A stretch of 48,902 bases of DNA from Deltaproteobacteria bacterium (GTDB taxonomy: Bacteria; Desulfobacterota; Binatia; UBA12015). The notes beneath the pieces are model-generated. The model was not told the DNA's origin and did not search any database. It worked only from the letters and a program-made list of their open reading frames with translations. Positions 1 through 48,902 of this stretch are shown in pieces (within the stretch, counting starts at the first letter, position 1; the number at the start of each line of letters is the position of its first letter). A program made the translations under genes and the position numbers. The stretch spans positions 1 to 48,902 of the forward strand of contig VGTG01000021.1 of the NCBI GenBank assembly GCA_016874795.1, given 5' to 3'.

Positions 1-1
1 A

Positions 2-70
2 ACGCGGTCCGCATCGCCCACCGTGAGATTCGCCTTCGGCCTCCCCGTCCGCATGCTCTACCTCCTGTAG
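2..70 (+). CDS. 3' end of an unidentified gene (partial)
   Basis: A frame enters from the left edge and reads 22 codons to a TAG at 68-70. The last residues (VRFAFGLPVRMLYLL) alternate hydrophobic and polar residues, loosely like a final outer-membrane strand, but this is too short to identify. The other two plus frames stop early or lack character. Existence and frame are inference. Confidence 0.3.
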   Translation, partial: TRSASPTVRFAFGLPVRMLYLL

Positions 71-74
71 AGCA
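54..74. terminator. Perfect hairpin over a stop codon
   Basis: TGCTCTAC (54-61) and GTAGAGCA (67-74) pair perfectly around the loop CTCCT. The right arm contains the TAG that may end the partial gene. No T-run follows, so it is not a classical intrinsic terminator, but its place between a gene end and the next gene fits a 3'-end hairpin. Confidence 0.35.
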
Positions 75-176
75 AGACGACGGGGCCTGTCGATTTATTC
101 GACTTTCTTCAGAGACGGGACACTAGCAAGGCGCGCCCGGATCGTGGTATCGGCTCTGGGGCCGACCCCCTCCCCC

Positions 177-1715
177 ATGCGAACCTCCGCCACCTGTCGC
201 TCGATCCTTGCCGCCTCGGTCCTCCTCGTCGTCGCTGCGTGCGGGGGCGGCAGCGGGACGGCCGGCCCGTCCGATCTCGAGAGCATTCCGGAGCTCGGAC
301 CGTGGAACGCGGGCGTCCCGCTCCCGGCGGAGCCGCAGGAGAGCGGCGATCCGGTGCGCGGCCGGCACCTCCTCCTGAACGGCGACTTCATGACCTGCGG
401 CGTTCCCTGGAAGATCTACTCGAACCCCGCTCTCCGCGACTTCGTCGCGCGCGGCTTCGGCGGCGGCGCGAATGCGCCGACGATCCCCGGTCGCGAAGGG
501 AACAACGCCGAGCTCCCGTACTACATGAATGCGTTCACCTCGCCGGACGGGGCCGAGGTCGTCAACGCGAACTGCCTCCTCTGTCACGGCGGCACTTTCA
601 ACGGCGAGCTCGTGATCGGCCTCGGCAACGCGAACGCCGACTTCACGGGCGGCTTCGGCGACTCCGGCGTCGGCGGATCCCTGCCGCCGGCGCTCCTCGA
701 CGCGCTCGGTCTCGACACGGCAGAGAAGGCGAACCTCCAGAAGATCCTCGGCCGCGGCGCGGTCCTCGGGCCGACGACCGCGATGCGCACGATCGGCCAG
801 AACCCGGCCGAGATGCTCGCGGTCATCCTGATGGTGCACCACGACCGCGACACGCTCGCCTGGAGCGACGACGAGGTGACGCCGATCGTGATCAAGGATC
901 ACGACGGAAGCGAGCTGGTCGACGTCAAGGTCACGTCCGACCCGCCGCCGTGGTGGCGCGCGCACAAGAAGAACGCGCTCTTCTACAACGGCATGGCGCG
1001 CGGCGATCACCGCGGCACGATGGCGCTCGCGACGTCCGTCTGTGTCGACGACGTCGAGCGGGCACGCCAGGTCGACGAGATGTTCCGCGACATCCAGGCG
1101 TTCGTCGGCTCCGTGCGCCCGCCCGCGTATCCGTTCGAGATCGACGAGGACCTCGCGGCGGACGGCCATGCGCTCTTCGTGCAGAGCTGCGCCGGCTGCC
1201 ACGGGACCTACTCGGCGAACGAGGACGAGGAGACCTACCCGAACCTCCTGATCCCGCTGAACGTGATCGGCACCGATCCGATGGTCGCGAACGCGGGCGT
1301 CGTACACGCTCCCGAGCTCGTCGACTGGTACAACGGCTCCTTCTACGGACAGATCACGCGCATGGAGCCGAACGACCCGTTCCCCGGCTACATGCCGCCG
1401 CCGCTCGACGGCATCTGGGCGACCGCGCCCTTCCTGCACAACGGCTCCGTGCCGACGGTCGAGCTCCTGCTGAAGTCGAGCGCGCGGCCGACGGTCTGGC
1501 GCCGCGTCGACCTCGACAGCCGGAACTTCGACCAGGAGGCGCTCGGCTGGCCGTGGCTCGAGGTGCCGGTCCCGCAGGCCGAGGTTCCCGAGAGCGAGCG
1601 CGAGCTCGTCTACGACACGACGTACCTGAGCCAGTCGAACCAGGGCCACCCGTTCGGCGACCACCTCTCGGACGCCGAGCGCCGGGCGGTCATCGAGTAC
1701 CTGAAGACGCTGTAG
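177..1715 (+). CDS. Di-haem cytochrome c family lipoprotein, RoxA/DHOR-like
   Basis: Exported electron-transfer protein with two covalent haem sites: CLLCH at residues 133-137 and CAGCH at 338-342. The N-terminus is a lipoprotein signal with a lipobox ending in Cys22 (LVVAAC), so it should be anchored on the periplasmic side. The C-terminal third has the motif GIWATAPFLHNGSVPT, typical of the di-haem peroxidase/RoxA/thiol-oxidoreductase superfamily. The protein is 512 aa from the ATG at 177. A GTG at 144 is in frame, but it would place 11 unusual residues before the signal peptide, so I prefer 177. It stands alone between the partial gene and the convergent RAYT gene. The substrate is unknown: the family includes rubber oxygenases and haem peroxidases. 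I see no clear Shine-Dalgarno. Confidence 0.85.
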   Translation: MRTSATCRSILAASVLLVVAACGGGSGTAGPSDLESIPELGPWNAGVPLPAEPQESGDPVRGRHLLLNGDFMTCGVPWKIYSNPALRDFVARGFGGGANAPTIPGREGNNAELPYYMNAFTSPDGAEVVNANCLLCHGGTFNGELVIGLGNANADFTGGFGDSGVGGSLPPALLDALGLDTAEKANLQKILGRGAVLGPTTAMRTIGQNPAEMLAVILMVHHDRDTLAWSDDEVTPIVIKDHDGSELVDVKVTSDPPPWWRAHKKNALFYNGMARGDHRGTMALATSVCVDDVERARQVDEMFRDIQAFVGSVRPPAYPFEIDEDLAADGHALFVQSCAGCHGTYSANEDEETYPNLLIPLNVIGTDPMVANAGVVHAPELVDWYNGSFYGQITRMEPNDPFPGYMPPPLDGIWATAPFLHNGSVPTVELLLKSSARPTVWRRVDLDSRNFDQEALGWPWLEVPVPQAEVPESERELVYDTTYLSQSNQGHPFGDHLSDAERRAVIEYLKTL

Positions 1716-1778
1716 CCGCTCTCGGTGCAGGTTGGCCGGGAAGGGACTTGGAAGCTCCGATCGCGGCCTGGGCTCGGT

Positions 1779-2463
1779 TCAGTAGCCTGGGATGGTCGTT
1801 GGATCGATGAGTCCGTGCCGCACCCAGCCCTTGCGGGCGAGCCAGGTGCGCGCGTGTGCGACCTCTGGACTCTCCTGAGCGGGAGCCCCAGCTCGTTTCC
1901 GGTTCCAGCCGGTGAACCAGCGTCCGGAGGAAGCCTCGTCGATCCGCACCGGAGGTGCCACGCCGAAGCGCTTGAACCAGTGCCTGCGTGCGTTCAGGAG
2001 CACGTACGCCAGAGCGGATCGCACTTCACGCGGCGTCCGGAGGAGCCGCAGATGGTAGCGCCCGTCGAGGACCGCTCCCGTGCGCGCGAAGGCGCGGTTC
2101 ACGACCCTTGCGAGACGCGCCGCAACCGCCTTCATCCCGCGCCCGAGCGCGTCCTTGGAGTCCGCTTCGACGATCAGGTGAGCGTGATCACGCTGGAGGG
2201 AGTAATGCAGGACGCGGAACTCGCCTCGCTCGCAGCACTTCCGCAGGCTCTTCTGGAACTCGCGTACGAGCCTGCGGCAACGAAGGCTCCGCAGGCCACC
2301 TCGCACGCGCAACGTCACGTGCGACGGACACTCGCCCGGCAGATCCGGCCGAGCACGGTGCTGCACGCGCGGCCGCGGCCCCCGGCGGCCGACCGGCTCC
2401 TTTCCGAGGTCCGCCGCGCCCCGAGCGCCGCCGCAAATCATCGAAGGAGAGCTGCCCCCGCAC
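1779..2463 (-). pseudogene. RAYT / IS200-like Y1 transposase, frameshifted
   Basis: REP-associated tyrosine transposase (Y1_Tnp, HUH nuclease). The N-terminus MRGQLSFDDLRRR and GGPRKGAGRPPG is read from a GTG at 2463. The rest, starting PRPRVQHRARPDLPG and CPSHVTLRV, lies in another frame down to the TGA at 1779-1781. Dropping one G from the 5-G run (CCCCC at 2379-2383 on the plus strand) joins them into RPPGPRPRVQHRARP, giving about 227 aa, the usual size. The HUH metal motif (RDHAHLIVEA) and a candidate catalytic Tyr (DGRYHLRLL) are present. Such genes are single-copy and often domesticated. The break is either a real inactivation or a homopolymer error. A promoter-like sequence lies directly upstream of the GTG. 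Confidence 0.75.
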
Positions 2464-2469
2464 GATTCG

Positions 2470-2498
2470 AGACTACCGCATGAGAAGAAAGTAGTCAA
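2470..2498 (-). promoter_or_regulatory. Candidate sigma-70 promoter of the RAYT gene
   Basis: On the minus strand TTGACT (2498-2493) and TAGTCT (2475-2470) are separated by 17 nt, inside an unusually A/T-rich patch (about 2480-2530). The predicted start of transcription is at about 2463, which is also the GTG codon, so the message would be leaderless. No Shine-Dalgarno is visible before that GTG. Confidence 0.45.
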
Positions 2499-2614
2499 GA
2501 CTAATAAAAGAAATCACGAAAGAATCGGGCGCTGTTCGAAGCACGAAGCCCAAACCACCCCCTAACCGCCAAACGTGACCGCACGAACGTCGCGCGCCGA
2601 GACTCGGCCGCGCG

Positions 2615-3130
2615 CTACGCGCGCGGACGGCTCGCGTCTTGGGTCCCCTCGAGACGCGGCTCGAGCGCGATCACGACGAGCGTGCGGAAGTACGCGCGCG
2701 CTTCGTCCTCCGGCTTCGTGGAAACGTCCTCGAACGGACCGAGCATCGCGACGAAGCGCGCGTAACGCGGATGCTCGCGGAAGAAGCGCACGTAGACCTC
2801 GGCACCTTCGTCCCCGCTCGCGTCGCGCGCACGGGCCGAGAAGCGCACGCCGCGGCGCACGAACTCGATCTCCGGACTTGCGCGCACGTTCCTCACCCAC
2901 TCCGAGCGCTCGCCGTTCGCGGGAGCGACGAAGACCGTCCCGGTCGCGGAATCATGGCCGAGCTCGTCGACCATCACCTCGCGCGGCTGCCCCGTGCGCC
3001 GGCCGCGCGTCGTCACGAGGATCCAGTCGATGCCGAGGATGCGCTCGTAGCCGCGGACGCCGGCGTGGTGGAGCGTGATCGGAAGACGGAAGAGGAAGCG
3101 GCGAAGGCGACCCCGCGGCCCGGCGCTCAA
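2615..3130 (-). CDS. F420 (deazaflavin)-dependent nitroreductase-family protein
   Basis: About 171 aa of the split-barrel deazaflavin-dependent nitroreductase (Ddn/FDOR-B) family. Diagnostic parts are LVTTRGRRTGQPREVMV near the N-terminus, VFVAPANGERSEWVRNVRASPEI in the middle and a C-terminal strand with FRTLVVIAL. Members bind F420 or a related flavin; the substrate cannot be told from sequence. The start is taken as TTG at 3130, which overlaps the TGA of the upstream protease gene (TTGA); the frame is open further upstream but that part is antisense shadow. It is the last gene of the rimK operon. Its co-operonic presence with a RimK/RimB pair is unexpected and of unknown meaning. Confidence 0.75.
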   Translation of the reverse strand: MSAGPRGRLRRFLFRLPITLHHAGVRGYERILGIDWILVTTRGRRTGQPREVMVDELGHDSATGTVFVAPANGERSEWVRNVRASPEIEFVRRGVRFSARARDASGDEGAEVYVRFFREHPRYARFVAMLGPFEDVSTKPEDEARAYFRTLVVIALEPRLEGTQDASRPRA

Positions 3131-3648
3131 CGTCGTGTCCGCGGCTTCCGCGGCTTCCGCTGCTTCCGCTGCCCGAGCGCGAGGCGACGGCCGACGTCGA
3201 TCAGGAACGGGCCCGCGAGCGCGTTCCGCCCGAGAAGCATGCGGTGGATCATCGGCCCGCGGTCGACGAGGCCGATTTCGATCCGCTTCTCGACGCCGCC
3301 GAGGCGCAGCATCGTCTCGACGAAAATCCGCGGCGTGCAGTGCCCGCTGCTCGAGCGCACGGCGCCGTGCCGCGCGACCGGCGCCGTGACGCGTGTCCGC
3401 GGGCGGACGGCGTTCCTCCGGCGCACGACGTCGAAGCCGACCTCGCCGTTCCCGAGGAGCTCGATGTTCTCGACGTGGAGCGCGCTCGAGCGCGCTCCGG
3501 TGTCGACCTTCGCGCGAAGGCCGAACACCTTCCACTCGGGGAGGTCGACGTACTCGGTCCAGCCGATGACGACGGAGGTCTCGTCCGCTTCGGTCGCGCG
3601 CGCGGCGCGGCCGCGACTCTCCCGCACGTCGGTGGCCGCGGCCTTCAC
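3127..3648 (-). CDS. RimB-like retropepsin ('ATP-dependent zinc') protease
   Basis: A 173-aa member of the putative retropepsin-like protease family that travels with RimK ligases and is often mis-annotated as a zinc protease. The family hallmark is at the N-terminus: VIGWTEYVDLPEW, then AKVDTGARSSALH, where Asp49-Thr-Gly is the aspartyl-protease-like triad. A second block, MIHRMLLGRNALAGPFLIDV, follows at 133-151. The start is GTG at 3648, overlapping the rimK TGA as GTGA, so translation is coupled. The last 15 residues are Arg/Lys/Pro-rich. In pseudomonads RimB regulates or trims RimK-added glutamates; a like role here is inference. The frame is open far upstream, but that part is shadow. 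Confidence 0.85.
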   Translation of the reverse strand: MKAAATDVRESRGRAARATEADETSVVIGWTEYVDLPEWKVFGLRAKVDTGARSSALHVENIELLGNGEVGFDVVRRRNAVRPRTRVTAPVARHGAVRSSSGHCTPRIFVETMLRLGGVEKRIEIGLVDRGPMIHRMLLGRNALAGPFLIDVGRRLALGQRKQRKPRKPRTRR

Positions 3649-4868
3649 CCGTGGGATCTCCCGGCGGCGCGCGAGCGCGCCACGGCGACTGCGCGACGCG
3701 GTGGCTTCCTCCGGACCCCGCGAGCGCCGCGCCCCGGCGGCGCCAGGCTCTTCAACGTCAGGTTCTTGCCGAAGCAGAGAAGGACGTCGCCGGCGACGAT
3801 CGCGCGGTCGCGGCGCGGATTCGGGATCGTCAAGCTGCCGCGCTGGATCGTCAGCACGATCACGTCGCGGTCGCGGAGACCGCTCGTGCCGATCGTCTTG
3901 CCGCAGAGGAGCGAACCCTCGGCGATCGGGATCTCCATCACGCCGTAGCCCTTGTGCAGCGTGAGCCGCTGGCGCAGGTCGACCTCGGGGAACAGCACCT
4001 CGTCCTCGATCAGCCGCACGATCTCGCCCGCGACGTCGACGCCGGTCGCGCGCTCGATCCCCTCGAGCCCGGGCGACGAGTTGACCTCCATCACGACCGG
4101 GCCGTCGCGTCCCTCGAGCATGTCGACGCCGGCGACGCGCAGGCCGAGGATCTGCGCGGCGTGCACGGCCGTCGCGCGGTACACGTCGTCGAGGTGGGCC
4201 ACCTCGACGCGGCCGCCGCGGTGCACGTTGCTGCGGAACTCGCCCCGCTCGGCGACGCGACGCATCGCCGCGACGACGCGCCCCCCGACGACGAGCGCGC
4301 GCACGTCGCGCCCGCGGCTCTCCTGGACGAACTGCTGCAGGAGGACGTTCATCTTCGCGGGACCAGAGAGCGTCTCGATCACTGCCTCGGCGACCTTCGT
4401 CGTCTCCGCGAGGATCACGCCGACTCCCTGCGTCCCTTCCAGGAGCTTGACCACGACCGGCGCGCCGCCGAGCCGCTCGATGCCGGACAGGATCTCCGAC
4501 GGATTGCGGACGAAGACGGTCTTCGGGATGCCGACGCGATGCCGGCTCAGGACCTGCAAGGCGCGCAGCTTGTCCCGCGAAACGCTGATCGCGTGCGACG
4601 GGTTCACGCAGAACACGCCCGTCTGCTCGAACTGGCGCACGACCGCGGCGCCGAAGAACGTGATCGAAGCGCCGATGCGGGGGATCACCGCGTCGTAGCC
4701 GCGAAGCTCGCGGCTCCGGTAGTACAGCCGCGGCTGCTCCTGCTCGACCTCGATCGAGAACGAGAGCGTGTTGAGCACGCGCGCGACGTGACCGCGCTGC
4801 TCGGCCGCCTCCTTGAGGCGCCGCGTGGTGTAGAGCCTCGGCCCCCGCGACAGGATCGCGACACGCAT
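3645..4868 (-). CDS. rimK: RimK-type alpha-L-glutamate ligase with C-terminal RCK_C domain
   Basis: ATP-grasp ligase of the RimK family, which adds glutamates to a protein C-terminus (ribosomal S6 in enterobacteria). The N-terminus MRVAILSRGPRLYTTRRL is followed by the ATP-grasp core at about 98-286: RDKLRALQVLS, VVVKLLEGTQGVG, GVDMLEG and VMEVNSSPGLEG. Residues about 303-374 add a TrkA-C/RCK_C domain (VMEIPIAEGSLLCGKTIG, GDVLLCFG), absent from the roughly 300-aa E. coli enzyme. RCK_C domains bind small ligands, so this is probably a regulatory module. The start is ATG at 4868, with AGGAAG nearby. It is the first gene of a three-gene operon and diverges from the M20 gene. Confidence 0.9.
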   Translation of the reverse strand: MRVAILSRGPRLYTTRRLKEAAEQRGHVARVLNTLSFSIEVEQEQPRLYYRSRELRGYDAVIPRIGASITFFGAAVVRQFEQTGVFCVNPSHAISVSRDKLRALQVLSRHRVGIPKTVFVRNPSEILSGIERLGGAPVVVKLLEGTQGVGVILAETTKVAEAVIETLSGPAKMNVLLQQFVQESRGRDVRALVVGGRVVAAMRRVAERGEFRSNVHRGGRVEVAHLDDVYRATAVHAAQILGLRVAGVDMLEGRDGPVVMEVNSSPGLEGIERATGVDVAGEIVRLIEDEVLFPEVDLRQRLTLHKGYGVMEIPIAEGSLLCGKTIGTSGLRDRDVIVLTIQRGSLTIPNPRRDRAIVAGDVLLCFGKNLTLKSLAPPGRGARGVRRKPPRRAVAVARSRAAGRSHG

Positions 4869-5000
4869 GCAGAGTACTTCCTACCTCGTCCGCCAGCGCC
4901 CGACGCTTCCTGGATATTTCATCCCTCGCGGAGTCGCAACGCAGGTCGGGAGCCGCTTCTTGACCACTTCGCCTGCTCACGCCTATGGGAAGCTCCAGCC

Positions 5001-5005
5001 GGAGG
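5001..5005 (+). promoter_or_regulatory. Shine-Dalgarno that sets the M20 start
   Basis: GGAGG lies 5 nt before the GTG at 5011. It supports starting the M20 gene there and not at the in-frame ATG at 4867, which overlaps the rimK start and adds 48 residues with no family similarity. Confidence 0.6.
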
Positions 5006-5010
5006 TGTAC

Positions 5011-6204
5011 GTGAACGACGCGGCGACGTTGAAGAAAAAGGTGATCGCGACCGTCGACGAGATCGCCGGGACGTTGCTCGACGTCTCGCATTTCATCCAT
5101 GCGAATCCCGAGCTCGCCTTCAAGGAGAAGATCGCCGCGGCACGGCTCGGTGAGGCGCTCACGGGAGCGGGCCTGCCGCTCGAGCGCGGCGCGTACGGTC
5201 TCGAGACCGCCTTCGCGGCGGACTTCGGTCGCGAAGGCACCCCATGCGTCGCTCTTCTCGCCGAGTACGACGCCCTTCCCGGCATCGGCCATGCCTGCGG
5301 GCACAACTTGATTGCGGCTTCGTCGCTCGGGGCGGCGCTCGCGCTGCACCGCCTCGGGCCGGATCTTCCAGGACGCGTCCGTCTCCTCGGCACGCCTGCC
5401 GAGGAGGGCGGGGGCGGAAAGGAGCTGATGGCGCGAAAGGGAGCGCTCGAGGGCGTCGACGCAGCGATGATGATCCATCCCGCGGGAGTCAACCTCGCGA
5501 CGATGCCGTGCATCGCCGTCGCCGACGCCAGCGTCGCGTACCGCGGGCGCTCCGCGCACGCCTCGGCGCAGCCCCACGACGGCGTGAACGCTCTCGACGC
5601 GCTCGTGATCGCGTACCAGGCGATCGCGGCGCTGCGGCAGCACATCCGTCACACGGAGCGGATCCATGGCATCGTCACGTTCGGCGGCGACGCGCCGAAC
5701 GTCGTCCCGGAGCGCGCTTCGGGACGCTTCCTGGTGCGCGCCGCGGACCAGAAGTCGCTCGACGACCTCAAAGCCCGCGTCGAGGGCTGCTTCGCGGCCG
5801 GCTCGGCGGCGACGGGCGCCACGGCGGAGGTCGAATGGGGCTCCGTCGACTACCTCGATCTGAAGACGAGCTGGCCACTCGCGAACGCTTTCCAGGCGAA
5901 CGCGGAGTCGCTCGGCCGCCGCTTCTTCCCGGTCGAGCGTCTGCCACTGACGATGGCGGGCAGCACCGACATGGGGAACGTGAGCCACCGGGTGCCGTCG
6001 ATCCATCCGATGATCTCCTCCGCGCCCGCGCACGTCACGATCCACAACGCGGAGTTCGCGAAGTACGCGGGCTCCGAGATGGGCGACCAGGCGGTCCTCG
6101 ACGGCGCGAAGGCGCTCGCGATGACCGCGATCGACTTCCTCTGCGACGCGGAGCTCCGCGCGCAGACGCGCGCGCAGTTCGAAGCAGCCTTGGCGGCACG
6201 ATGA
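5011..6204 (+). CDS. M20D family amidohydrolase (AbgB-like)
   Basis: A 397-aa metal-dependent amidohydrolase of peptidase family M20, subfamily D, which hydrolyses N-acyl or aminobenzoyl-glutamate-type amides. Metal and active-site motifs are in order: AEYDALPGIGHACGHN at 84-99, LGTPAEEGGGGKELM, MMIHPAG, then GRSAHASAQPHDGVNALDA in the dimerisation domain, and TMAGSTDMGNVSHRVPSIHP near the end. The length is normal for the family and no signal peptide is seen from this start. The start is GTG with GGAGG 5 nt upstream. Its TGA overlaps the ATG of the following dehydrogenase (ATGA), so the two are translationally coupled. The exact substrate cannot be assigned. Confidence 0.9.
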   Translation: MNDAATLKKKVIATVDEIAGTLLDVSHFIHANPELAFKEKIAAARLGEALTGAGLPLERGAYGLETAFAADFGREGTPCVALLAEYDALPGIGHACGHNLIAASSLGAALALHRLGPDLPGRVRLLGTPAEEGGGGKELMARKGALEGVDAAMMIHPAGVNLATMPCIAVADASVAYRGRSAHASAQPHDGVNALDALVIAYQAIAALRQHIRHTERIHGIVTFGGDAPNVVPERASGRFLVRAADQKSLDDLKARVEGCFAAGSAATGATAEVEWGSVDYLDLKTSWPLANAFQANAESLGRRFFPVERLPLTMAGSTDMGNVSHRVPSIHPMISSAPAHVTIHNAEFAKYAGSEMGDQAVLDGAKALAMTAIDFLCDAELRAQTRAQFEAALAAR

Positions 6205-7145
6205 AGGCGGTCCGCTGTCACGAGGCCGGTCGCATCCGCGTGACCGACGTCCCGGAGCCCTCGGGCGACGGCATCGACGTGCGCGTCCGCGCCGCGGGGA
6301 TCTGCGGCTCCGATCTGCACCTCCTCGCGGCCGGCGTCCCGCTGCCGGGCACGCTCGGACACGAGCTCGCGGGCACGCTCGCGGACGGCACGCCCGTCGC
6401 GATCGAGCCGCTCGCGCCGTGCGGGACCTGCACGGCGTGCCGCTCCGGGCGGTACAACCTCTGCAGCGAAGGCCCGGCGATGATCTTCGGCATCGGGCGC
6501 GACGGCGGGATGGCGGAGAAGGTGCGTGTTCCGAAGTCGGCGCTCGTGCCGCTTCCCGCGGGCGTCGACGTCTCGAACGCGTGCCTCGTCGAGCCGCTCG
6601 CGGTCGCGATCCACGGCATGCGCCGCGCCGGCGTCCGACCGGGCGAGCGCGTCGCCGTGGTCGGCGGCGGGACCATCGGCCTGGTCGCGGTCGCCGCGGC
6701 ACGTGCCGCCGGTGCGGAAGCCGACCTCGTCGCCCGCCACGACGTGCAGCGCGTCGCGGGCGACCGGCTCGGAGCGGGTATCGCGAAGGACGATCGTCAG
6801 TACGACGCGGTCGTCGACGCGGTCGGAACGAGCGAAGCCGTGGAACGAGCGATCGCTCTCGCCTCACCCGGCGGCCGGCTGATCCTCCTCGGCAGCTACT
6901 GGGACGGAATGCGGGTTCCGGGGTTCGCGCTCTGCATCAAGGAGATCGACGTCTTTCCCGCGAGCTTGTACGCTCGCGAAGGGGGAAGTCGGGACGTGGA
7001 CGCGGCGGCGGCGCTCCTGGCGCGTGAGCCGGAGATCCCGCGGGCGATCATCACGCACCGGTTTCCTCTCGAAGCGGCGGAGGAGGCCTTCCGCGTCGCC
7101 GCGGATCGAAAGGCGGGGGCGATCAAGGTGGTTCTGGAGCCGTGA
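6201..7145 (+). CDS. Zinc-dependent medium-chain alcohol dehydrogenase
   Basis: A 314-aa MDR-family dehydrogenase. The catalytic zinc region is ICGSDLHLL with GHELAG. The structural zinc site is the four-Cys motif CGTCTACRSGRYNLC. The Rossmann fold begins at VAVVGGGTIGLVAVAAARAAGA. The segment after it is shorter than usual: the typical helix with ARxLGA is compressed to VARHDVQRVAGDRLGAG. The result is a compact member of about 310 aa, against the usual 340-350. It overlaps the stop of the M20 gene by 4 nt, so it may act on the alcohol or amino-alcohol released by that enzyme (inference). The cofactor is probably NAD(P). Confidence 0.88.
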   Translation: MKAVRCHEAGRIRVTDVPEPSGDGIDVRVRAAGICGSDLHLLAAGVPLPGTLGHELAGTLADGTPVAIEPLAPCGTCTACRSGRYNLCSEGPAMIFGIGRDGGMAEKVRVPKSALVPLPAGVDVSNACLVEPLAVAIHGMRRAGVRPGERVAVVGGGTIGLVAVAAARAAGAEADLVARHDVQRVAGDRLGAGIAKDDRQYDAVVDAVGTSEAVERAIALASPGGRLILLGSYWDGMRVPGFALCIKEIDVFPASLYAREGGSRDVDAAAALLAREPEIPRAIITHRFPLEAAEEAFRVAADRKAGAIKVVLEP

Positions 7146-7167
7146 GATCCGCGGGAGGAGAGCGAGG

Positions 7168-8154
7168 ATGATCGAACTGCGAACGACGCGCGCGGGAGTC
7201 GCCGCGCTCGCTGCCGTGCTCGCGATCTCTCAGCTCTCCGGCTGCGGCGCCTGCTGGCCCGGCTCGTGTACGGACTCTCCCGCCTCGCCGACGCCCACGC
7301 CGACGCCGGTCGGCTCCGTGACGCCGACGCCGGAGCCGACGGCGTCTCCGTCCGCCGTCTGCCAGGTCGAGCGCAACGCCGACGACGTCCCCGCGAACCT
7401 CTACGCAGCCGTGGAAGCCGGCTGCCCCCGGCTCGTTCTCGATCCCGATAAACCGCGCGCCGATGACATCGGCAGCGCCGGCATCACCGGCTCCGCGATT
7501 TGCGAGGCCGGGCGCATCACGACGGGCGAAGGCGATGCTGCGGAGAGCTCCTTCTTCTTCCGGTTCAGCTGCGACGCGGAGCGGCCCTGGGAGATCAGCG
7601 CCGCGACCGTGAGCGCGGAGTCGGCGAACGACATCGAGCTCGCCGCGATGTGCGACGGCGTCTCGTTCACGAAGACGTTCACGCAGGGCCAGGTGCTCGA
7701 GGAAGAGCTCTGGATGGAGAACGAAGAAGACATCATGGCGGTCTGGGACGCGTTCGAGGGTGCCTGCGAAGGATTCGCGACCGACAGCGCCTCGTATCGA
7801 GATTGCGCGCGCTACTGCAACGGCGAGGACTCGCTCCTCGAGGCGCTGAACGGGCTCGCCGAGCAAGGCACCGATCTCCTCGACGGAGTCTCGGTCGCGG
7901 TCGAGTGCTACCTGGCTCTCTTCGATTCGGAGGCCATCGGCTCCTTCCTCGAGACCGTCGAGAGCACGGACCTCGACACGGACGTCAGTGTTCTCGTGTC
8001 CACGTCGTGCCAGTGCATCCCGAATACGGCCTTCCTCGAGTGCCTCGGCAGCACGACGTTCCCCTGCTTCGCCGCCGACGGCTCGTACAGTGCCGAATGC
8101 GGCGAGAACTGCTGGGAGGAAGAGGGCGAGGTCACGACCTCCTGCGAGGAGTGA
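7168..8154 (+). CDS. Secreted Cys-rich lipoprotein of unknown function
   Basis: A 328-aa protein not recognised by family. It begins with a lipoprotein signal (AVLAISQLSGCGACWPGSC), followed by a Thr-Pro repeat linker (SPTPTPTPVGSVTPTPEPTASPS), a typical surface spacer. The mature part is acidic and holds many Cys in loosely spaced pairs (CEGFATDSASYRDCARYC, CQCIPNTAFLECLG, CGENCWEEE), suggesting disulfides in the periplasm or on the surface. The ATG at 7168 is preceded by GGGAGGAGAGCGAGG, a strong ribosome site. It lies 22 nt after the dehydrogenase gene in the same direction, so co-transcription is possible, but no functional link is evident. It converges with the GH5 gene. Confidence 0.75.
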   Translation: MIELRTTRAGVAALAAVLAISQLSGCGACWPGSCTDSPASPTPTPTPVGSVTPTPEPTASPSAVCQVERNADDVPANLYAAVEAGCPRLVLDPDKPRADDIGSAGITGSAICEAGRITTGEGDAAESSFFFRFSCDAERPWEISAATVSAESANDIELAAMCDGVSFTKTFTQGQVLEEELWMENEEDIMAVWDAFEGACEGFATDSASYRDCARYCNGEDSLLEALNGLAEQGTDLLDGVSVAVECYLALFDSEAIGSFLETVESTDLDTDVSVLVSTSCQCIPNTAFLECLGSTTFPCFAADGSYSAECGENCWEEEGEVTTSCEE

Positions 8155-8178
8155 GGAGCGCCGGACGGCTCGGCGGGA

Positions 8179-9711
8179 CTACGGCGCGAGCGCGAGAGAC
8201 CAGGCGCCGCCGCTCGCGCGCGCGGTGAAGAGGAGCCCGCCGCCGGCGGTCTCCTGCGACTCGACGTCGTCGAGCCCGCTCGACTCGACCTCCGGCGCAC
8301 CGTGCTTCGCGCCCGGGTAGAAAACGACGAGCTCCACGCCCTCGCCCGCCTGCTCGCCGGAGACGAAGAGCGTTCCGGCCGCGGGATCGTACCGCGTCTC
8401 GACGAGGCGCCCCGGCGCGGCGCGCGGATAGGCGCGCGTCAGCTCGTCGACGAGGTCGGTGCGCTCGCCGAGCACGGCGTTCGTCGAACAGTCGAGGTCG
8501 AACTCGCCCCAGGGATAGGGAACGCGGCCGGCGCGCACGTCGCCGACCTTGTGCGGATCGCCGCACGACTCGCGCCACGTCCAGAGCGTCGCGCTGAAAC
8601 GAAGCTCGTCCTGGAACGCCTGGTGATCGAGGAAGTAGCCGTCGCCGCTCGGACCGGCGCGCCGCGGATCCGCGCCCCACTCGCCGCTCAAGACCGGCGC
8701 CCCGCCGAAGCGGACCGCCTCGTCGCGCGCCACCTGGAACGCGGCTCGCGTGATCGGGCTGCCGGTGAAGCCGCCCGTGTACACGTGCGGCGCGTAGACC
8801 ACGTCGCGGTCGCGCGCGAAGTCGGGCGGTGCGCCCTGCCCGAGCGCCGACCAGAGCCCGGACGGCTCGAAGAGGACGAGGTGCGAAGGCGCGCCTGCGG
8901 CGGCTTCAGCGGCGCGGATCTCGGCGAGCGCTTCGCCGTAGAGCGCGGGAAGACCCGCTTGTGCGCTCGGCGTGAACGCGTTCGGCTCGTTCATGAGGTC
9001 GTACCCGGCGACGGCGGGATCGGTCGCGAACCGCGCGGCGAGATGACCGAGCATGCGCGCGTAGCGCGTACGGATGCCGACGTCCCCGGGACCCGGAACG
9101 TCTCGCCAGAACGCGTCGAACGCCGCGACGACGGCCGGGCTCGTCTCGCGCACGCCGGCGGAGGTACAGCGCGGCCGATCGCCGTCGAACGTCGCCCAAG
9201 CGGGCGCGCCGTCCCAGCCGATCGCCGGCTCGGTCGGCGGAGCGCACTCCTCGTCCGGACGCGCCGCGAGAGTCGCGTTCCACGCGTCCTGGTGCAGATC
9301 GAGGATCGAGTAGATGCCGTGGCGCTCGAGAAGACGCACCGCTCCCTCGATCTCGTCGAGGTACGCTTCGTCGTAGACGCCTGCCTCCGGCTCGACGCGC
9401 GACCACGAGAGGAGCAAGCGGACGGCGTTCCAGCCGATCGCCTGCATCCGCGCCGCGTCCTCCTCGGTCAGCGGGAACGTCGTGGGGAATTCGGTGCCCT
9501 GCCAGTACTCCGCGTACGCGTTGACGTTGACGCCGCGGAGCAGGACCTCGCGGCCCTCGCCGTCGACGATCCGGCCGCCGGCGACGGGATCGGGCTCGGC
9601 GTGCAGGAAGTGGAGCGCCGTCGCGGAGTCGTCGCTCCCGTCGCCGGAGCAAGCGGCGAGCAGTGCCGCGAGCACGAGAGCGGGAGCGAGCGAAGCGAAA
9701 CGGCGCAGCAT
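8179..9711 (-). CDS. GH5 glycosidase lipoprotein (endoglycoceramidase-like)
   Basis: Secreted glycoside hydrolase family 5 enzyme, 510 aa. The signal peptide ends in a lipobox with Cys21 (ALLAAC). The TIM barrel shows LRGVNVNAYAEYWQ (strand 1), GWNAVRLLLSWSRVEP, the acid/base Glu242 in LMNEPN, His309 in YAPHVY and the nucleophile Glu344 in LSGEWGA. The N-terminal pattern and size resemble endoglycoceramidases and related lipid-glycan hydrolases, followed by a C-terminal beta-sandwich-like region (about 430-510). The start at 9711 (MLRRFASLAPAL) is preferred over 9765 because it begins the signal peptide. It diverges from the carboxylesterase gene across 143 bp that carry two inverted repeats. 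Confidence 0.85.
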   Translation of the reverse strand: MLRRFASLAPALVLAALLAACSGDGSDDSATALHFLHAEPDPVAGGRIVDGEGREVLLRGVNVNAYAEYWQGTEFPTTFPLTEEDAARMQAIGWNAVRLLLSWSRVEPEAGVYDEAYLDEIEGAVRLLERHGIYSILDLHQDAWNATLAARPDEECAPPTEPAIGWDGAPAWATFDGDRPRCTSAGVRETSPAVVAAFDAFWRDVPGPGDVGIRTRYARMLGHLAARFATDPAVAGYDLMNEPNAFTPSAQAGLPALYGEALAEIRAAEAAAGAPSHLVLFEPSGLWSALGQGAPPDFARDRDVVYAPHVYTGGFTGSPITRAAFQVARDEAVRFGGAPVLSGEWGADPRRAGPSGDGYFLDHQAFQDELRFSATLWTWRESCGDPHKVGDVRAGRVPYPWGEFDLDCSTNAVLGERTDLVDELTRAYPRAAPGRLVETRYDPAAGTLFVSGEQAGEGVELVVFYPGAKHGAPEVESSGLDDVESQETAGGGLLFTARASGGAWSLALAP

Positions 9712-9738
9712 CGACCGAGTCTCCGGAACGCGGCCGAA

Positions 9739-9772
9739 GCGGTCAAGACCGCCTGAGCTTCGCACCTCAGGC
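9739..9772. promoter_or_regulatory. Two adjacent inverted repeats in a divergent intergenic region
   Basis: GCGGTC-AA-GACCGC (9739-9752) abuts GCCTGAG-N8-CTCAGGC (9751-9772). Both are perfect and lie between the divergent GH5 and carboxylesterase starts. They look like operator sites or an mRNA-leader hairpin of the GH5 gene. No regulator gene is adjacent. Confidence 0.35.
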
Positions 9773-9819
9773 GACGAGAAAACGCGGCCGAGTAGCTCGG
9801 TGTCTCGGCGGTGGATCGA

Positions 9820-9848
9820 TTGCCGACTCGACCGACCCTCGATAGCGT
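9820..9848 (+). promoter_or_regulatory. Candidate promoter of the carboxylesterase
   Basis: TTGCCG (9820-9825), a 17-nt spacer and TAGCGT (9843-9848). The box ends 6 nt before the GTG at 9855, the geometry expected of a leaderless message. There is no Shine-Dalgarno. Confidence 0.35.
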
Positions 9849-9854
9849 CTCCCG

Positions 9855-11555
9855 GTGGCGCACCGCCGCGATCGTACGGTCGTGCAACGAAGAGCGCGAA
9901 AAATCGCCGCCGCGTTGGCGGCCGTGGCCGGCTCCGCGCTCCTGGCTCCGCTCGCGTCGGACGGACGGGAAGCGCTCTGCGACATCCCGGTCGTGCAGAC
10001 GCGCTCGGGGCCCCTCTGCGGCCGCGCGGTCGAGGCGGCTCCGCCCGGAGGCGAGAAGCGAGCGCTGCAGGCCTACCTCGGCATCCCCTACGCCGCGCCG
10101 CCGATCGGAGCGCGCCGCTGGCGAGCGCCGGCTCCCGCGGAGCCGTGGCAGGGAATCCGCAGGAGCGACGACTTCGGACCGATCTGTCCGCAGCATCTCC
10201 CGGAGGACGTCTCGATCGAGACGAGCGAGGACTGCCTCACGCTGAACGTGTGGACTCCCGATCCGAAGGGAGCCCTGCCGGTGATGGTGTTCCTGCACGG
10301 CGGCTCCTTCCTCGACGGCGGGAGCTCACTCCCGCTCTACGACGGTGCGCATCTCGCCGCGACGGGACCGGTCGTCGTCGTGACGCTCAACTACCGGCTC
10401 GGCGTGCTCGGCTTCCTCGCCGGCATCGACGGGTTCGGCGGCAACTATGGAATTCTCGATCAGCAGCTCGCGCTCCGCTGGGTGCGCGAGAACGCGGCCG
10501 CGTTCGGCGGCGATCCGGCGCGCGTGACGCTCTGGGGCGAGAGCGCCGGTGCGATGTCGGTCGGAATCCATCTCCTCGACGAGGAGAGTGCAAAGCTGTT
10601 TCGCGCCGCGATCCTCGAGAGCGATCCGTACGGGATCCCCTACAAGACGCCCGAGCAGGCGCGCGGGTACGCGAACGCCGTCGTCGCGGCGCTCGGCTGC
10701 TCGTCGGACGACGACGATGACGACGTCTCCGCGTGTCTCCGCGACGCGCCGATCGATCGCATCCTCGAGGCGCAGATGAAGCCGCCGTTCACCGAGGCGC
10801 TGCTCCTCGGCCTTCCGTCCTTCGTTCCCTGGGCGCCCGTCGTCGGAAGCCCGCCGCTCGCGATGCAGCCGGTGCAGGGCCGCATCGACAAGCCGATGAT
10901 CCTCGGCACGAACACGGACGAAGGTACGCTCTTCGTGGCACTTCAGGAGCGCGCGATCGGAAGCATCGGGGCGATCAAGTACGTCCTCGAGACGGAGCTC
11001 GCGCTCGGCGACCATGCGGGGAAAGCGAGAGCGCTCTATCCGCCGCTCGGTCCCGGCGGCGACCCGGAAGCGCTCTCGCACCTCGTCACCGACTACCTCT
11101 TCACGTGCGCGAGCCGGTTCGTGCTGGGACGGAGCACGGCACCTGCGTGGTCGTACGAGTTCCGCTACGCCCCCTCGTTCTCGATCTGGCCCAGCTTCCC
11201 CGTCTGCGCGCCGTCGACGGGACGGGTCTGCCACGGAGCGGAGCTCCCGTTCGTCTTCGGGAATCCCTTTCCGCCCGTGTTCGGCGAGCCGCGGGCTTCC
11301 TTCACGACCGCCGAGGAGAAGCTCGCGCGGACGACGATGCAGCTCTGGACGCGCTTCGCGACCGATTTCGACCCGAGCCCGACCGGAGACCCGCCGTGGC
11401 CGCGTTACGAAGGCCAGAACCCCGTCGACTTGCGCCTCACGGGACCACTCACCGTCGGGCCGCCGCGCGACGCGCATTGCGAGTTCTGGGACGCCCTCGG
11501 CTACGACCTTTCGGGCGTTCTCGACCGCATCCTCCGAGGGGACCGCAAGTCCTGA
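9855..11555 (+). CDS. Type B carboxylesterase, exported
   Basis: A 566-aa alpha/beta-hydrolase of the carboxylesterase type B family, which cleaves carboxylic esters. Markers are EDCLTLNVWTP at about 125-135, the oxyanion-hole HGG at 148-150, the nucleophile Ser230 in GESAGAMS, the acid Glu356 in TNTDEGT and His460 in CHGAELPFVFG. A hydrophobic stretch at 16-34 (IAAALAAVAGSALLAPLA) after a basic N-terminus is a signal peptide. A run of six Asp at 285-290 is an oddity in a surface loop. The start is GTG at 9855; an internal GTG ten codons on is possible. The gene converges with the GT-C gene and diverges from GH5, so the pair may act together on extracellular lipids or glycans. Confidence 0.9.
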   Translation: MAHRRDRTVVQRRARKIAAALAAVAGSALLAPLASDGREALCDIPVVQTRSGPLCGRAVEAAPPGGEKRALQAYLGIPYAAPPIGARRWRAPAPAEPWQGIRRSDDFGPICPQHLPEDVSIETSEDCLTLNVWTPDPKGALPVMVFLHGGSFLDGGSSLPLYDGAHLAATGPVVVVTLNYRLGVLGFLAGIDGFGGNYGILDQQLALRWVRENAAAFGGDPARVTLWGESAGAMSVGIHLLDEESAKLFRAAILESDPYGIPYKTPEQARGYANAVVAALGCSSDDDDDDVSACLRDAPIDRILEAQMKPPFTEALLLGLPSFVPWAPVVGSPPLAMQPVQGRIDKPMILGTNTDEGTLFVALQERAIGSIGAIKYVLETELALGDHAGKARALYPPLGPGGDPEALSHLVTDYLFTCASRFVLGRSTAPAWSYEFRYAPSFSIWPSFPVCAPSTGRVCHGAELPFVFGNPFPPVFGEPRASFTTAEEKLARTTMQLWTRFATDFDPSPTGDPPWPRYEGQNPVDLRLTGPLTVGPPRDAHCEFWDALGYDLSGVLDRILRGDRKS

Positions 11556-11626
11556 GGGTCTTCGTCGCGAGCGAGACGATGCCCTCCGTCGAGCAGGCGG
11601 CCTACTGTCGCGCGTGAGACCCTCGC

Positions 11627-13270
11627 TTACGGAGTCGACGCCGGACGGCCGTTGGCAATGAAGAGATAGCGGTCGTCGCCGGTGCCGAGCGTGAAGGTGC
11701 CGGGGAGAGCGCCGAGCGTCGCCACCTCCGACGGACGGAGCACGACGCCGGCCGGCTCCGGGCTCGACAGGCGCGCGGCGACCTGGTCCACGGGCAGGAC
11801 CGGAACGCGGCGCTCGAGCGAGTAGTTGACGAGCGGAAGCCGGTACACGTCGTCGAACGTCGTCCAGAGCGCGCGCCCGTCGAGCTCGCGCTCGACCGCC
11901 TCGAAGAACGGCCGCACGGACTTCCGCGCGTCGACCTCGGGAAGCGCCACGCGAAGCGCCAGGAAAGTGATCGCGACGAGACAGACCCCGTAGCCGAGGT
12001 ACCACGCGCGGTCCGGGCCGCGCGCGCGGAGACGAGCCGCGAGCGAGAAGCCCGCGGCGAGCGTGAGCGGAAGGAAGAGGAGGACCCACCAGCGCGAGAA
12101 CGCAATCGCGAGCGCGAGCGGCGTGACCGCGCCCGCGGCGCCGACCAGTGCCAGGTTCCCGACGATCGTCCACAGCTCCCAGCGGCGCAGGCGCGAAGGG
12201 GCGGCGAGCACCTCGGCGGCGAGGTCCGCCAGCAAGAGAAAGACGAAGAAGAGGATCGGGCTCAGGTAGTCCGTCGACTTGGCACTCGACAGCGACAGAA
12301 CCAGAGGAACGGCCACGAGCCCGACGAGGAGGAACCGCTGGAGCTCGCTCCACGGCCCGCGCGATAAAAGACGCACGAGAGCGACGATCGCGATCGGCGC
12401 CCACGGCGTCGGGTAGAGGAACAGGAGCGGGAGGTAGAAATGGTACGGCTCCTTCTCCGCGATCCACGCGTCGTTGATCCGATCCGAGAGCCCGACGAAC
12501 GACTCGAGCGGCAGGAGCCGGCCGATCGTGTTGTCGACGAGCGCGATGCGCACGAACGGCCAGCCGCCCTCGCGATGGAGCGCGATCGCCCACGGCAGGG
12601 CGAGCACGAGCCCGAGCAACCCCGTCCACAGGAAGAGGCGGACGAGCCGTCGAAGCTCGCCACGTCGCACGAGATCCACCGCGACGACCGGCAGGACGAC
12701 GAAGCCCGTGAAGAGGTTCTTCGCGTAGAACGAAGCGGCGACCACGAGCGCGAGCGCCGCGTCCCAGCGCGCGATGCGCTCGGGCGCCGCTTCGAGCGAG
12801 CGCGCATGGAGTGCGAAGCCGACGAACGCGAAGATCGTCCCGGCGACGTCGGTGCCGGCGCGGTGCACGAGGTCCCAGTACAATCCCGTCGAGGCGGCGA
12901 GCAGCATCGCTGCGCACGCCGCTTGCACCCCGTACGCGCGCCGCGCGATCCCGTAGACGAGACCGAGACCGAGAACCCCGAGCAAAGCGGCGGGCAGCCG
13001 CAGCGTCCCCGGATCGAGCGAGCCGCTCACGCGCGCCGCGGCGAGCGCGAGCCAGTAGTACAGCGGTGGCGTATCGAGGAACGCGTGCTCGCCGTTGATC
13101 CGCGGAACGGCGAGGTCGCCCGACGACTGCATCTCCCACGTGATGCCCGCGACCGTCGGCTCGACCGGCGCCCACACGTCGTGGTCCCAGACGCCGACCC
13201 CGAGATACAGGGCGACGACCGCGATCCACGTGAAGGCGACGAGGGCTGCGTCGCGGGCTCGAGGAGTCAA
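11627..13270 (-). CDS. GT-C glycosyltransferase (GT39/ArnT-like), multi-pass
   Basis: A 547-aa polytopic membrane protein of the GT39/ArnT/PMT superfamily. It transfers a sugar from a polyprenyl-phosphate donor on the periplasmic side. The first loop carries the acidic motif VWDHDVWAPVEP (28-38), typical for the catalytic site, then LDTPPLYYWLALAAARV and about ten further hydrophobic helices. A soluble C-terminal domain (about 450-547) follows. The start is TTG at 13270, 12 nt after the amidinotransferase stop; no strong Shine-Dalgarno is seen, so the start is uncertain by a few codons. It is the last gene of the nitroreductase operon, implying that the pathway product is glycosylated or that the enzyme modifies the envelope. 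Confidence 0.82.
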   Translation of the reverse strand: MTPRARDAALVAFTWIAVVALYLGVGVWDHDVWAPVEPTVAGITWEMQSSGDLAVPRINGEHAFLDTPPLYYWLALAAARVSGSLDPGTLRLPAALLGVLGLGLVYGIARRAYGVQAACAAMLLAASTGLYWDLVHRAGTDVAGTIFAFVGFALHARSLEAAPERIARWDAALALVVAASFYAKNLFTGFVVLPVVAVDLVRRGELRRLVRLFLWTGLLGLVLALPWAIALHREGGWPFVRIALVDNTIGRLLPLESFVGLSDRINDAWIAEKEPYHFYLPLLFLYPTPWAPIAIVALVRLLSRGPWSELQRFLLVGLVAVPLVLSLSSAKSTDYLSPILFFVFLLLADLAAEVLAAPSRLRRWELWTIVGNLALVGAAGAVTPLALAIAFSRWWVLLFLPLTLAAGFSLAARLRARGPDRAWYLGYGVCLVAITFLALRVALPEVDARKSVRPFFEAVERELDGRALWTTFDDVYRLPLVNYSLERRVPVLPVDQVAARLSSPEPAGVVLRPSEVATLGALPGTFTLGTGDDRYLFIANGRPASTP

Positions 13271-13282
13271 TGGAGGTCCGGC

Positions 13283-14389
13283 TCAGAAGTAGGAGCGGAG
13301 CTCTCCCCGCCGGCGGATGTCCAGCGTCGCGCAGTGGAAGCCGCCGCCGAACAGCTTGTAGTTCATGAACGGACACGGGATCGGCTCGAAGCCCCACTCG
13401 CGAAGCTTCCGGTGCATCGACTTCTGCGACGCCTCGACGACGACGCGGCGCTCGTCGAGCATCAGCATGTTCATGCTGATCCACTTGCTGACGAGCGAGA
13501 GGTGGACGTTCAGGAAGCCCGGGATCGGATCCGGATCGGGCGCGACGAGTACGTCCCACGAGCGCAGGATCGAAGGAAGCCGCGAGGCGTCGGCGTACTC
13601 CGGATTGATCAATACCTTCCCCGGCGCCAGCGGGACGAACGTCGTGTCGATGTGCATCGGCTGGCGACAGAGCGTCTCCACCTCGTGGATGCGAAAGCCG
13701 TCGCCGAGGTGCCGACGGAGCCACTCGATCCCCGTCTGGTTCGTCACGTTGCTCCGCGTGACGAAGAGATCGCGCCCGCAGCGCGCGAAGTCCGCCGCGT
13801 CGAAGACGAGCTCCGACTCGTTCACGATGTAGCGGATCGGCTCGCCCGCCGGCGAAGGCCGGAAGTCGTCTCCCGAGTAGAGCGAGTCGAGAAGGCGTGG
13901 ACGCGGAGCGGAGGTCCAGCGCGCGCCGAGCGCGAAGTACTCGCGGAGGAGGGTCCGGTAAGCGCGCATCTCGAAGTGCCGCGAGCGCCAGGCCATCGGC
14001 ACCTCGATGATCTCGTCGCCGATGACGATCAGCCCGTCGCGCGGGCTCGCGATGCAGAAGCCCCTCGAGGTCCAGCTCGGTGTCGAGCAGGGAACCGCGA
14101 AGTCGACGACGTCGGGCCGCCGGACGACGATGCCCTCGCTCTCGAGCAGGCGGATGAACCCGTCGAGCTCGCGCTGCGCTCGTTGCACGACGATCCGCGG
14201 GTAGTGGCGCCCTGCGAGCGGACGGTAGAGGCGCGCCGGTACCGGCGGAAGGTTCCCCTCGAAGGTCACGTGCCGCGTCGGCACGGTCGCCCCTTCGAGG
14301 CGACCGACGATCACCTCCTCGAGCGGATCCCACTCGTTCCACGAGCGCACGGGCCCCGCGACGGCGGGGGTCTCGACCGCTGCGTTCAC
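13283..14389 (-). CDS. L-arginine amidinotransferase (GATM/AGAT-like)
   Basis: A 368-aa enzyme that moves the amidino group of arginine to an amine, giving ornithine and a guanidino compound. It follows the animal glycine amidinotransferase closely as I recall it: FDAADFARCGRDLFVTRS (Asp197), NQTGIEWLRRHL, PMHIDTTF (His246), KWISMNMLMLDERRVVVEA and GGGFHCATLDIRRRGEL (Cys353, the covalent catalytic Cys). All three catalytic residues are in place and the length is full. The start is GTG at 14389, overlapping the TGA of the SMR gene (GTGA); longer readings run over that gene. Bacterial relatives make guanidinoacetate or toxin and antibiotic starter units, so the acceptor amine here is unknown. 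Confidence 0.9.
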   Translation of the reverse strand: MNAAVETPAVAGPVRSWNEWDPLEEVIVGRLEGATVPTRHVTFEGNLPPVPARLYRPLAGRHYPRIVVQRAQRELDGFIRLLESEGIVVRRPDVVDFAVPCSTPSWTSRGFCIASPRDGLIVIGDEIIEVPMAWRSRHFEMRAYRTLLREYFALGARWTSAPRPRLLDSLYSGDDFRPSPAGEPIRYIVNESELVFDAADFARCGRDLFVTRSNVTNQTGIEWLRRHLGDGFRIHEVETLCRQPMHIDTTFVPLAPGKVLINPEYADASRLPSILRSWDVLVAPDPDPIPGFLNVHLSLVSKWISMNMLMLDERRVVVEASQKSMHRKLREWGFEPIPCPFMNYKLFGGGFHCATLDIRRRGELRSYF

Positions 14390-14742
14390 GCCGGGAAGAA
14401 GACGAGCCCGATCCCAACCACGATCGTCAGGATCCCGATCGCCTGAAGCACGTTCAGGCTCTCGTTCAGGAGCCATGTCGAGAGGAGCGCGATGATCACG
14501 ATCGTCGCCCCCGTCGAAACGGGATAGACGAGGTTCAGCCGCAAGCGGGACAGCAGGAAGATGTAGAGGAAGAAGCTCAGCCCGTGCAGCACGAGCCCGC
14601 TGAAGATGTAGACGTTGCGAAACGGCTCGAGGACGATCCCGAGCGACAGCTCCTGGTCGCCGAGGCGCGCAGCGCCGTACCGCAAGATGAGCTGAGCCGC
14701 GACGACCAGACAGGTTTCGAGGGCGAAGAGGAGGTAGATCAT
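14386..14742 (-). CDS. Small four-helix SMR/DMT exporter
   Basis: A 118-aa integral membrane protein with four helices, the size of SMR (EmrE/Gdx) transporters. Helix 1 carries a buried Glu9 (LLFALETCLVVAAQL), the position of the proton- and substrate-binding Glu in SMR proteins. The last two helices carry VYPVSTGATIVIIALLSTWLLNESL and GILTIVVGIGLV, typical of SMR/EamA folds. It lacks the exact signatures of well-studied Gdx or EmrE, so ArnE-like lipid carriers are an alternative. It is sandwiched with a 6-nt gap after the deacylase and a 4-nt overlap with the amidinotransferase. Because some SMR proteins export guanidinium compounds, this neighbour suggests export of the guanidino product (inference). 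Confidence 0.8.
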   Translation of the reverse strand: MIYLLFALETCLVVAAQLILRYGAARLGDQELSLGIVLEPFRNVYIFSGLVLHGLSFFLYIFLLSRLRLNLVYPVSTGATIVIIALLSTWLLNESLNVLQAIGILTIVVGIGLVFFPA

Positions 14743-14748
14743 CGCGTC

Positions 14749-16428
14749 TCAGACGATCTCACCCGCGCGTGCCGAAGTGTACGCGCCGTTCTCCCACACG
14801 ACGGCGCCGTTGACGACGACCGTGCCGATGCCCGTCGCATGCCGCACGTAGCGATTGGCGTTTCCGGGAACGTCGCCGACGAAGTCCTCGGAGCCGCGGT
14901 CGATCGTAGCGGGATCGAACAGGACGAGATCGGCCGCCTGGCTGGGCACGATGCGTCCGCGGCCGCGGATGCCGAAGGCGTCCGCGAGCTCGCCCGTGAG
15001 ACGATGAATGGCTTGCTCCAGCGTGAACGCACCGAGCTCCCGCACCCAGCGCGCGAGGAGGTAGCTCGTGTCGCCCGCACCACAGAACTGCGCGATGTGC
15101 GCTCCCGCGTCGCTCGCGCCGATGTGCACGAGCGGATGGCTCAGGAGCTTCGTGACCGGCCCCGTCTCGGCCTGGATCATGCCCTTCAGGCAGAACTCGG
15201 TCTCGAGCCCTTCGCTACACGCGAGATCGATCAGCGCGTCGGCCGGTGCGACGCCCTGCTGCGCCGCGACGTCCTTGACGAGACGGCCCTCGAGCGCGCG
15301 GTGCTCGGCATCGCGCACCTGCTGGACGATCAGGTGGTCCCACACCGGGCCGAGGAACACGGCCTGGTTGCGCAGATCCTCGCGACGCGCGGGATCGGCG
15401 AACGCGGCGAGCCGCTCGGACAGCGGGAGCCGCATGATCGCGTTCCATGCCGGGAGCGCGAACAGGATGAACGACGCCTCGCTCAAGCGGATGTTGACGT
15501 CGAACGTACGCGGCATGCTCTGCCCGAAGAGCTTCGCGCCGCGTGCGGCCTCCTCCTCCAGGAGCGCCAGGGAGTCGGACCAGAGCGTCGTCGTTGCGTT
15601 GTGCACGATCGGCGCGACGGAGCACATGAGACCCGTCGCGCGCGAGATGTCCGCCATGTCGCGCATGTTCTGGAGCTGCGCCTGTGGCAGGAAGAAGATC
15701 GGAACCGTCTGGATCAGCCCGCGTCCCGCCGCGGCCATCGCGCGGCCGAGGGCGATGATCTCATCCTTCGTGGCGAGACGGCTCGCGACCGGACGCATGT
15801 CCTCGTCGATGTCGACGTACGAAGTCGAGAGCCCGGCCGCGCCCGCGCGGATCGCGTCGGCGAGCACCTTGGACATCGCCGCGACCTCGTCCTCCGTCGC
15901 CGCGCGCTCCTGCGCGGCCGGACCCATCACGTAGTGTCGCAGCGCCGAATGTCCGACCAGGCCCGCGACGTTGATGCCGAGGTGCGGCCGGATGAAGTCG
16001 AGGTACTCGCCGTAGCTCTCCCACTCCCACGGCACGCCGGCCGCGAACGTGTCGAGCGGGATGTCCTCGATCTGCTTGAACATGCCCGCGAGCGCGCGCC
16101 GATCGCTCTTTCGCACGGGAGCGAGCGAGAGGGAGCAGTTGCCCATCAGCACCGTCGTCACACCGTGCTCGAGCGAGGGCGTCGCGAGGCGGTCCCAGCA
16201 GATCTGCGGGTCGAAGTGCGTGTGCACGTCGATGAAGCCCGGTGCGACGACCTGGCCGCCCGCATCGATCTCGCGCGTTCCCGCCGGGACGGAGGTCGCG
16301 CCGACGTCGGCGCCGGCCGCGGCGATCTTCCCGTCGCGGACGGCGATGCCGCCCGTGAACGCGGGAGCGCCCGTGCCGTCGACGATCCGCGCGTTGCGGA
16401 TCAGAAGGGATCTCTCGGACTTCTCCAT
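14749..16428 (-). CDS. N-acyl-D-amino-acid deacylase family amidohydrolase
   Basis: A 559-aa amidohydrolase-superfamily protein of the D-aminoacylase type, which removes N-acyl groups from D-amino acids or related amides. Metal-site motifs are VAPGFIDVHTHFDPQ at about 60-74, GVTTVLMGNCSLSLAP, GLVGHSALRHYVMG, and HIGASDAGAHIAQFCGAGD near residue 445. The C-terminal small domain carries FGIRGRGRIVPSQAADLVLFDP. The ATG is preceded by AGGAG, which overlaps the TAG of the upstream nitroreductase, so both are in one operon. A paralogue lies at 29,989. Annotators often call this group 'amidohydrolase family protein'; the substrate is open. Confidence 0.9.
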   Translation of the reverse strand: MEKSERSLLIRNARIVDGTGAPAFTGGIAVRDGKIAAAGADVGATSVPAGTREIDAGGQVVAPGFIDVHTHFDPQICWDRLATPSLEHGVTTVLMGNCSLSLAPVRKSDRRALAGMFKQIEDIPLDTFAAGVPWEWESYGEYLDFIRPHLGINVAGLVGHSALRHYVMGPAAQERAATEDEVAAMSKVLADAIRAGAAGLSTSYVDIDEDMRPVASRLATKDEIIALGRAMAAAGRGLIQTVPIFFLPQAQLQNMRDMADISRATGLMCSVAPIVHNATTTLWSDSLALLEEEAARGAKLFGQSMPRTFDVNIRLSEASFILFALPAWNAIMRLPLSERLAAFADPARREDLRNQAVFLGPVWDHLIVQQVRDAEHRALEGRLVKDVAAQQGVAPADALIDLACSEGLETEFCLKGMIQAETGPVTKLLSHPLVHIGASDAGAHIAQFCGAGDTSYLLARWVRELGAFTLEQAIHRLTGELADAFGIRGRGRIVPSQAADLVLFDPATIDRGSEDFVGDVPGNANRYVRHATGIGTVVVNGAVVWENGAYTSARAGEIV

Positions 16429-16437
16429 GATCGACTC

Positions 16438-17118
16438 CTAGCTCGCCTTCTCGCCGCGGAACGGCTGGTTTCCGTAGCGGTCCACGTGCACGATCTCACC
16501 GACGGGCTTCCGCGTCGTCGGCCCGTAGCGTCCCGTTGGCCAGCCGAGCGGAACGACGGCGCACGGGCTGACGCCCCAGGGAAGCCCGAGCGCGCGCCGC
16601 GCGAGGAAGTGGCTCCAGAGCGGCAGCGTGATCAGCGCCGCACCGAGTCCGGCCGCGCGCGCCGCGAGGAGGAGGTTCTGCACCGAAGGGTAGATCGAGC
16701 CATAGTAGCTCGTCGCCGCGACCGGCGGGAACGGCACGCGCGGTCCGCGCAGACACGCGACGACGATCACGGGAATGTCCGCGAAGTGGTCCGCCTGCCA
16801 CTGCACCGCCTTGATGATGCGTTGCATCGCCGGATCCTCGCGCGCGAGCCAGCGGCCGATCCCGCCGTAGAGCCGCCACGCGCCGCGGTTCAGCGCGCCG
16901 AGCTTCTCCTTCACGGCGCGGTCCTTGACGATGACGAATTCCCAGTTCTGCGCGTTGCTGCCGGTCGGCGCCTTCTGCGCGAGCTCGACCAGCCGCAGGA
17001 CCAGGGCGTCGTCGACCGGATCGGGACGGAGGCGGCGGATCGCGCGCTGCGTCGACATCGCCTCCTCGAGCGGCATCGCGAACGGACTCTCGACCGTCTG
17101 ACTCGCAGGCTCGGACAT
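16438..17118 (-). CDS. Nitroreductase family FMN protein
   Basis: A 226-aa flavoprotein of the nitroreductase superfamily. The N-terminal FMN-phosphate motif is STQRAIRRLRPDPVDD, followed by LVELAQKAPTGSNAQNWEFVIV. The second half has SVQNLLLAARAAGLGAALITLPL and GVSPCAVVPLGWPTGRYGPTTRKP, all diagnostic. Such enzymes reduce nitro groups, quinones or enones with NAD(P)H, and some act as dehydrogenases in natural-product pathways. The start ATG at 17118 (MSEPASQ) has GAGGAGG 5 nt upstream; an earlier in-frame ATG at 17193 falls inside the fold-back repeat and is rejected. It is the first gene of the five-gene operon down to 11,627. Confidence 0.88.
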   Translation of the reverse strand: MSEPASQTVESPFAMPLEEAMSTQRAIRRLRPDPVDDALVLRLVELAQKAPTGSNAQNWEFVIVKDRAVKEKLGALNRGAWRLYGGIGRWLAREDPAMQRIIKAVQWQADHFADIPVIVVACLRGPRVPFPPVAATSYYGSIYPSVQNLLLAARAAGLGAALITLPLWSHFLARRALGLPWGVSPCAVVPLGWPTGRYGPTTRKPVGEIVHVDRYGNQPFRGEKAS

Positions 17119-17186
17119 CTCGACCTCCTCGGGCTCTTGACGGGGACGTTGGGACGGTACCAAACGCCCTTCGCGAGCGCTCCTAG

Positions 17187-17364
17187 CCTGCATTTCTCAC
17201 CAGATCACGTCGCGAGGCGGTCGAGAGTGCCGAAGATTCGCGAGCCTCGGACCGGAGGGCGACGCAGGCGTACTTGAACAGTACGTCGAGGAGCCCGGAG
17301 GGAGAAGCTCGCGAAGATTCGGTGCTATCGGCCGCCGCAGTAGGGATCTGGTGAGAAATGCAGG
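17187..17364. mobile_element. 178-bp fold-back element with terminal inverted repeats (complete copy)
   Basis: The ends are exact 20-bp inverted copies: cctgcatttctcaccagatc at 17187-17206 and its complement at 17345-17364. Each end is flanked by CTAG (17183-17186 and 17365-17368), either a 4-bp target duplication or a preferred target. The interior is itself an imperfect palindrome. CCGAAgaTTCGCGAGC at 17230-17245 matches the complement of 17311-17326 with two differences, and the centre is CGTACT-TGAAC-AGTACG (17269-17285). It contains no gene. This is the structure of a MITE-like non-autonomous element. The inverse-oriented copy at 48792-48902 is identical over its 111 visible bases. Confidence 0.85.
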
Positions 17365-18015
17365 CTAGACGAGAAGGGGCGTGGGGAAGGTGCGTTCGAT
17401 TAGATCGCGGTAGTGCGCGAGGTCGATCTTCGGCAGGAAGTAGGGCGAGACGAAGTCCGCGTCGAAGCGCCGGAAGGGCTTCAGGTACTTCTCCGCCCAT
17501 TCGCGCTCCTGCGCGTTCATCAAGCGCTCGACGTCGCTCATCGAGACGTTGTGATAGCGCGCCACCCACGCGACGTGATCGGGTACGTGCCCGCGAAGCC
17601 GCGAGTAGATGAACTCGCCGTGGCCGAACTGGAAGAGCGCGCTGTCGAGGCCCTCGCCTTCCACACCTCGCGAGATCCGTCGCGTGCCGCCGACGACGTG
17701 CTCCGGCGCCTCGCCGGCGGCGAGCAGCACCTTGCCCAGGTCGTGGACGATCGCGAGGACGTGCATGTCCGGATCGGTGACGCCGTTTCGCTCCATCGCC
17801 GCGAGGATCTGCTGCAGGTGGACGAGCTGGCTGCCGCAGAAGAGCCGCCGGTCCGTCGGGTCGATGCACAGCGAGAGCTTCTCGACCATGTCCCACACGC
17901 GGACGCGGCCGTAGACGGCGCTCTCGTAGCGCGCCTTCAGAGCGGAGACGGTCTCCGCGGTCTCGCGATTCCGTGCGGCGATGATCCGCTCCGCGTCGCG
18001 CTCGAACTCGCCCAT
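17365..18015 (-). CDS. Inositol-oxygenase (MIOX)-like diiron HD-domain protein
   Basis: A 216-aa HD-fold protein whose pattern matches myo-inositol oxygenase. All six diiron ligands align with those I recall for animal MIOX: His66 (QLVHLQQIL), His91-Asp92 (IVHDLGKVL, with Lys95), His132 (FQFGHGEFIY), His155 (ARYHNVSMS) and Asp185 (FRRFDADF). The ending KIDLAHYRDLIERTFP resembles the MIOX C-terminus. MIOX oxidises inositol to glucuronate with O2; the substrate here is not proven and could be another polyol or aminocyclitol. A plain HD phosphohydrolase is less likely because of the Asp185 region. The TAG stop is part of the CTAG flanking the fold-back element, so the last residue may have been set by that insertion. 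Confidence 0.72.
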   Translation of the reverse strand: MGEFERDAERIIAARNRETAETVSALKARYESAVYGRVRVWDMVEKLSLCIDPTDRRLFCGSQLVHLQQILAAMERNGVTDPDMHVLAIVHDLGKVLLAAGEAPEHVVGGTRRISRGVEGEGLDSALFQFGHGEFIYSRLRGHVPDHVAWVARYHNVSMSDVERLMNAQEREWAEKYLKPFRRFDADFVSPYFLPKIDLAHYRDLIERTFPTPLLV

Positions 18016-18036
18016 GCCTTCGGGGAGAGAGCGCAG

Positions 18037-18264
18037 TTACGCGAGGATGCCGAGCTTCAGGGCTCGGAGCTGCGTCCGGTAGCGATAGCCGAAAGCGACG
18101 CCGGCCCCGCCGCCCGCGAACGCCGCGAGCGCGCCGAGAAGAACATGCCGGCGGCGGGTCGCTCCGCGGACCGGCGCGTGGAGATCCTTCGGTGCAGCCG
18201 CGTCCGTGGCCGCCGCCGTCTCCGTCGTCTCTTCGCCGTACTCGTCGACGTGCGCCGGTCTCAT
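18037..18264 (-). CDS. Small single-pass membrane protein, unknown
   Basis: A 75-aa protein, not recognised. The ATG at 18264 is preceded by GGGGGAG. It has an acidic N-terminus (DEYGEETTETAA), then a basic patch (GATRRRHVLL) and one hydrophobic segment, LLGALAAFAGGGAGVAFGY (about 43-61), ending in a basic tail (RYRTQLRALKLG). The segment before the helix could also be a twin-arginine-like leader, but the Arg run is RRR with no SRRxFLK. It lies 28 nt after a GT-C gene and 21 nt before the MIOX-like gene, so it is part of that transcript. The frame is open upstream but that is shadow. Confidence 0.6.
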   Translation of the reverse strand: MRPAHVDEYGEETTETAAATDAAAPKDLHAPVRGATRRRHVLLGALAAFAGGGAGVAFGYRYRTQLRALKLGILA

Positions 18265-18292
18265 GGCTCCCCCTCGCCCATCGAATGGCCCC

Positions 18293-19738
18293 TCACCCAT
18301 CCCTACGCGAGCGCGGGCTCGCGTTGAAGGGCCGCGCCTGCGGCGCCCGCTCCCAGCGCCAGACGAGCACGTCGCCGCCGCGGACGGTCCCCGGGAAGCG
18401 TCCGACCGCCTCGAACTCGCGCTCGACGACCTCCTCGATCTCGCTCCGGGCCGATCGGTGCGCGACGGGGAACGTGTGCAGGAGCCAGACGCGATCCGCT
18501 TCGCGACGCGCCTCCTCGACGTCCGCCACGGAGCCGATCGCGCGGCCTTCCAGGCCGTAGTAGTCGAGGAAGACGCGCCGGCTGTTCGTGACGAGCACGA
18601 CGTCGCCGGGTCGGCGCTCGCGTCGCAGCAGGTCGAGAGCCTCGACATAGCGCTGCTTCGGCCCGTACGCGCGCGGCAGCGAGAGAGCGGCGCCGGCGAT
18701 CAGGAGAAGTGCGACGACGACGCCCGCTCCGGTCGCAGAACGACCCGGCCGCAGACGACGCGCAATCCCTTCGCCGAGAGCCGTCGCACCCGCGATCGCG
18801 ACGAGCACCGCGAAGCCGAGCGCGAAGAGGAAGAGCCGCGGCCAGAGGTGATGCCCCGAGAGGACGAGGATGCCGGCGCCGATCGCGAGCGGGTACACGA
18901 GAAGCTCGAGCACGATCCGCTTCCGCCGGACGAGCGAAGCGAGCCCGACGAGCCCGACGACGATCGCGGCGATCGCCTGCAGCCAGCCGCCGAACGAATC
19001 GCGGAGCCGCGGCGCGACCTCGGCGAGCGCCCACGAGGTGCTGTGCCATTCACGGACGACGCCGTCGCGCCCCTCGACTGCGGTCACCGCGAGGAGCTCG
19101 GGCAGGATCGGGAGATAGAGGAGAACGGTGAGCACGGCCGCGACGCCGAACCCGAGAAGCGGTCCCGCGAAGGCGCGCTGCTCCGCGGCGATCACGGCGT
19201 GTCCCGCGAGGACGAACAGCATCGCGAGGTGCGCGTGCACGCCGAGGGCCGCGACGACGCCGTACGCGAGCCAGAGCCCGAGACGCGTACCGCCCTGCGC
19301 CCGCAGCAGGAGCCAGCTCGCGAAGACGGCGAAGAAGAGAAGCGCGGAGTATGCGCGCGCGTCCTGGCTGAACCAGACGTGCAGATCCGAGACGGCGAGG
19401 AACGCCGCGGCAAGGAGCCCCTCGCGCTCCGAGAGAAGATCGCGCCCGAGGAGATAGACGGCGCCGACGCCGAGCACGCCGAAAAGCGCCGCCGGCAGAC
19501 GGAGCGCCGCGGGCCCGTCCCCGAAGACGTCGTACGAGAATCGCGCGAGGAGCGAGTAGAGGACGTGCTGGTTCTGCGAATCGTACATCGTCAGGATCTC
19601 GAGCGGCGTGCCGTTCGAGACGCGGATCGCCGTCAGGATCTCGTCGTACCAGAGCTCGCTTCCGAGATCGTGCAGGCGGAGCGCGGCGGCGAGCGACAGG
19701 ATCGCCGCGAGAAGAAGGAGCTTCCCTCGCGAGTGCAT
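18293..19738 (-). CDS. GT-C glycosyltransferase (GT39-like), multi-pass
   Basis: A 481-aa membrane protein of the GT39/ArnT-like superfamily. After the first helix comes the acidic catalytic motif SELWYDEILTAIRVS (Asp32-Glu33), then QHVLYSLLARFSYDVFGDG, LRLPAALFGVLGVGAVYLLGR and about nine further helices. A soluble C-terminal domain (about 380-481) includes PGDVVLVTNSRRVFLDYYG. It would glycosylate a periplasmic acceptor using a polyprenyl-linked sugar. The start ATG at 19738 is 13 nt after the stop of the SGNH-hydrolase gene, so the two are co-transcribed. A second intact paralogue lies at 11,627 and a broken membrane relative at 20,797. Confidence 0.82.
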   Translation of the reverse strand: MHSRGKLLLLAAILSLAAALRLHDLGSELWYDEILTAIRVSNGTPLEILTMYDSQNQHVLYSLLARFSYDVFGDGPAALRLPAALFGVLGVGAVYLLGRDLLSEREGLLAAAFLAVSDLHVWFSQDARAYSALLFFAVFASWLLLRAQGGTRLGLWLAYGVVAALGVHAHLAMLFVLAGHAVIAAEQRAFAGPLLGFGVAAVLTVLLYLPILPELLAVTAVEGRDGVVREWHSTSWALAEVAPRLRDSFGGWLQAIAAIVVGLVGLASLVRRKRIVLELLVYPLAIGAGILVLSGHHLWPRLFLFALGFAVLVAIAGATALGEGIARRLRPGRSATGAGVVVALLLIAGAALSLPRAYGPKQRYVEALDLLRRERRPGDVVLVTNSRRVFLDYYGLEGRAIGSVADVEEARREADRVWLLHTFPVAHRSARSEIEEVVEREFEAVGRFPGTVRGGDVLVWRWERAPQARPFNASPRSRRDG

Positions 19739-19751
19739 GCGCGACCGCCGA

Positions 19752-20812
19752 TCAGCGAGAGGCTTCGGCGGGAGTCGCCGGGCGCGCGGCTTCGCCTCCC
19801 CGATCGAGCGCGCGGCGGATCTCGGGAATCGCGTTGCGCACGAACACGCGCGACCCCGGCTTCGTCAGGTGACAGATGTCGACGAAATTCCGCCGTCCCG
19901 GCGGGATCCGCTTCTCCTGATCGACGAAGCCCGCCTCCGGATGCGCCGCCGCGAGCCTCCGCACGATGTCGTTGTGCGCTCGAATCCCCGCGACGACGTT
20001 CGCCGGCCGACCCCACGTCTCGACGGGGTAGGAGTAGGTGCCGTCGGTGTAGTCGAGCTTCGCGTCGTCCATCGCCTCTTCCGAGTACCCCGGAGCGAGG
20101 TAGGACGCGAACGTCATCAGCAGCACCGGGTCGCCCCTGCGGTCCGCGATCCGGAGGATGCTCTCGAGGTTCTCCTCGAACGAAGCAGCCGTCCTGACGT
20201 CGGCGCCGTAGTCGAGCCAGCGCGGCTCCGGGCGATGCTCCGGCACGTACGCGTCCGCCCAGACACGTCGCTTCGCCTCGTCGCGAGAGTGGTCAGCGTG
20301 AAGCCGAGGACGGACCAGAGCGCGACGCCGCCCTCCAGGCGATTGACGCGCTCGTACCACGAGTAGTGCGAGTAGTCCTTCCGGAAGAGCCCGGGAGGGA
20401 CGTTGTTCGCGCGAACCTCGTTGATTCCGTGGTAGACGATCACGAGATCGAACCGACGATCCTCGAGGAAGCGATACTTCAGGTAGCTGTCGCGGCTCGA
20501 TTGCGCGGGGACCGCGAGATTGACGATCCGCACCGGCTTCCCGCCGGCTTCGAGCTCGCGGCGGAGGCGCGCCTCGACGTTCCCGAACTCCGGATGAAGA
20601 GCGGAAGCCCCGAGAAGGAGCAGCGTCCGGACCTCCGGATCCGACGTATCTCCGGCCGCGCGCAGCTCGGGATAGAACACCTCGTGCGCGACGCGGGAAG
20701 GAGACGCGAGAAAGCCGGTCCCGTGCGTGACCGTCCAGTAGCCGCGCGCAACCGCCTCCAGGAGGAGGAAGCAGAACGCCAGGTATGCGGCCCACCCTAC
20801 GGCTCGCTCCAC
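19752..20812 (-). pseudogene. SGNH/GDSL-type hydrolase, frameshifted
   Basis: A membrane-anchored SGNH-fold esterase or acyltransferase split over two frames. The first part, from ATG 20812 (MERAVGWAAYLAFCFLLLEAV, one helix), has LLLLGASALHPEFGN (block I) and VIVYHGINEVRANN (block III). It runs out of sense after LGFTLTTLATR at about 20285. The second part resumes one base back with RDEAKRRVWADAY and ends with FVDICHLTKPGSRVF, which holds the Asp...His of block V. Inserting one base near 20283-20290 restores a single protein of about 353 aa with all catalytic blocks. No homopolymer or slippery heptamer is present there. It overlaps the upstream membrane gene by 16 nt. Such hydrolases often edit O-acetyl groups on envelope glycans. 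Confidence 0.75.
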
Positions 20813-22109
20813 TCCGCAACCCTCGAAGCCGCTTCACCGGGAGGCCGAGAGCGGGGCTGCGCCCGCACCTGCCAGACCGCGCGTGGCGCTCCCGGAACCG
20901 GAACGCGCTCGAGTGGGCCGACCTCGCGCGCGAGTCGGCGCAGGTCGCTCGCGGATGGACGCTGGTGGATGAACGCGAGACGCATCTGCTTCCGCGCCGC
21001 GAGCTCGCGCAGTGGCTCGAGCTGGCGAAAGCTCGCGTCGCTGCGCAACGGGTCGAGGTAGACCAGGGTCTCGTTTCGCGGACCGTAGAGCGCGAGCAGA
21101 TAGTACATCCCCCAGTCGAGGACGACGTAGACGTAGTCCGAAGCGAGGCGCTCGTCGTTCAGCTTCCGCAGCACGGCGACCTTGCTCCAGTCGTCGTGCG
21201 ACGCGGGGCGCTGCCGGACGACCTCGACCCACGTCACGAGCTGCGTCGCCGTGAGAGCGAGCACGAGGCCGATCGCGAGCCGCGGGCGGCGCGCGTGGAG
21301 GAAGCAGAGCGCGATCGCGAGCGAGAGCAGGAGGAACGGAAACACGAGCACGAAGTGGTGCCCGTGGCGGCTCTCGCCGAGGCTCGCGATCACGAGCGCC
21401 ATGACGAGGAGCGCCGCGAAGCTGCCGACGAGCGAGGCACGCCGCGAGGCGTGGCGGATCCCGAGCACGATCGTCGCCGCGATCACCGCCCAGGCAGCCA
21501 TCGTCACCGGGTCCGGACCGGCTCGTCCGTCGTACACGCGCTCTCCGAAGAGGCCGAACGAAGCCAGATGGGTGCCGAGCTTCTCCGTGGCCCGTCCGAG
21601 CTGCAAGACGAGGGAAGCATCGCCGGCGAAGGAGACCTCGCGCTCCCAGAGCTCCTCCGCGTAGAGCGCACCGCGACGGTCTCGTCCCGCGAGGAGCACG
21701 CTCGTCGCGAGCACGGCGACGCCCGCGGCGACCGCAAGGGGCACGAGCCTTTCACGGAGGAGCGTCCACGTCGACCGCCTGGAGGTCGCGCGCCCGGCCA
21801 GGAACGCGAAGCCGAGGACGACCATGCTCGGCAGCATCGCGAAGAAGATCAGCTTCTGCTCGATGCCGACGAAGAGCAGAAGCCCGAGCCCGACCGCGCA
21901 AGCGATGCTCCGGTTGCGCGCGAGACACCACGGCAGCAGCTCTCGCGGAAGACGCTCTCGTAGGCGGACGGGAAGGTCAGACAGTGGATCGGATGGTAGT
22001 GCGACATCTCGTCCATGTTCGGAGGGACGAGAAGCGTCATTCCGAACGCGAACGCCGAACACAAGAGAGCCGTCGCCCAGACGACGACCCGCCGGCGAAC
22101 CGGATCCAT
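20797..22109 (-). pseudogene. Polytopic membrane protein (GT-C-like), frameshifted
   Basis: The ATG at 22109 starts MDPVRRRVVVWATALLCSAFAFGM, then PNMDEMSHYHPIHCLTFPSAYE, an acidic first-loop motif like that of GT-C transferases. After about VFRE (near 21945-21955) the sense passes to another frame: LLPWCLARNRSIACAVGLGLLLF, VGIEQKLIFFAMLPSM, several more helices and a soluble end (DYVYVVLDWGMYYLLALYGPRNETLVYLDPL). One missing base at GAGAGCTGCTG would join them. From family expectation the stretch between the first loop and VGIEQK looks short, so an internal deletion may accompany the shift. That last point is inference. It would have been the first gene of the SGNH / GT-C / MIOX transcript. 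Confidence 0.6.
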
Positions 22110-22177
22110 GGCCCGCCGGCTATCACGTTTCGCGGCGGGAGCGCTCCTGCGCCCGCGCCGCTTCCCGGGTCGCCGGG

Positions 22178-22791
22178 TCAGTAGCCGACGAGGCGCTGCA
22201 CCTTGACGCCGGGGATGCCGGCATACTCCTCCGCGTCCGGGAGGTTGTAGCTCGGCGGGTGCTCCCCTCGGACCTCGTCGATCCGAGCCGATGAGGCGAT
22301 GAGCCAGAGGTTGTCCTGGAACGTGTTGGCGGCGGGCGGATGCGGATGGTCCGGCCCGATGGGCGGCTTGTTCGGCTTCGGCGTCAAGATCAGGATGAGC
22401 ACGACCTGCTTCAAACGGGCCACCACGATCTCGAACTTCTCTGCTCCATTGATCCAGTAGGTCGAGATCGGCTTCGGAATGGGCCCGACGTCGGGCTCGT
22501 CCGGATCGACTCGTCGATCGCCTTCATGAAGGCGGCCTTCATGATCTCCGTCTTCGAAGCCGAGCTGGGGAACCACGCACCTCCGGCCGTCCCGAGAAAG
22601 TCGTCATTGACGTGGTGGCGATCGGTGTCCGTCGGCTCGATCGTTCCCATCTGGGTCGCGAGCCCGGCGAGATCGGTCAAGCTCGGGATCAAGTCGCGCA
22701 CTTCACGGCGCGCTTGCTCGTTGAGCCCGTCATAGACCATGTCGGTCTTGCGGAGCATCTGGCCTTTCACGACGACGGTTCTCGGCGGCAT
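22178..22791 (-). pseudogene. Unknown protein, frameshifted
   Basis: Not recognised. From ATG 22791 (GAAGGAG upstream) it reads MPPRTVVVKGQMLRKTDMVY, EVRDLIPSLTDLAGLATQMG, TDTDRHHVNDDFLGTAGGAWFP and MKAAFMKAIDESIR. Sense then moves one base back, near 22500-22510, to DEPDVGPIPKPISTYWING, KFEIVVARLKQVVLILILTPKP and a tail ending GIPGVKVQRLVGY. A one-base insertion at the junction gives about 204 aa. The DNA is visibly less G+C-rich than its neighbours in the second half. It follows the kinase gene by 25 nt on the same strand, so it was probably co-transcribed. A hydrophobic strand of about 14 residues is too short to be a sure membrane helix. Confidence 0.5.
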
Positions 22792-22816
22792 TCGGAATCT
22801 CCTTCTCGGTCTCGGC

Positions 22817-25800
22817 TCAGCAGCCCAACTGGCGCTGAAGCTGTTCCATCTGGTTTCGAACTCCCAACGGACAGAGCGCCCCGACGGACTCCGCGGCGCT
22901 CCTCAGGACCTCACTCGCACGTGCCCGGTCGCCCGAGCGCGCGCGCGACACGAGCATCTGCGCATAGTCGACGTGCGTTCGAGCGAGCTCCGGGCGAGCA
23001 CCCATCAGCTCGGCGAGGCGAATCGCGTCGACGAAGCACGCGTCCGCCTCCTCCCATCTCTCGCGCCTCGCCTCTGCGACACCCAGGACGCGCGGCACGA
23101 AGAACGGTCAGCCCATCGTGAAGAGAACGCCGCGATCGTACGCGTGCGCGAGTGCCTCGCACGTCCCGTCGGCCAGCCGCGCGCCGGTCGCACGCGCGAG
23201 CTCGACGTCGACGCAGAGAGTCCCGAGCTGCGAAAGATCGAGGCTGTCCACCGCAGGTGCCGCGGTCGGCGCGGTCGCTTCGCGCAGCTCCGCGGCACGC
23301 CCCGTGTCGACGAGGATCAGATCGCGGAACGCACGCAAATGCGGCCCGATCGGCGACGGATCGTCGAGGACGAAGCCGGGCTCGAGGAGCTGGTCGATCG
23401 CCTCGTTCGCGCCGCGCTCGTCGTCCCTTGCCGCGCGGCTGGACGCGAGCGTCATCAGGAGCGTCGGACCGCTCCACGCCGAGCGCACGCGCCGCAGCTC
23501 CTGCAGCGCCTCGCTCGCGTACCGCTCGGCGAGAGCGCCGTCACCGCGGAGCACTGCGAGGGAGACGAGCGTCGACAGGTTCCACGACCCTTCGCCGCTG
23601 TGAACGATCGCGTTCAGCTCGCGTGCCTCGAGCGTCAGCCGCTCCGCCTCCGCGAGCTCGCCGAGGAGTTGCAGCACGAGCCCGCAGCGTTGCAGACAGA
23701 GCTCGAGACCGAGCAGGTTCTGCGCGCGCCGCGCGCACTCGGCGCCGGAGCGGTAGCTCTCGAGCGCTTCACGGAGCTGCAGGACCTGCAGGTGAGCGAG
23801 CCCTCTCTGGACGAAGAGAACCGAGCAGAGCCGGTCCGCGCCCTCGCTCTGCGCGAGCCCGATCGCGCGGTCCGCGAGCCGTTCGGCCTCCGTGATCCGG
23901 CGGGCCATCCCGTACGACTCCGCGAGCGTTCCGAGGAGCGTCGCCTCGAGCAGCGCGTCCGTACCGCCGAGGCGCTCGAGCGCGCTCTGCAGAGAGGCGG
24001 TCTCGCCGAGCTGCCCGAAGGAGACCAGCCCGTTCTCGAGCGCGGCGCGCGTGCGGTCGTTCAACGCGAGAGCCAGCCCGCGGTCGTCGCCCGCGCGGCC
24101 GAAGCCCTCGATCGCGCCGTCGAGGTGCTGGAGGCATGGCCCGATGTCGTGGCGATTGAAGTAGGCGAGCCCGGCCTTGTGATGCAGATCGGCGAGATCC
24201 GCTTCGGCGACGTCGGCGCCCTCGCCCGTCGCCCGGATCGCCGCCTCCAGCAGCTCCGAGGCTTCGGCCCAGGCGTATTGCGCGAGCGCCTGCTCCGCCG
24301 CGCGTCTCGCGTAGACGACGACCGTCGCCGGCGGCGCGAGCGGACCTGCGCGCAGCAGATGATGCGCGATCCGCGCCGCGGTCTCCTCAGGCCGTGCGGA
24401 GCGCGCGCGCTCGAGATGATCGGCGGCGCGAAGATGGATGCTCTGCCGGCGCGTGGGGCGTACGTCGTCTTCGACCGCGCGGCGCAGGAGCGGGTGCGCG
24501 AAGCGATACGACTGGCCGAGATCGACGAGAATGCCGACCGAAGCGGCCTCGTCGAGCGCTTCGATGCACTCGTCGATCGACAGCCCCGAGATCGCGCTCA
24601 CCTCCCGCAGTCCGAAACGGATTCCCACGATCGAGGCGGTCGCGAGCGCCTGGCGGCACGAGGAGCCGACGGAGCCGAGCGCGCCGGCGATCGCGGAGGT
24701 GAGCGACGAGGGGATCGCGATGTCCGCCGAAGGCAGCTTGCAGACCGTGTATCCGCCGCGCACCTCGAGCGCGTCCGTTCGCTGCAGATGCTCGGCGACC
24801 TCGCGCACGTAGAGTGGATTTCCGTCGGTGATGACGCACACGCGCTCGACGAGCTGGTTCGAGGGACGCTCCACGCCGAGGCTCGTCAGCACCTGACCGA
24901 CACCCGCCTCGTCGAGGCCGGCCGGACGAAGCATCTTCGTGATCGGCTCCCGCTGGAGGCGCTCGATCGCCCGCCGCACGCGCGCAGTCGCGGTCGGGCG
25001 AACGCTCGTCGCGAGCGTCAAGGCGACGGGTCCCCGGGCCGCGAGCTGGCAGAGCGCGAAGGCGATGTGCTCGAAGAGATCGAGCGAGGCCGCGTCCGCC
25101 CAGTGCAGGTCGTCGATCGTCAGCACGAGCGGGCGTCCGCGAGACCATCTCGTCAGCGCCGCGAAGACGGCGACGAAGAGACGATGCCGATCCCCACCCT
25201 CGACGCGCCCGGAGCCGGCCCGGTCGGAGAGATGGAGGAAGCGGCGCAGCTCCTCCGCGTGGTCGCGGTCCACGTCGGAGAGAAGACCCGCGGCGGGGAG
25301 GATCGCTTCGACGAACGGCCGATAGGGAAGCGGCGCGTCCTCGTAGCCTGCACCCGCGAGCACGAGCGCGCCATCGAGGACAGCGCGCTCGCGGAGCTCG
25401 CGCAGAAGGCGCGTCTTCCCGATGCCGGGGTCGCCTTCGAGCACGAGGAGGGTCGGCTCGCCGCCGCGAGAGCGCGCGATCGCTGCATCGAAGAGTGCGA
25501 TCTCGTCGCCCCGGCAGACGAGCGGCGGCTCTTCCGCGAAACTGGCGAGACCGGCGAGACCGGCGCTCGTCCGAGCCGTCGCGATCGAAGCCAGGCGCGC
25601 GCGGCGGCTCGGAGCGATCTCGAGCAGCGGCGAGGCAAGGAGACCCTCGAGAGAAGCGCGCACGTCCGCGCTCGAAGCCGGACGCGATGCCGGATCCTTC
25701 TGGAGAAACTTGACGACGAGGTCGCTCAGGAGCGCGGGCACCGCGCGGTTCCGCTGCACCGGCGGCACGGGCTCCTTCTCCCCGTGCATGCGCAGGACCT

Positions 25801-26461
25801 CGATCGGCGACTCGTGCGTGAACGGCGGCGCGCCGGTCAGCATCTCGTAGAGAACGCAGCCGAGTGAATAGAGGTCGGCGCTCAGGCCGGAAGTGCCCGT
25901 CGCGATCACCTCCGGCGCCATGTAGTGCGGCGTGCCGGCGACGTCGCAGGCGGAGCCGGCGGAAGCGTCGACGAACGTCGCCAGCCCGAGGTCGGCGAGG
26001 AAGCCGCGCTTCTCGTCGTCGAGCAGCACGTTGGCGGGCTTGACGTCGCGGTGCGCCATCTCGCAGCCGTGCGCGTGCTCGAGGGCCCGACAGACGTCCG
26101 CGGCGATACGGACGGCTTCGGGGAGGGCGAGCGGCTTCGCTTCGCGCGCCCGCATCCATCCCTCGAGGTCGCCGCCCGGGAGGTACTGGCTCACGATGTA
26201 GACCGCCTGCGCGCTCTCGATCACGTCGTAGACCGAGACGACGTGCGCGTGGTCGCCGATCTGCGCCATCGCACGCGCTTCGTGAAGCTGCCCGAGGTCC
26301 GAGTCGAGGCTCTCGAGGCGGATCGCCGCGATCGCGACGAGCCGACGGAGCTTCGTGTCCGTGGCGAGATAGACGGTCTTGTACGCGCCCGTCCCGAGCT
26401 CGCGCAGCGGCCGATAGCGTGGCGGTAGGCCTTCGAGAGTCGGTGGGGCGCGGTCTTCCAT
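22817..26461 (-). pseudogene. Ser/Thr protein kinase - AAA ATPase - TPR regulator with in-frame TGA
   Basis: A large signalling protein. Residues 17-270 are a Hanks-type kinase: GTGAYKTV glycine loop (23-30), HRDVKPANVL (137-146), DLG (157-159) and APE (182-184). Next is a STAND/AAA ATPase with Walker A GDPGIGKT (343-350) and LVLTIDDLHWAD as Walker B, then a long alpha-helical TPR-like region. Translation would stop at the TGA at 23108-23110 (codon 1118), yet the same frame continues for 96 residues (PFFVPRVLGVAEARRERWEEADACFVDAIRLAELMG) in the same helical style, to a TGA at 22817. TGG to TGA is the simplest explanation. The kinase beta-3 Lys seems replaced by Arg48 (AAIRLES). The truncated form may still be active. 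Confidence 0.8.
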
Positions 26462-26494
26462 GGGCGGGCTCGAGCCGGCTTCCGGGCGCCTCGA

Positions 26495-27835
26495 TCACGC
26501 CTTCATGCGCACGCCGGCGTGGCGCAGGAAGTCGCGAAGCTGGAAGCGCACGCCCTCGGCGTCGAGCGTCGGCTCCCAATCGGGCTGGACGCGGTAGTAG
26601 GAGGTCGGATCCGACGCGAGGAGTCCGACGAGGACTTCCCCGACGAGACGAGCGCCGACGGGGCCGAGCCTCTCGCCGCCGTCTCCGAGAGCCTCGGCCT
26701 CGCGCAAGAGATACCACCAGAGCGGATCCTCGCGGTCGTTCTCGCCCGCGAGAACGGACTCTCCCATCCGCCGCGCGACCGCCTGCCCGGACGGAAGGCT
26801 CATGCGCCAGCCACGCAGCAGCGTCAGAAACGAGAGAGAGCGATACGCGCGCTTCGGGACGAGGAAGCCGGGAAGCGGCAGGAGATGGAGCGGCCAGGCG
26901 ATGTTCGTGTCGAACCGCTTGCTGAGCTGCGGGCGACTTCCGTCGTGCTCGACGAAGCGGTCCCACTGGATGAACCAGCCGTCCGGGATCGAACGCTCGC
27001 CGGCGAGGCTCGCGGCGATCATGTCGCCATTGAAGATCCGGATCGGGGCCTCGAGCTTCACGTCGAGCGCGTCGTTCAATCCGTACTTCGGCCGCACCAT
27101 GCTGTGACCGATGCGAAAGCCGGCGAGCGCGAACTCGATCGGGACGCTCGCGTTCTCGCCCGGTCGAAAGAAGCGCAGATTCGGGCGGCCCCATTGTCCG
27201 AGAAGGGACGTGACGAGATCGCGTCCACAGAGTCGCGTCAGAAAGTCGTCGATCACGACCCACTGATAATGCCAGCGCGTCAGGCGGCGGGCTTCGTCGA
27301 AGCTACGTGTCTGGGCGAGCCGCTGATTGTGGAACCGAAGGAACGCCAGGTGCATCTGAGCAATGAGGATGTTCTGGTCGTTGCGCGTATCGGCGATGAG
27401 GGCATGGCCTTCCGCATTCCGCGGCAGATCCGGCTGGCCTTTCTCGTTCGCTCCGAGGAGAAACTGGCGCGGATCGAGGCGCTGATACAGGAAGCGCTGA
27501 TCGTCCGGCCCGCTGCCATAGACCGAGTCGAGATCGAGCCGCGCGGTTCGCAGGTTCGGAACGGAAGCACCGTTGCCTTTCTCGTCGAGCGCCGAGCCTG
27601 CGTCGAGCGAAACGTCGTGCGCCACGAACTGGCCGAGGTACGTTTACGCGGCCGGGATGGCGGGATTGTCCGGCCCTTCGGCACCGACCGTCTCGAGCGA
27701 GAGCCGGCTCAGATGATCGTGCGTCTCTCCGGACGTCGCACCGTCGAGTCGCCACGCCGGCAACTCCGGAAAGAGACGTCCGAAAGTCGCCCGCCCAGGA
27801 GTCGCTTCGGCATAGATCGAGTTCGAGAGGATCAT
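26495..27835 (-). pseudogene. Animal-type haem peroxidase with in-frame TAA
   Basis: A member of the animal haem (cyclooxygenase/peroxidase) family. From ATG 27835 (GGAG 8 nt upstream) 63 residues run to IPAA, then a TAA at 27644-27646. The same frame goes straight on with TYLGQFVAHDVSLD, the conserved distal-His block, through DTRNDQNILIAQMHLAFLRFHNQ and the proximal-His block GFRIGHSMVRPKY, to the end at 26495. Family members normally read G-Tyr-TYLGQF here, so a Tyr codon has become TAA. Restarting at GTG 27625 would lose part of the distal-His segment. The full length would be about 446 aa, normal for bacterial members. It leads the kinase and unknown genes, 33 nt upstream of the kinase. 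Confidence 0.82.
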
Positions 27836-27996
27836 GGCGTCATCTCCAAAATCGGACGCGGCACAGATGTGCGAGTTCGACGGACTACGAGACGATGAGG
27901 AACGCCTGAGGGGTGGGGACGGTGCGGTCCCGTTCCCGTATCCGATCCTAAGCTCGCGGGAAAGAGAAATCTGCTCGGACGATGTCGGCTCGATGA
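27836..27996. other. Intergenic, methyltransferase end to peroxidase start
   Basis: 161 bp without a gene. It holds the peroxidase ribosome site near its left end and a short G/C-rich fold (GGGAC near 27918, GGTCCC near 27928). I see no convincing -35/-10 pair. Confidence 0.5.
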
Positions 27997-28746
27997 CTAA
28001 GAGCGCGCGGGACGAACGGCGACGAAGATCTCGCCGATCTCTTCGGGATTCGCCGGCGCCAACCGACCGACCTTCGTGACGCGAAAACCGGCAGCCTCGA
28101 GTCCACTATTCCAGACAAACCGACTGAACAGGCCCTCGACGTGGCGATCGTGCACGACACGGACGTCGTTTCCCTCGCGCAGGAGGTAGGCATAGTCGAC
28201 GACATACGTCGTGGCGTCGGGGTCCGGCTCGCGGCACCACTCGAGATAGCGAAGGCCGCGATCGCCGTCGTCGTTCCCGCCCGAGTCCGTGGCGGGTCGG
28301 AAGGTCTCGCGAACGAAGTCCGGCGCAAAGAGTGCGGCGCCGCCCGGCCGGCAATGGACGAACGCCGTCTCCATCGTCCGGCGGAGATCTTCTTCCGTCG
28401 TCATGTACGCGACCGCGTCGTGCACGAGGACCACGTCGAATTGACGCCCGAGACGGAGGGTTCGCATGTCGCCGAGGGCGTGCTCGCACTCCGGATTGAT
28501 GCTCCGGCTCACGTCGAGCATCTGCGGGGACACGTCCGTCAGCGTGCAGACGAAGTCGCGCTTCAGGTGGAAGGCATTGCAGCCGCCGCCGCAGCCGAGC
28601 TCGAGCATCGTACGCGGGGCGGGAACGACGGCCTCCCAGAAGGCGTCGCGATAGATCGCCGCCTCCTCGATGTACTCGTGCGGCGCCGTCAGGAGGTGGT
28701 ACCAGCCGGCGAGCTCCCCATAGAGACGCGGCAGAGACGGGGGCAT
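27997..28746 (-). CDS. SAM-dependent class I methyltransferase
   Basis: A 249-aa methyltransferase. Motif I is TMLELGCGGGCNAFHL at about 45-60, the acidic loop follows at LTDVSPQMLDVSR, then ALGDMRTLRLGRQFDVVLVHDAVAYMTTEEDL (motifs II-III) and GGAALFAPDF. The N-terminus LPRLYGELAGWYHLLTAPHEYIEEA resembles small-molecule methyltransferases with a Tyr-rich cap. The C-terminal half binds the acceptor, which cannot be predicted. It is intact, in contrast to the next three genes downstream. It lies 25 nt after the alcohol dehydrogenase gene on the same strand, so they are probably co-transcribed. Confidence 0.85.
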   Translation of the reverse strand: MPPSLPRLYGELAGWYHLLTAPHEYIEEAAIYRDAFWEAVVPAPRTMLELGCGGGCNAFHLKRDFVCTLTDVSPQMLDVSRSINPECEHALGDMRTLRLGRQFDVVLVHDAVAYMTTEEDLRRTMETAFVHCRPGGAALFAPDFVRETFRPATDSGGNDDGDRGLRYLEWCREPDPDATTYVVDYAYLLREGNDVRVVHDRHVEGLFSRFVWNSGLEAAGFRVTKVGRLAPANPEEIGEIFVAVRPARS

Positions 28747-28771
28747 CGGGAAGGGCGACCTCGCGCTCGGG

Positions 28772-29872
28772 TCAGGACGCGATCTGGAGGACCGTCCGGA
28801 TGCCCCGGCTCGCTCGCAGGTCGTCGAGAGCGACGTTGATGTCCGCGAGGGGCCGCCGCGCCGTCACGAGCGCCTCCAGGTCGAGACGTCCCGCGCGCCA
28901 GAGCGCGATGTAGCGCGGGATGTCGCGAAGGGAGTTCGCCCCGCCGAGGACGGTCCCGAGGATCCGCTTGCCGCTGATCACGAACGGCGCCGGCATGAAC
29001 GACACCATCTCCTGGATCGGCGGCGCGCCGACGCAGACGACCGTCCCGCCGGTCCGCACGCAGGCGATCCCTGCCTCGATCAGACTCGCCTTGCCGGCCG
29101 TCTCGAACGCGTAGTCGAAGCCGACGCCGGTGATCTCGAGGCTTCGCGCGTGCACGTCCTCCTTCGTCGGATCGAGGAGGTCCGTCGCACCGAGGGCGCG
29201 CGCGGTCTCGCGACGGGCGGCGACCGGATCCGACACGACGATACGCGAGGCGCCGGCGAGCCGCGCTCCCTGTACCGCCGAGAGCCCGACGCCGCCGAGG
29301 CCGAGGACGAGCACCGACGCGCCCTCCTCCACCTTCGCGGTATTGAGGACGGCTCCGACTCCCGTCTGCACGGCGCATCCGATGACCGCGGCGAGCTCGA
29401 GCGGCACGTCCTTCGGGATCTTCACCGCGCCGGTCGCGGGCGTGACGACGTTCTCGGCGAAGGCCGCGACGTTGACGCCGCGGTAGACGACCTGACCGCC
29501 GCGCGAGAGGCCCGTCGTTCCGTCCGGAAGAGTGTTCGTCAGGATCCCGACGGCGGCGACGCAGTGCGAGGCCTCGTCGCGGACGCAGAAGTAGCAGGTG
29601 CCGCACGGGGGACACGGCGTCAGCACGACGTGATCGCCGACGGCGAGGCCCGTCACGCCGACGCCGACTTCGGCGACGACCCCGGAAGCCTCGTGTCCGA
29701 GAACGATCGGGAGAGGCGCCGGGAAGGAGCCGTCGATCAGGCTCAGGTCGGAGTGGCACACGCCGCAGTGCGCCACGCGGACGCGCACCTGACCCGGGCC
29801 GGGCGGCTGGACCTCGACGTCGTCCCGGATGGCGAGAGGCTGTCCCTGTGCTTCGAGCAAGGCGGCTTTCAT
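28772..29872 (-). CDS. Zinc-dependent alcohol dehydrogenase (class III-like MDR)
   Basis: A 366-aa MDR dehydrogenase. Catalytic zinc residues lie in HCGVCHSDLSL and LGHEASGVV. The structural zinc lobe is CPPCGTCYFCVRDEASHC. The NAD-binding fold is VLVLGLGGVGLSAVQGARLAGA, with an Asp after the next strand (IVVSDP) that favours NAD over NADP. The pattern GCAVQTGVGAVLNTA is shared with class III/NDMA-dependent alcohol dehydrogenases of actinobacteria-like metabolism, so formaldehyde or other alcohol oxidation is plausible. The start ATG at 29872 has GGGAGG 8 nt upstream; a longer reading to 29920 is rejected. It diverges from the D-aminoacylase gene. Confidence 0.9.
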   Translation of the reverse strand: MKAALLEAQGQPLAIRDDVEVQPPGPGQVRVRVAHCGVCHSDLSLIDGSFPAPLPIVLGHEASGVVAEVGVGVTGLAVGDHVVLTPCPPCGTCYFCVRDEASHCVAAVGILTNTLPDGTTGLSRGGQVVYRGVNVAAFAENVVTPATGAVKIPKDVPLELAAVIGCAVQTGVGAVLNTAKVEEGASVLVLGLGGVGLSAVQGARLAGASRIVVSDPVAARRETARALGATDLLDPTKEDVHARSLEITGVGFDYAFETAGKASLIEAGIACVRTGGTVVCVGAPPIQEMVSFMPAPFVISGKRILGTVLGGANSLRDIPRYIALWRAGRLDLEALVTARRPLADINVALDDLRASRGIRTVLQIAS

Positions 29873-29988
29873 GTTCCGTTCCTCCCGTTCGTGTCGGCGC
29901 GTGAAAGGCATCTTCGACACGCGGTGGAGCGGCGTGCAATGATTCCCGCGTCCAGCGAAAGTCTCCCGGCAACCTCGGAGGGCGAAGC

Positions 29989-31761
29989 ATGTCTCGTTTC
30001 GACGTGATCATCCAGGGTGGGACCGTCGTCGACGGCACCGGAGCGCCGCGGCGGCGGGCCGACGTCGGCATCCGGAGCGGCAGAGTGGCGGCAATCCCCG
30101 CGAACGGGAAGCTCGACCGCGGCGATGCCGATCGCGTGATCGACGCGGAGGGAAAAATCGTCGCTCCCGGCTTCGTCGACATCCACACGCACTACGACGC
30201 GCAGGTCTTCTGGGACCCGTCGCTGTCGCCGTCCTCGGTCCACGGCGTCACGACCATCGTCGGCGGCAACTGCGGGTTCAGCGTGGCGCCGCTCGTTCCC
30301 GAGGCGGGGAACTATCTGATGCGCATGCTCGCGCGCGTCGAAGGCATGCCGCTCGAAGCGCTCGAGGCGGGCGTGCCGTGGAATTGGCGGAGCTTCTCCG
30401 AGTACCTCGGGCTGCTCGACGGGAAGCTCGCGCTGAACGCGGGCTTCCTCGTCGGCCACTCCGCGCTTCGCCGCGTCGTCATGGGGGAGGACGCGGTCGG
30501 GAAGGAAGCGAGCGAGGCGCAGATCGAGGCGATGAAGCGCCTCCTCGAGGAGTCGCTCGTGGGCGGCGGCCTCGGCTTCTCGTCCTCGGCCGCACCGACG
30601 CACAACGACGGCGACGGGCAGCCCGTGCCGTCGCGCTCCGCGAGCCGGCACGAGCTCGTCACGCTCGCGGGAGCGCTGCGCGATCACCCGGGCACGACGC
30701 TCGAGTTCCTGCCGACGGTCGGCGCGTTCGAGGACGCACACAAGGATCTGATGGCGTCGATGTCGCTCGCGGCGAATCGGCCGCTCAACTGGAACGTCCT
30801 CGCCGTGTCCTCCTACAACCGCGACCTGACGGAAGGACAGCTCTCCGCCTCCGACTACGCGCGCGAGCGCGGCGCGACCGTGATGGCGCTGACGCTGCCG
30901 CAGACGATGACGATGCGGCTGAACCTCGTGAGCGGCTTCATCTTCGACGCGCTTCCCGGCTGGGCCGAGGTGATCGCGCTGCCGCTCGCGGAGCGGAAGA
31001 AGCGCTTCGCCGACCCCGAGACGCGGCGGAAGCTCGACGAGGGCGCGAACTCCGAGGCGGCGGGCCTCTTCCGCTTCTTCGCGAACTGGCCCGGCCTCCG
31101 CATCGACGAGGCGTTCACCGCCGAGACGAAGGCCTGGCAGGGACGCACCGTCGGCGAGATCGCGCAGCAGCTCGGCAAGGCGCCGTTCGACGCGATGCTC
31201 GACATCGCGATCGCGGACGACCTCCGCACGTCGTTCATGCCGCCGATGCCGGGCGACGACGACGAGAGCTGGGCCCTTCGTGCGAAGGCGTGGCGCGATC
31301 CGCGCACGGTGATCGGCGCGACGGACGCGGGCGCGCACCTCGACATGATCGACACGTTCACCGGCACGACGGCGCTCCTCGGGCGCGGCGTCCGCGAGCG
31401 CGGCCTCCTCGGTCTCGAGGAAGCGGTGCAGGCGCTGACCGACGTGCCCGCGCGCCTCTACGGCATTCGCGGTCGCGGGCGGCTCGCGGAGGGCTGGGCC
31501 GCGGACGTCGTCGTGTTCGACGAAGCGCGCATCGGCCCCGGACCGATCCACACGCGCAACGACCTGCCCGCGGGAGCGGCGCGCCTCTACGCCGAGGCCG
31601 AGGGCATCGAGCACGTCCTCGTGAACGGCGTCGAGATCGTGCGCGGGAAGGAGCTCACGGGCGCGACGCCCGGCACGGTGATGCGCTCGGGCCGCGACAC
31701 GGACACGGTCACCGCAGGGGGTCCGGTTCGTTGGGCCGCATCTGCACCCAGGCTCGAATGA
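29989..31761 (+). CDS. N-acyl-D-amino-acid deacylase family amidohydrolase (second copy)
   Basis: A 590-aa amidohydrolase of the D-aminoacylase type. Markers are VAPGFVDIHTHYDAQVFWDP near 60-80, GVTTIVGGNCGFSVAP, GFLVGHSALRRVVMG and GATDAGAHLDM, with the terminal small domain YGIRGRGRLAEGWAADVVVFD. GGAGG precedes the ATG. It is a divergent paralogue of the gene at 14,749. The last 14 residues (GGPVRWAASAPRLE) are encoded by the left arm and loop of the 82-nt palindrome, and the TGA sits at the loop edge. The ancestral C-terminus must therefore have ended elsewhere, or the element has long been part of the gene. Confidence 0.9.
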   Translation: MSRFDVIIQGGTVVDGTGAPRRRADVGIRSGRVAAIPANGKLDRGDADRVIDAEGKIVAPGFVDIHTHYDAQVFWDPSLSPSSVHGVTTIVGGNCGFSVAPLVPEAGNYLMRMLARVEGMPLEALEAGVPWNWRSFSEYLGLLDGKLALNAGFLVGHSALRRVVMGEDAVGKEASEAQIEAMKRLLEESLVGGGLGFSSSAAPTHNDGDGQPVPSRSASRHELVTLAGALRDHPGTTLEFLPTVGAFEDAHKDLMASMSLAANRPLNWNVLAVSSYNRDLTEGQLSASDYARERGATVMALTLPQTMTMRLNLVSGFIFDALPGWAEVIALPLAERKKRFADPETRRKLDEGANSEAAGLFRFFANWPGLRIDEAFTAETKAWQGRTVGEIAQQLGKAPFDAMLDIAIADDLRTSFMPPMPGDDDESWALRAKAWRDPRTVIGATDAGAHLDMIDTFTGTTALLGRGVRERGLLGLEEAVQALTDVPARLYGIRGRGRLAEGWAADVVVFDEARIGPGPIHTRNDLPAGAARLYAEAEGIEHVLVNGVEIVRGKELTGATPGTVMRSGRDTDTVTAGGPVRWAASAPRLE

Positions 31762-31798
31762 GCCTGGGTGCAGATGCGGCCTAACGAACCGGACCCCC
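31717..31798. repeat. 82-nt near-perfect palindrome (copy 1)
   Basis: Two 39-nt arms (31717-31755 and 31760-31798) surround the loop GAAT and pair at 38 of 39 positions, the odd one being G opposite T. The outer part is GGGGGTCCGGTTCGTT, the inner part GCACCCAGGCTC. It sits between convergent genes: the plus-strand TGA begins at the loop edge (31759-31761), and the minus-strand patatin TGA (31799-31801) touches the right arm. As RNA it would be a very stable hairpin on either transcript, so it could act as a bidirectional 3'-end stabiliser or terminator. A related copy follows purM. Confidence 0.85.
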
Positions 31799-33100
31799 TC
31801 AAGCGGAGGCGGGGAGGACCTCCTCGTCGCGCGTTCGCAGGAAGAGCTCGATCTCGTCGATGCGCGCCGCCGCGTCGCGGTAGCCGATGTCGAGGAGCAC
31901 GCGCGTGTACGCGGAGTCGAAGAGCAGGTAGCTCGTCAGGTCCGCGCACTGCGCGTTCGGGACGCCGAGGCCGTCGAGCATGCCACGCACGGCCCACGGC
32001 ATTCGATGCTCGAGGCTCTTCGCGACGAGCGCCAGGTCCTCGGACGGATTCAGCACGAGCGGCTCGATGATCCGCATCGGCTCCGCGAGGGCACCGCCGG
32101 AGGGAACGTCCGAGGACACGCCCACCGGCCGCGCCTCGTAGTGCCGCAAAAGCTCGTTCATGCGGTGCAGGTGATCGACGTCCGTATCGAGGTGATCGAG
32201 GAAGAGCGCGTTCAGGAACACGCCGGCGATCTGCGAGACGGGCGGCGGCTGTACCTGCGCGCGCTCCGCGGTGTCGTCGGCGGAGGGGATCTCGTCCGCG
32301 AGAAGCTGCGCCGCCGCCTGCTGCGAACGGATCCCGATCCCGAGGACGCGGTCCGAGCCGAGGCGGATCGCCGGGCTGAACGGCGTCACCTGACGGAGCG
32401 CGCCGTCGCCGAAGTAGATCTCGCTTCCCGGCGCCGTCGGGATGCGCACCGGCGGGAACACGACGGGAATCGCCGCCGAGGCACAGATGTGATCCGCGGT
32501 GATCTCCGTCGCAACCGTGACGCGCCGGCCGCGCTGCCAGAGCGGATGCCCGGGCCGCCCCTGGATGAAGATGAACGAGCGACCCGAGTGATAGCTCGTC
32601 GCCGAGATCGCGAGCGCGTAGAGCCAGCCGTCGCGGATCGACGTCCCGATCGCGTCCGTCGGAAGCCGCCGCGCGATCATCTCGTGCAGCGGCGATGCGT
32701 CGAACAGGGCCTGCACGGTTCCCGCCCCGAGGAGCCAGCCGAGCGAGAAGTCGCGCAGCCACTGGAGCCCACCCTGCGCGAGCGAAAGCGCGTCCGTGCG
32801 GATGACCTCCTGGATCTGCAGGTCGGCCCAGAGGCGCGAGAGCCGGAGCGTCGAAGCGCCGAAGCCGCCGCCCCCGGTCGCCGCGAGGAACGCGCCGTTG
32901 ATCGCGCCCGCGGAAGCGCCGGTGATGACCTGGAAGGGCGGCGGTCGCTCGCGGAGGCGCGGGATCTCCGCGATGCGCTGGAGCACGCCCGCCTGGTAGG
33001 CGCCGCGCGCTCCGCCGGCCGTCAGGACGAGCCCGTTTCGACGCTCGGGCGTCCCCTTGCCGGGGCGGGGCCAGGGAGCGGCGCTGAGATGGAGTGCCAC
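31799..33100 (-). CDS. Patatin-like phospholipase
   Basis: A 433-aa lipid acyl hydrolase with a Ser-Asp dyad. The oxyanion-hole motif GGARGAYQAGVL is near residue 29, the nucleophile motif GASAG follows 30 residues later, and the Asp is in YFGDGALRQVTPF. The C-terminal third (about 300-433) has no assigned domain. No signal peptide is present, so it may be cytoplasmic or exported by another path. The start is given as GTG at 33100, with AGGA about 9 nt upstream; a TTG at 33118 is the alternative. The stop lies directly against the 82-nt palindrome. It faces the D-aminoacylase gene and follows purM on the same strand after 313 bp. Confidence 0.88.
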   Translation of the reverse strand: MALHLSAAPWPRPGKGTPERRNGLVLTAGGARGAYQAGVLQRIAEIPRLRERPPPFQVITGASAGAINGAFLAATGGGGFGASTLRLSRLWADLQIQEVIRTDALSLAQGGLQWLRDFSLGWLLGAGTVQALFDASPLHEMIARRLPTDAIGTSIRDGWLYALAISATSYHSGRSFIFIQGRPGHPLWQRGRRVTVATEITADHICASAAIPVVFPPVRIPTAPGSEIYFGDGALRQVTPFSPAIRLGSDRVLGIGIRSQQAAAQLLADEIPSADDTAERAQVQPPPVSQIAGVFLNALFLDHLDTDVDHLHRMNELLRHYEARPVGVSSDVPSGGALAEPMRIIEPLVLNPSEDLALVAKSLEHRMPWAVRGMLDGLGVPNAQCADLTSYLLFDSAYTRVLLDIGYRDAAARIDEIELFLRTRDEEVLPASA

Positions 33101-33331
33101 CGACTTTTTCCTGAGCAATCCGGAGGCCAGAGCGCAAGCAGACGTCGAGGCGCCGACGCGGAGACGCAGAGCGCCGCGGGCCCGAAGGCCTGCGGTTGGC
33201 TCGAAAACGAGCCGCGTTTGGTCAAGCCTCGAGCAGCCGCCGAGTCGCAGCGCCGGCGAATCCCTGCTTCCTCCCGCCCCCGAGGTGGGTCTCCGCAGCT
33301 ACGACACGGCAGAGTTTGCCCGGCCGTTCGC
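33101..33331. other. Intergenic upstream of the patatin gene
   Basis: No gene is seen. It contains a perfect hairpin GGCTCG-AAAA-CGAGCC at 33198-33213, and on the minus strand the patatin ribosome site. The rest is plain high-GC sequence with no convincing promoter. Together with the adjacent palindrome it makes a 313-bp gap between patatin and purM. Confidence 0.5.
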
Positions 33332-33413
33332 GGTCCGGGTGCGACCTCAGGCGCATCTGAACCCAGGCTCAGGCGAGCCCGGGTGCGAATGCGCCGTAAC
33401 GAACCGGACCCCC
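33332..33413. repeat. 82-nt palindromic element (copy 2)
   Basis: The right half (33375-33413) matches copy 1 at about 34 of 39 positions, including the whole outer block TAACGAACCGGACCCCC. The inner arms (33350-33370 and 33375-33395, loop AGGC) pair at 17 of 21. The outer left arm has diverged, keeping GGTCCGG. As in copy 1, the GGGGGTCCGG end begins immediately after a minus-strand stop codon, here the TAA of purM (33414-33416). Same size, same placement relative to a gene end, different sequence drift: a repeat family rather than chance. Confidence 0.75.
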
Positions 33414-34511
33414 TTAGACGAAGGTCTTCCCGGAGCCGACGAGGCCGACTTCCGGAAGCACCATCGTGCGCGCCGCGTCCTCGACCGCGCGGCCGATCGG
33501 CTGCACCTCGCAACCTTCGGCACCGATGATCCGCAGCGCCTCGTCCACCGAGCCCTCCGGCACGACGACGCAGAAGCCGATGCCCATGTTGAACGTCTGG
33601 TACATCTCCGCCGCGCCGAGACCCGCACGCACGCCGATCAGCGAGAAGACGGGCGGGGGCGAAGGCAGCGCGTCGATCACGAAGCCGATGCCCGGACGAT
33701 CGACGCGCAGGAGGTTCAGGAGCCCGTCGCCCGTGATGTGCGCGAGCGCGCGCACCGGCACGCCCGCGTCGAGGAGCGCCATCACCTCGCGCACGTAGAT
33801 GCGCGTCGGACGGAGCAGCTCCTCGCCGACGCTCGCGCCGCCGAGCTCCGCGGGCCGGTCGGAGTACGCCTCCGCGCCGTGGCCCTTCGCGAGGACCTTC
33901 CGCGCGAGCGTCAAGCCGTTCGAGTGGATGCCCGAAGCGGCGAGACCGAGCACGACGTCGCCTGGCGCGATGTCGCGTCCGACGATCAAGCGGTCGAGCG
34001 ACACGATGCCGACCGCGGTCGCGACGACGTCGAAGCTCTCGCGCTCGTCGGGCGGGTGCGGGCGGAGGAGCTCGCGAACCTGCGCGATCTCGCCGCCGGG
34101 AATGCTGATGCGCGCTTGACGAGCGCCTTCGACGAGCCCCGCCGCGAACTGCTCGAGCAGGTACGGATCCGTTCCCGGAACGGCGATGTAGTCGACGAGC
34201 GCGATCGGCTCCGCGCCGACGCAGAGTACGTCGTTCGCGTTCATCGCGATCAGGTCGATCCCGACGGTGTCGTAGCGGCGGAGCGCGTGCGCGACGAGGA
34301 GCTTCGTCCCGACGCCGTCGGTGCCGATCGCGAGCCCGATCCCGCCGCCGACGTCGAGAACGTTCGCGAAGAAGCCGTTCGGGAGAACCGGCCGTCCGCG
34401 GCGCGGAAACGACATCGTCTCGCCGAGCCGCGAAAGAAGCTTGCCGAGGCCTCCCTCGAGCCCGACGACGTCGACTCCCGCCGCCGCATAGCTCTCGACG
34501 TCCTTGCTCAC
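33414..34511 (-). CDS. purM: Phosphoribosylformylglycinamidine cyclo-ligase (AIR synthetase)
   Basis: A 365-aa PurM, the fifth step of purine synthesis, closing the imidazole ring of AIR with ATP. Family marks are YAAAGVDVVGLEGGLGKL, LAIGTDGVGTKLLVAHAL, GIDLIAMNANDVLCVGAEPIALVDYIA, IPGGEIAQ, GLAASGIHSNGLTLAR, HITGDGLLNLLRV and the end MYQTFNMGIGFCVVVP. The start is GTG at 34511, overlapping the TGA of the CoA-transferase gene (GTGA). The frame stays open far upstream, but that part is shadow. The usual partner purN is not next to it; the coupling to a CoA-transferase is unusual. An 82-nt palindrome follows its TAA. Confidence 0.95.
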   Translation of the reverse strand: MSKDVESYAAAGVDVVGLEGGLGKLLSRLGETMSFPRRGRPVLPNGFFANVLDVGGGIGLAIGTDGVGTKLLVAHALRRYDTVGIDLIAMNANDVLCVGAEPIALVDYIAVPGTDPYLLEQFAAGLVEGARQARISIPGGEIAQVRELLRPHPPDERESFDVVATAVGIVSLDRLIVGRDIAPGDVVLGLAASGIHSNGLTLARKVLAKGHGAEAYSDRPAELGGASVGEELLRPTRIYVREVMALLDAGVPVRALAHITGDGLLNLLRVDRPGIGFVIDALPSPPPVFSLIGVRAGLGAAEMYQTFNMGIGFCVVVPEGSVDEALRIIGAEGCEVQPIGRAVEDAARTMVLPEVGLVGSGKTFV

Positions 34512-36823
34512 CCGATCACCTCCTGCGCCCGTAGCCGGGCGATCTCCTCGGGCGCGAGCGATAGCAGATCGCGAAGAATCTCGTCGGTGTGCTCCCCGAG
34601 GAGCGGCCCCGGCGCCTCGACCGCCCCGGGGCACGCCGACGCGACGAACGGGATTCCGTCGAACCGCTCCCTGCCGCCTTCCGGCGTCGCCACGGTCGCG
34701 AAGTAGCCGCGATGGGCGAGCTGCACGTCGTCCTCGAGGTCGCGTCCGTTCGCGACGAGGCCCGCGGCGACGCCGGCGGCTTGGAGGCGCTCCTCGAGAT
34801 CGGCGGCGCGAAAGCGGCGCGTCCAAGCGGCGATGCGCGCTTCGATCGCCTCGGCGCGCGAGAGACGACCGGCGAGCGTTCGCAGGTCCTCCGCGCCGGC
34901 CCAGGCTTCGCCGTCGGCGACGAGCTCCGCCTTGAGACGCCGCCACGCTTCGTCGTCGAGGACCGCGATCGCGATCCAGCGGTCGTCGTCGATCACACCG
35001 TCCGCTCCGTCCGCTCCGTCCGCTCCGTTCGCTCCGTTCGCTCCGTGTTCGGGCGCGCACGGATAGATCCCGTGCGGCGCCGCCGCGCCCTCCTGCGAAG
35101 CGTTGCCCGGCGGCTCGACCGAGCGTCCGGCGAGGAGGTCGACGACGCGCGGCCCGAGCCACGCGACGAGGTTCTCGAGCTGTCCGAGATCGACGAGCTG
35201 TCCCTCGCCCGTCCGGTCGCGATGGTGCAGCGCCGCGAGCGCCGCGAGCGCGCCGGCCATGCCGCCGACCATGTCCGACCACGAGTAGCCCCACCCTGCC
35301 GGCTCTCCGCCGGGAAGCCGCATCAGGTACGGCAAGCCGGTGAGCGCCTGCAGTGTCGGCCCGTAGCTCACGCGGTCACGCCATGGACCGTCGAGACCGA
35401 AGCCCGTCAAGCGCACCGCGATCGCGTCGGCCCGCCTCTCGCGAAGCGAATTCCAGTCGAGACCGAAGCCGTCCATCACGCGCGCGGAGAAGTTGTCGAT
35501 GACGACGTCGGCCCGCGCGGCGAGCCGGTGCGCGAGCGCGCGCCCGTCCGGTGAGGCGAGGTCGAGCACGAGGCTTTGCTTTCCGCGATTCAGGTTCCCG
35601 GTCAAACCCCCCCGTCGCGTCCCGAAGTCGGCGGCGCGACGGTGCTCGACCTTGAGCACGCGCGCGCCGTGGTCGGCGAGAATGCGCGTCGCGACGGGAC
35701 CGGCGACGACCCAGGTGAAGTCGAGGATCGTGACGCCGTCGAGCGGGCGGCGTAGCGGCGTAGCGCGCGGCGTAGCGAGCGGCGTAGCGGGCGGCGTCGC
35801 GACGACGTTCGTGGGATTCGGCGCAGAGCGAAGCACGGGCTCCCCGCTCCACGCCGGATCCCGACGAACCTCCTCGTCGTGCTCGCCGGGCCGCGGCGCG
35901 AGGCGCCGGAGCCGAAGCGGCGTCGCCGACATGCGAAATGGTGCGCCCGGGAAGACGACGCGATCGCCGTCGATGGTTCGCTCGTCGAGAAAGCCACGTC
36001 CGACGAGCTGCTCGTTCGTCGCGAGATCCTCCGGCCGCCGCACCTCGGTCGCCGGCAGGCGGCGATCGCCCGCGGCCTCGGCGATCTCGCGCGCGGGATG
36101 CTCGGCGCTCCAGCGGTCGATCCGATCGAAGAGCTCTTCCGCGTGCTGTTTCCGCGCTTCGGGATCCTCCCAGCGCGGATCGCGCAGGTCCACTCCGTTC
36201 CCCGTCGATCGGCTCTCCACCCACTCCGCGAGCGTCGTCCAGTCGCCGAGAAGCGAGTGCAGGACGAGCCCGTCGCGCGCCGGTCCGACGCGGAAGGTCC
36301 GGCTCCAGTGGAGCGTGCCGCGGCGACGCTCGATCTCGCCGGTCTGTCGCAGCAGCCCCGTGACGTGCTCGACCGCGCCCGCCGCTGCAGCGGCGACGCT
36401 GACGTCGATCCGGCTGCCGCGTCCCGTCGCGTCACGCACCCGGAGGGCGAGGAGCGTCGCGATGACGCCGAAGAGCGCCGCCGAGGTGTACGCCGCGAGA
36501 CCGAACGGCGCGATCGGCGCCGAGCCCGGATGGCCGTTCACGAACACCATGCCGCCGCGCGCCGCGCAGACGAGGTCCGAGCCGCGCCAGGAAGCGCGCG
36601 GTCCGCTTGCACCGAACGGCGTGATCTCGACGACGATCGTCCGAGGCGACTGCGAGGGAATCCGCATCTCGTCGTCGAGAGCCCGCGCCCCGACGATCAC
36701 GTCGGCGGCGCGCGCGAGCCGGGCCAGCTCCGCCGCTCCCGCCGGCGAGCGGACCACGTCCGCACCGAGGTCGCCGAGCACGCGGCTGCAGAGCGCGCCT
36801 GCGACGTCGGAGAGATCGAGCAC
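34508..36823 (-). CDS. Tandem CaiB/BaiF family III CoA-transferase
   Basis: About 771 aa with two class III CoA-transferase modules. The first (to about 330) has VLDLSDVAGALCSRVLGDLGADVV and TGRGSRIDVSV. A Thr/Pro/Ala linker with ATPx repeats leads to the second: GVTILDFTWVVAGPVATRILADHGARVLKVE, LNRGKQSLVLDLASPDGR, DVVIDNFSARVMDGFGLDW and YSWSDMVGGMAGALAAL. The Asp in SDMVGG should be the catalytic Asp; the equivalent place in the first module reads GLAAYTSA, so that half is probably structural. The start is uncertain: GTG 36823 (GAGGG upstream) or ATG 36949, which shares a CATG with the divergent rdgC start. It is coupled to purM by GTGA. The CoA substrate is unknown. Confidence 0.8.
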   Translation of the reverse strand: MLDLSDVAGALCSRVLGDLGADVVRSPAGAAELARLARAADVIVGARALDDEMRIPSQSPRTIVVEITPFGASGPRASWRGSDLVCAARGGMVFVNGHPGSAPIAPFGLAAYTSAALFGVIATLLALRVRDATGRGSRIDVSVAAAAAGAVEHVTGLLRQTGEIERRRGTLHWSRTFRVGPARDGLVLHSLLGDWTTLAEWVESRSTGNGVDLRDPRWEDPEARKQHAEELFDRIDRWSAEHPAREIAEAAGDRRLPATEVRRPEDLATNEQLVGRGFLDERTIDGDRVVFPGAPFRMSATPLRLRRLAPRPGEHDEEVRRDPAWSGEPVLRSAPNPTNVVATPPATPLATPRATPLRRPLDGVTILDFTWVVAGPVATRILADHGARVLKVEHRRAADFGTRRGGLTGNLNRGKQSLVLDLASPDGRALAHRLAARADVVIDNFSARVMDGFGLDWNSLRERRADAIAVRLTGFGLDGPWRDRVSYGPTLQALTGLPYLMRLPGGEPAGWGYSWSDMVGGMAGALAALAALHHRDRTGEGQLVDLGQLENLVAWLGPRVVDLLAGRSVEPPGNASQEGAAAPHGIYPCAPEHGANGANGADGADGADGVIDDDRWIAIAVLDDEAWRRLKAELVADGEAWAGAEDLRTLAGRLSRAEAIEARIAAWTRRFRAADLEERLQAAGVAAGLVANGRDLEDDVQLAHRGYFATVATPEGGRERFDGIPFVASACPGAVEAPGPLLGEHTDEILRDLLSLAPEEIARLRAQEVIG
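34998..35042. repeat. 9-bp tandem repeat inside the CoA-transferase gene
   Basis: Five copies of CCGTCCGCT/CCGTTCGCT. On the minus strand they encode the in-frame run GANGANGADGADGADG near the C-terminal part of the second module. The unit is three codons long, so copy-number change keeps the frame and would only lengthen a loop. Confidence 0.8.
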
Positions 36824-36947
36824 GCGAAGACCCTCGAGGACCGATTTCGACGAGCCGGGGATGAAGCACGATAACGTACGGAGAAGCTTCGCCGCTCGGA
36901 GGCCGTCTTGCAGTCGCGCGCGAAGAGATGCTACTTCGCGCGCCCTC

Positions 36948-37694
36948 ATGGGATTTCTCTCGGCGAGCTCCTCCATCGTCCGCTTCGACGCCCGCGCTCC
37001 GCGCACGATCGATCGCGAGGCGTTCTGCGAAGCGGTGAATCGGCACGCGTTCCGCGAGGACGACGAGGACGGCCTGCCGCGCCAGGAAGCCTTCGGCTGG
37101 GTCGCGATCCACGACCCGCTCGTGGTCGAGCTCGAGCCGAGCGACATCTTCTTCCAGCAGTACGCCGTGCTCGGCTTCCGCTACGACCGGCGCGTCGCGC
37201 CGGCCAAGCTCGTGCGTCTCGAGACACGTCGCGCCGAAGCGGAGCGGAAGGAGCAGCAAGGGCTCGAGCGGCTCGGTCGCGCGGTCCGTCGCGAAATCAA
37301 AGAAGAGATCGAGGCTCGCTTGCTGCTCCGCGCCTTGCCGAGCCCGCAGCTCTTCGAGTGCGCGTGGGACCTCGAGCGCCACACGGTCTACTTCACCGGC
37401 AAGTCGCGCGCGCCGCGCGAAGCGTTCACGGCTCTGTTCCGCGACACCGCGGGCGTTTCGCCGCTGCCCGTCATTCCGTATCTCGCCGCCGAGCGCGTCG
37501 GGCTCTCCGAAGCGATCGTCGAGGCGGTTCGCGGGGTCGAGCCGAGCGTCCTCGCCTCGCGGCGCGACGAAGAGCCACGCGTTGCGGCGGCAGCGGCGGG
37601 CGCGTCTGCCGGCGGCGCTGGCGGAGCTGCCGCAGGAGCCGTCTCAGGAGCCGTCTCAGAAGCCGCCGACGCGGCCGGGAGCGATCTCGCGTGA
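36948..37694 (+). CDS. rdgC: RdgC-like recombination-associated protein
   Basis: A 248-aa protein of the RdgC family, ring-forming DNA-binding proteins that restrain RecA. Matching blocks are MGFLSASSSIVRF at the start, EAFGWVAIHDPL, YAVLGFRYDRRVAPAKLVR and GRAVRREIKEEIEARLLLRALPSPQLFECAWDLE, then VYFTGKSRAPREAFTALFRDT. It is somewhat shorter than the gammaproteobacterial protein (about 300 aa) and ends in a low-complexity Ala/Gly tail (about 210-245). The ATG is clear by alignment. Its stop overlaps the GTG of the next gene (GTGA), and the pair is likely one functional unit. It diverges from the CoA-transferase gene. Confidence 0.75.
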   Translation: MGFLSASSSIVRFDARAPRTIDREAFCEAVNRHAFREDDEDGLPRQEAFGWVAIHDPLVVELEPSDIFFQQYAVLGFRYDRRVAPAKLVRLETRRAEAERKEQQGLERLGRAVRREIKEEIEARLLLRALPSPQLFECAWDLERHTVYFTGKSRAPREAFTALFRDTAGVSPLPVIPYLAAERVGLSEAIVEAVRGVEPSVLASRRDEEPRVAAAAAGASAGGAGGAAAGAVSGAVSEAADAAGSDLA

Positions 37695-38239
37695 AGGAGG
37701 ACTTCCTCAGCGTCGTCGAGTCGAAGCGCTTCCTCGGCCGCGAGTTCCTGACCTGGCTCGTGTTCCGCGTCGAAGAGGACGGCGGCAAGATGGTCCTCGG
37801 CAACGACGTCGTCGAGCTCGCCCTCGGCGACCGCGTGGTCCTGCAGGAGCCGGGCGAGCAGCAGGCGCGGCTCACCCTGTTCGATCAAGGAGACATGTCG
37901 CCCGAGCTCGGCGCCGGGCTTCGCCGCGGCAAGCTGATCGATCGCGCGCGGATCGCGGTGATCCGCGGCGAGCGGCGCTGGGAGCTGAGCCTCGACGGCG
38001 GACTCCTCACCTACGATTCGCTCCGCTGCCCGAAGCTCGGCGAGCGGGATGCGAATCTGAGCGACGATCCGCGCGCGCTCTTCGAGAACGACCTCTTCCT
38101 GCGACTCGCCGACGTCGAGGAAGTCGTCGGCTTCCTCGACCGCCTGTTCGCGAGCTTCTGCCAGCTGCGCGCTTCGCCGCGGTGGGCCGAGGAGACCCTG
38201 CCGGCGCTGCGCACGTGGGTCGCAGGCCTCGGCTCCTGA
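37691..38239 (+). CDS. Conserved partner of RdgC, unknown
   Basis: A 182-aa protein that starts at GTG 37691, overlapping the rdgC stop. It opens VKEDFLSVVESKRFLGREFLTWLVFRVEED, a block that in some other bacteria occurs in the C-terminal part of RdgC-like proteins. The two genes may therefore be a split RdgC or two subunits of one DNA-binding ring. That is inference from recalled similarity. The middle has VELALGDRVVLQEPGEQQARLTLF; the end is helical (DVEEVVGFLDRLFASFCQLR). There is no signal peptide or membrane segment. It converges with a TetR remnant. Confidence 0.65.
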   Translation: MKEDFLSVVESKRFLGREFLTWLVFRVEEDGGKMVLGNDVVELALGDRVVLQEPGEQQARLTLFDQGDMSPELGAGLRRGKLIDRARIAVIRGERRWELSLDGGLLTYDSLRCPKLGERDANLSDDPRALFENDLFLRLADVEEVVGFLDRLFASFCQLRASPRWAEETLPALRTWVAGLGS

Positions 38240-38255
38240 GCGGCCGCTCTCCGCG

Positions 38256-38723
38256 TCAGGCCGACTTCGCTCTTCGTCGTGCGGGCGGCTTCGCGCGTGG
38301 CGCGACCGCGGCTCGTGGCTCGTCCAGCGCTGCCCGCAAGAGAGCGCGTGCGGCCCACAGCAGGACCTCCTGCGCCTCCTCGTCCTCGAGGCGGCACACG
38401 TCCTTCAGGATCACCATCGCGTCGGTGCCGATGGTCAGCGCGATCGCGGCCTGCATCCGTCGCCACTGCTTCGCCGTCCTTCCAGCGCGCGCGGGCTCGA
38501 GAACGCGCTCGAGCCAGCGCATGCGACGCCCCTCGCGTACGGGCGGCGCCTGCACGCCGGCGGCGCGGCTCGCGAACCAGGTGTCGAGGTACACCTTCAG
38601 CGCCATGCGGAGCTGCGCTTCGTCGGCGAAGGTGATCGCGTTGAGCTTCGAGAGGAAGCGCATCAGGCGCTCCTCGGCGTCTTCCCCTTCGATCGTACGG
38701 ACGATCTCCTCGATGGGCGCGTA
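38256..38723 (-). pseudogene. TetR-family regulator remnant lacking its HTH
   Basis: The frame encodes about 155 residues that look like the ligand-binding half of a TetR regulator: EEIVRTIEGEDAEERLMRFLSKLNAITFADEAQLRMALKVYLDTWF, then GRRMRWLERVLEPAR and a C-terminal helix pair. The N-terminal helix-turn-helix is missing. Upstream of about 38723 the same frame is only antisense to the ABC-F gene, and there is no start codon near the boundary; the first ATG is well inside the domain. I read it as a 5'-truncated gene. A short ORF starting inside could still be translated. Confidence 0.55.
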
Positions 38724-38771
38724 GGGGGTCCGTTGCGGCTCCCGGGCGGATTCGCTTCGCCTCTTGGCGGC

Positions 38772-40619
38772 ATGTCGCTCCTTCTCAGCTGCCAGGCGGT
38801 CACCAAGGCCTACGGCTCGGCGCCGCTGTTCACCGACCTCTCCTTCGGGCTCTTCGAGGGCGGGCGCGTCGGCCTCGTCGGGCCGAACGGGAGCGGGAAG
38901 TCGACGCTGCTGAAGATCCTCGCCGGGATCGAGCCGCCCGACCGGGGGACGGTCTCGCTCCGCCGTCAGGTGAAGCTCGGCTACGTGCCGCAGCAAGTCG
39001 AGTTCCCCGAGGGCCGGACGATCGAGGACGTCATGACGGAGGCGCTCGCCGTGGAGTCGCTCGACGAGAGCGAGCACCACACGCGGCTCCAGATCACGCT
39101 CGGCAAGATGGGCTTCGAGGATCCCGCCGCGCCCGCGAGCCGCCTCTCCGGCGGGTGGCGCAAGCGTCTCGCGATCGCCTGCGCGCTCGTGCGCCAGCCG
39201 GATCTCTTGCTCCTCGACGAGCCGACGAACCACCTCGACCTGGAAGGGATCCTTTGGCTCGAGCGGCTCCTTCGGGCGGAGACGTTCGCCTGGCTCACGG
39301 TGAGCCACGACCGCGCGTTCCTCTCCTCGGTCGCGAACCGCGTGTTGGAGCTGAATCGACGTCATCCGGACGGTCTTCTCGACTCGGAGGGAAGCTACTC
39401 CGACTTCCTCGTGCGAAAGGCGGATCTCCTCGAAGCCTTCGAGCGCCGCGAAGAGACACTAGCGAACCGCGTGCGGCGCGAGATCGAATGGCTGCGACGC
39501 GGACCGAAGGCGCGCACGACGAAGGCCAAGGCTCGGATCGACGAGGCGGAGCGGCTCCAGTCCGAGCTCGCCGACGTGCGCGGGCGCTCCGTCGAACGAA
39601 CGGCGCGGATCGACTTCTCCGCTTCGAACCGCCGCACGCGGCGGCTGCTCGTCGCCGAGGGAATCGACAAGCGCTTCGGCGAGCGCACGATCCTCTCGTC
39701 TCTCGACTTGACGCTCGCTCCGGGGATGCGTCTCGGACTTCTGGGGCCGAACGGGAGCGGCAAGTCGACGCTGCTGCGGCTCCTCGCGGGCGAGATCGAG
39801 CCGGACGCCGGGTGGATCGAGCGCGCCGACGACCTGCGGGTGGTCTACTTCGACCAGGACCGCGAGCAGCTCGATGGGTCGGTCACGCTCCGTCGCACGT
39901 TCGCACCGGACGGGGACCAGGTCGTCTATCGCGACCGCCCGATCCACGTTGCGGGCTGGGCGAAGCGCTTCCTCTTCGAGAGCCAGCAGCTCGAGATGCC
40001 GGTCGGCCGGATGTCGGGCGGCGAGCGGGCTCGCGTGCTGATCGCGCGCCTGATGCTGCGGCCGGCGGACCTCCTGATCCTCGACGAGCCGACGAACGAT
40101 CTCGATCTCGACACGCTGGAAGCTCTCGAGGAAAGCCTGCTCGAGTTCCCCGGAGCGCTCGTTCTCGTGACGCACGACCGTTTCCTCTTCGACCGCGTGT
40201 CGACGAGCGTCCTGGCGCTCGATGGACGCGGCGGCGCCGAGCGCTTCGCCGACTACGCGCAATGGGACGCCGAGTGCGCGCGGCGCTCGTCTGCCGAGGG
40301 ATCGGCGCGCGACGCTTCGAGGACCGCTTCGCCGTCTGCCTCGACGCGCGCTTCGACGCGCGCGAGGCCCGCCGAGGCCGGCGCCCGGCGTCTCTCCTAC
40401 ATGGAGCAGCGCGAGTGGGATCAGATGGAGGAGAAGATCCTCACCGCGGAAGCGGAGCTGGAGGCATGCGCGGCGAGCGCTGCCGATCCGGACGTCGCGA
40501 GCCGCGCGGACGTCGTGGCGGAACGGTATCGCGAGCTCGAGGCCGCGCAGCAGCGCGTCGAGGCGCTGTACGCGCGGTGGGCCGAGCTCGAGGAGAAGGG
40601 CGGCGCGTCCCGGCGGTAA
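38772..40619 (+). CDS. uup: ABC-F ATPase, Uup type
   Basis: A 615-aa soluble protein with two ABC ATPase domains and no membrane part. Domain 1 has GPNGSGKST, the signature LSGGWRKRLAIA and LLLDEPTNHLDLEG. The linker is the charged helical pair typical of ABC-F proteins (FERREETLANRVRREIEWLRRGPKARTTKAKARIDEAERL). Domain 2 has GPNGSGKST, MSGGERARVLIARL and LILDEPTNDLDLD. A C-terminal coiled-coil extension (about 535-615: YMEQREWDQMEEKILTAEAEL) after a Ser/Ala/Arg-rich linker is the Uup hallmark and binds DNA in E. coli. The start at 38772 (MSLLLSCQAV) is preferred over 38733. ABC-F proteins act on the ribosome; Uup also affects transposon excision and replication intermediates. Confidence 0.9.
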   Translation: MSLLLSCQAVTKAYGSAPLFTDLSFGLFEGGRVGLVGPNGSGKSTLLKILAGIEPPDRGTVSLRRQVKLGYVPQQVEFPEGRTIEDVMTEALAVESLDESEHHTRLQITLGKMGFEDPAAPASRLSGGWRKRLAIACALVRQPDLLLLDEPTNHLDLEGILWLERLLRAETFAWLTVSHDRAFLSSVANRVLELNRRHPDGLLDSEGSYSDFLVRKADLLEAFERREETLANRVRREIEWLRRGPKARTTKAKARIDEAERLQSELADVRGRSVERTARIDFSASNRRTRRLLVAEGIDKRFGERTILSSLDLTLAPGMRLGLLGPNGSGKSTLLRLLAGEIEPDAGWIERADDLRVVYFDQDREQLDGSVTLRRTFAPDGDQVVYRDRPIHVAGWAKRFLFESQQLEMPVGRMSGGERARVLIARLMLRPADLLILDEPTNDLDLDTLEALEESLLEFPGALVLVTHDRFLFDRVSTSVLALDGRGGAERFADYAQWDAECARRSSAEGSARDASRTASPSASTRASTRARPAEAGARRLSYMEQREWDQMEEKILTAEAELEACAASAADPDVASRADVVAERYRELEAAQQRVEALYARWAELEEKGGASRR

Positions 40620-40635
40620 GGCGCTCTCGCGCCTT
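40618..40635 (+). terminator. Hairpin on the stop codon of uup
   Basis: AAGGCGC (40618-40624) and GCGCCTT (40629-40635) pair around TCTC, starting inside the TAA stop (40617-40619). There is no following T-run, so termination by it alone is uncertain. Confidence 0.4.
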
Positions 40636-40646
40636 CGGCGCTCCCG

Positions 40647-40676
40647 TTGACGACGGCGTCGTCGAACGTCGAGAAT
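40647..40676 (+). promoter_or_regulatory. Candidate promoter with embedded inverted repeat
   Basis: TTGACG (40647-40652), an 18-nt spacer and GAGAAT (40671-40676), 7 nt before the ATG of the amidohydrolase. GACGAC-GGC-GTCGTC (40649-40663) overlaps the -35 box like an operator. No ribosome site is visible. Confidence 0.4.
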
Positions 40677-40683
40677 CGCCGCC

Positions 40684-41832
40684 ATGTCGTACGAAGTCGT
40701 CCGCTTCCCGTTCGACGGCACGATCGACGCCGACGGACACGTCCTCGAGCCCGCGACCCTCTGGGAGGAGTACCTCGAGGAGCGCTACCGCCCGCGCGCG
40801 ATCCGGATCCGCACGGACGACGACGGGTTCGAGTACCTCGAGGTCGACGGCAATCCGGCGACGCGCACGCAGCGCGGCTCGCTCGGGATGCTCGGCGCGA
40901 TGGGCGAGGACACCGCGAGGCTCAGCGCGGACCGGAAATACATGGACCACATGCCGTTCGGCGGCGGCGACCCGACCGAGCGCATGCAGCTCGCGCAGCA
41001 GGAGAACCTCGAGAAGGTGCTGCTCTATCCGACGCTCGGGCTCCTGTGGGAGTGCGAGGTCAGCGATCCGGAGATCACGCTCGCGTACCTGCGCGCGTAC
41101 AACCGCTGGATCGCCGAGTTCTGTCGCGACTCCCGCGGTCGGCTCGTTCCGGTCGCGCAGCTCTCCCTTCTCGACGTCGAAGGCTCCGCGGCGGAGCTGC
41201 GGCGCGCCGTTCGCGACGGCTGCCGCGGCGGGTTCCTCGCGCCGTTCAATCACGACCGGAAGGCGCACGGCCATCCCGACCACGACGTGCTCTACCGGAC
41301 CGCGTGCGAGCTCGACGTCCCGATCGCGATCCATCCGACGATCGAGCCGCGCTGGGCGATCCCGATCCGCTTCCGCCGTCTCGGCATCGCGAGCGAGTTC
41401 TTCTACAACAACATGCTGCGTCAGGGGGCGCAGCAGGCGTTCCTCTCGTTCTTCGCGCTGGGGACGCTCGAGCGCTTCCCGGAGCTGCGGCTCGGCGTGC
41501 TCGAGTCCGGCTCGGGCTGGGTCGGCTCGTTCCTCGATCGCGCGGACGCGCTCTTCTCGACGAGCTTGAAGCACACGACGTCGCTCTCGCGCCCGCCCTC
41601 GGAGTACTTCCGCCGGCAGTGCTTCGTCTCCGGCGACCCGGACGAGACGGCGGCGCCGCTGATCATCGACCACGTCGGCGCGGAGTGCTTCCTCTGGGCG
41701 ACGGACTACCCGCATCCGGACCATCCCTCGACGTGGGTCCCTGCGCTCGAGCGCTTCGTCTCGACGCTCTCGCCGGAGAGCCGGGCCGCGGTCCTCGGCG
41801 GCAACGTCAGGCGGATCTACGGCCTGGATTGA
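40684..41832 (+). CDS. Amidohydrolase_2 family metal-dependent hydrolase
   Basis: A 382-aa TIM-barrel hydrolase of the amidohydrolase-related (ACMSD-like) family. The first metal motif is TIDADGHVLEPATLWEEYL; the barrel continues with VPIAIHPTIEPRW (metal His) and LGVLESGSGWVG, and ends with FLWATDYPHPDHPSTW, the Asp-His pair near the C-terminus. GNVRRIYGLD is the usual family ending. Members decarboxylate or hydrolyse ring and acid intermediates; the substrate is unknown. A paralogue occurs at 47,463 next to a MaoC hydratase. The start ATG at 40684 lacks a Shine-Dalgarno but has a promoter-like sequence immediately upstream. Confidence 0.88.
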   Translation: MSYEVVRFPFDGTIDADGHVLEPATLWEEYLEERYRPRAIRIRTDDDGFEYLEVDGNPATRTQRGSLGMLGAMGEDTARLSADRKYMDHMPFGGGDPTERMQLAQQENLEKVLLYPTLGLLWECEVSDPEITLAYLRAYNRWIAEFCRDSRGRLVPVAQLSLLDVEGSAAELRRAVRDGCRGGFLAPFNHDRKAHGHPDHDVLYRTACELDVPIAIHPTIEPRWAIPIRFRRLGIASEFFYNNMLRQGAQQAFLSFFALGTLERFPELRLGVLESGSGWVGSFLDRADALFSTSLKHTTSLSRPPSEYFRRQCFVSGDPDETAAPLIIDHVGAECFLWATDYPHPDHPSTWVPALERFVSTLSPESRAAVLGGNVRRIYGLD

Positions 41833-41874
41833 CGGTCTTCCCAGGGCCGCGCCTTCGGTGATAGGAGCGGAGCG

Positions 41875-43029
41875 TTGAGCCGGCCTGCACAGCGCGCATC
41901 GGGCGCAACGCTCGCGGCGCTCGCGGCGCTCGCGGCGCTCTCCTTCCGCGCGGCGCTCGTCGTCGTCGCTGCTTCGTGCGGCGGCGGATCGTCGGCGAGC
42001 AGCGCCGCGTTCTCGAGCGCGTCGGTCGAACGCGAATCCGGTGGTGCGCTCTCGATCTCGTGGAGCGCCCGTCCCGACGTCGGGCGGATCACCGTCTACG
42101 CGGGAATGGATCCGCAGGCGATCGATCGGAGCAACGCGCTCGCGAGCGGCGCTGCCGCGGACACGGTCCGGATCGAGGGCCTCGACCCGCTCCGGCGCCA
42201 CTACTTCGCGCTCGTCGGTGACGACGGGGAGATCGTCGTCGCGGAGCGTCGCGTTCCGCTCGAAGGCGCCGTCAACTTCCGCGACATCGGCGGCCATGCG
42301 ACCCGCGAGGGGCGGCGCGTGCGCTGGGGACGCGTCTTCCGGTCCGATGAGCTGAATCGCTTGACGGCGGATGATCTGACCGCGTTCTCGAACCTCGGGC
42401 TGAAGGTGCTCTGCGACTTCCGCTCGCCGAGCGAGTACGGGCGCAACCCGGACCTCCTCCCCTCCACCGGCGCTCCCGAGGTTCTCCACTTCCCGATCTT
42501 CGACCCCGACAACGACATCGAGGCGATGATCACGACTGCGATCACGACGGGCGACCACGAAGCGCAGGATCGCCTTCTCGGCGACGGCCGCAACGAGCAG
42601 CTCCTCGTCGACGGCGGGAGAACGCTCGTCACCGACGCGACCGAGCAGGTCGCCGGCTGCATTCGCCGGCTCGCGGATCCGGCTTCACTGCCGACGCTCA
42701 CGCACTGCACCGCAGGGAAGGACCGCACCGGCTTCACGACCGCCGTCGTTCTCCTCGCCCTCGGCGTTCCCGAGGAGACGGTGATGGAGGACTACCTCCT
42801 CTCGAACGTGTACCGCGCCGAGCGGAACGATCAGACGATCGCTTCGCTGCGCCCGCTGATGCGCGACTCCGAGCTGCTGCGTCCCGTCCTCGAGGTGCGG
42901 CCGGAGTATCTGCAGGCGTCGTTCGACACGATCGCGGAGCGCTACGGATCGATCGACGCCTACCTGCGTGACGGGCTGGGTCTCGACCGCACGACGGTGC
43001 ACTCCCTTCGCGAGAACCTGCTCGACTGA
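41875..43029 (+). CDS. FN3-like + tyrosine phosphatase (Y_phosphatase3) lipoprotein
   Basis: A 384-aa exported phosphatase. After a long hydrophobic signal and lipobox (VVAASC, Cys35) comes a Gly/Ser stretch. A fibronectin-III-like domain follows at about 48-128 (GALSISWSARPDVGRITVYAG ... YFALVGDDG). The phosphatase domain begins at VNFRDIGGHA, with WGRVFRSDELNRLT, and has the P-loop HCTAGKDRTG at 277-286 (Cys278 nucleophile, Arg284). This is the Y_phosphatase3 group, dual-specificity or phosphoinositide phosphatases. The TTG start at 41875 has GGAG 3 nt upstream of it. Three 9-bp repeats encode LAALAALAAL in the signal's hydrophobic core. It converges with the ViaA-like gene. Confidence 0.88.
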   Translation: MSRPAQRASGATLAALAALAALSFRAALVVVAASCGGGSSASSAAFSSASVERESGGALSISWSARPDVGRITVYAGMDPQAIDRSNALASGAAADTVRIEGLDPLRRHYFALVGDDGEIVVAERRVPLEGAVNFRDIGGHATREGRRVRWGRVFRSDELNRLTADDLTAFSNLGLKVLCDFRSPSEYGRNPDLLPSTGAPEVLHFPIFDPDNDIEAMITTAITTGDHEAQDRLLGDGRNEQLLVDGGRTLVTDATEQVAGCIRRLADPASLPTLTHCTAGKDRTGFTTAVVLLALGVPEETVMEDYLLSNVYRAERNDQTIASLRPLMRDSELLRPVLEVRPEYLQASFDTIAERYGSIDAYLRDGLGLDRTTVHSLRENLLD

Positions 43030-43047
43030 CACTCGGCGGCCCGAAGG

Positions 43048-44721
43048 TCAGCCCGCGCGGCGGCGCTTCGGCGGCGCGCTCGCTTCCGTGAACAGCTCGC
43101 GCGCGTCCTCGGTCAGCTCGGAGATCCGCGAAACCCGGTCGGCGAGGCCCTCGACGGTGTCGCCACGGATCGAGCCGCGGTCGATCAGGATCGCATAGAG
43201 CGCGAAGTTGCGGCGCTTCTTCGCGCGCAGGAACTCCTCGCGCCACTCCGGATCGACGGCGCACTCGCCGTCGGTGATCAGGACGACGTCGGCGCGGCGG
43301 AGAGCGCGCGTCGCGAGCTTCTCGACCGCAGCGTCGAGCGGCGTCATGAAGTCCGTTCCGCCGCCGGAGAAGTGCTCCGCGAGGTCGAGCGTCGCTTCGA
43401 GCGCGACCTCGTAGGAGCTCCGCGGGTTCATGTCGAACTCGCGCAGCGAGCGCGCGTCGGAGAAGCAGACGACGTGGCAGCGGCGGCGCTGCCGGCGCGC
43501 GATCTCGACGAAGGTGAGCGTCACCGCCTTCGACCAGATCTCCTTGTCGCCGCTCATCGACGAGCTCGTGTCGAGGCAGACGACGATCGGCCCGTGACCC
43601 CGCGAGTCGGCGCCGCGGAGCGCGTACGTCAGCAGCCCGCCGTCGAGGAGGCGCCGGCGGAAGTCGCGGCGCAGCACCGGGTGCGAGAGCGCCAGGAGCT
43701 CGTGCGGCACGAGGCGAGCGAGGTCGTCGAGGCTTCGATGACGCCCGACCTCGTAGACCTCCTCGTTCGCGCGATCGAGCACGCGTCGCCGCACCGCGAG
43801 CGCGTTGTCGCGCATGCGTCCGAAGAGCCGTGCGAGCTTCTTCAGCTTCGGCTGGTCGGCCAGACGTCGTCCGAGGTCGATGCGCTGCCCGGGATCGAGA
43901 CGTCCGCCCGCACCGAGACCGCGTCCCCAGCTCGCGAGCGCATCGGGGAGATCCGAGACCTTCGTCGCCGTCTTCGCGGCGGCGCCGGTGATGCTTCGAT
44001 CGAGGCGGGAGCGCACGCGCGCGAGGGACTCCTCGACGTGACGCTCCTTCTGGCGGCGCTCGGCGACGGCGACGCGAGCGGAGTGACGAGCGCCCTCCGC
44101 GGCTTCGCGCATCGCTTGCGAGCCGCGGCGTTTCCGAGAGGCGCCGGGATCCGGCTCGTCGCCTTCGGAGGTTTCTTCGGAGGTCGGGTCGGCCTCGTCC
44201 CCGTCCGCGTCTTGCTGCTCGGCGTCCGAAGGCGTCTCGCTCTCGCCTTCCTCCGCACGCGCGAGCTCGTCGGCGACCTCCGCTTCCTCCTCCGCTTCGC
44301 GGACGCGCTCTTCCTCGCGCGCGAGGCTCCAGAGATCGAGCAGATCGCCCGCCGTGAGCACACGATCCTCGCGGAGGGCGCGCAGCAGCTCCTCGCCGAT
44401 CGAAACGGTCGCGAGCCCGGCGTGCGTCTCGTCGAGGAGCGTCTGCGGGCGGAGTGCCGGGTACGCTGGACCCGCGATCACGCCGTCGAGGATCGCGCGG
44501 TTGAGCGCGACGCTCGGCAGGCCCGATGCGGCCGGCAGCTTCACGACGTTGTACTTGAAGAGCGCGCAGAAGAGATCGTCGAGGAGCGCGGCGAAGTGCG
44601 GCACGAGGCGGCCGCCCTCCTCGTCGAGCTTCCGCCAGGCGAGCGAGCCGGCGCGGAGGCGCGCGATCGCGGCGCGATCGTAGAGGTCCGACTCGATGGT
44701 GTGCGGATCGGCGGTGGCCAC
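43048..44721 (-). CDS. VWA-domain protein, ViaA-like
   Basis: A 557-aa protein with a C-terminal von Willebrand A domain. The MIDAS is DTSSSMSG, completed by GGGTDFMTPL and LITDGE. The first 130 residues are helical; a long acidic low-complexity stretch (about 140-195: EEGESETPSDAEQQDADGDE) leads to a basic hinge and another helical region. Partnered with a MoxR AAA+ ATPase (45,201) on the same strand, it fits the RavA-ViaA type of chaperone pair, which in enterobacteria acts on respiratory complexes and membrane lipids. The GTG start at 44721 is 7 nt after the stop of the coiled-coil gene, so the three are one operon. Confidence 0.85.
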   Translation of the reverse strand: MATADPHTIESDLYDRAAIARLRAGSLAWRKLDEEGGRLVPHFAALLDDLFCALFKYNVVKLPAASGLPSVALNRAILDGVIAGPAYPALRPQTLLDETHAGLATVSIGEELLRALREDRVLTAGDLLDLWSLAREEERVREAEEEAEVADELARAEEGESETPSDAEQQDADGDEADPTSEETSEGDEPDPGASRKRRGSQAMREAAEGARHSARVAVAERRQKERHVEESLARVRSRLDRSITGAAAKTATKVSDLPDALASWGRGLGAGGRLDPGQRIDLGRRLADQPKLKKLARLFGRMRDNALAVRRRVLDRANEEVYEVGRHRSLDDLARLVPHELLALSHPVLRRDFRRRLLDGGLLTYALRGADSRGHGPIVVCLDTSSSMSGDKEIWSKAVTLTFVEIARRQRRRCHVVCFSDARSLREFDMNPRSSYEVALEATLDLAEHFSGGGTDFMTPLDAAVEKLATRALRRADVVLITDGECAVDPEWREEFLRAKKRRNFALYAILIDRGSIRGDTVEGLADRVSRISELTEDARELFTEASAPPKRRRAG

Positions 44722-44728
44722 GCAGTGC

Positions 44729-45127
44729 TCAGAACAGCGTGACGAGCGTGGCGACGGCGCCGATTCCCGTGACCATGATGCCGGCCAGGCGGACCGTCAT
44801 CCGGTGCTCGAGCTGATCGAGTTTCCCGTCGAAGTGAATCTCTTGCTGCACGAAGCGGATCTCCAGGCGCTTCTCGAGCTCTTCGAATCGCGTATCGACG
44901 TGCTTCTCCAAGGCACCCAGGCGCGCTTCAATCTCTGCGAAGCGGAGATCGATCGCCGCGAAGCGATTCGTGAAGGTCAGCTCGAGAGCCTTCAAGTCGT
45001 CCTTCGTGGCCAGCGCGTCCGTCATGGCAGCGGCGAGCGCTCGCGCCTGTCCCTCCGCTTGCTGCTCGCTGAAGCCACAGTCGCGCAGGCGGCGTGCATA
45101 CTCAAGCGTGTCCAGCGCGACGGCCAT
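44729..45127 (-). CDS. Coiled-coil single-pass membrane protein (DUF1640/CCDC90-like)
   Basis: A 132-aa protein starting at ATG 45127 (MAVALDTLEYARRLRDCGF) with AGG 9 nt upstream. The N-terminus SEQQAEGQARALAAAM and LATKDDLKALE, the long heptad-rich coiled coil (about 45-105: FAEIEARLGALEKHVDTRFEELEKRLEIRF) and one C-terminal helix (AGIMVTGIGAVATLVTLF) fit the DUF1640/CCDC90 family. Eukaryotic relatives (MCUR1/CCDC90B) anchor and scaffold mitochondrial complexes. It sits between the ravA-like and viaA-like genes in one operon. The obvious role, inferred only from this position, is to tether the ATPase-VWA pair to the membrane. An ATG at 45136 is an alternative start. Confidence 0.75.
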   Translation of the reverse strand: MAVALDTLEYARRLRDCGFSEQQAEGQARALAAAMTDALATKDDLKALELTFTNRFAAIDLRFAEIEARLGALEKHVDTRFEELEKRLEIRFVQQEIHFDGKLDQLEHRMTVRLAGIMVTGIGAVATLVTLF

Positions 45128-45200
45128 CGGAAGCATCCTGCTCGAAGATCGCGCCCCGAGCGAGCCCCCTGCCACCGTCATGTACCCGCGGACAACGGGT

Positions 45201-46346
45201 TCAGCGCCCGGAGAGCCGGGGGCCGCCGAGGCTGCGGCGGATCGTGTCCAGCTCGTCGCGCGCGCTCGCGGCGCGTGCGACGGAGCGTCCGGCGGCACGC
45301 GCCTCGCCCTCGATCTCGTCGAGGCGGACGAGGATGCGGCGAATCTTCGTCTCGACCTCGATGCGCGCCCGCGCGCGCTCCTCGGGCGTGGCCCAGGCGC
45401 GCTCGGCGTACTCCGCGAGCTCGCGTCCCTGGAAGACGAGCTCCTGCACCTCCTCGTCGTAGCCGTGTACGAGCTTCCGCAGGTGCTCGCGTACGGTCTC
45501 GCGCTCCGCGGGATCGCGCCAGAGGACGTGCTCGAGGAACATCACCTCGTCGTCCTGCACCGCGCTCTTGCCGCGCAGCAGTGCGAGCGCGCGCAGCAAG
45601 CCGAGGCTCTGGCGATAGCGACGGTCGGACGCGACCACGCCCGCGCCGCCGAGGGCGCGGCGCAGCTCGACGATCTGGCGCAGGACCGCATCCGGGATCT
45701 CGATCGCGGCCGCCGCACGCGAGAGGCGATCGAGGTCCGCGAACGAGACCGTCGTCACCGCGGAAGGCGCCTCGGCACGCAACATGCGCAGGAAGCGCCA
45801 GTCCTCGACGACGTAGTCGACGACGAAGCGCACGAGGAAGCGGTCGTAGATCGCGGAGAGCTCGTCCTCCTCCGGCAGCTCGTTCGCCGCGCCGAAGAGC
45901 GTCACGAGCGGCGCCTCGATGCGCTCGCGCCCGTTGTCGAAGCGGCGCTCGTTCAAGAGCGTCAGGAGCGCGTTCAGGATCGACGAGCTCGCCTTGAAGA
46001 CCTCGTCGAGGAACGCGATGTGCGCCTCGGGCAGCTTGTTCGTCGTGACGCGGCGGTACTCGTCGCGCTCGAGCGCCTGCAGGCTCACCGCGCCGAAGAC
46101 TTCCTCCGGCGTCGTGAACTTCGTGAGGAGCCACTGGAAGTAGCGCGCGCCGTCGATCCGCTGGCAGAGCGCGTCCGCGAGCATCGACTTCGCGGTACCG
46201 GGCGGTCCGATCAGGAGGACGTGCTGCCCCGCGAGGAGTGCGGCGAGCGCGCCCTCGACGACCTCGGCGCGCTCGACGAAGATCTGTCCCAGCTCGGTGC
46301 CGATGCGGCCGAGCCGCGCGCGCGCGTCGTCGAGTGAAGCGTCCAT
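45201..46346 (-). CDS. MoxR-type AAA+ ATPase, RavA-like
   Basis: A 381-aa MoxR-family ATPase. Walker A is LIGPPGTAKSMLADAL near 50, the RavA-like insert is ARYFQWLLTKFTTPEEVFGAVSL, Walker B is HIAFLDEVFKASSSILNALLTLLNERRF, and the sensor region follows at LFGAANELPEEDELSAIYDRFLVRF. The C-terminal third is helical (LARE...RKLVHGYDEEVQELVFQGREL), consistent with a RavA-type extension. It heads the operon with a coiled-coil membrane protein and a VWA protein. The start ATG at 46346 (MDASLDDARAR) is preferred over 46406. A 7-bp hairpin lies just before the start. Confidence 0.88.
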   Translation of the reverse strand: MDASLDDARARLGRIGTELGQIFVERAEVVEGALAALLAGQHVLLIGPPGTAKSMLADALCQRIDGARYFQWLLTKFTTPEEVFGAVSLQALERDEYRRVTTNKLPEAHIAFLDEVFKASSSILNALLTLLNERRFDNGRERIEAPLVTLFGAANELPEEDELSAIYDRFLVRFVVDYVVEDWRFLRMLRAEAPSAVTTVSFADLDRLSRAAAAIEIPDAVLRQIVELRRALGGAGVVASDRRYRQSLGLLRALALLRGKSAVQDDEVMFLEHVLWRDPAERETVREHLRKLVHGYDEEVQELVFQGRELAEYAERAWATPEERARARIEVETKIRRILVRLDEIEGEARAAGRSVARAASARDELDTIRRSLGGPRLSGR

Positions 46347-46351
46347 CCCTG

Positions 46352-46437
46352 CCTGGCTAACAAGCCAGGTCGGGAGGCTGTAGGGCGCGCGGGCATCTGC
46401 GACCAAGACTCGAACCCTCCGCGCGCGCAGCGCGCGG
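46352..46437. promoter_or_regulatory. Two hairpins in the ravA-maoC intergenic region
   Basis: CCTGGCT-AACA-AGCCAGG (46352-46369) lies 5 nt before the ravA ATG on the minus transcript and could mask its ribosome site. CCGCGCGC-GCA-GCGCGCGG (46419-46437) is a second strong stem. The whole 239-bp gap (46347-46585) also holds the maoC ribosome site (GGAGG near 46576). I see no secure promoter boxes. Confidence 0.4.
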
Positions 46438-46585
46438 CCGAGCGCGAGCGAGCGGGGTGAGGAGGCGCAGCGACCGGAGACCGATCTTTAGGCACGCACC
46501 GTGCAACTTTTACCCGGGGGCGCAGGGCTGGCGCCCGCCGGCCCGGTGCGCTTGAAGAGGCCCGTCCAACGACTGGAGGAACGAG

Positions 46586-47443
46586 ATGCCGATCGACCTC
46601 GCGATGGCCAAGGGCGCGACGACACCCGAATCCAAGGGGTCGTGGGGCCCGGACGACGTGATCCTCTACCACCTCGGCATCGGCGCCGGGCTCGAGAAGC
46701 CGACGGATCCGAAGGAGCTCGAGTACACCTACGAGCAGAAGCTGAAGGCGCTGCCGAGCTTCGGCGTGATCCCGGTGTTCGAGTCCTTCATGCGAGGGAT
46801 GGGTGGCCTGCCGGGAGTCTCGATCAACCTGGCGCTCGTGCTGCACGGCGAGCAGGACATCGAGATCCACAAGCCGATCCCGACGCGAGCCGAGGTCGTG
46901 AGCCAGGGACGCGTCGCCGACATCTTCGACAAGGGAAAGGCCGCGCTCCTGATCCTCGAGGTCGAGACGCGGGAGAAGGGCGGCGACAAGCTCTTCACGA
47001 ACCGCTTCTCCATCTTCGCGCGCGGCGAGGGCGGCTTCGGCGGCGATCCCGGACCGAAGCCGACGAACCAGGCCCCCGAGCGGAAGCCCGACCGGGTCGT
47101 CGAGTCGCGCACGACGCCGAACCAGGCCCTGCTCTACCGTCTCTGCGGCGACAAGAATCCGCTCCACGCCGATCCCGACTTCGCGAAGCTCGGCGGCTTC
47201 GACACGCCGATCCTGCACGGGCTCTGCTCGTACGGCATCGTCTGCAAGGCGGTCGTCGATTCGATGCTCGACGGCGTCGTCGGCCGCGTCGCGCGCTACC
47301 AGGCGCGCTTCTCGGGTGTCTTCTATCCGGGCGAGACGATGGTCACGTCGATGTGGAAGGAAGACGGCAAGATCCTGATCGCGTCGAAGAGCAAGGAGCG
47401 CGACGCGGCGATCATCGCGAACAGCGCGATCACGCTGCGCTGA
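46586..47443 (+). CDS. MaoC-family (R)-enoyl-CoA hydratase
   Basis: A 285-aa double-hotdog hydratase, like hydratase 2 and the peroxisomal multifunctional enzyme. The N-terminal hotdog covers about 20-140 (DVILYHLGIGAG, KALPSFGVIPVF). The C-terminal one holds the catalytic hydratase motif, ALLYRLCGDKNPLHADPDFAKLGGFDTPILHGLCSYG, with its Asp and His residues, then FSGVFYPGETMVTSMWKED. It adds water to trans-2-enoyl-CoA to give (R)-3-hydroxyacyl-CoA, in steroid-like side-chain or fatty acid degradation. The ATG has GGAGG 5 nt upstream. The next gene follows after 19 nt, so the hydratase and the amidohydrolase are one operon. Confidence 0.92.
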   Translation: MPIDLAMAKGATTPESKGSWGPDDVILYHLGIGAGLEKPTDPKELEYTYEQKLKALPSFGVIPVFESFMRGMGGLPGVSINLALVLHGEQDIEIHKPIPTRAEVVSQGRVADIFDKGKAALLILEVETREKGGDKLFTNRFSIFARGEGGFGGDPGPKPTNQAPERKPDRVVESRTTPNQALLYRLCGDKNPLHADPDFAKLGGFDTPILHGLCSYGIVCKAVVDSMLDGVVGRVARYQARFSGVFYPGETMVTSMWKEDGKILIASKSKERDAAIIANSAITLR

Positions 47444-47462
47444 CGAGAAGGAGGAGGCGACG

Positions 47463-48644
47463 ATGGCGGACGGGTTCTTCAGCGCTGCGAGTCTCGACTA
47501 TCCGATCATCGACGCCGATGCGCACGTCAACGAGCCGCCCGACCTCTGGCAGAAGCGCGTGCCTTCGCGCTTCCGCGATCGCGCGCCGCGCCTTCTCCAT
47601 ACCGATCAGGGCGACGTCTGGGACTTCGACCAGGGGAAGCGGATCCGCCCGCTCGGTCTCACCGCGACCGCGGGGCTCAGCTACCTGCAGTTCCGCGCCT
47701 CCGGCCTCCGCTACGACGAGATCCGTCCCGGCAGCTTCGACACGAAGGCGCGCCTCGAGGACCTCGACGCCGACGGCATCTGGGCGCAGGTGATCTACCC
47801 GAGCATCACACTCGCCGGCGCGAAGACCTACGCCGACGACCCGCCGCTGCAGCTCGCGTGCGTGCGCGCGTACAACGAGTGGCTCCTCGAATTCTGCGAG
47901 GGATCGAACGGACGCCTGATCCCGCAGGCGGTGCTCCCGACGACCGGTGTCGAGGACGCGATCGCCGAGCTCCGCTGGGCGATGGACCACGGGCACCGCG
48001 CCGGGATGATCTCGACGTACCCGAACGGAACGCTCGAACCGTCGGAAGCCGACGAGCCGTTCTGGGCGATCGCGAACGAGACGGGCTTTCCCCTCGTCGT
48101 CCACATCGGCAGCTTCACTCCGGCCGGCTTGACGCCGACCCTGACGCAGACGACCGCCGGATTCCTCGGCGCTGCCGGGGCGACGAAAGCCGGCGGCGAC
48201 GCGATCCCCGTGACAGCGCAGCTCCTCTTCTCCGGCATCTTCGCGCGCTTCCGCAACCTCGCGATCGTCCTCGTCGAGTCGAACATCGGCTGGATCCCGC
48301 CGACGCTCGAGCAGCTCGACGACATGTTCCTTCGCTACCGCTGGTACACGAAGGCGCTCGAGCTGATGCCGACGATGCCGAGCCGCGTCTTCCACCGGAA
48401 CTTCTGGGCGACCTTCATGAAGGACACGGTCGGGATCGAGCTGCGCCACCGGATGAACGTCGATCACCTGATGTGGTCGACGGACTATCCGCACACCGGC
48501 AGCGAGTGGCCGAACGATCGCGTGCAGATCGAAAACTTGTTCCGCGGCGTTCCGCGCGCGGACGTCAAGAAGATGCTGCACGACAACGTGCGCCGGCTGT
48601 ACCGGCTCGATCACGTCCCGGAGACGCTGCCGGAAGGCCGCTGA
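47463..48644 (+). CDS. Amidohydrolase_2 family metal-dependent hydrolase (second copy)
   Basis: A 393-aa TIM-barrel hydrolase of the amidohydrolase-related family. Markers are IIDADAHVNEPPDLWQKRVP at the start, FPLVVHIGSFTPAG (metal His), FRNLAIVLVESNIGWIPPTLEQLDDMF and MWSTDYPHTGSEWPN (Asp-His) near the end, then HDNVRRLYRLDH. AAGGAGGAGG precedes the ATG by a few nt. Sitting 19 nt after the MaoC hydratase, it probably acts in the same acyl-CoA or ring-cleavage pathway. In actinobacteria-like steroid catabolism such amidohydrolases accompany MaoC hydratases, but the substrate cannot be fixed here. Confidence 0.9.
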   Translation: MADGFFSAASLDYPIIDADAHVNEPPDLWQKRVPSRFRDRAPRLLHTDQGDVWDFDQGKRIRPLGLTATAGLSYLQFRASGLRYDEIRPGSFDTKARLEDLDADGIWAQVIYPSITLAGAKTYADDPPLQLACVRAYNEWLLEFCEGSNGRLIPQAVLPTTGVEDAIAELRWAMDHGHRAGMISTYPNGTLEPSEADEPFWAIANETGFPLVVHIGSFTPAGLTPTLTQTTAGFLGAAGATKAGGDAIPVTAQLLFSGIFARFRNLAIVLVESNIGWIPPTLEQLDDMFLRYRWYTKALELMPTMPSRVFHRNFWATFMKDTVGIELRHRMNVDHLMWSTDYPHTGSEWPNDRVQIENLFRGVPRADVKKMLHDNVRRLYRLDHVPETLPEGR

Positions 48645-48660
48645 GCGCCGCGCTCAGCGG
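48638..48660. terminator. Hairpin shared by two convergent stop codons
   Basis: CCGCTGAGCG (48638-48647), loop CCG, CGCTCAGCGG (48651-48660). Each arm contains one TGA: the plus-strand amidohydrolase stop (48642-48644) and the minus-strand stop at 48654-48656. It is a compact bidirectional 3'-end structure without T-runs. Confidence 0.5.
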
Positions 48661-48791
48661 GGGATCGCGAAGCGGAAGACCGTTCCGAAGTAGCGTTTCG
48701 CCTCGGGATCGAACGCGCCGCCCGCCTCCGGCGCGATGCTGGTGAACGGCTCGTCCGAGCTCATCTTCGACTTCTCGACCACGCTCGCTAG
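48654..48791 (-). CDS. 3' end of an unidentified gene cut by the fold-back element (partial)
   Basis: On the minus strand the frame reads LASVVEKSKMSSDEPFTSIAPEAGG, then AFDPEAKRYFGTVFRFAIPR and a TGA. The ending looks like a genuine C-terminus, but the family is not recognised. Immediately upstream lies the CTAG and then the 178-bp repeat, which runs off the window. Either the repeat interrupts the gene, or it begins with an ATG at about 48755 after the repeat (36 residues, unlikely). Confidence 0.45.
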   Translation of the reverse strand, partial: LASVVEKSKMSSDEPFTSIAPEAGGAFDPEAKRYFGTVFRFAIPR

Positions 48792-48902
48792 CCTGCATTT
48801 CTCACCAGATCCCTACTGCGGCGGCCGATAGCACCGAATCTTCGCGAGCTTCTCCCTCCGGGCTCCTCGACGTACTGTTCAAGTACGCCTGCGTCGCCCT
48901 CC
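48792..48902. mobile_element. 178-bp fold-back element, second copy (truncated by the window end)
   Basis: It starts with the same terminal repeat, preceded by CTAG (48788-48791). Its 111 visible bases are, read side by side, identical to the reverse complement of 17254-17364, so it lies in the opposite orientation to the copy at 17187. The match includes the TIR, the subterminal block near CCGAATCTTCGCGAGC and the central CGTACT hairpin. The near or full identity over 31 kb of separation implies recent spread or gene conversion. The other half lies outside the window. Confidence 0.85.

Follow-up and report, generated by a model that had tools for sequence, protein, structure and literature searches.

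A dispersed hairpin element abutting stop codons in a Binatia genome, probably mobilized by a single RAYT/TIRYT-type transposase

The window analyzed here, a stretch of 48,902 nucleotides from a Deltaproteobacteria bacterium (Desulfobacterota; Binatia; UBA12015), carries two copies of a palindromic element amid genes for an amidohydrolase, a patatin-like phospholipase and PurM (Table 1). Copy 1 folds as RNA into a hairpin in which 38 pairs and a single mismatch enclose a 4-nt loop (-87.8 kcal/mol), a fold that none of 200 shuffled sequences equaled (z -17.6), and it is the longest inverted repeat detected in the window at spacings of up to 400 nt. Folding and shuffling thus bear out the preliminary description of an 82-nt palindrome with 38 of 39 positions paired. 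The TGA stop of the patatin gene (31801-31799, minus strand) is followed at once by GGGGGTCCGG of copy 1, and GGGGGTCCGG also occurs directly 3' of the minus-strand TAA of purM, in copy 2. Hence, the earlier observation that both copies begin right after a minus-strand stop holds, as do both gene names, the patatin assignment being above the Pfam cut-off and weak in NCBIfam. Of the claim that the two copies are equally long, with one diverged, the second part stands, in that copy 2 has one decayed arm and still folds better than all 200 of its shuffles (z -4.9), but its length is about 85 nt and not exactly the same. Because the plus-strand amidohydrolase gene enters copy 1 and stops inside it, this copy lies between convergent genes. 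The ortholog of the amidohydrolase in a same-genus genome ends about five codons past the insertion point, and PurM is two residues shorter than its same-genus ortholog.

Table 1. Palindromic elements and adjoining genes, in coordinates of the window
Feature	Coordinates	Strand	Description and basis
Palindromic element copy 1	31717..31798	.	two 39-nt inverted arms and a 4-nt loop; arm layout GGGGGTCCGGTTCGTT, 4 variable nt, inner conserved part; sequence, folding, 27-copy alignment, pair counts
Palindromic element copy 2	33329..33413	.	left arm decayed; between co-directional purM and patatin genes; covariance model bounds
Patatin-like phospholipase gene	31799..33118	-	PF01734, 72.5 bits; start uncertain, 33100 or 33118
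Amidohydrolase gene	29989..31761	+	PF07969; reads 45 nt into copy 1, stop in loop
purM	33414..34511	-	NCBIfam TIGR00878 above cut-off; TAA abuts copy 2

The palindrome belongs to a family dispersed through its own genome, a 6.27-Mb draft. BLAST with the 82-mer, for which 40 of 75 candidates were scored, gave at least 82 matches over both strands. A covariance model built from 27 aligned copies, for which 150 of 4132 first-look candidates were scored, gave at least 116 matches at E<=0.01, corresponding to at least 58 places, each detected on both strands. A pattern search for the arm, allowing up to 3 mismatches, returned 60 forward and 56 reverse matches. The suggestion that the repeat spreads is supported by these 116 arm matches against 0 for the reversed control pattern in the same genome, and by a full-length copy with its own transposase (see below). 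From these searches we compiled a table of 51 paired copies and 13 single-arm entries, in which L061 was dropped as a duplicate, being the overlapping contig end of L062, and which misses at least two paired copies found by BLAST (C101:4516 and C213:828). A chance inverted repeat or an assembly artifact can for practical purposes be discounted: the assembly is a draft of 360 contigs with one element (L061/L062) at contig ends, but chance is ruled out by the shuffling test and the existence of a copy family, and the elements occupy at least 58 places in differing contexts, with no control matches. The two contig ends in question, C202:25-108 (L062) and C310:8-91 (L061), apparently share one element and seem to overlap there; such an overlap would join two convergent genes, each flush with the element.

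Among the genomes searched, the family has a narrow range. The palindrome was found in none of 97 other genomes, three of the same genus, at E<=1e-6 under stricter filters, was not matched in a plasmid search, and GGGGTCCGGTTCG was not found in the papers searched. An Rfam search with the window locus L001 gave no match at gathering score, the best reaching 48.3 bits against a cut-off of 61, and the five weak matches were all to microRNA-type models.

The outer and inner parts of the arms differ in variability. Across the 51 paired copies, outer positions 2-14 show a single deviation in 1326 letters, a count from which copies with badly decayed outer arms have possibly escaped, and the inner 18 positions are clearly more variable. 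Although free to vary in sequence, the 4-nt block (positions 17-20) is the same in both arms in 17 of the 51 copies (4.3 expected from shuffling, with a maximum of 11 in 2000). Double-sided changes fall in 29 cells of the 27-copy alignment against 12.0 after shuffling. This covariation indicates that the arms have been kept matching, either by selection on the hairpin or through one arm being copied from the other.

One copy of the palindrome (L038:1621-1886) is split by a nested insertion of an unrelated 186-bp repeat. This second dispersed repeat has perfect 24-nt inverted ends, CTAGCCTGCATTTCTCACCAGATC, and occurs at 17183-17368 and 48788-48902 of the window and at L015, L023, L046, L058 and L038. 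Its CTAG end twice supplies the TAG stop of a called gene (the window gene ending at 17365 and one at L046), and since the window ends inside a copy, the contig break was probably caused by this repeat. The right flanks of L017 and L023 have extra GGACCCCC / GACAGGGGGACA motifs by the element, which are perhaps remnants of related repeats.

The Y1_Tnp profile (PF01797) has 13 matches in the source genome, and the best of these (C66:15174-15518) is flanked by element arms at C66:15023-15052 (+) and C66:15843-15872 (-). This full-length unit (G000:C66) spans 854 bp, with arms of 41 nt (35/41 paired) and an intact ORF of 239 codons that ends within the right arm. Its product scores 55 bits against Pfam Y1_Tnp (cut-off 23) and 71 bits against the NCBIfam model for REP-associated tyrosine transposases, below the cut-off of 80. 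The H60-x-H62 (MPNHFH) and Y122 (YVERN) residues are invariant in nine aligned sequences, namely this protein and eight relatives, and its C-terminal 89 residues match no Pfam domain, HTH included, at E<=5. At E<=1e-10 the transposase has a single match in the source genome; among 14 genomes of the family, a close copy is present in the source genome only, and two others have one relative each (33-35% identical, E<=1e-10). The 12 other Y1_Tnp genes are not supported as movers of the element, since nine of their loci (L028-L036) have neither an element arm nor a spanning inverted repeat over 13 nt. The window itself contains another Y1_Tnp/RAYT-like gene at 1779-2498 (-), with 29 bits in Pfam and 38 bits in NCBIfam, the latter below cut-off.

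The flanks of the elements point to a preferred insertion context. The base directly outside the element is A at 99 of 114 ends and the next base out is A at 57 of 114, with one end counted twice because the entry L043:1652 duplicates L024; the joined flanks read A/T, the slash marking the place of the element, in 38 of 51 paired copies. No target duplication was seen by eye in the listed flanks. At one locus, L006, the orthologous genes in the same-genus genome G001 converge with 3 nt between their stops and lack an element, and thus constitute an element-free syntenic site. L006 is the single element-bearing pair found both convergent and adjacent in G001; a special loss of genes at element sites was considered and rejected, as control convergent pairs turn over too, with 3 of 4 control pairs against 3 of 5 element pairs lying near each other but not adjacent in G001 (very small numbers).

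Taken together, the common arms, the one cognate transposase, the confinement of the family to a single genome among relatives, the symmetrical preference for A/T flanks, the covarying arms and the element-free site point to a mobile element. Judged from these sequence relationships, the 82-mer is in all likelihood a non-autonomous miniature element, a head-to-head dimer of the terminal repeats of a RAYT/TIRYT-type transposon, and is very probably mobilized in trans by the single HUH/Y1 transposase of the 854-bp copy. Two observations run counter to this account: only one copy carries the transposase, and the score of its product against the NCBIfam equivalog is below cut-off. In the mechanism that we envisage, two copies of the terminal repeat would have been joined head to head with only the loop between them to give the 82-mer, on which the transposase from G000:C66 would act. 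The element would move as single-stranded DNA folded into a hairpin, with no duplication of the target, as in other RAYT/IS200-like systems. Insertions would then be retained for the most part at gene 3' ends. Where a stop codon adjoins, the A-ended terminus (A/GGGG or TA/G, the slash marking the element edge) would often serve as the stop or re-form it.

Among systems that might be compared, the miniature derivatives of IS200/IS605 combine a HUH/Y1 enzyme with short subterminal imperfect hairpins. The present family resembles them in its HUH/Y1 enzyme and in that target duplication was not seen, and differs in its long inverted arms and in the 854-bp copy being without a second gene. An integron attC site was rejected, as GTTAGGC...GCCTAAC occurs in some arm variants only and in the order opposite to that of attC.

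On sequence grounds, the family is best read as TIRYT/TIRtron, with a REPIN-like organization, a kind already described (cf. PMC3733652, PMC6006769, PMC3116915, PMC2817692). As in the TIRtrons/TIRYTs covered in the available text of Di Nocera et al. (2013, PMC3733652), a RAYT-like HUH/Y1 gene lies between long terminal inverted repeats, which are also scattered as dimers and contain a GGGG-type motif. The GGGGWSAS motif is present in some but not all of the TIRYT/TIRtron cases described there; the repeat here, GGGGTCCG, agrees with it at 7 of 8 positions. According to PMC6006769, TIRtron/TIRYT families fall largely in subclass 2.1 of TnpA-Y1; the C-terminal HTH domain of that subclass is not detected by Pfam in the present protein, which may set it apart. 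With REPINs, as presented by Bertels and Rainey (2011, PMC3116915), the element shares a single long hairpin built from two conserved units in inverted orientation, the RAYT link, and an invariant outer segment with compensatory changes in the spacer. In contrast to them, its arms are not GI-GIII REP sequences and lack a GTAG-type tag, ending in A(A)GGGGG; it occupies at least 58 places rather than hundreds; and its best copies pair almost perfectly over their full length. The preliminary description was right that it is larger than classical REP units, being a REPIN-like dimer of terminal inverted repeats. Membership in a classical GTAG or CGTC REP family is very improbable: the element is extragenic, palindromic, transposase-linked and near gene 3' ends, and its placement between convergent genes close to ORF ends recalls GTAG/CGTC REPs and BIMEs as far as these are treated in the available text of PMC3733652, but this assignment is contradicted by the A(A)GGGGG ends, the absence of a constant GTAG/CGTC tag and arms of about 39 nt, and TAA and TGA abut it as well as TAG.

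A scan of named genomes recovered 26 loci with relatives of the transposase, which reach at most 54-55% identity and come from records named Planctomycetota, Proteobacteria, Nitrospira, Acidobacteria and others. Of 16 such loci inspected, seven (L097, L099, L101, L103, L104, L107 and L109) have the gene spanned by an inverted repeat of 18-25 nt, some of the remaining nine sequences ending close to the gene. Several of these repeats have a GGGGACAG or GGGGTC core, and those of L099, L104 and L107 carry GGGGACAG, a full match to GGGGWSAS. The seven genomes behind these loci were searched with one of two arm sequences at up to 3 mismatches, which gave 79+75 matches for L104, 10+7 for L103, 5+5 for L107 (with 1 control match), 2+1 for L101 and 0+2 for L099; the genomes behind L097 and L109 gave 0 matches to the L103 arm, used in place of their own. 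Three of the seven genomes thus have at least 10 arm matches, and the loci read from them contain 16, 5 and 5 paired units; most of the paired arms read in relative genomes form hairpins of about 51-92 nt. In the L104 genome (a record named Desulfotomaculum sp.), three dimers (L246, L253 and L261) lie exactly 10 nt after an ORF stop, a small sample.

With gene calls from a home-made codon-usage caller, 71 gene 3' ends face an element, and in 28 of these the stop is at the element edge: it ends exactly at the element in 19 and borrows the first base of the element in nine (TAG eight times, TAA once). In a further eight the frame enters the element and stops 18 nt inside, in 10 it enters further or stops at least 20 nt inside, and the other 25 have their stop 1 to 832 nt short of the element, 12 of them within 50 nt. 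A gap of 0 accounts for 19 of the 31 gaps in the range from 0 to 50 nt, where 0.8 would be expected under uniformity, 2.9 with flank weights from all elements and 1.3 with weights from non-flush elements, these site weights being taken from the tested elements themselves. Placement right at stop codons, as first noticed for the two window copies, is thus far above chance in the genome-wide covariance and pattern search that the preliminary description proposed, and target preference alone is rejected as its cause, given 19 gaps of 0 against 2.9 after A/T weighting. Of the 19 stops with a gap of 0, 10 are TAA, and stops away from elements are TGA in 132 cases, TAG in 47 and TAA in eight.

Whether such stops are native was judged against orthologs in a same-genus genome, of which stretches totaling 2.35 Mb out of about 6.5 Mb were compared. 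For the flush genes, the C-terminal length is exact in five, shorter in seven and longer in none (n=12), against 22 exact, 15 shorter and 18 longer among control genes (n=55). As none of the 12 flush genes is longer than its ortholog, some flush stops may be new rather than native. The flush gene at L019 has the same terminal F as two G001 relatives of about 43% identity. These comparisons suggest a mixture of native flush stops and flush stops that slightly truncate the gene.

We see an even chance that the placement arises from survival of insertions at gene 3' ends together with the A-ended terminus serving as, or re-forming, the stop, an account that explains the sharp peak at gaps of 0 and -1 only in part. 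With 19 of 31 gaps at 0 against 2.9 expected, the abutment is sharper than mobility and purifying selection predict; its occurrence where room was available and the lack of flush ORFs at dimers of other genomes (both given below) likewise count against this account. One alternative is integration that prefers gene ends, by insertion at stops or by replacement of a hairpin or spacer formerly between stops. In its favor, of the 58 ends that are entered by a gene or lie no more than 60 nt from a gene 3' end, 31 carry a stop triplet at the junction, in frame in 28, compared with six of the 57 remaining ends (Fisher 8.5e-7), and abutment occurs even where there is intergenic room (e.g., gaps of 0/145 at L048 and 0/832 at L054) and on both sides in some convergent pairs (see below). 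Even so, we regard it as quite unlikely: a DNA transposase is unable to read codon frame, the 30 elements that have no flush stop show no excess of T at -3 (14%), and of the 22 ORFs facing analogous dimers in three other genomes none is flush, compared with 17 of 82 here (Fisher 0.02 under one crude rule, in a small sample of which the L104 genome supplies 15 of the 22).

The gene pairs around the elements are likewise skewed. With L001, in the window, excluded from the background counts, 23 of 55 element-bearing pairs are convergent against 14% of background pairs and sites (threefold, P about 5e-7), and eight of 55 are divergent against 35% of weighted sites (P about 8e-4). Even with these eight divergent pairs, and with 2 of 51 paired copies inside called ORFs (L052 and L055), what we found is neither a lack of further copies nor the random positions inside genes and promoters that the preliminary description had named as contrary evidence. 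The convergent enrichment fits a role at 3' ends and also a tolerance of mobile elements there. Of the 22 convergent pairs with an element, which include L062, entered manually from two overlapping contig ends, seven have both stops within -1 to 2 nt of the element, against 12 of 357 convergent gaps within 2 nt in G001. In the latter genome, 54 of 357 convergent pairs overlap, 23 by exactly 4 nt; an insertion in a 4-nt overlap would leave both stops at the element.

These numbers bear on a domesticated bidirectional 3'-end element, in which the stable hairpin terminates, insulates or protects abutting convergent transcripts. The convergent excess, the pairs with both stops at the element and the retention of pairing where the sequence varies all speak for such a role, which we nevertheless hold to be unlikely, though less so than gene-end integration. 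Only 3 of 102 element ends are followed by at least five T within 8 nt, and 31400-33700 yielded no terminator-like site; as a GC-rich hairpin without a U-tract, the element is not a canonical intrinsic terminator. Of the earlier proposal that the repeat spreads as, or is selected as, a 3'-end structure, the spread is supported, and selection as a terminator, stabilizer or attenuator is a conjecture; a 3'-end role might work by other means, such as Rho, RNase protection or translation. Some of the element-bearing pairs are divergent, the near-invariant outer arm and single-genome range suit recent spread more than long selection, and the overlapping convergent pairs of G001 indicate that abutting genes are tolerated without an element.

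We favor mobility plus selection over a dedicated terminator or a targeting of stops, and give the account as a whole, a mobile hairpin of one transposase placed by its mobility and by selection, a probability of roughly 0.8. Placement at gene ends has precedents: in PMC3733652, the REPs between convergent genes of two described genomes are mostly no more than 20 bp from either ORF end, with GTAG termini frequently supplying TAG stops, and the available text of PMC12306157 reports, from an earlier study, ribosome stalling for REPs within 15 nt of a stop. Since gene-end placement of REP-type repeats is already known, it is the sharpness of the placement here that stands out; such strong abutment of stop codons is not described for the TIR families in the available text of PMC3733652.

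There is a slim chance that the establishment of the family is itself tied to stop codons, through recruitment as bidirectional 3' ends for convergent genes or through integration steered to gene ends. If so, a mobile hairpin would have become a genome-wide punctuation mark for gene ends in one species. The analysis links a single dispersed family of palindromes with a single transposase gene, in a new genome, and the flush gene 3' ends provide an unusually sharp data set for the old question of whether the clustering of REP-type repeats at gene ends comes from tolerance, usefulness or landing preference.
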